From assembly GCF_900103485.1 (NCBI RefSeq), contig NZ_FNHW01000009.1:1-48128 (forward strand): a DNA stretch of 48,128 nucleotides, in the 5' to 3' direction. The position numbers and the translations under genes are program-made. The notes under the pieces are model-generated. The model was not told the DNA's origin, did not search any database, and worked only from the letters and a program-made list of their open reading frames with translations. This document shows, in pieces, positions 1 through 48,128 of the stretch; the stretch's first letter is position 1, and each line of letters begins with the position of its first letter. Source of the DNA: Fictibacillus solisalsi (GTDB lineage Bacteria; Bacillota; Bacilli; Bacillales; Fictibacillaceae).

Positions 1-192
1 TTTCTCTTTATTATCCGGTATTAGCTCCGGTTTCCCGGAGTTATCCCCGTCTTACAGGTAGGTTGCCCACGTGTTACTCACCCGTCCGCCGCTAACATCA
101 GAGGAGCAAGCTCCTCATCTGTCCGCTCGACTTGCATGTATTAGGCACGCCGCCAGCGTTCGTCCTGAGCCAGGATCAAACTCTCCAATAAA
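1..192 (-). rRNA. rrs: 16S ribosomal RNA, 5' end (partial)
   Basis: Read on the minus strand, the segment starts at about 192 with the canonical GAGAGTTTGATCCTGGCTCAG-type 5' end and continues through the universal stretches that follow (CGGCGTGCCTAATACATGCAAG region and GGACGGGTGAGTAACACGTG region). The gene runs off the left edge, so only about the first 190 nt (V1 and part of V2) are visible. The V1 stem (GAGGAGC/GCTCCTC) is intact. The sequence is clearly Bacillaceae but too short for a genus call. It lies downstream of pdaB, where an rrn cluster also sits in B. subtilis. Confidence 0.97.
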
Positions 193-300
193 GTGTTTGA
201 TATAGCTCATAAATTTGTTAAATAAGAAATTGATGGGATTGTAAAATCCCTGACTTACCTGGCTTTTGTTTGGTTTTCAAAGAACATTTTTTTGCGTCGC
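193..300 (-). promoter_or_regulatory. rrn leader with boxA-type antitermination site
   Basis: Between the rrn promoter and the 16S 5' end the minus strand carries TGTTCTTTGAAAACC at about 273-287, the boxA-like antitermination motif found in Bacillus rRNA leaders. A small GGGATT/AATCCC hairpin follows at 234-250. No coding sequence is present. The boxA role is from knowledge of Bacillus rrn leaders; the motif itself is seen directly. Confidence 0.7.
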
Positions 301-319
301 TCGTTTTGGCGACTTTCAT

Positions 320-349
320 ATCATAACATCTTAGCAACCATCATGTCAA
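320..349 (-). promoter_or_regulatory. rrn promoter P2 (sigma-A)
   Basis: Minus strand: -35 TTGACA at 344-349 and -10 TATGAT at 320-325, spacer 18 (17 if TTATGA is used). It lies about 130 bp upstream of the 16S 5' end and drives the rRNA operon leaving the window to the left. Confidence 0.8.
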
Positions 350-403
350 CAACTTTTTTGTTGATTTTTTGTTGCCATCACTGTCTCATCAGCGACAAGG
401 AAT

Positions 404-433
404 ACTATACCACGCATTTGTTTTTAGAGTCAA
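404..433 (-). promoter_or_regulatory. rrn promoter P1 (sigma-A)
   Basis: Minus strand: -35 TTGACT at 428-433 and -10 TATAGT at 404-409, spacer 18. It lies about 85 bp upstream of P2, giving the tandem P1/P2 layout typical of Bacillus rrn operons. Confidence 0.75.
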
Positions 434-470
434 CACTTTTTTAAAAAAAGATTCGGCTTTCGATTTTTTC

Positions 471-680
471 TTACTTGTACTCTTGTTTCTTTCGGCAGAA
501 GCGTGTGCACTCTGCAGGAGAAGCGAGCAGGGTGAAAATCCGGAAAAGCACGTGATACCGTTCTTCGAGCACTGACTTCACCATCAGTTCGATCTGATCA
601 TCTTTAAGATCTGATAAAAGCTCCTCTAGTTCTTTCTTAAGCAGATATTCCATTTCCTTCGCTTCTCTTTTATTGAGCAT
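471..680 (-). CDS. Small charged hypothetical protein
   Basis: A 69-residue protein starting MLNKREAKEMEYLLKKELEE. It is rich in Lys and Glu, predicted helical in its first 45 residues (heptad-like Leu/Ile spacing), with a basic Cys-containing tail (ECTRFCRKK). There is no signal peptide or membrane segment. The start at 680 is chosen over upstream ATGs at 707 and 692 because a weak ATAGG lies just before it and the charged body begins there; the start is uncertain. It sits between pdaB (divergent) and the rrn promoters, which begin right after its stop. It resembles small conserved Bacillus hypotheticals from this locus, but I cannot assign a function. Confidence 0.6.
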   Translation of the reverse strand: MLNKREAKEMEYLLKKELEELLSDLKDDQIELMVKSVLEERYHVLFRIFTLLASPAECTRFCRKKQEYK

Positions 681-763
681 TATGCCTATCATGGGACACT
701 GCAACATCCTTTATCCGTTTTTTACCATATGTTTCCCGCTCCCTTGAATTTCTATGTATAAAG

Positions 764-792
764 TTATATCTTGTCCCCCGTTGTCATATACA
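764..792 (+). promoter_or_regulatory. Candidate sigma-E promoter of pdaB
   Basis: TTATATC at 764-770 and CATATACA at 785-792, 14 nt apart, resemble the sigma-E -35 and -10 elements (5/7 and 6/8 matches by eye). It lies about 60 bp before pdaB. The B. subtilis homologue is expressed in the mother cell during sporulation. Motif match only. Confidence 0.4.
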
Positions 793-854
793 TCTCCTTA
801 GACAGCATTGGCAGAGGAAAGGATCACCAAATTCACTGAATCAGGGGGGACGGC

Positions 855-1616
855 ATGAAATTCTTTATGGTGGTTAATGGCAGGAAGGCAAAGCAGTACA
901 TGGTTGTTGTATTCGCTGCTTTTTTTGCAGCTTCACTTGCCTTTATGGGACAAGAGCAATTATCTGTTTTTTCATCCAAAGACGGACCGCGTGCCATTTA
1001 TAAAGGCGAAGCGAAAGGAAATAAAGTCGCCTTAACGTTCGACATCAGTTGGGGAGATAAACGGGCCCTGCCTATATTGGATATTTTGAAAAAGCAGGGC
1101 ATCAAAAACTGTACGTTCTTCGTCTCAGCCGCCTGGGCAGAGCGCCATCCGGAAATTGTGGAGCGCATTGTAAAAGACGGCCATGAACTGGCGAGCCTTG
1201 GTTATCAATATAAGGACTATACAGACTGGAAAGACCCGCAGATTCGCCGTGACATTTTAACCGCGCAGGAAAAGATCAAAAAAGTGTCCGGCAAGACAAC
1301 AACTTTAATCCGGCCGCCGAATGGAAGTTTTGATAAACGGGTGCTTGAAGTATCAGAAGGCACTCATCACTCTGTCGTACACTGGAGTGTCGATACGAAA
1401 GATTGGAAAAACCCTGGAGTTAACAAGATTGTATCGAACGCAACCAATCATGTGAAACCCGGAGATATTCTGCTGCTGCATGCTTCCGACTCTGTGAAGC
1501 AAACCCATAAAGCATTACCTGAAATTATAAGCAAGTTAAAATCCGAAGGCTTTTCGTTTGTCAGTGTTGGCGAAATGATTGCCAACACGCATGCACATAG
1601 CCAGGAGGTCGATTAA
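855..1616 (+). CDS. pdaB: Polysaccharide deacetylase family sporulation protein PdaB
   Basis: A 253-aa NodB-homology (carbohydrate esterase 4) protein. An N-terminal membrane anchor or signal segment spans about residues 15-32. The catalytic fold shows TFDISWGD (61-68), RPPNGSF (153-159), WSVDTKDW (177-184) and LLLHAS (206-211). The usual zinc motif H(S/T)xxH is degenerate: after H110 the sequence reads ELASLGYQY, as in other PdaB proteins, so catalytic activity is doubtful. In B. subtilis PdaB is needed to build and keep stable spores. Start supported by AGGGGGGACGGC before ATG. It converges on kbaA across a shared terminator and is one of only two plus-strand genes here, both sporulation-specific. 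Confidence 0.93.
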   Translation: MKFFMVVNGRKAKQYMVVVFAAFFAASLAFMGQEQLSVFSSKDGPRAIYKGEAKGNKVALTFDISWGDKRALPILDILKKQGIKNCTFFVSAAWAERHPEIVERIVKDGHELASLGYQYKDYTDWKDPQIRRDILTAQEKIKKVSGKTTTLIRPPNGSFDKRVLEVSEGTHHSVVHWSVDTKDWKNPGVNKIVSNATNHVKPGDILLLHASDSVKQTHKALPEIISKLKSEGFSFVSVGEMIANTHAHSQEVD

Positions 1617-1629
1617 ACGATAAGTAAAA

Positions 1630-1659
1630 AAACTTCCGTCCATTTAGGCGGAAGTTTTT
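1630..1659. terminator. Bidirectional terminator between pdaB and kbaA
   Basis: AACTTCCG/CGGAAGTT stem around a 10-nt loop, with A-tract and T-tract on both sides, so it can end transcription from either side. The kbaA stop codon (1644-1646) lies in the loop, so the 5' arm on the minus strand is inside the last kbaA codons. Confidence 0.85.
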
Positions 1660-2252
1660 GATTTGGCAGGGGATTTCGGCTGAATGAGTCGGTGAAGCAT
1701 AAGAATCTGATAAAGGTTGCAAACACCAAGGGACGCGAATGCCATCCACATGGCGCTTGGTGCATTCGTTTTTAAGACAGGCACCCATTCCATGGTAGTC
1801 ACCACAATCATAAAAAACAATGTGGGTACAAATGCTCCCTTGTTCGTTTGTTTCTGCTTAACATATGCCACCAGCATACCAAGAGCGAGAACTCCGATGG
1901 GAATTAAACTGTAGGAAGCAAGGCTTTGCCCCGCTTTATGAAATGCGGTATACCGCAAATAAAACAAATCAAAAAGAACAACGATAATAAGGACAATCTG
2001 AACACCGTTCCACAAGGACTGTGATCTAAAAATCCCAAGACCAAACCGGTGAACCGTCAAGTAAGCGAAAAATCCCATCTGGCTGAACACACTAAACAAA
2101 GCGCCAAAGCCAACAAGACCGAGTATATAGATAAAGAATTCTTTCACGCCCCCGGTTTCGGGAAATTGTGAAATTAAACCTGCGACAATGGAACAGCCCA
2201 TCCCAATAAGTAACGTCGTGATAAATAAAAAGACCCAGTTTCTTGACTTCAC
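1644..2252 (-). CDS. kbaA: KinB-signalling pathway activation protein KbaA
   Basis: An integral membrane protein of 202 aa from the GTG at 2252. This start sits 7 nt after GGAGG; the reading frame stays open upstream, but that part lacks a ribosome site. Six hydrophobic segments are visible, beginning near WVFLFITTLLIGMGCS and ending at the basic tail RLIQPKSPAKSKTSA. In B. subtilis KbaA (about 198 aa) is needed for the KinB sensor kinase to feed phosphate into the Spo0 phosphorelay at sporulation onset. Family assignment rests on sequence character, length and position between gerD and pdaB, exactly as in B. subtilis. No strong promoter is evident; the gene shares a 150-bp divergent gap with gerD. 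Confidence 0.85.
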   Translation of the reverse strand: MKSRNWVFLFITTLLIGMGCSIVAGLISQFPETGGVKEFFIYILGLVGFGALFSVFSQMGFFAYLTVHRFGLGIFRSQSLWNGVQIVLIIVVLFDLFYLRYTAFHKAGQSLASYSLIPIGVLALGMLVAYVKQKQTNKGAFVPTLFFMIVVTTMEWVPVLKTNAPSAMWMAFASLGVCNLYQILMLHRLIQPKSPAKSKTSA

Positions 2253-2337
2253 ATGATTGCCTCCAATCCAAATGTAACCGTTATCGATTGTATCAATCCT
2301 AACCAAAAAAAGCCATACTGTTTTCCTATATTTGTCC

Positions 2338-2367
2338 TGCATAAATCTCTGTAAAACACCCACCCTA
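2338..2367 (+). promoter_or_regulatory. Candidate sigma-G promoter of gerD
   Basis: TGCATA (2338-2343), 17-nt spacer, CACCCTA (2361-2367), against the forespore sigma-G consensus TGAATA-N17/18-CATACTA (5/6 and 5/7). It is about 36 bp before the gerD start. gerD is a sigma-G gene in B. subtilis. Confidence 0.55.
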
Positions 2368-2402
2368 ATGGTAAGAACTCATAGAAAGGAGAAGGAGCAG
2401 AC

Positions 2403-3032
2403 GTGAGAAAAACGTGGATCCCATGCCTCTTCTGTTTTCTTCTTTTAGCCCTTAGCGGCTGTGCCCAGAATGAAGCACAAGGAAGCAGTCCCCAGAACAT
2501 GGATTATGACGCCACCAAAAAAATGCTGGTGGATATTTTAAAAACAGATGATGGAAAAAAAGCGATTACCGATGTGTTGTCTGATGAAAAAATGAAGGAA
2601 CAACTTTTGCTTGATCAGGCGCTTATCAAACAAACGATTGAAAAAGAGCTCTTGTCACCAAAAGGTGAAAAGTTTTGGCAGCAAGCCTTTAAAGATCCGA
2701 AGTTTGCTGCTGCTTACGCAAAAAGCATGAAGACTGAACATGAAAAGCTGATGAAAGGCCTGATGAAAGATCCGGCGTATCAGCAGCTTATGATGAATAT
2801 CCTGAAAAGCCCGGAAATGGGCAAACAAGTATTGAACCTTGCCAATTCGCCTCAATACCGAAAAGAAGTAAAGAAAATTATGATGGAAACCTTCGATAGC
2901 CCGCTGGTACGTGCGCAATTGGCGGAGATGCTGCAAAAAGCCGCTCATGATGAAATCGACCAGTCGACCTCTAAAAAAGGATCGCAAGGCCAGCAACAGC
3001 AAGGCCAGCAACAAGGCGGCGGACAACAATAA
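2403..3032 (+). CDS. gerD: Spore germination lipoprotein GerD
   Basis: A 209-aa lipoprotein with a GTG start preceded by AAGGAG at 5 nt. The signal peptide ends in a lipobox LSGC with Cys20 as the lipidated residue. The body (about 30-185) is helical and Lys/Met/Asp-rich, the GerD core that assembles as a trimer in the spore inner membrane and clusters nutrient germinant receptors into the germinosome. The C-terminus is a low-complexity Gln/Gly tail (about 190-209), which makes the protein longer than the roughly 185-aa B. subtilis form. It is flanked by a candidate sigma-G promoter and a terminator shared with salA. Confidence 0.93.
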   Translation: MRKTWIPCLFCFLLLALSGCAQNEAQGSSPQNMDYDATKKMLVDILKTDDGKKAITDVLSDEKMKEQLLLDQALIKQTIEKELLSPKGEKFWQQAFKDPKFAAAYAKSMKTEHEKLMKGLMKDPAYQQLMMNILKSPEMGKQVLNLANSPQYRKEVKKIMMETFDSPLVRAQLAEMLQKAAHDEIDQSTSKKGSQGQQQQGQQQGGGQQ

Positions 3033-3041
3033 ATATAAAAC

Positions 3042-3068
3042 AACCTCGTACTTCAACGGTACGAGGTT
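3042..3068. terminator. Bidirectional terminator between gerD and salA
   Basis: Perfect 10-bp stem AACCTCGTAC/GTACGAGGTT with a 7-nt loop, flanked by an A-rich 5' side (AATATAAAAC) and a T-rich 3' side (TCGTTTTGG). It serves the convergent genes gerD (+) and salA (-). Confidence 0.88.
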
Positions 3069-3077
3069 TCGTTTTGG

Positions 3078-4118
3078 TTAGTTTAACTGGTCGATGATGT
3101 TTTGTGCAATGTCTTCATAGGCTTGTCCCAAACGATGGTCACGGGCATAAACGCTTGGCGCAAAATCCTCTTCGTTTATATCAGGCTGTCCGAGAGGCAG
3201 CTGTCCGAGCATCGGAACCCCAAGCTCATCTGACAGACGTTCTCCTCCGCCTTTGCCGAATACATATTCTTTCTCGCCTGTAATCTTGCTTTCAAAGAAA
3301 GCCATATTTTCAATAACTCCAAGGATCTCATGATCCGTCTTTAGCGCCATGCTGCCTGCTCTGGCTGCAACAAAGGCAGCTGTCGCATGAGGCGTTGTCA
3401 CAATGATCTCTTTGGACTTTGGCAGCATTTTATGAACATCCAGGGCTACGTCCCCGGTTCCAGGCGGCAGGTCGAGCAGAACATAATCAAGGTCTCCCCA
3501 GTTCACTTCGCTGAAGAAGTTCATGAGCATTTTGCCAAGCATGGGCCCGCGCCAGATGACAGGTGCGTTATCTTCCACGAAGAAAGCCATGGAAATCACT
3601 TTCACTCCAAACCGCTCCACCGGCTGGATCGTCTCTCCAACGACTTTCGGGCGCTCTGTAATACCCATCATATCCGGTACACTGAATCCGTAAATATCGG
3701 CATCAATTAATCCGACTTTTTTGCCGAGACGGGCTAGGGCCACCGCAAGGTTTACCGATACGGTTGATTTTCCTACCCCGCCTTTACCGCTCGCAATGGA
3801 GATGAATTGTGTTTTGCTGCCTGGTGCAAGCAATGGCGGAACACCCGGTGCTGCAGCCTGCTGCTGGCTTCCCTGAACAGGTTTTCTCTCTTCAAACCGC
3901 AGGCCGACAGATTCAACTCCCGCGCCTTTTAGCGTATTGACGATCTCCTGCTGAAGCATCATTTGCTCCTGAGATCCAGTCTGGGGAAGTGCAACCTTCA
4001 GGCTGACATACCCTTCCTTTACTTTTAGTTCTTGAATCGCTCCGGACTCGACAAGGCTTTTATGTAAAAAAGGGTCTTGGATTCGAGATAAAAGTTCAAT
4101 TACTTTTTCTTCTGTCAT
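3078..4118 (-). CDS. salA: Mrp/NBP35-family P-loop ATPase SalA
   Basis: A 346-aa protein: a MIP18-like N-terminal domain (about 1-75), a Gln/Ala/Pro linker (about 80-100), then an Mrp-type ATPase with deviant Walker A GKGGVGKS (111-118), DADIYG and LDLPPGTGD. The CxxC Fe-S loop of ApbC/Mrp scaffolds is absent; the equivalent stretch reads ENMAFFESKITGEKEYVFG with no Cys. This fits SalA, which in B. subtilis is an ATP-dependent DNA-binding regulator that represses scoC and so raises exoprotease expression. Start at 4118 is 8 nt after AAGGAAGTG. It follows cwlD with its own likely promoter. Confidence 0.92.
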   Translation of the reverse strand: MTEEKVIELLSRIQDPFLHKSLVESGAIQELKVKEGYVSLKVALPQTGSQEQMMLQQEIVNTLKGAGVESVGLRFEERKPVQGSQQQAAAPGVPPLLAPGSKTQFISIASGKGGVGKSTVSVNLAVALARLGKKVGLIDADIYGFSVPDMMGITERPKVVGETIQPVERFGVKVISMAFFVEDNAPVIWRGPMLGKMLMNFFSEVNWGDLDYVLLDLPPGTGDVALDVHKMLPKSKEIIVTTPHATAAFVAARAGSMALKTDHEILGVIENMAFFESKITGEKEYVFGKGGGERLSDELGVPMLGQLPLGQPDINEEDFAPSVYARDHRLGQAYEDIAQNIIDQLN

Positions 4119-4162
4119 GGATAAGACACTTCCTTTGCATGTATTCGATTTCACTCCTTACA

Positions 4163-4191
4163 AGTATAGCACAATTGAGCTTAATCGTAGA
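4163..4191 (-). promoter_or_regulatory. Probable sigma-A promoter of salA
   Basis: Minus strand: extended -10 TGCTATACT (hexamer TATACT at 4163-4168) with a weak -35 TCTACG at 4186-4191, spacer 17. It lies between the cwlD terminator hairpin and the salA start. Confidence 0.55.
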
Positions 4192-4204
4192 CTACAGACG
4201 ATTG

Positions 4205-4233
4205 AAGGTGCAAGCCTGTTTGGCCCGCACCTT
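4205..4233 (-). terminator. Terminator-like hairpin after cwlD
   Basis: Minus strand: 12-bp stem AAGGTGCGGGCC/GGCTTGCACCTT with two G-U pairs and loop AAACA, beginning at the cwlD stop codon. The following tract (TCAATCG) is poor in U, so it may be leaky or act in mRNA stability. Confidence 0.55.
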
Positions 4234-4945
4234 AGTCTGGTACTTTTTCATTTGTATAATAGCGCAGAATTCCCTGATAGACAGAGGCGGATATTTTATG
4301 CTGATACGATTTCGTTTTCAGCAGTTCCCTTTCACTCGGATTGGATAGAAACCCGACTTCAACCAGTGTTCCGGGCAGCTTGCTCGTCCGAAGCAGATAA
4401 ATGCCCTCAATGGATTTGGCGATCCTGTCTGTATTTTGAAGGTTTCGCTTCAGTTCACTTTGAATAAATTTGGACGCGTCCTCGCCTTTTTTATCTGAAG
4501 GTGAATAAAACACTTGCGCTCCCCTCCAGCGCGAAGAAGGCAGTGCATTCAGATGAATACTTACATATAAATCGCCATTGGATTCATTAATGATTTCTTT
4601 TCGTTTCCTCAGATCGTCCCATTTTCGGGCACGGATCCTCCCTCTATCCCTGCCGCTTAAATCCATATCCCGCTCTCTGGTCATAATGACAAGCGCGCCG
4701 GCTTCCTGTAAATAATCCCTGAGCTTTAAGGAGATATCCAAAGAAATATCCTTTTCCAATACCCCGTCTCTGCCTACCGCTCCACCATCCATTCCGCCAT
4801 GCCCGGGATCAAGCACGATAACTTTTCCGGACAAGGGAAGGCTCCACGGTTTCCAAGTTCCTTTTTCCGAAAACTGATACGTAAAAATAAATAGCAAAAG
4901 AGTAAATCCCAAAGCAAAGGCAACTTGCTTTACCCGTCGTTTCAT
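4232..4945 (-). CDS. cwlD: Germination-specific N-acetylmuramoyl-L-alanine amidase CwlD
   Basis: A 237-aa Amidase_3 protein with an N-terminal signal or anchor at about 8-24. Zinc-site residues are visible: H49 (DPGHGG), E64 (LEKDIS), H131 (SIHLNA); catalytic E196 lies in VEVGFLSNP. CwlD strips peptide side chains from muramic acid in spore cortex precursors so that PdaA can make muramic-delta-lactam, the mark read by germination lytic enzymes. Start supported by AGGGGGCAAGG before ATG. It lies 64 bp after ybaK and may be co-transcribed with it. Length matches the B. subtilis protein. Confidence 0.94.
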   Translation of the reverse strand: MKRRVKQVAFALGFTLLLFIFTYQFSEKGTWKPWSLPLSGKVIVLDPGHGGMDGGAVGRDGVLEKDISLDISLKLRDYLQEAGALVIMTRERDMDLSGRDRGRIRARKWDDLRKRKEIINESNGDLYVSIHLNALPSSRWRGAQVFYSPSDKKGEDASKFIQSELKRNLQNTDRIAKSIEGIYLLRTSKLPGTLVEVGFLSNPSERELLKTKSYQHKISASVYQGILRYYTNEKVPD

Positions 4946-4965
4946 TCCTTGCCCCCTATATCAAC

Positions 4966-4979
4966 AGACGTATACGTCT
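4966..4979. promoter_or_regulatory. 14-bp perfect palindrome upstream of cwlD
   Basis: AGACGTATACGTCT is its own reverse complement and ends 20 bp before the cwlD start codon, between ybaK and cwlD. It could be an operator or a short mRNA hairpin. No regulator can be named from sequence. Confidence 0.35.
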
Positions 4980-5009
4980 ATATATATGGGACAAGGAACC
5001 AATTAGTAC

Positions 5010-5453
5010 TTAATGGAGCTTCATTCTGTATCTTTTCTCGCCATTCCAATATCCTTCAAGCCACCAGTGCTCAATATACACCTCACAGCACAAATACAAG
5101 GATTCCATCATCTGCTCGGTTCCCCAGCACCAGAACTGCCAGTAATCAAACAAGCTTTCCGTCAATTCTTTTTCTGCCTGCTGGCTCCGTTTCTTGATGT
5201 CTTCCAGTGCTTCCCCATGGTAGGCGAACCGGCTGTATGCCGCGCCGAGCAAATAAGCGTCTATGGCCAGGTCAATACAGGCATCCTCAATGTCCTGCTG
5301 ATACAAGAGCGAATACTGAAAAAAAGGCTGGTACAGGGTTTGAATTTCCTTTTTAATTTTCCCTAACGAAAGATCCCTCAGCACTTTTCTTTCATACTCC
5401 GCCTTTTTCGTACGCTGTTTCTCCCTAAATGTTGTAATTACAATCGCCATCAT
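5010..5453 (-). CDS. ybaK: YbaK-like protein (DUF2521 family)
   Basis: A 147-aa soluble protein, Trp/Tyr-rich at the C-terminus (FDYWQFWCWG, YIEHWWLEGYW), helical, with no signal peptide. Sequence and position (upstream of cwlD, downstream of the rplM-rpsI region) match B. subtilis YbaK, a DUF2521 protein of unknown function. The start is either ATG 5453 or ATG 5450; GAGGATTA precedes both and 5450 has the better spacing. The AT-rich stretch upstream (TATATAG near 5490-5500) may hold a promoter but no clear -35 is visible. Confidence 0.82.
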   Translation of the reverse strand: MMAIVITTFREKQRTKKAEYERKVLRDLSLGKIKKEIQTLYQPFFQYSLLYQQDIEDACIDLAIDAYLLGAAYSRFAYHGEALEDIKKRSQQAEKELTESLFDYWQFWCWGTEQMMESLYLCCEVYIEHWWLEGYWNGEKRYRMKLH

Positions 5454-5567
5454 TAATCCTCTTCCCGCGCGAATGCGCCAATCACATATCTATATAATGG
5501 GTACACCCTTACATACATTTTTTGCAAAAGAGGCTAGCATCATCCTGCGTAAATCATGGGAATATTT

Positions 5568-5687
5568 CTAAAGCAGAAGCGGCCGCTTAGAGACGAAAAG
5601 CGTTGGAACTCTTGAAGAGCAACACGCTTTTTGTGTTGGAGAGAGAGTGAAACGATCGAGACTTTGGCCGCGCTGAAGCTGGATAAG
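5568..5687 (+). repeat. Solitary copy of a 120-nt structured repeat
   Basis: This 120-nt segment in the 338-bp ybaK/DUF421 gap aligns along its whole length with the three tandem units at 47781-48128, and has the same orientation. Shared blocks are CGTTGGAACTCTTGA, CAACACGCTTTTTGTGTTG, GAGTGAAACGA and GAAGCTGGAT. It folds as one hairpin: outer stem GCGGCC/GGCCGC, middle ACTCTT/GAGAGT (one pair weak), apical CAACAC/GTGTTG. The AGAGAC/GACTTT stem carries one mismatch and one G-U, so this copy is somewhat decayed. No RBS or start supports translation. Confidence 0.8.
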
Positions 5688-5748
5688 AAAAAGGAATTGG
5701 CGATCGTTACTCACCAACCAAATCTTTTTCAAAAGCACTCCACAAAAA

Positions 5749-5790
5749 TTAAACGACCGTTTAAACATGCAAACTTAAACGATCGTTTAA
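5749..5790. promoter_or_regulatory. Paired 16-bp operator-like palindromes
   Basis: TTAAACGATCGTTTAA (5775-5790) is a perfect palindrome, and TTAAACGACCGTTTAA (5749-5764) differs only at its central base. Their centres are 26 bp apart, about 2.5 helical turns. This is typical of a pair of sites for a TetR-type dimer. They lie just past the stop of the DUF421 gene, and no intact gene now starts next to them. On the minus strand the pair is followed by GTGGAG and a TTG codon whose frame runs into the solitary repeat, so they may be the control region of a lost gene. Confidence 0.5.
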
Positions 5791-5791
5791 C

Positions 5792-6502
5792 TTATTCTTT
5801 ATCAATGGGCGCCTTCAGTCGGTCGGCGTAGGAATCAAAATATAGATTGCCGTTTGTTCCCTGTACGGCATAATACACATCTTCAAGAGCCAGGCCTCTG
5901 TTTTTGAGCTCCTGCAGCAGCCAGGCTTCGGAAAGTTGGTTCTCCTTCAGATTATCGCCAAGGATTTCTTTTTCCATGATGAGTTCGACCGGAAACTGTG
6001 AGTCTTTCTGGAACGCCAGATTTAAATCCTGGCGGGTAAGCGAGCGGAATGGCGGCTTTTTTTGAATGGAGATTCCGCCGTTTGTTTCAAGAATGGCATA
6101 TTGCACTTCATACATATCAAAGATTCCCTTTTCCCTGAGGAGCTGGTTTAAGTTATCAATTGTGAATTTCGCTTTTCCCATGTTCTTTTCCAAAATGTGA
6201 CCGTCTTCAACCAGCACGGTGGGTTCTCCTGATATCCAGCGGCGAGCTTTTCTGCTTTTGACGGTGAAGACCAGGACCAGTATGGAGGTACCAAAAAAGG
6301 TCAGCATCGCAAAAACGGCGTGCCAGGTTTTGATATTCAGGTTAAAGGCAAGGTTCGCCGTAATGGATCCAAGCGTGGCAGCCGCAATAAAATGGTTCAG
6401 CGTTAAATAGGACATCGTCTGTTTGCCGAGAAGACGCGCAATTCCGATAAACAATGTAAACGCCAGTAATGTCCGCCAAAAGACTTCCATGATCTCAGAC
6501 AT
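5792..6502 (-). CDS. DUF421 (YetF/YrbG-type) membrane protein
   Basis: A 236-aa protein starting at ATG 6502, 6 nt after AGGAGG. The open frame extends upstream but lacks a ribosome site. Three hydrophobic helices (about 10-25, 37-55, 62-81) precede a cytoplasmic domain (about 85-226). That domain contains a recognisable internal duplication: GEPTVLVEDGHIL...VQYAILETNGGISI and PVELIMEKEIL...VYYAVQGTNGNLYF. This is the DUF421/YetF architecture; several B. subtilis paralogues are made in sporulating cells, but the biochemical role is unknown. B. subtilis has no such gene between rpsI and ybaK, so it is an insertion relative to that order. No clear promoter is visible in the 122 bp before it. 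Confidence 0.88.
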   Translation of the reverse strand: MSEIMEVFWRTLLAFTLFIGIARLLGKQTMSYLTLNHFIAAATLGSITANLAFNLNIKTWHAVFAMLTFFGTSILVLVFTVKSRKARRWISGEPTVLVEDGHILEKNMGKAKFTIDNLNQLLREKGIFDMYEVQYAILETNGGISIQKKPPFRSLTRQDLNLAFQKDSQFPVELIMEKEILGDNLKENQLSEAWLLQELKNRGLALEDVYYAVQGTNGNLYFDSYADRLKAPIDKE

Positions 6503-6573
6503 CCTGTTCCTCCTGTTGGAAAATGGTGTTATGCCTATTGTTTGCGAATCGAGCCGGGAACATGAGCGAAATA

Positions 6574-6608
6574 TAAAAAAGACCCCCAAGCAAAATGCCT
6601 GAGAGCCT
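6574..6608 (-). terminator. rplM-rpsI operon terminator
   Basis: Minus strand: AGGCTCTCAGGC/GCTTGGGGGTCT pair over 12 positions using several G-U pairs, then TTTTTTAT. On the plus strand those wobbles become A-C mismatches, so the terminator works only in the leftward direction. Confidence 0.75.
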
Positions 6609-6624
6609 TTTAAAAACGCAAAGA

Positions 6625-7017
6625 TTAACGTTTTGAGAACTGAGGTGCACGACGAGCGCCTTTAAGACCGTATTTCTTACGTTCTTTCATACGAGCGTCA
6701 CGAGTCAAGAATCCAGCAGCTTTAAGGTTGCCGCGGAATTCAGGATCAGCTTGTAGAAGAGCGCGAGAGATACCATGACGGATCGCTCCTGCTTGTCCTG
6801 TATATCCTCCACCTTGAACAGTAACAAGAACGTCGTAGTTACCTTCTGTTGCTGTTTCGTTAAGTGGTTGTCTTACGATAAGTTTTAGTGTTTCCAAACC
6901 GAAATATTCGTCAATGCTGCGACCGTTGATTACGATACGGCCATCACCAGGAACTAAACGTACGCGAGCAACGGAGTGCTTACGACGCCCAGTACCGTAA
7001 TATTGTACTTGTGCCAC
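6625..7017 (-). CDS. rpsI: 30S ribosomal protein S9
   Basis: 130 aa, full length. Begins [21 protein letters not shown] and ends in the basic S9 tail [17 protein letters not shown], whose final Lys-Arg contacts P-site tRNA in the 30S head. An RBS (AAGGGAGG) precedes the ATG. It lies 18 bp after rplM and is co-transcribed with it from the promoter at 7635-7663; a terminator follows. Confidence 0.98.
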
Positions 7018-7035
7018 GTGAATACCTCCCTTTTA

Positions 7036-7473
7036 TTATCCGCGTAATTCGTATTTTTCTGGCTTTTGTGCTTGATGTTGGTGCTCAGCTCCAGCGTATA
7101 CGTGAAGCTTTTTAATCATTTGACGGCCAAGGCTGTTCTTAGGAAGCATACCTTTGATCGCTAGTTCAAGCATTTGCTCAGAACGAGTTGTACGCATTTC
7201 TAATGCAGTTCTTGTACGAAGTCCACCTGGGTGTCCAGTGTGACGGTAGTAAATTTTGTCACTTAACTTCTTACCTGTTAGATGAATTTTTTCAGCGTTG
7301 ATTAGGATTACATGATCCCCAGTATCAACGTGTGGTGTAAAAGTTGGTTTGTGTTTTCCGCGAAGGATTGCTGCAACTTCACTTGCAAGACGACCTAAAG
7401 TCTTTCCTTCAGCGTCGATCAACAACCACTTACGTTCTACTTCAGAAGCTTTCGCCATGAATGTCGTACGCAT
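7036..7473 (-). CDS. rplM: 50S ribosomal protein L13
   Basis: 145 aa from ATG 7473, start [18 protein letters not shown], 7 nt after GGAGGG; an upstream in-frame ATG lacks an RBS. Contains the L13 signature near [17 protein letters not shown]13 is an early-assembling 23S-binding protein. The 155-nt leader before it looks like the L13 autoregulatory leader. Confidence 0.98.
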
Positions 7474-7628
7474 GAATTTTCCCTCCTGTATCTTCATTCG
7501 CTAAATCGCTCAATTTTTTTATGGGTGCTGTTCCACTCACTGTAAATTACAGTCAGCTGAACATTTTTAGTTACTAAACATTTCACCGGATTACCTTCCG
7601 GGGCAGGGAGATAATCTTAGAAATACCA
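7474..7628 (-). ncRNA. L13 leader (ribosomal protein autoregulatory mRNA element)
   Basis: The transcript leader between the promoter and rplM has ordered hairpins: CCGGAAGGTAATCCGG, then ACTGTAATTTACAGT, then the conserved-looking GTGGAACAGCACCC block. This matches my recollection of the L13_leader family in Firmicutes, where L13 is thought to bind its own mRNA. Structure is seen directly; identity by recall. Confidence 0.65.
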
Positions 7629-7634
7629 AAGAAT

Positions 7635-7663
7635 ATCTTATAACATATAAACAACGATGTCAA
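7635..7663 (-). promoter_or_regulatory. Sigma-A promoter of rplM-rpsI
   Basis: Minus strand: TTGACA (7658-7663), 17-nt spacer, TAAGAT (7635-7640). It begins 40 bp before the end of truA's neighbouring gap and gives rplM-rpsI their own transcript with a leader of about 155 nt. Confidence 0.85.
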
Positions 7664-7700
7664 GTGTGTCGTGAAATTTCTGAGAGTATTTTTCGCATCA

Positions 7701-8438
7701 TTAATAGGTGACGCGATATAAGTACAAACCGTGCGGCGGTGCCGTTTTACCCGCCGCGCTTCTGTCCTTTTCCGCCAGCATGGAACGGATTTCCTCCGGC
7801 TGTATTTTGCCCTGTCCGGCATCCAAAAGCGTGCCGGCCATAATCCGGACCATATTGTATAAAAAGCCGCTGCCACGCACTTTAAAAATAAGCTCGTCTC
7901 CTGCTGTTTCCAGCTCAAACATGGTAATGGTCCTTACCTTATCTTCCACTTCCGAACGAGCCGAGGAAAACGACGTAAAATCATGGGTGCCCATGAAAAT
8001 CCCCATCGCTTCCTGTATCGCCCCATGATCCAGTGGATAAGGGAAATGGGAGGCATAGTTCCGCCGAAAAACATCCGGTTCGCCGTTTGTCATCAGCCGG
8101 TAATGATATTCCTTCTCTACCGCACTGAAACGCGCATGAAAGTCCAAAGGCACTGCCTCCACTTCCAGGATGCGAATATCGGCCGGCAACAGGGCATTCA
8201 GCGCCTTCTGCCATCGTTCCGGGGCAATGGCAAGCGGGCTGTCAAAGTGGAACACCTGCCCGATGGCATGTACCCCTGCATCCGTTCTTCCAGAAGCGGA
8301 AATCCTTACAGAGTTTCCTTTATGCATTTTGGCCAGGTTTTTTTCAATCTCCCCCTGAACCGTGCGGGCTTCTGGCTGCACCTGATACCCGGCAAATTGA
8401 GTGCCATCATAGCTTACGGTCGCTTTCCAGCGCTGCAT
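7701..8438 (-). CDS. truA: tRNA pseudouridine(38-40) synthase TruA
   Basis: 245 aa, normal length. The catalytic aspartate is D53 in [16 protein letters not shown] and [12 protein letters not shown] motifs follow. TruA converts U38-U40 of the tRNA anticodon arm to pseudouridine. ATG at 8438; the RBS (AAAGGAG) overlaps the ecfT stop codon and the gap is only 15 bp, which indicates one transcript with the ECF genes. Confidence 0.96.
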
Positions 8439-8453
8439 ACCCCAAACTCTCCT

Positions 8454-9257
8454 TTATCCATGCGTTCTTAAAACAATCAGCACAGCCGCCAGGATCAACA
8501 GCAGCAAAAGCGCTCCTGTATCCCTGAATCCCCAGTGAAGAACGCGAAGCCTTGTCCTTCCTTCTCCTCCACGGTAGCCTCGGGCTTCCATGGCCAGAGC
8601 CAGGTCTTCCGCCCGCTTAAATGAAGAAATGAATAAAGGCACCAGAAGCGGCACAAAGGCTTTGATTCTCTCTTTGACAGGTCCGGCGGTAAATTCAGCA
8701 CCACGGGCCATCTGGGCCTTCATGATCTTCTCTGTCTCCTGAAGCAGGGTCGGAATAAAACGGAGGGAGATTGACATCATAAGCGCAAACTCATGAACAG
8801 GAAGCTTCACCCTTTTAAACGGCGCCAGCAGGTATTCAAGTCCATCCGTGATATCGATTGGCGTGGTCGTCAATGTCAAAAGAGAGGTGACAAGGACAAG
8901 ATACACCAGCCGCAGGGAAATGAAAACGCCCTGCTTTACCCCGCCGTTGTAGATTTTCAGCCATCCCAGGTCATAGACCACCTCTCCCTGCTTGGTCATA
9001 AGGATGTGCAGGATGAACGTAAAAATAACAATAAAAAAGATCGGCTTCAGGCCTTTATACATATAGCGGAGTGAGACTTGCGACAACAGGATTGCAGCGA
9101 CTGCAAACACACCGAGGATACCGTAGGTCAGCCAGTTGTTGGCCAAAAAGACGACAAAGATAAACACAAAGATGCCAAGTAGCTTTGCCCGCGGATCCAT
9201 TTTGTGAAGTACGGAGGTGCCCGGTATATACTGACCGATGATCACATTATCTAACAT
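8454..9257 (-). CDS. ecfT: ECF transporter transmembrane component EcfT
   Basis: 267-aa integral membrane protein with hydrophobic segments near 28-60, 71-87, 113-132 and 246-264. The two Ala-Arg-Gly coupling motifs that contact the ATPases are present (184-186 in AQMARGAEF and 225-227 in AMEARGYRG). EcfT joins the two ATPases to exchangeable substrate-binding S components for vitamins and metals. It overlaps ecfA2 by 7 bp; AAAGGAGGG precedes ATG. No S component is encoded here, so this is a shared group-II energizing module. Confidence 0.95.
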   Translation of the reverse strand: MLDNVIIGQYIPGTSVLHKMDPRAKLLGIFVFIFVVFLANNWLTYGILGVFAVAAILLSQVSLRYMYKGLKPIFFIVIFTFILHILMTKQGEVVYDLGWLKIYNGGVKQGVFISLRLVYLVLVTSLLTLTTTPIDITDGLEYLLAPFKRVKLPVHEFALMMSISLRFIPTLLQETEKIMKAQMARGAEFTAGPVKERIKAFVPLLVPLFISSFKRAEDLALAMEARGYRGGEGRTRLRVLHWGFRDTGALLLLLILAAVLIVLRTHG

Positions 9258-10123
9258 GTGAACCCTCCTTTGCCAAAGTCAGCAGAGATGGCCTTGGCTG
9301 TGTCCTCAATGGTAAATGACGACATCTGTACCGGTTTGCCGGTCTTCTCCTGCCACCTCAGCAGAAACTGAACCGTTTCAGGAACATCCAGACCCACTGC
9401 CTGCAGCTCTTCCCTTTTGGCAAAGATTTCAGCAGGAGCCCCTTCAAGATAGGTGGACCCTTTTTCCATAACCAGAATCCGGTCTGCATAATACGCCGCA
9501 TCCTCCATGGAATGGGTGACAAGGATGGTCGTCATGTTCCTTTGATCATGAAGAGTACGGAACAAATCCATAATTTCTTTTCTCCCCCGCGGATCAAGGC
9601 CCGCTGTCGGTTCATCCAGAATCAAGACGTCAGGCTCCATGGCGAGCACTCCGGCTATAGCTACCCGGCGCATCTGTCCTCCGCTGAGATCAAAGGGTGA
9701 CTTCTGAAGCACCTCGACAGGAAGTCCGACAAGCTTAATCATCTCATGCGCTGCCGCTCTGGCCGCCTCTTCGCTTTGACCAAAGTTCATAGGTCCGAAC
9801 ATAACGTCTTTTTCCACCGTTTCGTCGAACAGCTGGTGTTCAGGATATTGAAAGACGATTCCCACCCGTTTTCGGAGTGCTTTCAACTGTTTTTTCTTCC
9901 CTCCGGCAGCAATCGTGAGGTCCCCTACTGTAATGGTTCCTTCAGATGGCTTCAATAAACCATTCAAATGCTGAATTAAGGTTGATTTACCTGAACCGGT
10001 GTGTCCGATGACAGCAAGGAATGTCCCCGAGGAGATGGACAGGCTGACATCATGGAGGGCAAGCCGCTCAAACGGCGTTCCTGCTTTGTAGCGATGGGTT
10101 AGTCCGCTGATTTTAATGTCCAT
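9251..10123 (-). CDS. ecfA2: ECF transporter ATPase EcfA2
   Basis: 290 aa. Walker A GHTGSGKST (40-48), signature LSGGQ (146-150), Walker B VLILDEP with catalytic E171, and switch His in LVTHS. It pairs with EcfA1 as the asymmetric ATPase dimer of an ECF vitamin importer. Its start lies 25 bp inside ecfA1 and its end overlaps ecfT, so the three subunits are translationally linked. Confidence 0.95.
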   Translation of the reverse strand: MDIKISGLTHRYKAGTPFERLALHDVSLSISSGTFLAVIGHTGSGKSTLIQHLNGLLKPSEGTITVGDLTIAAGGKKKQLKALRKRVGIVFQYPEHQLFDETVEKDVMFGPMNFGQSEEAARAAAHEMIKLVGLPVEVLQKSPFDLSGGQMRRVAIAGVLAMEPDVLILDEPTAGLDPRGRKEIMDLFRTLHDQRNMTTILVTHSMEDAAYYADRILVMEKGSTYLEGAPAEIFAKREELQAVGLDVPETVQFLLRWQEKTGKPVQMSSFTIEDTAKAISADFGKGGFTC

Positions 10124-10938
10124 AATGCATCCACCAATTCTTCCTGTGTCAAATGTTGTTCTTTCAGGCTGACGCCATAGTCCCTGAGCGCCAATCCGAG
10201 TTTAAGCGAAAACGGAAGATCGAGCCCTGCATCCAGCAGCAAAGCTTCGTTCTGAAACACTTCCCGTGGACTGCCGGTGGTCAGAATGGCGCCTTGTTTC
10301 ATCACAATCACCCTGTCAGCACGTACCGCTTCTTCCAGGTCATGAGTGATGGAAATAACGGTAATGCCTTCTTCCTCATTCAGCTGCTTAACTGTATCAA
10401 TAACTTCCTTGCGGCCCATTGGATCAAGCATGGACGTTGCTTCGTCCAGAATAATGATGGACGGCTTTTGGGCGATAATACCAGCTATGGCCACACGCTG
10501 TTTTTGCCCTCCAGAAAGATGATGGGGCTCACTCTCGATAAAGCCCTGCATGTTTACTCTGGCAATACTCGTTTCAATGCGCTCGATCATTTCATCACGG
10601 GGCACTCCAAAGTTTTCAAGGCCGAATGCCACATCGTCTCTTACGCTTGTCCCGACAAACTGGTTGTCCGGATTCTGAAAAACGATGCCGACCCGCCTTC
10701 TGATTTCCCAAAGCTCTTTTTCATTTGCGGTTGTGTAATTCTCTACCTTGACTTCTCCTGAGGTAGGCAGAAGAAGTCCATTGAGCAACTTGGCCAATGT
10801 AGATTTCCCAGAACCGTTATGGCCAACGATCGCCAGCCATTCTCCTTTGTACACCGAGAGGCTCAAATCTGCCAGAGTCAGGTTTTCCTCACTCGGGTAC
10901 TGGAAGGAAACGTTGTTAACTGTAATGAGTTCCTTCAC
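10099..10938 (-). CDS. ecfA1: ECF transporter ATPase EcfA1
   Basis: 279 aa from a GTG at 10938, preceded by GAGGGGGAG. Walker A GHNGSGKST (39-47), Q-loop FQNPDNQ, signature LSGGQ (141-145), Walker B IIILDEA with E166. It is first in the ecfA1-ecfA2-ecfT-truA run that follows rplQ, as in B. subtilis. The hairpin behind rplQ lies between, so expression may come from readthrough; no strong separate promoter is visible in the 104-bp gap. Confidence 0.95.
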   Translation of the reverse strand: MKELITVNNVSFQYPSEENLTLADLSLSVYKGEWLAIVGHNGSGKSTLAKLLNGLLLPTSGEVKVENYTTANEKELWEIRRRVGIVFQNPDNQFVGTSVRDDVAFGLENFGVPRDEMIERIETSIARVNMQGFIESEPHHLSGGQKQRVAIAGIIAQKPSIIILDEATSMLDPMGRKEVIDTVKQLNEEEGITVISITHDLEEAVRADRVIVMKQGAILTTGSPREVFQNEALLLDAGLDLPFSLKLGLALRDYGVSLKEQHLTQEELVDALWTLKSAD

Positions 10939-10989
10939 GTTTTTCTCCCCCTCAGCTCAGCTCTATTGATAAATGCCGTTTTAAAACAT

Positions 10990-11034
10990 AAAAAAAGGGC
11001 AAGAAACGATCGTAATGACCCTGTCCCGCCCTTT
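10990..11034 (-). terminator. Terminator after rplQ
   Basis: Minus strand: AAAGGGCGGGA pairs with TTTCTTGCCCTTT (two G-U pairs) across a loop of about 20 nt, then a run of seven T. It marks the end of the S10-spc-alpha cluster just after rplQ, possibly with readthrough into the ecf genes. Confidence 0.75.
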
Positions 11035-11042
11035 ATTCATTA

Positions 11043-11405
11043 TTAAACTAATTCAATGATGACCATTGGTGCACCGTCACCACGGCGAGGACCGATCTTA
11101 GCGATACGAGTGTAACCACCATTACGCTCTGCATAACGAGGTCCAAGGTCACTAAATAGTTTTTGAAGTGCCTTTTGGCCAGATTCTTCGTTAGCTACTT
11201 CGTTGCGAACGAAGCTTGCAGCTTGACGGCGTGCGTGAAGGTCTCCACGCTTACCAAGCGTGATCATCTTCTCAACAAATTTGCGTACTTCCTTAGCACG
11301 CGCTTCTGTCGTTTCGATACGATCGTTGATAATTAAGTCTGTTGCCAAGTCACGCAGCATTGCGCGGCGAACAGCTGAAACACGACCCAACTTTTGGTAT
11401 GCCAT
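11043..11405 (-). CDS. rplQ: 50S ribosomal protein L17
   Basis: 120 aa, full length. Begins [20 protein letters not shown] and contains the L17 signature around [18 protein letters not shown]17 sits near the peptide exit tunnel. It follows rpoA by 89 bp, a gap that holds a small CTGTTA/TAACAG hairpin (11445-11460). It is the last gene of the alpha operon. Confidence 0.98.
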
Positions 11406-11494
11406 GTCTATTCCCTCCTTCTGTGCTTTTTGCAGACAGGGAGGCTGTTACAAGTAACAGTCACCTGTGAAAAAGCAAATTCTAGTCTGTCAGA

Positions 11495-12439
11495 TTAATC
11501 GTCAGCACGTAAGGAAAGTCCAAGCTCGTCAAGTTTCTCCTGAACTTCTTCAAGAGACTTCTTACCGAGGTTGCGTACTTTCATCATGTCTTCTTCTGAT
11601 TTATTAGCAAGTTCTTGAACTGTATTAATACCAGCGCGTTTAAGGCAGTTGTAAGAACGCACAGAAAGATCAAGTTCTTCAATCGTCATTTCAAGAACTT
11701 TTTCCTTTTGGTCTTCTTCTTTTTCAACCATAATTTCTGCTTTTTGCGCTTGATCGGTTAGTCCGACAAAGATATTCAAATGTTCGGTAATGATCTTCGC
11801 TCCAAGAGAAACTGCCTCTTCAGGACGGATGCTTCCATCTGTCCAAATGTCAAATGTCAGTTTATCGTAGTTTGTCACTTGTCCAACGCGAGTATTTTCA
11901 ACCTGGTAGTTTACACGGGAGATCGGTGTGTAGATAGAATCAACCGGAATAACACCGATTGGCAGATCTTCTGACTTATTGCCTTCCGCTTGTACATATC
12001 CGCGGCCTCTTCTCGCATTCAGCTTCATTTGGAAATGAGCGCCTTCCGCAAGAGTGGCAATGTGAAGATCCGGATTCAAAATCTCTACATCACTATCATG
12101 TGTAATATCACCAGCTGTAACGACTCCCTCACCCTGTACATCTATTTCCAATGTTTTATCTTCATCAGAATAAATCTTCATTGCAAGCTTCTTCAGGTTA
12201 AGGATGATGGTAGTTACATCTTCCACCACACCTTCAACTGTAGAGAACTCATGCAATACGCCATTAATCTGAATGGATGTAACAGCTGCACCAGGCAGTG
12301 AGGATAATAGGATACGACGTAAGGAGTTGCCCAGTGTAGTACCATATCCACGTTCAAGTGGTTCAACAACAAACTTTCCATATGTGGCATCGTCGCTGAT
12401 TTCAACCGTTTCAATTCTTGGCTTTTCGATTTCGATCAT
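11495..12439 (-). CDS. rpoA: DNA-directed RNA polymerase subunit alpha
   Basis: 314 aa, normal for Bacillus. The N-terminal domain (about 1-230) mediates dimerisation and beta/beta' assembly, with [20 protein letters not shown] visible. After an acidic linker (EKEEDQKEK) comes the C-terminal DNA-binding domain ([27 protein letters not shown]) that binds UP elements and activators. GGAGGG precedes ATG. The 177-bp gap before it carries two hairpins. Confidence 0.98.
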
Positions 12440-12551
12440 TCAACTAAACCCTCCTTCAAACGTCGAACCTCGACCTTGGGCCAGATGACCCAGCCGAAAT
12501 TCCCCAATGGCATTTCCGACTAAAACAACTAATTAGTGTTCTTCACCAAAA

Positions 12552-12622
12552 CGTATATTATACATACCCATTATAGACAGGTTATACATATAATATACCG
12601 CAGAGTGTAACTAAAGTTACAC
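12552..12622 (-). other. Two adjacent hairpins in the rpsK-rpoA gap
   Basis: First, GTGTAAC/GTTACAC (12605-12622) is a perfect 7-bp stem whose 5' arm contains the rpsK stop codon. Second, an AT-rich imperfect stem of about 15 bp pairs 12582-12600 with 12552-12569 (core TATATTATA/TATAATATA). Neither is followed by a U-tract. They could be processing or stability elements separating rpoA from the ribosomal protein mRNA. Confidence 0.45.
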
Positions 12623-13015
12623 GCGGCGGCGTTTTGGAGGACGGCATCCGTTATGAGGAACAGGTGTAACATCGCGAATAGCTGTTACTTCTAGACCTAC
12701 CGCTTGAAGGGCACGAATCGCAGCTTCACGGCCAGCACCAGGGCCTTTAACAGAAACCTCTAGTGTTTTCATGCCATTTTCCATTGCAGTCTTACCAGCA
12801 GTTTCAGCTGCCATTTGCGCTGCGAATGGAGTTGATTTACGAGAACCTTTGAATCCCAGGTGGCCAGATGTAGCCCAAGAGATTGCGTTCCCGTGTGTAT
12901 CAGTGATCGTAATGATTGTGTTGTTGAACGTAGAACGGATATGCGCGATACCGGACTCAACATTCTTTTTTACACGACGTTTACGAGTGTTTGTTTTACG
13001 TTGTTGCTTCGCCAT
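12617..13015 (-). CDS. rpsK: 30S ribosomal protein S11
   Basis: 132 aa. The basic N-terminus ([18 protein letters not shown]) and the S11 signature [18 protein letters not shown], then the C-terminal [13 protein letters not shown], are all present. S11 is a 30S platform protein near the decoding site. It follows rpsM by 19 bp. Confidence 0.98.
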
Positions 13016-13034
13016 TAGAGTTTACCTCCTTTAC

Positions 13035-13400
13035 TTACTTTTTCTTATTCGCTACTGTACGACGAGGTCCTTTACGAGTACGAGAGTTGTTCTTCGTATT
13101 TTGACCGCGAACTGGAAGACCACGACGGTGGCGGATTCCACGGAAGCTGCCGATCTCGATTAGACGTTTGATGTTAAGGGATACTTCACGACGAAGGTCA
13201 CCTTCAACTTTAATCTTGTCGATTGCTTCACGGATTTTATTCAATTCATCTTCTGTAAGATCACGAACACGAGTTTCTTCAGATACACCAGCTTCAGCAA
13301 GAACTTGTTGAGCTTTGGCTTTGCCGATTCCAAAAATGTAAGTTAGTGAAATGACAACTCGCTTATCGCGTGGAACGTCGACTCCTGCAATACGTGCCAT
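13035..13400 (-). CDS. rpsM: 30S ribosomal protein S13
   Basis: 121 aa. Starts [20 protein letters not shown]; includes the S13 signature around [16 protein letters not shown] and a basic C-terminal tail that reaches the P-site tRNA. GGAGGTGC precedes ATG. It lies 19 bp after rpmJ in the spc/alpha run. Confidence 0.98.
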
Positions 13401-13419
13401 AATGTAGCACCTCCTTAGA

Positions 13420-13536
<117 letters not shown>

Positions 13537-13567
13537 TTAAACCTCCTTATGTCACGGAGTACGATTT

Positions 13568-13786
13568 TTATTTAAAGCGATATGTTATACGACCACGTGA
13601 TAAGTCATATGGAGACAATTCTACGGTAACTTTATCTCCTGGTAAAATCCGAATGTAGTGCATGCGGATCTTTCCGGAAACGTGTGCCAGAATTTTATGT
13701 CCATTCTCAAGCTCCACTCGGAACATGGCGTTTGGCAGTGGTTCGATAACCGTACCTTCTACCTCAATTACATCATCTTTAGCCAT
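13568..13786 (-). CDS. infA: Translation initiation factor IF-1
   Basis: 72 aa, exactly the family length. Starts [20 protein letters not shown], an S1-like OB fold ending [12 protein letters not shown]-1 binds the 30S A site during initiation. Its ATG lies inside the last codons of the KOW-domain gene (8-bp overlap), implying translational coupling. Confidence 0.98.
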
Positions 13787-14102
13787 CGATATGGTCTCCC
13801 TTCTTCAGAGCAATGACTTTCTCGTCGGAAAACTTCGCTACTGCGTACCGTAGTTTGCCATTAGTTACACGGCCTGTTTCAAGAATGCTTCTTGCAACTT
13901 CCGGAGAAATAAAATCAAGAAGTTCTAAGTGAATCAGGTTTTTACGTTTGGCGCGATCATATTTGCGCTTATCGCCATCCGCGATTAGTACAAAGCGATC
14001 ATCCAGGATATTTACGATGACACCCAATTTCTCTGCGTCTCTTCCCTTTATGATTCGAACCATCTGTCCTATCTGAGGCATCGATTCAGAATCGCTAACC
14101 AT
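13779..14102 (-). CDS. KOW-domain RNA-binding protein (L14e-like)
   Basis: 107 aa. A KOW motif lies in the first 40 residues ([22 protein letters not shown]), followed by a basic stretch ([17 protein letters not shown]). Homologues occur at this place between map and infA in Bacillus (the ybzG slot) and resemble archaeal/eukaryotic L14e. The function is unproven, probably ribosome- or RNA-associated. ATG 14102 follows AAGGTG; map ends 14 bp upstream. Confidence 0.85.
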
Positions 14103-14116
14103 TATATCACCTTCAC

Positions 14117-15513
<1,397 letters not shown>

Positions 15514-15585
15514 CTAATCCCTCCATACTCACTAATCTTGCCAATAGACCGAGGGTTTGAGGGAAGAAGATGTCTTCCCTTTCCT

Positions 15586-16887
15586 CTACTTAATGAAGCC
15601 TTTGTAATGCCGTTTAATCAACTGGCTTTCAATTTGCTTCATCGTGTCTAATGCCACACCTACAACAATCAGTAAGCTCGTGCCGCCAATCTGAATCGAA
15701 GACGGAAGGTTGAGCCCTGGAATTGCTGTAAAGATTACCGGGAGAATAGCGATAAACGCAAGGAATAGAGATCCTACAAAAGTTAATCGATATAGAATTT
15801 TCGTAATATACGATTGGGTGTTGGCTCCCGGACGAATACCTGGGATATAACCACCCTGTTTCTTCAAGTTATCAGCCATTTGTTCTGGATTGACCTGAAT
15901 GAACGTGTAGAAGTACGAAAATCCAATAATTAAAAGCGCATATAAAATCATTCCGACTGGCTGGGTGTAGTCAAACGTGCTGACAATCCACTTTGTTACA
16001 TTGTTTTGCTCGAAAAAGCCGGCAATAGTACGAGGAGTAATAATCAGGGAAATCGCAAAGATAACCGGGATGACTCCTGCTGCGTTGACTTTAATCGGCA
16101 AATGCGTGGATTGGCCGCCAACAGGCTTTGTTCCGACGACGCGTTTTGCATACTGAATCGGGATCTTGCGCAAACCTTGTTGAATGTAGATAACACCGAC
16201 AACGATTAAAATAATAGCGACCAGTAACAGAAGTACAGTTACAATGTGCATAAACAGCTGATCGTTTGCGCCTTTGAATTGCGCTGCATATATCTGGTTA
16301 ACAGCTGTAGGAATAGCTGCGACAATCCCCGCGAAAATGAGAACGGAAATCCCATTTCCAATTCCCTTAAGGGTAATCTGCTCACCTAACCACATCAAAA
16401 AGGCAGTTCCGGCAGTCAACACTAACGCAATAAACAAATACGTCATGATTCCCGGGTTCGAAATCAGTCCAGGGAACAGGTTGTTAAACCCGATGGACAT
16501 TCCGATGGCCTGGATAAAGCCAAGGACAATTGTTCCGTATCTGGTGAACTGAGCCAGCTTGCGTCGGCCCACTTCCCCTTGTTTACTCCACTCTGTGAAC
16601 TTAGGAACCACATCCATTTGAAGCAGCTGAACAATGATTGATGCTGTAATGTATGGCATGATACCCATTGCAAAGATGGAGAAGTTTTTTAATGCTCCAC
16701 CACCGAACGTGTTCAAGAATCCAAAAATACTTGCGTTATTTTCAGTACCAAACTTAAGAACCTCGCGATTCACACCTGGAACAGGAATAAACGTTCCGAT
16801 CCTGAAAACGATCAGCATCAAAAGTGTAAATAGAATCTTGTTTCTCAGATCACCCACACGCATAATGTTGGAGATTGTCCGGAACAT
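15586..16887 (-). CDS. secY: Protein translocase subunit SecY
   Basis: 433 aa with ten hydrophobic helices. SecY signatures: GIMPYITASIIVQLLQ near residues 74-89 and VNPEQMADNLKKQGGYIPGIRPG near 340-360. It is the central channel of the SecYEG translocon; SecE is also encoded in this window. Its ATG overlaps the rplO stop by 1 nt (TAATG), a coupled junction. Confidence 0.98.
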   Translation of the reverse strand: MFRTISNIMRVGDLRNKILFTLLMLIVFRIGTFIPVPGVNREVLKFGTENNASIFGFLNTFGGGALKNFSIFAMGIMPYITASIIVQLLQMDVVPKFTEWSKQGEVGRRKLAQFTRYGTIVLGFIQAIGMSIGFNNLFPGLISNPGIMTYLFIALVLTAGTAFLMWLGEQITLKGIGNGISVLIFAGIVAAIPTAVNQIYAAQFKGANDQLFMHIVTVLLLLVAIILIVVGVIYIQQGLRKIPIQYAKRVVGTKPVGGQSTHLPIKVNAAGVIPVIFAISLIITPRTIAGFFEQNNVTKWIVSTFDYTQPVGMILYALLIIGFSYFYTFIQVNPEQMADNLKKQGGYIPGIRPGANTQSYITKILYRLTFVGSLFLAFIAILPVIFTAIPGLNLPSSIQIGGTSLLIVVGVALDTMKQIESQLIKRHYKGFIK

Positions 16888-17327
16888 TAAATCACCTCAG
16901 TTTTTCCGCCGGCCGCTTCAATCGCTTCTTTCGCAGAAGCGGAGAACTTATGGGCCTTAACTGTAAGCTTAACTCCTAACTTGCCATTTCCTAACACTTT
17001 AATACCGCTGTTTTCTTTGCTTACCACACCAGTTTCGATAAGAAGTTCCGGAGTTACCTCTGTACCTTCTTCAAAACGTGCAAGTTTTTCAAGATTAACA
17101 ATTGAGTACTCTTTGCGAGTTGGGTTTGTGAATCCACGTTTAGGCAAACGACGTGCTAATGGATTTTGTCCACCCTCAAATCCAGGACGAACTCCGCCAC
17201 CAGAACGTGCTTTTTGACCTTTGTGTCCACGACCACTTGTTTTACCATTTCCTGAACCGATACCACGTCCTACGCGGTTGCGTGTTGAACGGGATCCTTC
17301 AGCTGGTTTCAACTCATGAAGTTTCAT
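16887..17327 (-). CDS. rplO: 50S ribosomal protein L15
   Basis: 146 aa. The N-terminal glycine/arginine-rich arm ([32 protein letters not shown]) is typical, followed by a globular C-terminal domain ending [22 protein letters not shown] precedes ATG. It lies between rpmD and secY in the spc operon. Confidence 0.98.
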
Positions 17328-17358
17328 GTGAGCACCTCCTCATGATTTAATTAACGTT

Positions 17359-17547
17359 TTACGCGTCGATTTCGTTTACAGTCACAAGGTGAGATACCTT
17401 GTTAACCATACCACGGATAGCTTGGTTGTCTTCGTGTACAACCGTTTGATGCATTTTTCTAAGACCTAAAGTCTTAACAGTTACACGCTGATTCTCAGGA
17501 CGTCCGATAACACTGCGTGTGAGGGTGATTTCTAATTTCTTAGCCAT
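17359..17547 (-). CDS. rpmD: 50S ribosomal protein L30
   Basis: 62 aa. [20 protein letters not shown] start and a ferredoxin-like compact fold; length is normal for bacterial L30. It follows rpsE by 14 bp. Confidence 0.97.
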
Positions 17548-17561
17548 CTACTGTTCCCTCC

Positions 17562-18059
17562 TTAACCTAAAAGCTCTTCGACTGATTTGCCGCGAAGTTT
17601 CGCAACGTCCTCAGCACGTTTAAGATTTCTTAATCCTTCAATCGTAGCACGCACCATGTTGATTGGGTTGTTAGATCCAAGTGATTTAGAAAGAATATCA
17701 GCTACTCCAGCAAGTTCTAGTACCGCACGGACAGGTCCACCTGCGATAACTCCAGTACCCTCAGAAGCAGGCTTAAGCAATACTTTTCCTGCGCCAAATT
17801 GTCCTGTAATTTGGTGAGGGATTGTTGTACGAACAACTGGTACTGTAATAAGATTTTTCTTTGCGTCTTCAATTGCTTTACGGATCGCGTCTGGTACCTC
17901 TTGAGCTTTACCAGTACCAAATCCGACATGACCATTTTTGTCACCAACGACAACAACTGCAGCAAAGCGGAAACGACGTCCACCTTTTACAACCTTCGCT
18001 ACACGGTTGACCGTTACGACACGTTCTTCAAGTTCAAGTTTATTAGGGTCGATACGCAT
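17562..18059 (-). CDS. rpsE: 30S ribosomal protein S5
   Basis: 165 aa. The dsRBD-like N-terminal domain includes the S5 loop around [20 protein letters not shown], where spectinomycin-resistance changes fall in other species; it looks wild type. The C-terminal domain has [20 protein letters not shown]5 supports translational fidelity. Confidence 0.98.
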
Positions 18060-18076
18060 CAGTTTCCCTCCTTCTA

Positions 18077-18439
18077 TTAAAATTCTAACCCAGCCTCACG
18101 GGCTGCATCAGCTAATGCTTTTACACGTCCATGATATAAATAACCGCCACGGTCGAATACTACTACTTTAACGCCTTTTTCTGAACCACGCTTAGCAATA
18201 GCTTCGCCGATTGCTTTCGCTGCTTCAACGTTACCGCCGTTTTCGATACCTACTTCTTTATCCATAGAAGAGGCAGATGCGATTGTTACTCCGTTCACAT
18301 CATCGATCAGTTGAGCATAAATGTGCTTGCTAGAACGGAATACGTTCAAACGAGGACGTTCTGCTGTTCCGATTACAGAGCGGCGAACACGAGCATGTCT
18401 TTTTTTACGAGCGACATTTTTATCCGCTTTAGTGATCAT
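18077..18439 (-). CDS. rplR: 50S ribosomal protein L18
   Basis: 120 aa from ATG 18439 ([20 protein letters not shown]). An in-frame GTG 9 nt upstream lies too close to the AAAGGAG to be used. It binds 5S rRNA with L5, also encoded here. Ends [16 protein letters not shown]. Confidence 0.97.
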
Positions 18440-18475
18440 CCTATGCACTCCTTTCCGCTAACTTCTTAACCGGTC

Positions 18476-19012
18476 TTATTTACCAGTCTTACCTTCTTTA
18501 CGTCGTACAAACTCACCTTCATAACGAATTCCTTTACCTTTGTAAGGCTCTGGAGAACGGATTGAACGGATGTTTGCTGCAACTTCACCAACACGCTGCT
18601 TGTCGATACCTTTAACTATCACTTTTGTGTTAGAAGGAACGTCGATGTCGATTCCGTTTTCAGGAACGATTTCTACTGGGTGAGAGTATCCAACGTTAAG
18701 GATCAGTTTGTTTCCAGATTTAGATGCACGGTAACCTACACCAATGATTTCGAGTGCTCTTTCGTAGCCGTTAGTAACACCGATAACCATGTTGTTAAGT
18801 ACGCTTCTAGTTGTTCCGTGTAAAGCACGGTGCTCTTTGTGATCGCTCGGGCGCTCAAAAGTGATTGTGCTTTCAGCCACGTTAATTTTAATATCTTTGC
18901 TGAATTGTCGAGTTAGTTCTCCCTTTGGACCTTTAACAGTTACGAAGTTATCCTTCACATCAACTGTTACGCCGCTTGGGATCTCAACAGGTTTATTACC
19001 TACGCGAGACAT
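18476..19012 (-). CDS. rplF: 50S ribosomal protein L6
   Basis: 178 aa, two repeated alpha/beta domains; the L6 signature [20 protein letters not shown] is at the C-terminus. L6 lies near the factor-binding site. It follows rpsH by 28 bp. Confidence 0.98.
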
Positions 19013-19040
19013 AATGACACCTCCATTCGCTGCTAAAATT

Positions 19041-19439
19041 TTACCAAACGTATGCTAATACTTCGCCGCCGACTTGTTGCTGGCGAGCTTCTTTGTCAGT
19101 TAGAATGCCTTTTGAAGTGGATACAAGCGCAATCCCCAATCCTCCAAGTACTCGTGGAAGTTCAGTTGATTTTGCGTATACACGAAGTCCAGGCTTACTG
19201 ATTCTCTTAAGACCAGTAATTACACGCTCATTGTTAGAACCGTATTTAAGGAAGATGCGAATCATCCCTTGTTTATTATCTTCAATGTATTCTACATCGC
19301 GTACAAAACCTTCACGCTTGAGGATTTCTGCGATCTCTTTTTTAATTGTAGAACCAGGAACCTCTAATTTATCGTGACGAACGGTGTTAGCGTTGCGAAT
19401 ACGAGTAAGCATATCTGCAATTGGATCTGTCATGACCAT
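19041..19439 (-). CDS. rpsH: 30S ribosomal protein S8
   Basis: 132 aa, start [18 protein letters not shown], as in B. subtilis S8; AAGGAGG lies 9 nt upstream of the first ATG. The S8 signature around [20 protein letters not shown] is present. It is a primary binder of 16S helix 21. Confidence 0.98.
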
Positions 19440-19471
19440 TGATATTTACCTCCTTCCCTTTGTTCAGGGTA

Positions 19472-19675
<204 letters not shown>

Positions 19676-19682
19676 TTAAAGA

Positions 19683-20222
19683 TTATTTTTGGAAAGGCAT
19701 TCCTACTTGAGTCAATAGCTCACGAGCCTCTTCGTCCGTGTTGGCAGTCGTTACGATAACGATGTCCATACCGCGAACTTTATTTACTTTATCGTAATCG
19801 ATCTCTGGGAAGATCAATTGTTCTTTAACACCAAGAGTGTAGTTACCACGGCCATCAAAAGCTTTCTTTGAAATACCACGGAAGTCACGTACACGTGGAA
19901 GTGCAACTGCGATTAATTTGTCTAAGAAATCATACATGCGCTCTCCGCGAAGAGTAACTTTTGTACCGATTGGCATCCCTTCACGAAGCTTGAAGCCTGC
20001 GATAGATTTCTTAGCACGAGTAATTACTGGCTTTTGACCAGCGATTGTAGTTAGTTCTTCAACAGCTGTATCCAGCACTTTAGAGTTGGAAACTGCGTCA
20101 CCAACACCCATGTTGATTACGATTTTTTCGATCTTTGGAACTTCCATTACAGAAGTGTAATTAAACTTCTCTACTAGAGAAGGAACAATCTCACTTTTAT
20201 AACGCTCTTGTAGACGGTTCAT
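19683..20222 (-). CDS. rplE: 50S ribosomal protein L5
   Basis: 179 aa from ATG 20222 ([16 protein letters not shown]), 8 nt after AGGAGG; an in-frame TTG just upstream is not needed. The L5 signature [10 protein letters not shown]-like region ([19 protein letters not shown]) is present. It binds 5S rRNA and contacts P-site tRNA. Confidence 0.97.
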
Positions 20223-20246
20223 CAAGATGCCCTCCTTTCACTGCGA

Positions 20247-20561
20247 TTATTTATCTAAAACTTCACCTGATTTAGCTACACGAACTTTTTTACCATCGAC
20301 TTCTTTGTATCCTACACGGGTAGGAACGTTTGTCTTTGGATCTAGAGGCATTACGTTAGAAACATGAACCGGAGCTTCTAGGCTTACGATTCCACCTTGT
20401 GGATTAGCCTGAGACGGTTTCGAGTGTTTCTTAACGATATTAACGCCTTCTACAAGGACACGATTTTGTTTCGGATAAGCTTCAAGAATTACTCCTTGTT
20501 TGCCTTTATCCTTACCGGAAATCACTTGTACTTTATCGCCTTTTTTAACATGCATTGGCAT
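20247..20561 (-). CDS. rplX: 50S ribosomal protein L24
   Basis: 104 aa with an N-terminal KOW motif ([20 protein letters not shown]). Two possible starts, MPMHVKK at 20561 or MHVKK at 20555; the first is closer to the GGAGGTG. L24 initiates 50S assembly at the exit tunnel. Confidence 0.97.
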
Positions 20562-20618
20562 GAGCGTGTTGCACCTCCTTACAAGCCTGCAGATTTGAGC
20601 CTTGCATTCTATTGATAA

Positions 20619-20987
20619 TTAAAGCACTTCTGGAGCAAGTGAAACGATCTTCATGAACTGCTTGTCACGAAGTTCACGAGCAACCGGTCCAAAGATACGA
20701 GTACCACGAGGACCTTTGTCATCACGAACGATTACTGCTGCGTTCTCGTCAAAACGGATAGTGGATCCGTCGTTACGGTGCATTCCGCGTTTTGTACGAA
20801 CAACTACCGCTTTAACAACGTCACCCTTCTTAACAACGCCGCCTGGTGTTGCAGATTTTACAGAACAGACGATGATGTCACCAACGTTAGCGTATTTGCG
20901 TCCAGAGCCGCCAAGAACTTTAATGCATAGCAACTCACGAGCACCAGAGTTGTCAGCTACTTTTAAACGAGTCTCTTGTTGAATCAT
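20619..20987 (-). CDS. rplN: 50S ribosomal protein L14
   Basis: 122 aa, start [20 protein letters not shown]; includes the L14 signature with [15 protein letters not shown]. It contacts 16S helix 14 in an intersubunit bridge. AAAGGAGG precedes the ATG. Confidence 0.98.
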
Positions 20988-21031
20988 GCGAATTGACCTC
21001 CTTTCGGATACATTTTCGATCCGAACATATA

Positions 21032-21295
21032 TTAAATAACTACTGCTTCTTCAACCACTTCTACTAAACGGAAACGCTTGTCTTTAGAAAGCGGACGAGT
21101 TTCCATGATTCTTACCAAATCATTCACTTTTGCAGTGTTGTTTTCATCATGAGCTTTAAACTTCTTAGAGTACTTAACACGCTTGTTATATAAAGGGTGT
21201 TTTTTGTAAGTCTCTACAAGCACAGTGATTGTTTTGTCCATCTTGTCAGAAACTACACGGCCAAGATAAACTTTACGTTGGTTTCGTTCACTCAT
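21032..21295 (-). CDS. rpsQ: 30S ribosomal protein S17
   Basis: 87 aa OB-fold protein: [19 protein letters not shown], and the S17 signature near [20 protein letters not shown]. It binds 16S helix 11. It follows rpmC by 21 bp. Confidence 0.98.
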
Positions 21296-21316
21296 TGTGC
21301 GAACCTCCTCTCAATA

Positions 21317-22605
<1,289 letters not shown>

Positions 22606-22608
22606 GTC

Positions 22609-22950
22609 TTATCCCTCCTTCTTTTCAGAAACAACGATAGTGATGTGGCTAGTACGCTTGTTAATACGGCTTGCACGTCCCATAGCACGAGGACGGAAAC
22701 GTTTTAACGTAATGCCTTCATCTACGAATGCAGATGATACCACAAGGTTGTTTGGTTCCATTTCATAGTTGTGTTCCGCGTTTGCGATAGCAGATTTTAA
22801 CACCTTTTCAATCACTGGAGAAGCAGCTTTTGGTGTAAGGCGTAGAATCGCAAGTGCTTCGCCTACTTGCTTACCTCGAATCAAGTCGATAACAATTCTA
22901 GCTTTACGAGGAGCAATACGCACTTGTTTAGCAACAGCTTTTGCTTGCAT
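22609..22950 (-). CDS. rplV: 50S ribosomal protein L22
   Basis: 113 aa. Starts [20 protein letters not shown]. The extended beta-hairpin that lines the exit tunnel ([20 protein letters not shown]) shows no deletion or duplication of the kind that gives macrolide resistance. Confidence 0.98.
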
Positions 22951-22969
22951 TTTGTGTACCTCCCCTCAA

Positions 22970-23248
22970 TTAACGTCTTGTTTTCTTATCATCAGCGGCA
23001 TGACCTTTGTAAGTACGAGTTGGTGCGAATTCACCCAACTTGTGTCCGACCATGTCTTCTGTAACATAAACCGGTACGTGCTTACGGCCATCATATACTG
23101 CTAATGTGTGTCCGATGAATTCCGGGAAAATTGTAGAACGGCGAGACCAAGTTTTAATAACTTTTTTGTCATTAGATTCGTTCAAGCCTTCAACTTTTTT
23201 CATTAAGTGGTCATCAACAAAAGGTCCTTTTTTCAAACTGCGACCCAT
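22970..23248 (-). CDS. rpsS: 30S ribosomal protein S19
   Basis: 92 aa. Starts [20 protein letters not shown], includes the S19 signature ending [15 protein letters not shown]. It is in the 30S head, near bridge B1a. It follows rplB by 57 bp. Confidence 0.98.
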
Positions 23249-23305
23249 ACGTGAACCTCCCTTCGCGATTGCGCTACGGTTCGATTGAACCGTAGAACAA
23301 ACACG

Positions 23306-24136
23306 TTATTTTTTACGACGACGTACGATGTACTTGTCTGTTGGATTGTTTTTCTTACGAGTCTTGTAACCAAGAGTCGGTTTGCCCCATGGTGACATTG
23401 GTGATTTACGTCCGATTGGAGCGCGACCTTCACCACCACCGTGCGGGTGATCATTAGGGTTCATTACAGAACCACGAACTGTCGGACGGATACCCATCCA
23501 GCGAGAACGACCAGCTTTACCTACGTTAACTAGTTCATGCTCAAGGTTACCTACTTGGCCGATTGTTGCACGGCAAGTTAGAAGGATCATACGAACTTCG
23601 CCAGAACCTAGACGAACAAGAGCGTATTTTTCTTCTTTACCAAGAAGCTGAGCTTCAGCACCAGCAGAACGAACCAGCTGACCGCCTTTACCAGGTTTAA
23701 GCTCGATGTTGTGGATTGTAGAACCTACAGGAATGTTCGCAAGTGGAAGTGCATTCCCTACTTTAATGTCAGCCTCAGGGCCCGACATGATTTCTTGACC
23801 TACTTTAAGTCCTTTAGGAGCAAGAATGTAACGTTTTTCACCATCAACATAGTTGATAAGCGCGATGTTAGCCGTACGGTTTGGATCGTATTCGATCGTA
23901 GCAACGCGTCCTGGTATTCCATCTTTGTTACGTTTAAAGTCGATAATTCTGTATTTACGCTTGTGCCCACCGCCTTGGTGACGGACAGTAAGTTTACCTT
24001 GGTTGTTACGTCCAGCCTTTTTGCTAAGTGGAGCAAGCAATGATTTTTCCGGTTGGTCTGTTGTAATCTCAGCGAAGTCCAACTGAGTCATATTACGGCG
24101 ACCGTTAGTGATCGGTTTAAACTTTTTGATACCCAT
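23306..24136 (-). CDS. rplB: 50S ribosomal protein L2
   Basis: 276 aa. RNA-binding OB and SH3-like domains; the essential C-terminal signature region [19 protein letters not shown] includes the conserved His near the peptidyl transferase centre. GGAGGG precedes ATG. Confidence 0.98.
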
Positions 24137-24167
24137 GTGTGTTTCCCTCCTTTACCTGTTTCTCGGT

Positions 24168-24455
24168 TTATACTCCCTCAAAGAAATCGAGTTCTTTGCT
24201 TTCTGGAGTTAGTGTAACAATCGCCTTCTTACGCTTTGCGGTGTAACCAGAATGACGACCTACACGCTTGAATTTCCCTTTGGAGTTTACAGTATTTACT
24301 GATGCAACTTTAATCCCAAAGATTTCTTCAAGAGAAGACTTGATTTGAGTCTTTGTTGCGCGAGTGTCAACTTCAAAAGTGTATTTACCATCAGCCATAA
24401 TTTCAGTAGAACGCTCTGTAATTACGGGGCGCTTAATAATATCTCGTGCATCCAT
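24168..24455 (-). CDS. rplW: 50S ribosomal protein L23
   Basis: 95 aa. Starts [20 protein letters not shown]; the C-terminal signature [17 protein letters not shown] is present. It is the tunnel-exit docking site for trigger factor and SRP. Its ATG overlaps the rplD stop by 1 nt (TAATG). Confidence 0.98.
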
Positions 24456-25078
24456 TATGCAAGCACCTCCTCTACTTTTTCCACAGCGTCTCTTGTCATA
24501 ACAAGCTTGTCGTGGTTAAGCACATCAAGCACGTTTACACCGCTTGCTGTAACGACTGTTACACCAGGGATGTTACGAGCAGATAACGCAACAAATTCGT
24601 TGAAGTCACCTGTCACAACAAGTGCTTTGCGATCTGCGGATAGATTTGTTAGTACTTGTTTCATGTCCTTTGTCTTAGGAGCGTCAAAAGAAAGAGCATC
24701 AAGTACGACTAGGTTATTATCGATAACCTTGGAAGAAAGTGCAGATTTAATTGCTAAACGGCGTACTTTCTTAGGTAATTTGTAAGAATAGCTTCTTGGT
24801 GTTGGTCCGAATACAGTTCCACCACCAACCCATTGTGGAGAGCGGATTGAACCTTGACGAGCACGCCCAGTTCCTTTTTGTCTCCATGGTTTGCGTCCAC
24901 CACCAGCAACTTCAGAACGGTTTTTCACGTCATGGTTACCTTGGCGTTGAGACGCTTGCTGCATAACAACAGCATCAAATAACACATTTTGGTTTGGTTC
25001 AATACCGAAAACGGAAGCATTAAGCTCTAGGTCGCCTGCTTGAGAACCATCTTGTTTGTAAATAGCTACTTTAGGCAT
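24455..25078 (-). CDS. rplD: 50S ribosomal protein L4
   Basis: 207 aa. The tunnel-lining loop [20 protein letters not shown] is intact with no macrolide-resistance-type lesion. In E. coli L4 represses the S10 operon; no comparable L4 attenuator could be recognised in this leader. Confidence 0.98.
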
Positions 25079-25095
25079 CGATGTATCCTCCCTTC

Positions 25096-25734
25096 TTATT
25101 TAGCTTCTTTTGCTTTTACAGCAGCATTAATTGTAACGTAGCTTTTCTTCGCACCAGGTACGTTACCTTTGATTAGAAGCAAGTTGCGCTCAGCGTCAAC
25201 TTTTACTACTTCTAGGTTTTGAACAGTAATTGTATCTCCGCCTGTACGTCCAGGTAGGTTTTTACCTTTGAATACACGGTTAGGGTCAACTGCACCCATA
25301 GAACCAGGACGACGGTGGTAACGAGAACCATGGCTCATCGGTCCGCGGGATTGTCCGTGACGCTTGATTACACCTTGGAATCCTTTACCTTTTGATGTGC
25401 CGGTTACATCCACGATGTCACCTTCTGCGAAAATATCAACCTTGACTTCTTGACCAACCTCATATTCCGCGCCTTCTACATTGCGGAATTCTTTAACGAA
25501 GCGCTTAGGGTTTGTGTTAGCTTTAGCAGCATGCCCTTTTGCAGGCTTGTTCACACGGCTTTCTTTCTTGTCATCAAATCCTAATTGGATTGCTTCGTAT
25601 CCGTCGTTTTCAGCAGTTTTCTTTTGAAGAACAACGTTTGGAGTAACTTCTACCACAGTAACTGGGATAAGATCACCGTTTTCTGCAAACACTTGAGTCA
25701 TTCCAACTTTTTTACCTAAGATTCCTTTGGCCAT
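25096..25734 (-). CDS. rplC: 50S ribosomal protein L3
   Basis: 212 aa. Starts [20 protein letters not shown]. The central loop near the peptidyl transferase centre ([20 protein letters not shown]) is complete. It is an early assembly protein. It follows rpsJ by 57 bp. Confidence 0.98.
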
Positions 25735-25791
25735 TAGTCACACCTCCTATTAAATGTTAAATGTTGTTTTTATATTGTGAATTCACACGAA

Positions 25792-26310
<519 letters not shown>

Positions 26311-26312
26311 CT

Positions 26313-26341
26313 ATTATAGGGGCAAACCTGCATAAAATCAA
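26313..26341 (-). promoter_or_regulatory. Distal S10-operon promoter (sigma-A)
   Basis: Minus strand: TTGATT (26336-26341), 17-nt spacer, perfect -10 TATAAT (26313-26318). It lies 70 bp upstream of the proximal promoter; two promoters before S10 are also known in B. subtilis. Confidence 0.8.
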
Positions 26342-26395
26342 GGATAAATACAAACTGGAAAAATGATCTTGTCGTGTTTCTTCTATAGTAATAGA

Positions 26396-26430
26396 ACAAA
26401 AAAAGCATCCCGGAAATTCGGGATGCTTCT
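26396..26430 (-). terminator. tuf / str-operon terminator
   Basis: Minus strand: AAGCATCCCG/CGGGATGCTT, a perfect 10-bp stem with loop AATTTC, then a run of seven T. It separates the str operon from the S10 promoters. Confidence 0.95.
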
Positions 26431-26442
26431 TTATATGAAAGA

Positions 26443-27633
26443 CTATTCAGTGATAGTTGCTACTACTCCAGCACCTACTGTACGTCCACCTTCACGAATA
26501 GAGAACTTAGTTCCTTCTTCGATCGCGATTGGAGCGATTAGTTCAACAGTCATTTCGATGTTGTCTCCAGGCATAACCATTTCAGTTCCTTCTGGAAGTT
26601 GGATGATACCAGTTACGTCAGTTGTACGGAAGTAGAACTGAGGACGGTAGTTAGAGAAGAATGGAGTGTGACGTCCACCTTCTTCTTTTGAAAGAACATA
26701 AACTTCAGATTTGAACTTAGTGTGAGCTTTAACAGTTCCTGGCTTAGCAAGAACTTGTCCACGCTCAACATCCTCACGGGATACCCCACGAAGAAGTGCA
26801 CCGATGTTGTCACCAGCTTCAGCATAGTCAAGAAGTTTACGGAACATTTCAACACCAGTTACAGTAGTTGATTTTGGCTCTTCAGTAAGACCAAGGATCT
26901 CAACAACGTCACCGACTTTAACTTGTCCACGCTCAACACGTCCAGTAGCAACTGTACCACGGCCAGTGATTGAGAATACGTCCTCAACAGGCATCATGAA
27001 TGGCTTGTCAGTGTCACGTGGAGGAGTTGGGATGTACTCATCAACTGCGTCCATAAGTTCGATGATTTTTTCTTCCCACTCAGCATCTCCTTCAAGAGCT
27101 TTAAGAGCAGAACCTTTGATTACAGGAACATCGTCTCCTGGGAAATCGTACTCGGAAAGAAGGTCACGAACTTCCATTTCAACTAGTTCAAGAAGTTCTT
27201 CGTCATCTACCATGTCACATTTGTTCAAGAATACAACTAGGTAAGGAACACCTACTTGACGAGAAAGAAGGATGTGCTCACGAGTTTGTGGCATTGGGCC
27301 GTCAGCAGCAGATACTACTAGGATCCCTCCGTCCATTTGTGCAGCACCAGTGATCATGTTTTTAACATAGTCAGCGTGTCCTGGGCAGTCAACGTGTGCA
27401 TAGTGACGCTTGTCAGTTTCATACTCAACGTGTGCAGTTGAGATTGTGATTCCGCGTTCGCGCTCTTCTGGAGCACCGTCGATTTGGTCGTAAGCCATTG
27501 CAGCACCTTTACCGCTTCTTTTAGCAAGTACAGATGTGATAGCAGCTGTTAAAGTTGTTTTACCGTGGTCAACGTGACCGATTGTGCCGATATTGGCATG
27601 CGTTTTGGAACGATCAAATTTCTCTTTAGCCAT
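26443..27633 (-). CDS. tuf: Elongation factor Tu
   Basis: 396 aa. G1 GHVDHGKT (19-26), G3 DCPGHADY, G4 NKCDMVD, G5 GSAL, then the two beta-barrel domains. It delivers aminoacyl-tRNA to the A site. AGGAGGAAT precedes ATG. It is last in the str operon; the 115-bp gap from fusA contains a small CAGAC/GTCTG hairpin but no convincing promoter. Confidence 0.99.
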
Positions 27634-27748
27634 GAGAAAGATTCCTCCTTAATATGTGTGAAAATTAGTTGATTTATTTATATAAACAGACGGATTGTCT
27701 GCCTATTCTAGCTTACATGAAAAGCAAGCCTGTTACAACTGGCAACCA

Positions 27749-29827
27749 TTATTGTCCAGTTGATTTTTTGATGATTTCTTCTGAAATGGATTTTGGTACT
27801 TCTTCGTAGTGATCAAAGTGCATGGAGTAAGTTCCACGTCCTTGTGTACGAGAACGAAGTGAAGTTGCATAACCAAACATTTCAGCAAGTGGTACCATCG
27901 CTTTAACCACTTGAGCATTACCTCGAGCTTCCATACCTTCAACGCGTCCGCGTCGGGAGGTTACGTCACCCATAATGTCTCCCATGTATTCTTCAGGAAC
28001 AACCACTTCTACTTTCATGATTGGCTCAAGGATAGCAGGGTCACATTTTGATTTTGCGTTCTTAAGTGCCATGGAACCGGCAATCTTAAACGCCATTTCG
28101 TTGGAGTCAACGTCATGGTATGAACCGTCAACGATTCTTGCTTTAAGATCAAGCAATGGGAATCCAGCAAGCATACCATTTTTCATTGATTCTTCAATAC
28201 CGGCTTGTACCGCTGGGATGTATTCACGAGGAACAACACCACCGACGATTTTGTTTTCAAATACGAATCCAGATCCTTCTTCACCTGGCTCGAACTCGAT
28301 CCAAACGTGACCGTATTGACCACGACCACCGGACTGACGTACGAACTTACCTTCAACCTTAGCCGCTTGGCGGATGGTTTCACGGTATGCAACCTGTGGA
28401 GCACCTACGTTCGCTTCAACTTTGAATTCACGTTTCATACGGTCAACAAGGATATCAAGGTGAAGCTCACCCATACCACCGATGATCGTTTGTCCTGTTT
28501 CTTCATCAGTTTCAGTTCGGAACGTTGGATCCTCTTCAGCAAGTTTCGCAAGAGCCATACCCATTTTGTCCTGGTCAGCCTTAGACTTAGGCTCAATGGA
28601 CAAGTGGATTACCGGCTCAGGGAATACCATGGATTCAAGGATAACCTGGTCCTTCTCATCACAAAGAGTATCACCGGTTGTAGTATCTTTCAAACCTACA
28701 GCTGCCGCGATATCTCCAGCATATACAGTAGAGATCTCTTCACGGTGGTTGGCGTGCATCTGAAGGATACGTCCTACGCGCTCACGCTTACCTTTTGTAG
28801 AGTTCTGTACGTATGAACCTGAATTCAATGTACCGGAATACACACGGAAGAAAGTAAGTTTACCAACGTAAGGGTCAGTCATAACTTTAAATGCCAAGGC
28901 TGAGAATGGAGCTTCATCGCTAGATACACGGGAAACTTCTTCTTCAGAATCAGGAAGATGTCCTTTGATTGCTTCTACATCTGTAGGAGCAGGCAAGTAG
29001 TCAAGAACTGCATCCAGCATAAGCTGAACACCTTTGTTTTTGAAAGCAGATCCACAGATTACAGGGTAGAACTCAACGTTTACAGTACCCTGACGGATTG
29101 CGGCTTTGATTTCATCGTTAGTAAGCTCTTCGCCTTCTAAGTATTTCATCATCAATTCTTCATCAAGCTCAGCTACAGCTTCGATAAGCTTTCCACGGTA
29201 CTCTTCCGCTTGTTCTTGATATTCAGAAGGAATTTCACCAACTGTGATATCTGTTCCAAGGTCGTTACCGTAGAAGACAGCTTTCATCTCAATAAGGTCG
29301 ATGATGGCTTCGAACTGATCTTCAGCACCGATAGGAAGCTGAATTGGGTGTGCGTTTGCACCAAGACGGTCATGAAGTGTCTTTACAGAGTAAAGGAAAT
29401 CAGCACCAATCTTGTCCATTTTGTTTACGAAAACTACACGGGGTACCCCGTAAGTTGTTGCTTGACGCCATACAGTTTCAGTTTGTGGTTCAACCCCAGA
29501 CTGTGCATCTAGTACAGCTACAGCTCCGTCTAATACACGCAATGAGCGTTCTACTTCTACTGTAAAGTCTACGTGTCCAGGAGTATCAATGATGTTGATA
29601 CGGTGACCTTTCCACTGAGCAGTTGTAGCAGCGGAAGTGATTGTAATTCCGCGCTCTTGTTCCTGCTCCATCCAGTCCATTTGGGAAGCACCTTCGTGCG
29701 TTTCACCAATTTTGTGGATTCGACCTGTATAGTAAAGTACACGTTCAGTTGTTGTTGTTTTACCGGCATCGATGTGAGCCATGATCCCGATGTTACGCGT
29801 ATTTTTTAAGGAGAATTCTCGTGCCAT
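27749..29827 (-). CDS. fusA: Elongation factor G
   Basis: 692 aa. G1 AHIDAGKTT (17-25), G3 DTPGHVDF, G4 NKMDK, then domains II-V. It drives translocation. The fusidic-acid pocket region shows nothing unusual by eye. AAGGAGAG precedes ATG. Confidence 0.99.
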
Positions 29828-29875
29828 GAATTTCTCTCCTTCCTATACATAGGAAATATTTTTTTATAGTGGGAT

Positions 29876-29899
29876 AGAGACAGCCAATAAACTGTCTCT
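29876..29899 (-). other. 8-bp hairpin between rpsG and fusA
   Basis: AGAGACAG/CTGTCTCT is a perfect stem with an 8-nt loop just after the rpsG stop. On the transcribed (minus) strand no U-tract follows, so it is not a terminator in that direction; it may mark a processing or stability site in the str mRNA. Confidence 0.5.
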
Positions 29900-29907
29900 T
29901 GTGTTTT

Positions 29908-30378
29908 TTACCAGCGGTAGTGAGCAAACGCTTTGTTTGCTTCTGCCATTTTGTGCATATCTTCACGCTTCTTCACGGAAGCTCCAGCATTGTTGGCGGC
30001 ATCCATGATTTCGTTGGCAAGACGTTCTTCCATTGTCTTTTCCCCACGAAGACGAGCGTAGTTAGTCAACCAACGAAGTCCTAGAGTCGTACGACGCTCT
30101 GGGCGAACTTCAACTGGTACTTGGTAGTTAGCTCCACCCACACGGCGGGCACGAACTTCAAGTACTGGCATGATGTTTTTAAGAGCTTGTTCGAAAACTT
30201 CCATTGGCTCTGAGTTTGTGCGTTCTCTAATAATGTCAAATGCATTATAAAGAATGGTTTGTGCTACTCCTCTTTTACCGTCAATCATAATTTTGTTGAT
30301 TAGACGAGTTACAAGCTTAGACTTGTAAATTGGATCAGGTAACACATCACGACGAGATACAGGTCCTTTACGAGGCAT
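29908..30378 (-). CDS. rpsG: 30S ribosomal protein S7
   Basis: 156 aa. Starts [20 protein letters not shown], with the S7 signature [20 protein letters not shown]. It nucleates 30S head assembly. GGAGGGG precedes ATG. Confidence 0.98.
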
Positions 30379-30421
30379 TGTGTCCCCTCCTTTCTCCTAT
30401 TTATTTCTTATTTATTTCAAC

Positions 30422-30961
<540 letters not shown>

Positions 30962-31210
30962 TTATCCTTTTATCGCAACAGTTGCGGCTCCAACATCAAT
31001 CCCGCAAGCTTTGCCAAGCTTTTTCATGGAATCGACTCTCGTAATCGGGACAAGTCTTTCCTGTGCAATCTGCAATACTTTACCGGTTACACGAGGGTCA
31101 GCATCATCGGCAACGACGAGCTCTCTAACTTCCCCGTTTTGCAAAGCCTTAATGGTTTGCTTAGTTCCTACGATAAAATCAGAAGCCTGTGTCACTTTTT
31201 CATAAGACAT
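30962..31210 (-). CDS. rplGB: L7Ae-family ribosomal protein (YbxF)
   Basis: 82 aa from ATG 31210 ([20 protein letters not shown]), 9 nt after GGAGG. The L7Ae/L30e/Gadd45 fold is recognisable ([36 protein letters not shown]). Bacillus YbxF binds kink-turn RNAs and associates with growing-phase ribosomes. First gene of the str operon, with its own promoter. Confidence 0.92.
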
Positions 31211-31252
31211 CGTTATATCCTCCAAAGTAACATTTCTTAGGAGCACTCAGAT

Positions 31253-31282
31253 ATAATATCACTCATGTGCTCCCAATGTCAA
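31253..31282 (-). promoter_or_regulatory. str-operon promoter (sigma-A)
   Basis: Minus strand: TTGACA (31277-31282), 18-nt spacer, TATTAT (31253-31258), in the 83-bp rpoC-rplGB gap. A GGAGCAC/GTGCTCC hairpin (about 31242-31275) overlaps it and could act on rpoC transcripts reading through. Confidence 0.8.
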
Positions 31283-31293
31283 CACTTCTCTTG

Positions 31294-34200
31294 TTAATCT
31301 TGTGAGACTAGCTCTGTTGCTTCTGATCCCACAGTTTCTTCGTCAGTGGAGACCGGAGAATCCATTCCGACGTTGCGGTATAGGGACATACCTGTACCTG
31401 CAGGGATCAGTTTACCAATAATTACGTTCTCTTTCAATCCGAGTAATTCATCCCGTTTACCTTTGATTGCCGCATCAGTCAGGACACGAGTCGTTTCCTG
31501 GAAGGATGCTGCTGACAAGAAGGATTCTGTTTCAAGAGAAGCTTTGGTAATACCAAGCAATACAGGACGTCCTGTTGCCGGGATTCCGCCTTCAAGAAGA
31601 ATCTTTCTGTTTGCATCAGTAAAGGTATGAATATCAACCAACGCACCAGGCAGTACATCGGTATGGCCGGCATCGATGATACGGACCTTGCGAAGCATCT
31701 GGCGGACCATTACTTCCACGTGCTTGTCGCCAATTTCTACCCCTTGCATACGGTATACTTTTTGAACTTCACGCAGCAAGTATTCCTGAACACCTTCTGC
31801 TCCACGGACTTTGATCAATTCTTTCGGGTCGATGGAACCTTCAGTCAGTACCTGACCGGCAGTTACTACATCACCCTCTGCAACTTTAATGCGGGCACCA
31901 TATGGAACGGTGTAAGAACGGGTTTCGATTTCACCTTGAACAAGGATCTCACGCTTCTCTTTGGATTCGTTGATATTGATGACTGTACCTTCAAGCTCAG
32001 AAATCAAAGCCTGACCTTTCGGGTTACGTGCTTCAAACAATTCCTGGATACGCGGTAAACCTTGGGTGATATCGTCTCCTGCTACACCACCTGTATGGAA
32101 GGTACGCATCGTAAGCTGTGTTCCCGGCTCCCCGATGGATTGTGCAGCGATAATACCAACCGCTTCCCCAACTTCAACGTCAGAGCCTGTTGCCAGGTTG
32201 CGGCCGTAACATTTCTTACAAACACCGTGACGGGTATCACATGTAAATACGGAACGAAGGGTTACTTCTTCCACTCCGGCATCGACAACAGCTTGAGCGG
32301 AATCTTCCGTAATTTGTTCATTTTTGCTGACAAGAACTTCGTTCGTTTCCGGATGGTATACGGTTCTGAAGGCTGTACGGCCAACAAGACGCTCGTATAG
32401 GTTCTCGATCACTTCGTTTCCTTCTTTGATCGCTGCCACTTTAAGGCCGCGGTCGGTTCCGCAGTCATCCTCACGGACAATAACGTCCTGTGCAACGTCT
32501 ACAAGACGGCGTGTCAAGTAACCGGAGTCAGCTGTTTTCAGTGCAGTATCGGCAAGACCTTTACGTGCACCATGTGTAGAGATAAAGTATTCGAGTACCG
32601 TCAGACCTTCACGGAAGCTGGATTTGATCGGCAACTCAATGATTTTACCAGCCGGGTTGGCCATGAGACCACGCATACCGGCAAGCTGCGTAAAGTTAGA
32701 TGCGTTACCACGGGCACCAGAGTCACTCATCATGAAGATCGGGTTTCTCTTATCAAGGGTAAGCATCAGTTTTTGCTGGATTTCATCCTTCGCCTGGCTC
32801 CAGATGTTGATGACGCGCTCATAACGCTCGTCTTCTGTAATCAGACCACGGCGGAATTGTTTTGTTACAGTAGTAACCTTTTCTTCTGCCTTTTCAAGGA
32901 TAACCTGTTTCTCCGGCAATACGACGATGTCGGAAACACCAACGGTAATACCAGCTCGTGTGGAATACTTAAATCCAAGCTCTTTCATGCGGTCAAGCAT
33001 CTTGGATGTTTCGGTAATCTTGAATCGTTTGAACACTTCTGCAATGATTTTTCCGAGAATTCCTTTTTTGAACGGATCTACTTCATCATGCTTAGCGATT
33101 TCTTCTTTAATATTCGCAGCTTGAGGAAGGAAGTATTTCTCTGGTGTTTCAATTTGCAGGTTGGTTGTTGTCGGCTCATTGATGTATGGGAACGACTCCG
33201 GAAGAATCTCGTTAAAGAGAAGCTTACCGACAGTTGTCATCAGCATCATGTTTTGCTGGTGTTCCTTAAATGAAGGTTTGTTTAAAGTTGAAACTGGAAC
33301 AGCAATACGGGTATGAAGATGGACATAACCATTTTCGTACGCCACGATTGCTTCGTTTGCATCTTTAAAGACAGATCCTTCACCAATGGCACCTGCACGC
33401 TCCATTGTAAGGTAGTAGTTACCCAATACCATATCCTGTGACGGTGTAACAACCGGTTTACCGTCTTTAGGATTTAGGATGTTTTGTGCAGCCAGCATGA
33501 GCAAACGTGCTTCAGCTTGTGCTTCAGCAGATAAAGGTACGTGAACCGCCATTTGGTCACCATCGAAGTCAGCGTTGTATGCTGTACATACGAGCGGGTG
33601 AAGACGAATCGCACGGCCTTCAACAAGTGTAGGTTCGAATGCCTGGATACCCAGTCTGTGAAGCGTAGGGGCCCGGTTCAAGAGTACCGGGTGCTCTTTG
33701 ATTACATCTTCAAGAACATCCCAAACTTCAGGCTGAACGCGCTCTACCTTGCGCTTCGCACTCTTAATATTATGAGCAAGGCCTTTAGCCACGAGCTCTT
33801 TCATTACAAATGGTTTGAAAAGCTCAAGAGCCATTTCCTTAGGAAGACCACATTGGTACATCTTAAGGTGAGGACCTACCACGATAACGGAACGGCCGGA
33901 ATAGTCAACACGCTTACCAAGAAGGTTTTGACGGAAACGACCTTGTTTCCCTTTAAGCATATGAGAAAGTGATTTTAACGGACGGTTGCCCGGCCCTGTT
34001 ACAGGACGGCCGCGGCGTCCGTTGTCGATTAGCGCATCAACCGCTTCCTGAAGCATACGTTTTTCGTTTTGTACGATAATGTTCGGCGCACCCAAGTCCA
34101 AAAGACGCTTCAAACGGTTGTTACGGTTAATCACACGGCGGTACAAGTCGTTCAAATCGGATGTGGCAAAACGTCCTCCGTCAAGCTGCACCATCGGGCG

Positions 34201-34914
34201 AAGCTCAGGCGGAATGACAGGAAGAACATCCAAGATCATCCAGTGTGGCTCGTTTCCTGAATGACGGAACGCTTCCAGTACTTCAAGGCGTTTAATCGCA
34301 CGGGTACGGCGCTGTCCTTGCGCTGTTTTCAATTCTTCCTTCAGCTGGTCGACTTCTTTTACAAGGTCGATATCTTCAAGAAGACGGCGGATCGCCTCCG
34401 CTCCCATTTGTGCAGTAAAGCCTTGACCGTATTTTTCACGGTATGACCGGTATTCTTTTTCAGAAAGCAGCTGTTTTTTCTCCAGCGGCGTTTCACCCGT
34501 ATCTGTCACCACGTAAGATGCAAAGTAAATGACTTCTTCCAGTGCTCTTGGAGACATATCAAGTACAAGACCCATACGGCTTGGTATTCCTTTGAAATAC
34601 CAAATGTGCGAAACAGGTGCAGCAAGCTCGATGTGACCCATACGGTCACGTCGAACTTTAGCACGAGTTACTTCTACGCCACAGCGATCACATACAACAC
34701 CTTTATAACGGACACGTTTGTATTTACCGCAATGACATTCCCAGTCCTTTTGGGGACCAAAAATACGCTCACAGAACAAACCGTCTTTTTCAGGCTTTAA
34801 TGTACGATAGTTGATCGTTTCTGGTTTTTTCACTTCTCCTCTTGACCAGGAACGGATCTTGTCTGGAGAAGCGAGGCCTATTTTCATATACTCAAAATTG
34901 TTTACGTCTATCAA
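31294..34914 (-). CDS. rpoC: DNA-directed RNA polymerase subunit beta'
   Basis: 1206 aa from a TTG start 8 nt after GGGAGG. Zinc-1 site C60, C62, C75, C78; catalytic NADFDGD triple-Asp motif around residue 450; second zinc cluster in [13 protein letters not shown]; trigger-loop region [16 protein letters not shown]. Full length for Bacillus, with a short acidic tail ([17 protein letters not shown]). It lies 30 bp after rpoB. Confidence 0.99.
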
Positions 34915-34944
34915 GGAGCAAACCTCCCTTATGATATCCTGTTT

Positions 34945-37900
34945 TTATTCACTCACAGTGTAAGATTCAAGATTTAAATTAAGCTTTTCGCTCGCCTGAT
35001 CTTCTTCATCATCAAGCTCGCGCATTTCAATTTCTGTGTCGTCTCCGGACATGATCTTAACATCCATTCCGAGTGACTGAAGTTCTTTGATCAATACTTT
35101 GAATGATTCAGGAACTCCTGGTTCCGGAACGTTCTCGCCTTTGACGATCGCTTCGTATGTTTTCACACGGCCGACCACGTCATCGGACTTGACGGTAAGT
35201 ATTTCTTGAAGTGTATAAGCGGCACCATATGCTTCGAGTGCCCATACCTCCATCTCACCAAAACGCTGTCCACCAAACTGTGCCTTACCACCAAGCGGCT
35301 GCTGGGTAACAAGAGAGTATGGTCCGGTTGAACGGGCATGAAGTTTATCATCAACCATGTGAGCCAGTTTGATCATGTACATGACCCCAACAGACACACG
35401 GTTGTCGAATGGAACCCCGGTTCTTCCGTCATAAAGAACGGTTTTACCGTCACGGGCCATTCCTGCTTCTTCAATGGTTTCCCAAACATCTTCCTCACGG
35501 GCACCGTCAAATACCGGTGTTGCCATATGAAGGCCCAGCTGTCTTGCAGCCATTCCCAAGTGTAGTTCAAGCACTTGCCCGATGTTCATACGGGAAGGTA
35601 CGCCCAGCGGGTTCAACATGATATCGATTGGTGTTCCATCTGGAAGGTACGGCATATCTTCTTCCGGCATAATGCGGGAGATAACACCTTTGTTACCGTG
35701 GCGGCCGGCCATTTTATCTCCTTCGTGGATCTTACGCTTTTGCACGATGTACGCACGAACAAGCTGATTCACACCAGGAGGCAGCTCATCGCCGTCTTCA
35801 CGGTTAAATACTTTTACGTCGAGGATAATCCCGTCGCCGCCGTGTGGCACTCTTAGGGATGTATCACGGACTTCACGTGCCTTTTCACCAAAGATGGCGT
35901 GTAGAAGACGTTCTTCGGCTGTAAGTTCCGTAACCCCTTTAGGTGTTACTTTACCCACAAGAATGTCGCCGTCTTTTACTTCAGCACCCACACGGATAAT
36001 ACCACGGTCATCCAGATTGCGAAGAGCCTCTTCCCCTACGTTAGGGATGTCTCTTGTAATCTCCTCAGGCCCGAGTTTTGTATCACGTGCTTCAGACTCG
36101 TACTCCTCGATGTGAATGGATGTATACACATCATCTTTTACCAGACGCTCGCTCATGATAACGGCATCCTCGTAGTTGTAGCCTTCCCATGTCATGAATC
36201 CAACAAGAACGTTACGGCCAAGCGCAAGTTCTCCCTTTTCCATGGATGGTCCGTCTGCAAGGATTTCTCCCTTTACTACACGGTCGCCTTTAGAAACGAT
36301 CGGACGCTGGTTATAGCACGTTCCCTGGTTGGAACGGATAAATTTAAGACAATTGTAGCGGTCAAGCTGACCTTCTACTTCTTTTCCATCCACGACTTCA
36401 ATTCGTCGCACCTGGACTTGTTTCGCCGTTACTTTTTCAACAATTCCTTCGTATTTACAGATGACAGCTGCACCAGAGTCTTTTGCAGACACGTGCTCCA
36501 TTCCTGTTCCAACAACCGGAGCTTCCGGAACCATCAAAGGAACCGCTTGACGCTGCATGTTCGCACCCATCAAGGCACGGTTGGAGTCATCGTTTTCAAG
36601 GAACGGGATACACGCCGTTGCAGCAGATACAACCTGCTTTGGAGAAACGTCCATGTAATCAATTCGATCACGTCGGACAATCGTGTTTTCACCACGGAAA
36701 CGGGCAATAACGTCTTCGTTCAAGAACGAACCATCATCACCAAGAAGTGAGTTCGCCTGTGCTACTACATAGTTATCTTCCTCATCGGCTGTGAGGTAGT
36801 CGATTCGCCCTGTCACTTTACCAGTTTCAGGATCGACGCGGCGGTATGGAGTTTCAATGAATCCATACTCGTTTACCTTCGCATAGCTGGATAAGGAGTT
36901 GATCAAACCAATGTTTGGTCCCTCAGGTGTCTCGATCGGACACATACGCCCATAGTGGGAATAGTGAACGTCACGCACCTCAAATCCTGCGCGCTCACGC
37001 GTAAGTCCACCTGGTCCCAATGCGGATAGACGGCGCTTATGTGTAAGTTCTGCGAGCGGGTTGGTCTGGTCCATGAATTGAGAAAGCTGAGAGCTTCCAA
37101 AGAATTCTTTAATAGCAGCAATCACTGGACGGATATTGATCAGTGCCTGCGGTGTGATGGCGTTAGTATCCTGAATGGACATACGCTCACGAACGACACG
37201 CTCCATACGGGACAACCCAATACGGAATTGGTTTTGGAGCAGCTCGCCTACTGAACGCAAGCGGCGGTTTCCAAGGTGGTCAATATCATCTGTGTTGCCC
37301 ACACTGTGAAGCAGGTTGAAGAAGTAATTAATAGAAGCAATGATGTCAGAGACTGTAATGTTCTTTACAGACTTTTCAACGTTCGCATTACCAATTACTT
37401 TGATGACGCGCTCACCGTCTGGATCGTCCGGAGCATAAATGTTAATAGACTGAAGCGGAATATCCTGATCTTCAGCTACGCCGCCTGCCGGAGTCACATG
37501 ACGGAACCCAATGCCGTTTTCAAGGTAAGGAAGCACCTTGTCCAGCGTACGTCGGTCCAGCAGAGTGCCTGCTTCTGCAATCACTTCTCCTGTTTCCGGA
37601 TCTGCAAGGGATTCAGCCAGCTTTTGGTTGAATAAGCGGTTTTTGATATGAAGCTTTTTGTTGATTTTATAACGGCCCACGCTTGCAAGGTCATAACGTT
37701 TTGGATCAAAGAAGCGTGAGTCTAACAAACTCTTGGCATTATCGACAGTAGGCGGTTCGCCGGGGCGAAGGCGCTCATAGATTTCTAGGAGTGCTTTTTC
37801 CGTACCCTCTGTATTGTCTTTATCAAGAGTGTTTCTTAAATACTCGTCTTCGCCAAGAAGGTCGATGATTTCTTGATCAGAACCAAACCCTAATGCACGA

Positions 37901-38487
37901 AGCAATACGGTAATAGGAATTTTCCTTGTGCGGTCAATGCGCACATATACGATGTCCTTGGCGTCTGTTTCAAACTCCAGCCAGGCACCCCGGTTTGGTA
38001 TAACAGTGGCAGTGAAACCCTTTTTACCGTTTTTATCAATTTTTTCACTGTAGTAGACACTCGGTGAACGAACAAGCTGAGAAACAATTACACGTTCAGC
38101 ACCGTTGATCACAAACGTGCCTGTATCTGTCATTAACGGGAAATCTCCCATAAATACTTCTTGCTCTTTCACTTCGCCAGTCTCTTTATTAATGAGACGC
38201 ACCTTTACACGAAGCGGCGCAGCATAAGTTACATCACGCTCTTTTGATTCTTCCACAGGATATTTCGGCTCTCCTAAGCTATAGTCGATAAACTCTAGCA
38301 CGAGATTTCCTGTGAAATCTTCAATTGGCGAAATGTCCTGGAACATTTCACGCAGTCCCTCATCAAGAAACCACTGATAGGAAGCGGTTTGAATTTCGAT
38401 TAGATTCGGTAATTCAAGCACTTCGCTAATTCTTGCGTAACTTCTTCGTTGGCGGTGGCGTCCAAACTGAACTAGTTGACCTGTCAA
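34945..38487 (-). CDS. rpoB: DNA-directed RNA polymerase subunit beta
   Basis: 1180 aa from TTG 38487 ([20 protein letters not shown] follows the initiating Met). TTG is preferred because GAGGGG lies 8 nt before it; the GTG three codons upstream is part of that Shine-Dalgarno. The rifampicin pocket [20 protein letters not shown] then KRRLSALGP is wild type. C-terminal [19 protein letters not shown] is present. Its leader is about 237 nt with an attenuator-like hairpin. Confidence 0.99.
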
Positions 38488-38557
38488 CTGATTCACCCCT
38501 CAAATCCAGCGTTTTTTCTTGTTCCTATATACTCTAACATTCTACTATCGAATGCCA

Positions 38558-38593
38558 GAAAGACAAAAAGAAAAAGGGTTTTCTTTCAAAACC
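38558..38593 (-). terminator. Attenuator-like hairpin in the rpoB leader
   Basis: Minus strand: GGTTTT-GAAAG-AAAACC followed by CTTTTTCTTTTTGTCTTTC. The stem is only 6 bp and GC-poor but the U-rich tract is long. It lies about 130 nt into the untranslated rpoB leader and about 70 nt before the start codon, so it could tune transcription into rpoBC. Confidence 0.45.
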
Positions 38594-38730
38594 ACAATTT
38601 CAATCGAGCAACAGATTATATAATTTTGTCCAATTTCTTCTCTTGATATACCTAGAAATAGTTGTTATATCGAGGTTTTTTCTGCATTTGAACACAAAGG
38701 CAGAAAATGTGAATTCATTGGCATTTTACA

Positions 38731-38759
38731 ATAATAGCATAGACCCTAGGCGGAGTCAA
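38731..38759 (-). promoter_or_regulatory. rpoB promoter (sigma-A, extended -10)
   Basis: Minus strand: TTGACT (38754-38759), 17-nt spacer, TGCTATTAT (hexamer 38731-38736). The -35 overlaps the ybxB stop codon (38756-38758). It gives rpoBC transcription independent of rplJL. Confidence 0.85.
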
Positions 38760-39358
38760 CATTTTTTTGCACGAATAATAAAATATCCTTTGCTTTTGGA
38801 AACGGTCTCTACCTCATCAAAAACTGCCTTAAGTTTCTCGATGGCGGAAGGAGCTCCCTGCTTCTTTTGAATGACAACCCACAGCTCTCCATTGCTTTGC
38901 AATTTTTCATAAGAGTCTTCAAAAAGCTGATGGACAACCCTCTTTCCTGCCCGGATAGGCGGATTGGTGAGTATCGCCGCAAATCCCGACTCCTGTACAT
39001 TGTCAAAAAGATTGCTCTTTCGCACTTCAACATTGGATATTCCGTTTTTCCTTGCGTTTTCCCGGGTCAACTCGAGCGCCCGTTCGTTCACATCCACCAT
39101 CAGCAATTGACGGCTTTCATCTTCTTTCGCAAGCGCAAGCCCGATCGGACCATACCCACAGCCCACATCCAAACAATCTCCACTGATTTCCGGGAAGACA
39201 AATTCCTCGATCAGCAGCCTGCTTCCAAAATCGACTTCTTTTTTGGAGAACACACCGGCGTCCGATGTGAATTTCAATTCACGGTTTCTCAGAACAAACG
39301 TCCAGGTTTTCGGATTGCTTTTCGCATCAGGATTTTCTGAATAATAATGGCCACTCAT
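38756..39358 (-). CDS. ybxB: RsmC-like class I SAM-dependent methyltransferase (YbxB)
   Basis: 200 aa from ATG 39358 (MSGHYYSENPDAKSNPKTW), after AAAGGGAG. SAM-binding motif I LDVGCGYGPIG and the catalytic NPPIRAGK (motif IV), the NPP(F/Y/W/I) signature of N6-adenine or N2-guanine methyltransferases. It matches the short YbxB form of RsmC-type 16S rRNA guanine methyltransferases. The position between rplL and rpoB is conserved. Substrate not established for the short form. Confidence 0.9.
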   Translation of the reverse strand: MSGHYYSENPDAKSNPKTWTFVLRNRELKFTSDAGVFSKKEVDFGSRLLIEEFVFPEISGDCLDVGCGYGPIGLALAKEDESRQLLMVDVNERALELTRENARKNGISNVEVRKSNLFDNVQESGFAAILTNPPIRAGKRVVHQLFEDSYEKLQSNGELWVVIQKKQGAPSAIEKLKAVFDEVETVSKSKGYFIIRAKKC

Positions 39359-39419
39359 GTTTTTCTCCCTTTCATCCAAAGGAATTCCTGATATCAGTAT
39401 TACCCAAATGATTTCAAAT

Positions 39420-39452
39420 AAAAAGGTCCGCCTGTTGGCGAACCCTTTTTTG
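39420..39452 (-). terminator. Terminator after rplL
   Basis: Minus strand: AAAGGGTTCGCC/GGCGGACCTTT with loop AACA and one G-U, then TTTTTATTTG. It follows the rplL stop by 8 nt and ends most rplJL transcripts before ybxB-rpoBC. Confidence 0.85.
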
Positions 39453-39460
39453 GTTTAAGA

Positions 39461-39823
39461 TTACTTAACTTCTACAGAAGCTCCAGCTTCTTCAAGTTTA
39501 GCTTTAATTTCTTCAGCTTCTTCTTTAGCAACGCCTTCTTTAACATTGCTTGGAGCACCGTCAACTAGTTCTTTAGCTTCTTTAAGACCAAGTCCAGTGA
39601 TCTCACGAACTACTTTGATAACTTTGATCTTAGAAGCGCCAGCGCTTGCAAGAACTACATCAAATTCAGTTTGCTCAGCAGCAGCGTCTGCACCAGCAGC
39701 TCCACCAGCAACAGCTACAGGAGCTGCAGCAGTTACACCAAACTCTTCTTCAATTGCCTTAACTAGGTCGTTAAGTTCTAAAACTGTCATGCTTTTTAGG
39801 CTTTCAATGATTTCTTTAGACAT
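39461..39823 (-). CDS. rplL: 50S ribosomal protein L7/L12
   Basis: 120 aa. An N-terminal dimerisation domain (about 1-30), an Ala/Gly-rich hinge ([18 protein letters not shown]), and a C-terminal factor-binding domain ([20 protein letters not shown]). Multiple copies form the flexible stalk that recruits GTPase factors. AAGGAGGA precedes ATG. Confidence 0.98.
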
Positions 39824-39874
39824 TATAATTTCCTCCTTAGTTAGTTAAATCTTATTTGATTTAAAACGAAAGGC

Positions 39875-40375
39875 TTATGCGCCTTGTTCTTCTTTTTGCT
39901 CTGCAACGGCTTTAGTAACCAACGCAAAGTTGCGGATTGGCGCTTGAAGCACGCTGAGTACCATAGAAAGAAGTCCTTCGCGTGATGGAAGATCTGCAAG
40001 AGCTTTAACTTCCTCAAGTGTTGCGATACGGCCTTCAATTACACCAGCTTTGATCTCAAGAGCTTCGTGCTCCTTAGCAAAGTTGTTAAGGATTTTAGCC
40101 GGAGCCACTACGTCTTCATTGCTGAATGCAATTGCTGTAGGACCAACCAAATGCTCGTTAAGCTCAGATAAGCCAGTTTCGTCAGCTGCACGTCGAGTCA
40201 TTGAGTTTTTGTAAACTTTAAACTCGATTCCAGCTTCACGAAGTTGTTTACGAAGCTCAGTTACTGCCGCTACAGTCAAACCACGATAGTCAACAAGAAT
40301 TGTTGACTTGCTCTCGCGCAATTGTCCAGCGATGTCAGAAACCAACTGCTTCTTAGTTTCAATAATGCTGCTCAT
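39875..40375 (-). CDS. rplJ: 50S ribosomal protein L10
   Basis: 166 aa. N-terminal rRNA-binding domain ([20 protein letters not shown]), C-terminal helix for L12 dimers ([20 protein letters not shown]). AGGAGGTG precedes ATG. In B. subtilis the L10-L12 complex represses its own mRNA through the leader; such a leader is seen upstream. Confidence 0.98.
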
Positions 40376-40573
40376 CCTTACACCTCCTGTAGAATAGTCT
40401 TGTCATCTTCATACCGTAGCCATAAGAAAAGCCTCCATGACAGACATGGAGGCGTAGGTTTCAGAAATTAAGCAATCATAAATTGATTGATTCTGCGCTA
40501 CACACCTCGGCAGGATGATTAAGCCAAATGGCCCCCGCTGTCTACGGCATGACATAGATATTTATTTACAACA
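40376..40573 (-). ncRNA. L10 leader with transcription attenuator
   Basis: The leader of about 198 nt contains the conserved L10-leader-type block GCCGAGGTGTGTAGCGCAGA and ends in an intrinsic terminator (GCCTCCATG/CATGGAGGC, 40431-40453, then TTTTCTT). An upstream segment GACAGCGGGGGC (40531-40542) can pair with the terminator 5' arm and loop (GCCTCC and CTGTC), forming an antiterminator. This matches the known B. subtilis mechanism in which L10(L12)4 binding favours termination. Confidence 0.85.
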
Positions 40574-40579
40574 TTTCAA

Positions 40580-40608
40580 ACTATATCAGCTTAGAAAATG
40601 TTTGTCAA
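40580..40608 (-). promoter_or_regulatory. rplJ-rplL promoter (sigma-A)
   Basis: Minus strand: TTGACA (40603-40608), 17-nt spacer, TATAGT (40580-40585). The -35 directly abuts the rplA stop codon. Confidence 0.9.
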
Positions 40609-41310
40609 CTATTTTTTAAGAGAAAAGTTAGATGGGTTAACTTTAATTCCAGGTCCCATTGTAGAAGCGATTGCTACGTTGCGGATATAAGTACCCTTTG
40701 CAGCAGCTGGTTTAACTTTAATAAGCGTATCGATGATTGTTCCAAGGTTCTCGGACAACTTGCTGTCTTCGAAAGAAACTTTCCCGATCGGCACGTGAAT
40801 ATTACCGGCTTTGTCAACACGGTATTCCACTTTACCTGCTTTAATATCATTAACCGCTTTTTCAACTTCAAATGTTACAGTACCTGTTTTAGGGTTTGGC
40901 ATTAAGCCTTTTGGTCCTAACACGCGTCCAAGACGACCAACTTCAGCCATCATGTCAGGTGTTGCCACGATCACGTCGAAGTCGAACCATCCTTGTTGGA
41001 TTTTGTTGATGTAGTCAGTATCGCCTACGAAGTCAGCTCCAGCAGCTTCTGCTTCTTTTGCTTTTTCGCCTTTAGCGAATACTAATACACGTTGAGTTTT
41101 ACCAGTTCCGTGCGGAAGCACGACAGCACCACGGATTTGTTGGTCCGCTTTCTTAGGGTCAACCCCAAGACGTACTGCTACTTCAACAGACTCGTCAAAC
41201 TTAGCTGTTGCAGTCTTTTTAACAAGCTCAATCGCTTCAGCAGCTTCATAAGCTTTTTGGCGGTCTACTAGTTTAGCCGCTTCTTGGTATTTCTTACTTT
41301 TTTTAGCCAT
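40609..41310 (-). CDS. rplA: 50S ribosomal protein L1
   Basis: 233 aa from ATG 41310 ([20 protein letters not shown]), after GGGAGGAA; the open frame upstream is the structured intergenic region. L1 signatures [20 protein letters not shown] and [14 protein letters not shown] are present. L1 forms the mobile stalk at the E site and represses its own operon in bacteria. Confidence 0.98.
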
Positions 41311-41331
41311 TGTAAAAATTTCCTCCCTTAT

Positions 41332-41356
41332 GTGGTTTAGCGGATATACCTCCCAC
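41332..41356 (-). promoter_or_regulatory. Candidate L1-binding hairpin before rplA
   Basis: Minus strand: GTGG-GA-GG(TATAT)CC-GCTAAA-CCAC, a stem with an asymmetric internal loop, ending just before the rplA RBS. The same architecture occurs before rplK (41961-41988), with a different apical stem. L1 represses through rRNA-mimicking mRNA sites, so this is the natural ligand. Confidence 0.55.
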
Positions 41357-41445
41357 TTAAACGGCCACCCGAGATTTTGAGGGCCGCTGCGCCTTCTTGC
41401 CCCGACACTAAACACCCGAGCTGCAGGCTTTGTTTCATTAATAAA

Positions 41446-41491
41446 GGTTGCGAACCGTTTTACCGGTAGGATGTCTCCTTTACTCGCAACC
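41446..41491 (-). other. Hairpin in the rplK-rplA gap
   Basis: GGTTGCGA/TCGCAACC with an inner ACCG/CGGT stem-loop, about 18 nt after the rplK stop. It is followed by TTTATT on the transcribed strand, so partial termination or processing between rplK and rplA is possible. The rest of the 198-bp gap also holds a CGGCC/GGCCG stem. Confidence 0.5.
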
Positions 41492-41508
41492 CGTTTGACG
41501 CATCAGGA

Positions 41509-41934
41509 TTAGTCTTCGATAACAATTCCCATGCTGCGTGCTGTACCTTCAACCATGCGCATTGCAGACTCAACGTTTGCAGCGTTTAGGTCAGGCATTT
41601 TTGATTCTGCAATTTCGCGAACTTTATCACGTTTTACAGTTGCAACCTTTTTCTTGTTTGGTTCACCAGAACCAGACTCGATACCAGCAGCTACTTTTAG
41701 AAGTACAGCAGCTGGAGGGGTTTTAGTAATGAATGTAAATGAACGGTCTTCAAAAACCGTGATTTCAACCGGAATGATTAAACCAGCTTGATCAGCAGTA
41801 CGAGCGTTAAACTCTTTACAGAATCCCATGATGTTAACACCAGCTTGTCCTAGTGCAGGTCCAACCGGTGGTGCCGGATTTGCTTTACCAGCAGGGATCT
41901 GAAGCTTTACCATTTTAATAACCTTTTTAGCCAC
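41509..41934 (-). CDS. rplK: 50S ribosomal protein L11
   Basis: 141 aa from GTG 41934, 8 nt after AAGGAGGTG; upstream in-frame ATG codons fall in the leader. N-terminal thiostrepton-site domain ([20 protein letters not shown]) and C-terminal 23S-binding domain ending [13 protein letters not shown]. It is needed for RelA activation in bacteria. Confidence 0.98.
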
Positions 41935-41960
41935 GCGACACACCTCCTTAAGTCCGTGAT

Positions 41961-41988
41961 GTGGTATATGGGTGTAATACCCTCCCAC
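41961..41988 (-). promoter_or_regulatory. Candidate L1-binding hairpin before rplK
   Basis: Minus strand: GTGG-GA-GGGT(ATTAC)ACCC-ATATA-CCAC, in the leader 15 nt before the rplK RBS. It shares the outer stem and internal-loop layout with the site before rplA while the inner stem differs in sequence but stays paired. Confidence 0.6.
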
Positions 41989-42051
41989 TCAAAAATACGC
42001 TTCCCCCATGCTTAGGAGAAAGCAGTTGTTTAGAAATATCAAACATTAAAA

Positions 42052-42080
42052 AGTCTATCACTTTTTAAGTTGGATTTCAA
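42052..42080 (-). promoter_or_regulatory. rplK-rplA promoter (sigma-A, extended -10)
   Basis: Minus strand: TTGAAA (42075-42080), 17-nt spacer, TGATAGACT (hexamer 42052-42057), in the 169-bp gap after nusG. It yields a leader of about 110 nt. Confidence 0.8.
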
Positions 42081-42103
42081 GCGTTTTTAAAATTACTTTG
42101 AAA

Positions 42104-42637
42104 CTAGAGTTTGACGACCTGGTTGAAATCCAGTTCAACCGGCGTTTCACGGCCAAACATGTTGACATGAACCTTAAGTTTCCGCTTGGTCGGATCGATC
42201 TCTTCGATCGTACCCACAAAGTCAGCAAACGGACCTTCCTTCACTTTCACAGCTTCCTTAAGCTCATAGTCCACTTCGATGCGAGGCTCTTCCATACCCA
42301 TGCCTTTAAGAATGTGTTCAACCTCTTCAGGCAATAGCGGAGTTGGTTTGGAACCCGCTCCTGCAGATCCTACGAATCCTGTAACACCCGGGGTATTTCG
42401 AACCACATACCATGAATCGTCAGTCATGACCATTTCAGTCAAAACATAACCGGGGAAGACCTTTTTCATGGCTGTTTTCGTTTTGCCGTTCTTTACTTCC
42501 GTTTCTTCTTCGACAGGAACGAGCACACGGAAAATCTTGTCCGACATCCCCATTGATTCCACGCGCTTTTCCAGGTTCGTTTTCACTTTGTTTTCATACC
42601 CTGAATACGTATGAACGACATACCAGTTTTTTTCCAT
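42104..42637 (-). CDS. nusG: Transcription termination/antitermination factor NusG
   Basis: 177 aa. NGN domain with WYVVHTYSGYENKVKTNLEK and the clamp-binding region, then a KOW domain with VKEGPFADFVGTIEEID. In Bacillus NusG promotes pausing. The strong Shine-Dalgarno AGGAGG (42665-42670) is 27 nt from the ATG with a GGACA/TGTCC hairpin between them. The start is fixed by homology (MEKNWYVVH). Confidence 0.97.
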   Translation of the reverse strand: MEKNWYVVHTYSGYENKVKTNLEKRVESMGMSDKIFRVLVPVEEETEVKNGKTKTAMKKVFPGYVLTEMVMTDDSWYVVRNTPGVTGFVGSAGAGSKPTPLLPEEVEHILKGMGMEEPRIEVDYELKEAVKVKEGPFADFVGTIEEIDPTKRKLKVHVNMFGRETPVELDFNQVVKL

Positions 42638-42670
42638 ATTTATCGGGACAACCCGTGTCCTTTCCCTCCT
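42638..42670 (-). promoter_or_regulatory. nusG ribosome-binding region with hairpin spacer
   Basis: Order on the minus strand: AGGAGG, GAAA, hairpin GGACA-CGGGT-TGTCC (42646-42660), CGATAAAT, ATG. An alternative CGGG/CCCG stem overlaps. If the hairpin forms, the effective spacing falls from 27 to about 12 nt. Confidence 0.55.
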
Positions 42671-42721
42671 AAGCGGATATACTCTATGCAGTGTATCCAG
42701 TTATCTTTCTATATAAACAAA

Positions 42722-42931
42722 TTAGTCAACAATGAGTTCAACAAGTTTTGAAATGCCTAGGTCAACTACCCAGAAGAAGAGCGCCATCACTATAACAGTA
42801 CCGATCGTAACTGCTGTATAGCGAATCAATTCATCTCGCTTCGGCCAGCTAACTTTCTTCATTTCCTTCTTAACGTCGGATAAAAACTTTGCAGGAGACT
42901 TTCTTGTTTTTTCTGCAATGTCAGCCATCAT
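42722..42931 (-). CDS. secE: Protein translocase subunit SecE
   Basis: 69 aa (68 if ATG 42928 is used, which has better spacing from GGGGG). Amphipathic N-terminal part with the conserved KKVSWPKRDELIRYT, then one membrane helix (YTAVTIGTVIVMALFFWVV). It clamps SecY in the SecYEG channel. It lies between rpmG and nusG as in other Bacillus. Confidence 0.96.
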   Translation of the reverse strand: MMADIAEKTRKSPAKFLSDVKKEMKKVSWPKRDELIRYTAVTIGTVIVMALFFWVVDLGISKLVELIVD

Positions 42932-42987
42932 GTTACCCCCATTAGCTAAAAGTTAATATATGTGCAAACAGCCGGCAAGCCGGCATC

Positions 42988-43137
42988 TTATTTCGTTTCT
43001 TTGTGGGTAGTGTGTGCATTGCAATGACTGCAAAATTTCTTAACCTCGATACGTTCAGGGTTTGCTGCCTGGTTTTTCATGGTGGTATAATTTCGGCTGC
43101 TGCATTGACCGCAGGCTAAAATAACTTTTTTTCGCAT
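42988..43137 (-). CDS. rpmG: 50S ribosomal protein L33 (zinc-binding type)
   Basis: 49 aa, read by hand on the minus strand: [20 protein letters not shown], continuing to [14 protein letters not shown]. Zinc ligands are C9, C12, C36 and C39. GGAAGGTG precedes ATG 43137. A GCCGG/CCGGC hairpin immediately follows its stop. It occupies the rpmGB place between sigH and secE. Bacillus usually has further L33 paralogues elsewhere. Confidence 0.96.
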
Positions 43138-43196
43138 AATAACACCTTCCGTGCTGTTTAGACCCACTCATCCACGATATCTATATTACTTTTACC

Positions 43197-43225
43197 ACAT
43201 TATCACAGGGCAAAAGGCTTGTCAA
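43197..43225 (-). promoter_or_regulatory. rpmG-secE-nusG promoter (sigma-A)
   Basis: Minus strand: TTGACA (43220-43225), 17-nt spacer, TAATGT (43197-43202); a GATAAT reading with a 15-nt spacer is also possible. It lies between the sigH terminator and rpmG. Confidence 0.75.
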
Positions 43226-43270
43226 TAAAGGTCGGAACGGCTCTTGCGGCAGCAACCGGCCATTTGAATA

Positions 43271-43300
43271 CAAAAAGAAAAACAGGGGTAGTCCCCCTGC
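43271..43300 (-). terminator. sigH terminator
   Basis: Minus strand: GCAGGGG/CCCCTGT stem with a short loop, then TTTTTCTTTTTG, starting directly after the sigH stop codon. Confidence 0.9.
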
Positions 43301-43951
43301 TTATAATGTTATTTCCCGTAATTCAAGATATCGTTCAAGTTTTCTTTTCACACGCTGAAGTGCATTGTCTATCGACTTGACATGCCTGTCTAGGTCAATG
43401 GATATTTCCTGATATGACCTTCCATCCAGGTAGAGCATCAGTACCTTCCGTTCGAGATCGCTTAATATCTCACCCATTTTCAGTTCAATATCATCGAACT
43501 CTTCCTGGTTGATGATGAGTTCTTCCGGATCTGTCACCTTCGTTCCGCATATCACATCCATCAATGTCCTGTCCGATTCTTCATCATAAATCGGCTTGTC
43601 CAGAGAGACATACGAATTCAGCGGTATGTGTTTCTGCCTTGTTGCGGTTTTGATGGCCGTTATCATTTGCCGTGTGATGCACAGTTCGGCAAAAGCCTTA
43701 AAGGATGAAAGCTTGTCCTCTTTATAATCTCTGATGGCTTTATAAAGGCCGATCATGCCTTCCTGGATAATATCTTCCCGGTCAGCGCCGATTAGAAAAT
43801 AGGACCTTGCTTTGGCGCGCACGAAATTTTTGTATTTGTTAATCAAAAATTCCAACGCGGCACTGTCTCCTACATGGACATGTTCTACCAGACTTTCGTC
43901 TTCGATCTGTTCATAATCCAGAACCGTCATTTCTTTGAGGTAAATGCTCAC
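43301..43951 (-). CDS. sigH: RNA polymerase sigma factor SigH
   Basis: 216 aa from GTG 43951, 6 nt after GGGGGG; further in-frame sequence upstream lacks an RBS. Region 2: RAKARSYFLIGADREDIIQE and GMIGLYKAIRDYKEDKLSSF; region 4.2 helix-turn-helix: RSYQEISIDLDRHVKSIDNA. SigH directs transition-phase and early sporulation genes. It is very close in sequence to B. subtilis SigH and has its own sigma-A promoter and terminator. Confidence 0.97.
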   Translation of the reverse strand: MSIYLKEMTVLDYEQIEDESLVEHVHVGDSAALEFLINKYKNFVRAKARSYFLIGADREDIIQEGMIGLYKAIRDYKEDKLSSFKAFAELCITRQMITAIKTATRQKHIPLNSYVSLDKPIYDEESDRTLMDVICGTKVTDPEELIINQEEFDDIELKMGEILSDLERKVLMLYLDGRSYQEISIDLDRHVKSIDNALQRVKRKLERYLELREITL

Positions 43952-43998
43952 GACAATCCCCCCGGTCAGAGCCTGAATGCAAGGCAAAATATAACAAT

Positions 43999-44028
43999 AT
44001 TATACAGCATGACAGGAAAAAGCGTCAA
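43999..44028 (-). promoter_or_regulatory. sigH promoter (sigma-A)
   Basis: Minus strand: TTGACG (44023-44028), 18-nt spacer, perfect -10 TATAAT (43999-44004), in the 83-bp gap after rae1. In B. subtilis sigH is repressed by AbrB at this promoter; AbrB sites cannot be read from sequence by eye. Confidence 0.85.
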
Positions 44029-44034
44029 GATTGT

Positions 44035-44544
44035 TTATTTTTGGCCTCTTCTCCATTTTTCGAATATTTCAGCGATTTCTTCAGACAAAGAGATATTCGA
44101 AAAGTTGCGTTCCCTTGCCGACTTTACTTTTCGGTCAATCCGCTTTTCGATATCCTCCATCTCGATTTTCAGTTCCCTCGAAGACTTGCGAAGAGCCCCC
44201 TTGGCAAAAACCACCCATTGTTCGGTATAGTCTGAAGTCGCTACGAAAATCCGGGTATTCACATTCTTAAACTCCGAAGCCAGTTTCTCAATCCGTTCAT
44301 CTGCGGTTTCGTTCTCTCTCGTAAAAATGACTTCAACCTTAAAATTCTTTGATTTCTTTTCAATGCCCGGCACCATATGGGCGTCAAAAACAACGATCAC
44401 TCTGTAGCCGGTAAATGCCTGATATTCCGCCATTTTTTCAATGAGAATATCCCTGGCCTTCGCAAAATCCAAGTCTTTTAAGGATCTTAGCTCAGGCCAG
44501 GCTCCAATCACATTGTATCCGTCAACGATCAGGATGTTTTCCAT
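44035..44544 (-). CDS. rae1: Ribosome-dependent endoribonuclease Rae1 (YacP)
   Basis: 169 aa NYN/PIN-fold nuclease: acidic site residues in ILIVDGYNVIG (D8) and VVFDAH, plus VATSDYTEQ. Rae1 cleaves mRNA in the ribosomal A site in B. subtilis. The C-terminus is a basic coiled helix. Its ATG overlaps the rlmB stop by 1 nt (TAATG). Confidence 0.93.
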   Translation of the reverse strand: MENILIVDGYNVIGAWPELRSLKDLDFAKARDILIEKMAEYQAFTGYRVIVVFDAHMVPGIEKKSKNFKVEVIFTRENETADERIEKLASEFKNVNTRIFVATSDYTEQWVVFAKGALRKSSRELKIEMEDIEKRIDRKVKSARERNFSNISLSEEIAEIFEKWRRGQK

Positions 44545-45290
44545 TAGGATGATTGCGGATGGCGTTTGCGGTAAACCTCGTATAAGAGCAGACCTGCTGC
44601 CACCGATGCATTAAGGGAAGTAACCTTTCCTTCCATCGGAAGCCGTACAAGAAAGTCACATGTATCCTTCACCAGACGGCCCATTCCCTTGCCCTCACTT
44701 CCAATGACAAGGCCGATCGGCAGATCCAGCTTGGCTTCCCTGTAGTCTTCTTGCCCTTTCATGTCGGCTCCCACAAACCAAAGGCCGCGCTCCTTCAATT
44801 CCTTCATCGTTTGAACAATATTCGTCACACGAACAACCGGTATATATTCAATGGCTCCCGTGGAGGCTTTGGCAACAGCCGCCGTAAGCCCTACCGCCCG
44901 CCGTTTGGGAATAATAATGCCATGGGCTCCGACCGCGTCAGCCGTTCTCATGATCGAGCCCAGATTGTGAGGATCCTCGATCTCATCCAGAATAATGAAA
45001 AAAGGATCTTCTCCCTTTTCTTCCGCTTTTTGAAATAAATCGTCGATTTCGGCATATTCATAAGCCGCTACCGCCGCAATGACACCCTGGTGGTTTCCGC
45101 CATCACTCAGCAAATCCAGCTTTTTTTTCGGAACGAACTGAACCAGCACATTATTTTCTTTGGCCATGTGTATGACTTGGCTCACCGGCCCTTTTTGGGA
45201 GCCCTCCCCCACAAAAATTTTATTGATATCTCTTCCTGAACGCAGCACTTCGAGTACAGGATTTCTTCCGATAATAAATTCTTCGCTCAT
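44544..45290 (-). CDS. rlmB: 23S rRNA (guanosine-2'-O-)-methyltransferase RlmB (SpoU family)
   Basis: 248 aa. An N-terminal L30e-like substrate domain ([20 protein letters not shown]), then the SPOUT trefoil-knot domain with three motifs: [30 protein letters not shown], and [19 protein letters not shown]. It methylates 23S rRNA near G2251 in E. coli. It overlaps mrnC by 4 bp (ATGA). Confidence 0.94.
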
Positions 45291-45712
45291 TGTTTTCCTC
45301 CCTCTTCCGCCTGCTCAACGAAAGACACTACTTTTTCAAAAATCATATCCAGGCGTTCCTCATGGCCCAGCAGGTGGTGATAGCCAATAATCGCTTCAAA
45401 GCCTGTCCCATACCGGTATGTTTGGACATCTGTATTTTTTGGAACTGATCCCTGGTTTGCGTTTCTGCCCCGCATGATAACCGCGGTTTCCTCTTCGTCA
45501 AAAAAGCCGTCCTCGAGCAGCCGTTTAACCACGGATGCCTGTGATTTTGCGGATACGTACTTGGTGGCAAGCGTATGGAGCTTGTTCGGTTTCACCTGCC
45601 CTGAATGAATGAGGTGATGCCGCACAAAGGTTTCCAGCACGGCATCTCCCATATACGCAAGGGTCATTCCATTTAATTGTTTAACATCAGCATTAGTGAT
45701 TTGTTTGCTCAT
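45287..45712 (-). CDS. mrnC: Mini-ribonuclease III
   Basis: 141 aa. An RNase III catalytic domain without a dsRBD; signature [17 protein letters not shown] with catalytic D23, and a C-terminal acidic site in [13 protein letters not shown]. It matures the 3' and 5' ends of 23S rRNA. Its ATG directly follows the cysS stop. Confidence 0.95.
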
Positions 45713-47113
45713 TTACTGCCTCTTCCAGCGAACACCCTGCGGCGTATCTTCCAATACGATATTCATGTCGCGCAGCTGGTCTCGAATTTCATCCGCCCGG
45801 GCGAAATTGCGTTCTTTCCTGGCTGTGTTCCGCTCTTCAATAAGCGCCTCAATGTCTTCATCCAGCAGTTCTTTCTCCTCTGTCAGTGTCAAGCCAAGCA
45901 CTCCGGCCAGCTCTTCGAAAAGGTTGATAAATTTGGCAAGCACCGCGGTTGAAGTATTTTCCGACTGCAGGTAGACATTGGCCTCTTTTGCCATATCAAA
46001 CAGGACGGCAATGGCGTTTGCGGTATTGAAGTCATCATCCATTTCAGTAATGAAGCTTTGTTTGAATTGCTCTATTTTTTCGTTCCATTGGTCCGCATCA
46101 GAAGCGAGATCCGCACTGACTTCCAGACGGTGCTTCAAATTTCCGTAAGCGGTACGAATCCTGTTCAGGCTGACTTCCGCGCTTTGAAGCAATTCATTAC
46201 TGAAGTTGATCGGGTTGCGGTAATGAACGGCCATCATGAAAAAGCGGATCACCTGCGGGTCGAACTCTTTAATCATATCGTGAACAAGCACAAAGTTCCC
46301 GAGTGATTTGGACATCTTTTCGTTATTGATATTAATATACCCGTTATGCATCCAATATTTTGCCATCGGCGCTTCGTTTAATGCTTCTGACTGGGCGATT
46401 TCATTCTCGTGGTGAGGAAACGTTAAATCCTGGCCTCCTCCATGAATGTCAATGGAATCCCCAAGGTACTTTTTCGCCATGGCCGAGCACTCGATGTGCC
46501 AGCCCGGACGACCTTTCCCCCATGGGCTCTCCCAGGAGATTTCTCCCTCTTTGGCTGATTTCCACAGTGCAAAGTCTAGAGGATCCTTCTTGATGTCGCC
46601 TACTTCAATCCGGGCCCCGGAACGAAGATCATCAATCGATTGATGGGAAAGCTTACCGTATCCGTCAAATGCTCTTGTTTTAAAATACACATCGCCTTTT
46701 GCTTCATATGCATAACCCTTTTCAACCAACTTGCTGATAAAATCAATAATTTCCGGCATGGTCTCGGTTACTCTCGGATGATAGTCTGCTTCCTGGACAC
46801 CTAACGCGCAAACATCCTCATGATACGAATTGATAAAACGTTCAGCTACTGTGGGAACATCGGTGCCGAGCTCTTTGGCCGCCCTGATGAGTTTATCGTC
46901 CACATCAGTAAAATTGGAAATAAAATTCACATCATAGCCACGGTATTCAAGGTAGCGTCTTACCGTATCAAATACGATGGCCGGACGGGCATTTCCGATA
47001 TGAATGTAGTTGTAAACGGTAGGTCCGCATACATACATTTTTACTTTCCCTTCCTCAAGGGGTTTAAATACCTCTTTTTGACGGGTTAACGTATTATAAA
47101 TCACTAAGCTCAT
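45713..47113 (-). CDS. cysS: Cysteinyl-tRNA synthetase
   Basis: 466 aa class I synthetase: zinc ligand C29 in [13 protein letters not shown] (38-41), further zinc residues in [10 protein letters not shown] and [11 protein letters not shown], and KMSKS in [11 protein letters not shown]. It overlaps cysE by 4 bp (ATGA). The cysE-cysS pair links cysteine synthesis with its charging. Confidence 0.97.
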
Positions 47114-47760
47114 CGCACTTCACTTCCCTTTCGTAAACGTTCCATATCTGCCTGCAATCTTTCAATTTCCGCCTGCAGTTCGCGGAATTGGGCAGCCACC
47201 GGATCCGGAAGATTGCAGTGATCCAGCTCCTGGCCGATTTTAACGCCGTCCTGTACAACGACCCTACCCGGAATCCCGACTACCGTCGAGTTCGGCGGCA
47301 CATCCCGAAGCACAACCGAACCCGCCCCTATCTTAGAATGTTTCCCAATTGTGATGGATCCCAATACTTTGGCGCCCGAAGCAACCAACGCATGGTCCTC
47401 AAGTGTTGGATGCCGTTTTCCTTTTTCCTTACCGGTACCACCAAGTGTTACACCCTGATACAAGGTAACATTATTCCCGATGATACACGTTTCTCCGATG
47501 ACGACTCCCATTCCATGATCTATAAACAACCGGCGCCCGATCTGTGCACCCGGATGAATTTCAATTCCTGTAAAAAAGCGGCTGATCTGTGAAACCAGAC
47601 GGGCGAGAAACAAGAAATTGTGTCTGAACAACTTGTGAGCCACCCGGTGAGCCCAGACCGCATGCACGCCTGAATACGTTAAAATGACCTCCAGCTTGCT
47701 GCGTGCTGCCGGATCATTATCAAAAACTGCCTGTATATCCTCCCTCATGCGCTTCCACAT
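47110..47760 (-). CDS. cysE: Serine O-acetyltransferase
   Basis: 216 aa. A helical N-terminal domain, then left-handed beta-helix hexapeptide repeats with the active-site [20 protein letters not shown] and [16 protein letters not shown] (catalytic Asp/His and the CoA-binding Lys region). The C-terminal tail is a charged helix ([20 protein letters not shown]), longer than a minimal SAT. It makes O-acetylserine from serine and acetyl-CoA. AAGGGGGG precedes ATG. No T-box motif is visible in the 368 bp upstream. Confidence 0.96.
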
Positions 47761-47780
47761 GGAAATCCCCCCTTAGTTAA

Positions 47781-48128
47781 GAAAAGCTGAAACGGCCGTT
47801 AAAAAGCGGCAGGCGTTGGAACTCTTGAACGGCAACACGTTCTTTGTGTTGTGGTGAAAGAGTGAAACGACCAAGCTTTTGGCGGTTGAAGCTGGATCAA
47901 GAAAAGCTGAAGCAGGCGTTTAGAGTCGATAGGCGATGGAGCGGTGACACAGCAACACGCTTTTTGTGTTGAAGTGTCAGCGTGAATCGACAGAGACTCT
48001 GCCTGTTGAAGCTGGATCGAGAAAAGCTGAAGTAACCGTTTAGAGACGAAAAACATTGGAACTCTTGAACGGCAACACGCTCTTTGTGTTGTAGTGAAAG
48101 AGTGAAATGGTCGAGTCTCTGGTCACTG
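47781..48128 (+). repeat. Tandem array of 120-nt structured repeats (3 units, last one cut)
   Basis: Units at 47781-47900, 47901-48020 and 48021-48128 (12 nt missing at the window edge) repeat at exactly 120 nt. Each begins GAAAAGCTGAA and the complete ones end GAAGCTGGATC(A/G)A. Each folds as a hairpin: arms 13-17/101-105 and 22-27/95-100, middle stem around 41-50/74-83, invariant CAACAC/GTGTTG at 53-58/66-71. Arm sequences differ between units but pairing is kept. This is all that lies between cysE and the next gene beyond the edge; no promoter, T-box or start codon with RBS was found. Confidence 0.85.

Follow-up and report, generated by a model that had tools for sequence, protein, structure and literature searches.

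The repeat units in the window

What kind of element is repeated at the right end of this Fictibacillus contig, and how does it spread? The window, by which we mean the whole stretch of 48,128 nt analysed here, ends with three head-to-tail units at an exact period of 120 nt, and unit 3 is cut because the window is the whole contig (C12) and the contig end is reached there (Table 1). The genome to which it belongs (G000) has 4.80 Mb in 14 contigs. A sequence-only reading of the window had described the units as one long hairpin with co-varying arms. The period that it gave is borne out by the coordinates 47779-48128, and so are the arms, which, counted from position 47781, read AAAAGC/GCTTTT, AGAGTC/GACTCT and AGAGAC/GTCTCT at 22-27/95-100 in units 1, 2 and 3, and ACTCTT/AAGAGT, GCGGTG/CAGCGT and ACTCTT/AAGAGT at 41-46/78-83. 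The tip CAACAC/GTGTTG, which had been called invariant, is indeed the same in all three window units, but is variable in the wider family. A fourth copy had also been mentioned, and it was found as a single unit between two minus-strand ORFs (5010-5453 and 5792-6589).

Table 1. Hairpin repeat units, helices of unit 1 and the neighbouring ORF in the window
Feature	Coordinates	Strand	Evidence
Unit 1 of hairpin repeat	47779..47898	+	R1 130.2 bits, E 2.7e-34, z -5.4; unit is in R1's alignment
Unit 2 of hairpin repeat	47899..48018	+	R1 126.9 bits, z -6.9; unit is in R1's alignment
Unit 3, incomplete at contig end	48019..48128	+	R1 110.1 bits, model 1-110
Fourth copy, single unit	5566..5685	+	R1 106.9 bits; copy is in R1's alignment
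Basal helix, unit 1	5' arm 47786..47788, 3' arm 47890-47892	+	model structure
Lower helix, unit 1	5' arm 47791..47797, 3' arm 47881-47887	+	7/7 pairs with two-sided changes in alignment A2
Helix 22-27/95-100, unit 1	5' arm 47802..47807, 3' arm 47875-47880	+	98.1% of cells paired, two-sided changes in 6/6 pairs
Middle helix, unit 1	5' arm 47814..47817, 3' arm 47866-47869	+	98.0% of cells paired
Helix 41-46/78-83, unit 1	5' arm 47821..47826, 3' arm 47858-47863	+	92.8% of cells paired
Tip helix and terminal loop CAACACG-TTCTT-TGTGTTG, unit 1	47833..47851	+	96.6% of cells paired; variable outside the window
ORF, presumably cysE (serine acetyltransferase), named by recognition of its sequence	47110..47760	-	ORF; start faces the repeat array, 18 nt from unit 1

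The + strand of units 1, 2 and 3 folds at -48.5, -53.6 and -34.6 kcal/mol, with z = -5.4, -6.9 and -3.3 against dinucleotide shuffles, of which 0, 0 and 1 of 200 fold as well. The minus strand of the same units folds too, less well (-32.9, -39.5 and -29.1). An 85-aa minus-strand ORF in the mechanical ORF list raised the possibility that the repeats code for protein, which we reject, for covariation accounts better for the sequence.

The window begins with 16S rRNA (1-191) and ends with the repeat (48019-48128), thus both ends are probably assembly breaks caused by repeats. At 2984-3013 there is in addition a perfect 15-bp tandem duplication, GCAAGGCCAGCAACA.

Structure and covariation

A covariance model (R1) was built from 46 Fictibacillus units (alignment A1), and the best 150 of 159 R1 matches, from Fictibacillus and other genera, were aligned as A2, with 141 distinct sequences. 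The consensus structure derives from A1, whose units recur in the later alignments, so that pair counts lean towards it; with this in mind, standard pairs occupy 93.6% of pair cells in A2 against 71.2% in shuffles, and two-sided changes occur in 27 of 33 pairs. The covariation score of A2 is 0.629 against 0.201 when shuffled, none of 500 shuffles reaches it, and it amounts to 0.07-0.13 when the partner is slid by 1-3 columns. Because A2 is fitted to the model, a second test was run with a tree-based null, in which a custom script replayed substitutions on a tree of 252 units in 20 replicates. By this test, a statistical check on a larger alignment that the sequence-only reading had proposed, 22 of the 33 model pairs covary significantly (E<0.05) and 11 do not. 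Three column pairs that prolong helix 41-46/78-83 (54-82, 52-84 and 53-83) covary above the 99.99% quantile of the null, and likewise two that lie outside any helix (59-74 and 10-59). The basal helix has no covariation support; two of its pairs are nearly invariant and the third is unpaired in 101 of 141 sequences.

Outside the pairs that are often G-U, G-U occurs 255 times and A-C 75 times, therefore one strand is the one that folds, namely the + strand in the window. This strand makes a rod of about 120 nt with conserved purine-rich internal loops, in which GA steps are set against GA steps (GAA/TGA, CGA/CGAG, GGA/GAA); the loops may be read as tandem sheared G-A pairs. Both the excess of G-U on one strand and the conserved loops speak for a structured cis-acting RNA, a hairpin transcribed after stop codons or within operons that would protect or process the mRNA. 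We regard this explanation as rather unlikely on the evidence of placement and of shared sites given below.

Some Fictibacillus copies are branched: their 3' side bears one or two extra hairpins and they are 142-181 nt long, as seen in 5 of the 7 copies that the script could excise. By eye, the stems of the branched copies L045, L056, L059, L064 and L125 differ between copies with pairing kept.

Copy number and taxonomic range

A search of this genome and its relatives with a covariance model, also proposed by the sequence-only reading, gives 27 R1 matches in G000 and 7-52 in each of the seven Fictibacillus genomes, all of which have them. On the whole, matches are present in 33 of 34 genomes of the family (E≤1e-3) and in 142 of 199 genomes of the order, that is, in 73 of 98 genera (E≤1e-6), with 57 genomes of the order having none at the latter threshold. 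In a sample of 299 genomes from the phylum, the three with matches all belong to the same order, and the other 296, one of them of the same order, have none (E≤1e-6). R1 is thus specific, and the family of hairpin repeats is order-wide and not seen outside the order in this sample. Matches per genome vary widely, from one to more than 100, and are numerous in G145 (103), which belongs to another family of the order, in G032 (98) and in G134 (77). Arrays have 1 to 7 units, and 86 of 155 are single. At the level of plain sequence the range is narrower: when 84,980 named genomes were scanned with a DNA pattern made from the tip and the 3' arm, 24 stretches matched, all in Fictibacillus, and BLAST on a sample of 40 genomes found copies in the 7 Fictibacillus genomes and in none of the other 33.

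The repeat had also been called possibly undescribed, and this stands. None of the Rfam 15 covariance models reaches its gathering threshold on the window units, the best being mir-567 with 17.8 of 90 bits, and the one named family that joins such units, Bacillaceae-1 (RF01690), does so only in other genomes. A description of the repeat family was not found in the open-licence PMC text that was searched, and an earlier description elsewhere is possible. The excerpts consulted of PMC2267715, PMC1590033, PMC6542083, PMC3446304, PMC8919778 and PMC2864571 hold no account of it. As to the earlier proposal of a mobile or amplified structured element, amplification, structure on one strand and covariation are all observed, and mobility is what we infer.

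In G134 we also note that the DnaA ATPase family has 34 matches, many of equal score; these are probably IstB-like helpers of a multicopy element, presumably of IS21 type.

Orientation relative to replication

The direction of the repeat relative to the replication fork was analysed in six genomes in which dnaA was located. The best matches were taken, 69 of 103 for G145 and a smaller proportion for the other genomes, and with approximate genome lengths for G049 and G133 the folding strand runs against the fork in 124 of 151 arrays (p 5e-16); leaving these two genomes out, 118 arrays are against the fork and 25 are not. Among the larger samples, G145 has the strongest bias (60 of 68 arrays); the bias is not significant alone in G032 (13 of 19), G049 (3 of 5) and G133 (3 of 3). 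Gene direction was then considered for the 62 of 82 arrays that had two called neighbours. Arrays antisense to co-directional genes are against the fork in 28 cases versus 0, those sense to co-directional genes in 5 versus 7, and those that lie in convergent or divergent gaps in 20 of 22, which shows that gene direction does not explain the bias. The orientation means that the folding strand is mostly the nascent lagging strand, with its complement in the lagging-strand template.

The reading that we favour, and that we hold to be about evenly poised between right and wrong, is that of a non-autonomous interspersed mobile hairpin repeat which has spread through the order and inserts in connection with replication forks and terminators. 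How copies insert is something we infer from the structure, range, orientation and placement that are observed. Insertion would take place at replication forks, beside terminator hairpins that have folded where the lagging-strand template is exposed, and the hairpin strand would be synthesized as nascent lagging strand; slippage or recombination might afterwards lengthen and shorten the arrays.

The same bias could arise passively, if insertions occur in both orientations and deletion removes the copies that have their strongly folding strand in the lagging-strand template. Instability of hairpins in that template is a known phenomenon, and the + strand of the repeat does fold better than its complement. 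We give this explanation a real, though lesser, chance. It leaves the 5' edge, the adjacency to terminators and the spread unexplained, and it is compatible with the favoured reading of a mobile repeat.

Placement relative to genes

The 155 arrays in the fetched loci reduce to 97 distinct loci, of which 12 were dropped for want of usable flanks and 85 have usable neighbours, with genes called by an ORF-length rule. In co-directional gaps the repeat is antisense to both genes at 43 loci and sense at 13. With 43 of 56 co-directional loci antisense to both genes, the folding strand should seldom be transcribed by read-through, which weighs against a cis-acting RNA, as does the wide variation of the neighbouring genes. 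For such an RNA counts the position of the sense copies: where the 5' neighbour is sense, the repeat starts within -12 to +6 nt of its stop codon in 26 of 32 loci. The copies antisense to both genes are evenly spread over the gap (KS p 0.73).

The 5' edge itself follows a short motif. TAA or TAG stands most often about four bases ahead of the conserved AAAAGC of the 5' end, and in a count that left out five partial-hit loci, TAR occurs within 10 nt before AAAAGC at 35 of 49 sites with an antisense 5' neighbour and at 29 of 32 with a sense one, compared with 14 of 49 and 8 of 32 respectively in the next 10 nt outward. The motif alone was considered as the cause of the stop-codon adjacency and is not accepted as such; TAR helps, but only 6 of 32 sense copies lie away from the stop, probably because the gap between stop and terminator is short. 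Insertion directly before a terminator would likewise put the 5' edge near the stop of a sense neighbour, this gap being short.

One copy (L090:259-377) lies inside an rRNA operon, between 23S and 5S, and its start is three nucleotides beyond the 23S match.

Terminators and tails

In G145 many units carry a conserved tail of 37-55 nt, of one of two types (about 37 or about 55 nt), which is often followed by a host A-tract, a GC hairpin and a T-tract, like a terminator. Copies were sorted by tail with a crude rule that left 10 of 45 unsorted; under it, the hairpin starts 56-64 nt past the unit in 11 of 15 copies with the long (alpha) tail, and 37-44 nt past it in 7 of 20 with the short (beta/gamma) tail, with no hairpin found by the scan in 9 of these 20. 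Over all, 65 of 145 loci have a strong hairpin on the 3' side versus 8 of 145 on the 5' side, an excess due in part to 3' sides facing gene ends more often. In Fictibacillus the adjacency is loose (13 of 40 loci, at 2-89 nt).

Together, the replication orientation and the frequent adjacency to terminators open to test the way in which palindromic repeats spread when they have no protein of their own, and the possibility that terminators serve as landing sites at replication forks.

The G145 tails have two further features. Several copies with alpha tails (for example L229, L233, L234 and L257) contain TTATCCACA, which we take to be the DnaA-box consensus. In beta tails (for example L196), unit end and tail read TGGACA or TAGACA, 18 nt, TATACT, which by eye is promoter-like and would point away from the hairpin.

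Probable turnover at shared sites

Several insertion sites are common to more than one Fictibacillus species, among them those at cysE, atpA-atpG and pcrB (the last three gene names, like cysE, being presumptive and given by recognition). A unit is present at the site corresponding to cysE in six of the seven Fictibacillus genomes, and G003 has none (L202), which, as the other six have it, probably reflects a loss. This was the one unit-free site examined; it is loss-like, and no insertion was seen directly. Four Fictibacillus genomes share the position of a copy in the atpA-atpG gap, a constancy that speaks for a cis-acting RNA. When the species are distant, a unit often resembles units of other sites more than its counterpart at the shared site.

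For a closer comparison we used 33 pairs of units, each at the same insertion site in two genomes, with 85 to 99.5% identity. Changes in stems comprise 36 that break a pair, 21 one-sided ones that leave it paired and 15 two-sided ones, all 15 in unit pairs of at most 93.2% identity. As 36 of the 57 one-sided changes break pairs, selection for structure is not established at each fixed copy, and this too argues against a cis-acting RNA. About 4% of paired bases have changed versus 7.3% of unpaired ones; some constraint is therefore possible, and here the cis-acting RNA gains a point. The sequence-only reading had seen selection for structure in the compensatory changes; covariation across the family supports it, whereas the changes at shared sites do not extend it to single copies, and selection for pairing in place was discarded as unsupported by their kind. 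Our interpretation is that units turn over within old sites and slowly decay, rather than that every copy is under strict selection. Under the favoured reading of a mobile repeat, structure would be selected in the copies that spread and would decay slowly afterwards.

Possible carriers

Bacterial-C introns are reported to insert right after Rho-independent terminators with a preference for the lagging-strand template (PMC8919778, in the portion consulted). The minus strand of the repeat resembles them on both counts, with terminator adjacency in G145 only (loose in Fictibacillus) and lagging-strand template orientation in the 124 of 151 arrays, so that the repeat might be a retroelement moved by a reverse transcriptase of group IIC intron type, with the same target and the same strand preference. 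Group II reverse transcriptase matches are present in 92 of 199 genomes of the order (E≤1e-20), but at this threshold there is none in G000, G032, G145 and G116, all rich in copies; no Rfam group II RNA matches the window or 18 loci; the minus strand is not the one with the conserved fold; and the units have only about 120 nt, or up to 181 nt when branched. We consider this explanation improbable.

Slightly less probable still is that an HUH (Y1) transposase of the RAYT/IS200 kind uses the repeat as a REP-like substrate. In favour one may cite the short motif ahead of the 5' edge, and also Y1_Tnp (PF01797), which 156 of the 199 genomes of the order have, often with a single weak match. Y1_Tnp is missing from G000, G077, G100, G114 and G116 (E≤1e-5 for G000 and G116), though all five have R1 matches, and the orientation of the repeat is opposite to that of IS608, whose active strand enters the lagging template. 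The absence of both enzymes from copy-rich genomes shows that neither is needed for keeping copies. As a strict requirement both are therefore rejected, and they may be past carriers. No recombinase, transposase or reverse transcriptase could be tied to the hairpin repeat.

Target-site duplications were looked for and no clear excess appeared: exact repeats of at least 8 nt at both edges occur in 8 of 143 arrays versus about 5 expected from shuffled pairings, the two longest are element sequence, and the TAGTT that flanks the cysE copy of G004 on either side is an isolated case. An origin from phages, plasmids or viruses found no matches at the sensitivity used, which covers close relatives of the queries: blastn gave none on plasmids for the G145 copy or the window units and none on phages for the G145 copy, and viral contigs have no match to the exact pattern. 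Since blastn fails to reach other genera of the family, the absences from plasmids and phages are weak.

Comparable repeats and a partner module

Like the hairpin repeat, REP/RAYT, BOX and ERIC elements are interspersed intergenic hairpins without coding capacity. We know of no order-wide range or replication orientation for BOX or ERIC. REPs differ in being palindromes of 20-40 bp (PMC3733652, as far as the part consulted goes), compared with a unit of 120 nt, and in their cognate Y1 transposase, which is absent from G000 and several copy-rich genomes.

By description, the nearest kind is that of the bcr repeats of the Bacillus cereus group. The sections consulted of two papers (PMC6542083, PMC3446304) give 18 families of 100-400 bp, mostly chromosomal, with up to 130 copies of bcr1, and locate bcr1-3 frequently in UTRs and in gaps within operons; the first bcr element described is reported to be restricted to the B. 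cereus group, with a mobility tied to a TTTAT motif. The MITE-like bcr1-bcr3 are intergenic repeats, as is the hairpin repeat. They are set apart from it by description, not by sequence, since the bcr repeats are restricted to the B. cereus group in the text consulted whereas the hairpin repeat is order-wide (73 of 98 genera), and since bcr1 is described with plasmid copies whereas two queries of the hairpin repeat have no plasmid match. Many B. cereus repeat copies are reported as transcribed, 84 of 165 and 62 of 155 in two strains (PMC3446304, same section), which may be counted for the explanation by a cis-acting RNA.

Bacillaceae-1 is another dispersed structured motif of the same order, present in 101 of 199 genomes. 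It differs in having 67 nt and two hairpins, against one rod of about 120 nt, and its hairpins have RUCCU-type loops. No match to it is present in the window or in G000. In G032 it is joined end to end and on the same strand to units in 5 of 11 loci (L106, L264, L265, L266 and L271), at L265 exactly between two units. An R1 unit lies within 150 nt in 5 of 26 Bacillaceae-1 loci, and in L104 the two are near each other on opposite strands; Bacillaceae-1 is therefore a separate partner module and not the same family. Rfam types it as an sRNA gene; in the present data it looks like a dispersed module to which repeat units can be joined.

These joints bear on a broader view, in which the repeat would be a mobile element of a class apart, with no known transposase or reverse transcriptase: a DNA hairpin able to copy itself by template switching at forks and to accrete hairpin modules. 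Copying would occur when lagging-strand synthesis meets a folded terminator and switches template onto another copy of the hairpin, and the accreted modules would be the extra arms in Fictibacillus and Bacillaceae-1 elsewhere. We put this forward as speculative and think it unlikely; if true, several orphan structured-RNA families of these bacteria would be parts of one modular repeat system.

A possible relative is Bhal-1 of Bacillus halodurans, a family of 74-bp stem-loop repeats with 36 copies in its table (PMC2267715, in the part consulted).

Bacillaceae-1 is found between or beside units at L265:650-715 and at L271:443-508 and 795-860, and at L305:1480-1700 it is apparently inserted inside a unit-like hairpin, as nested hairpin modules.
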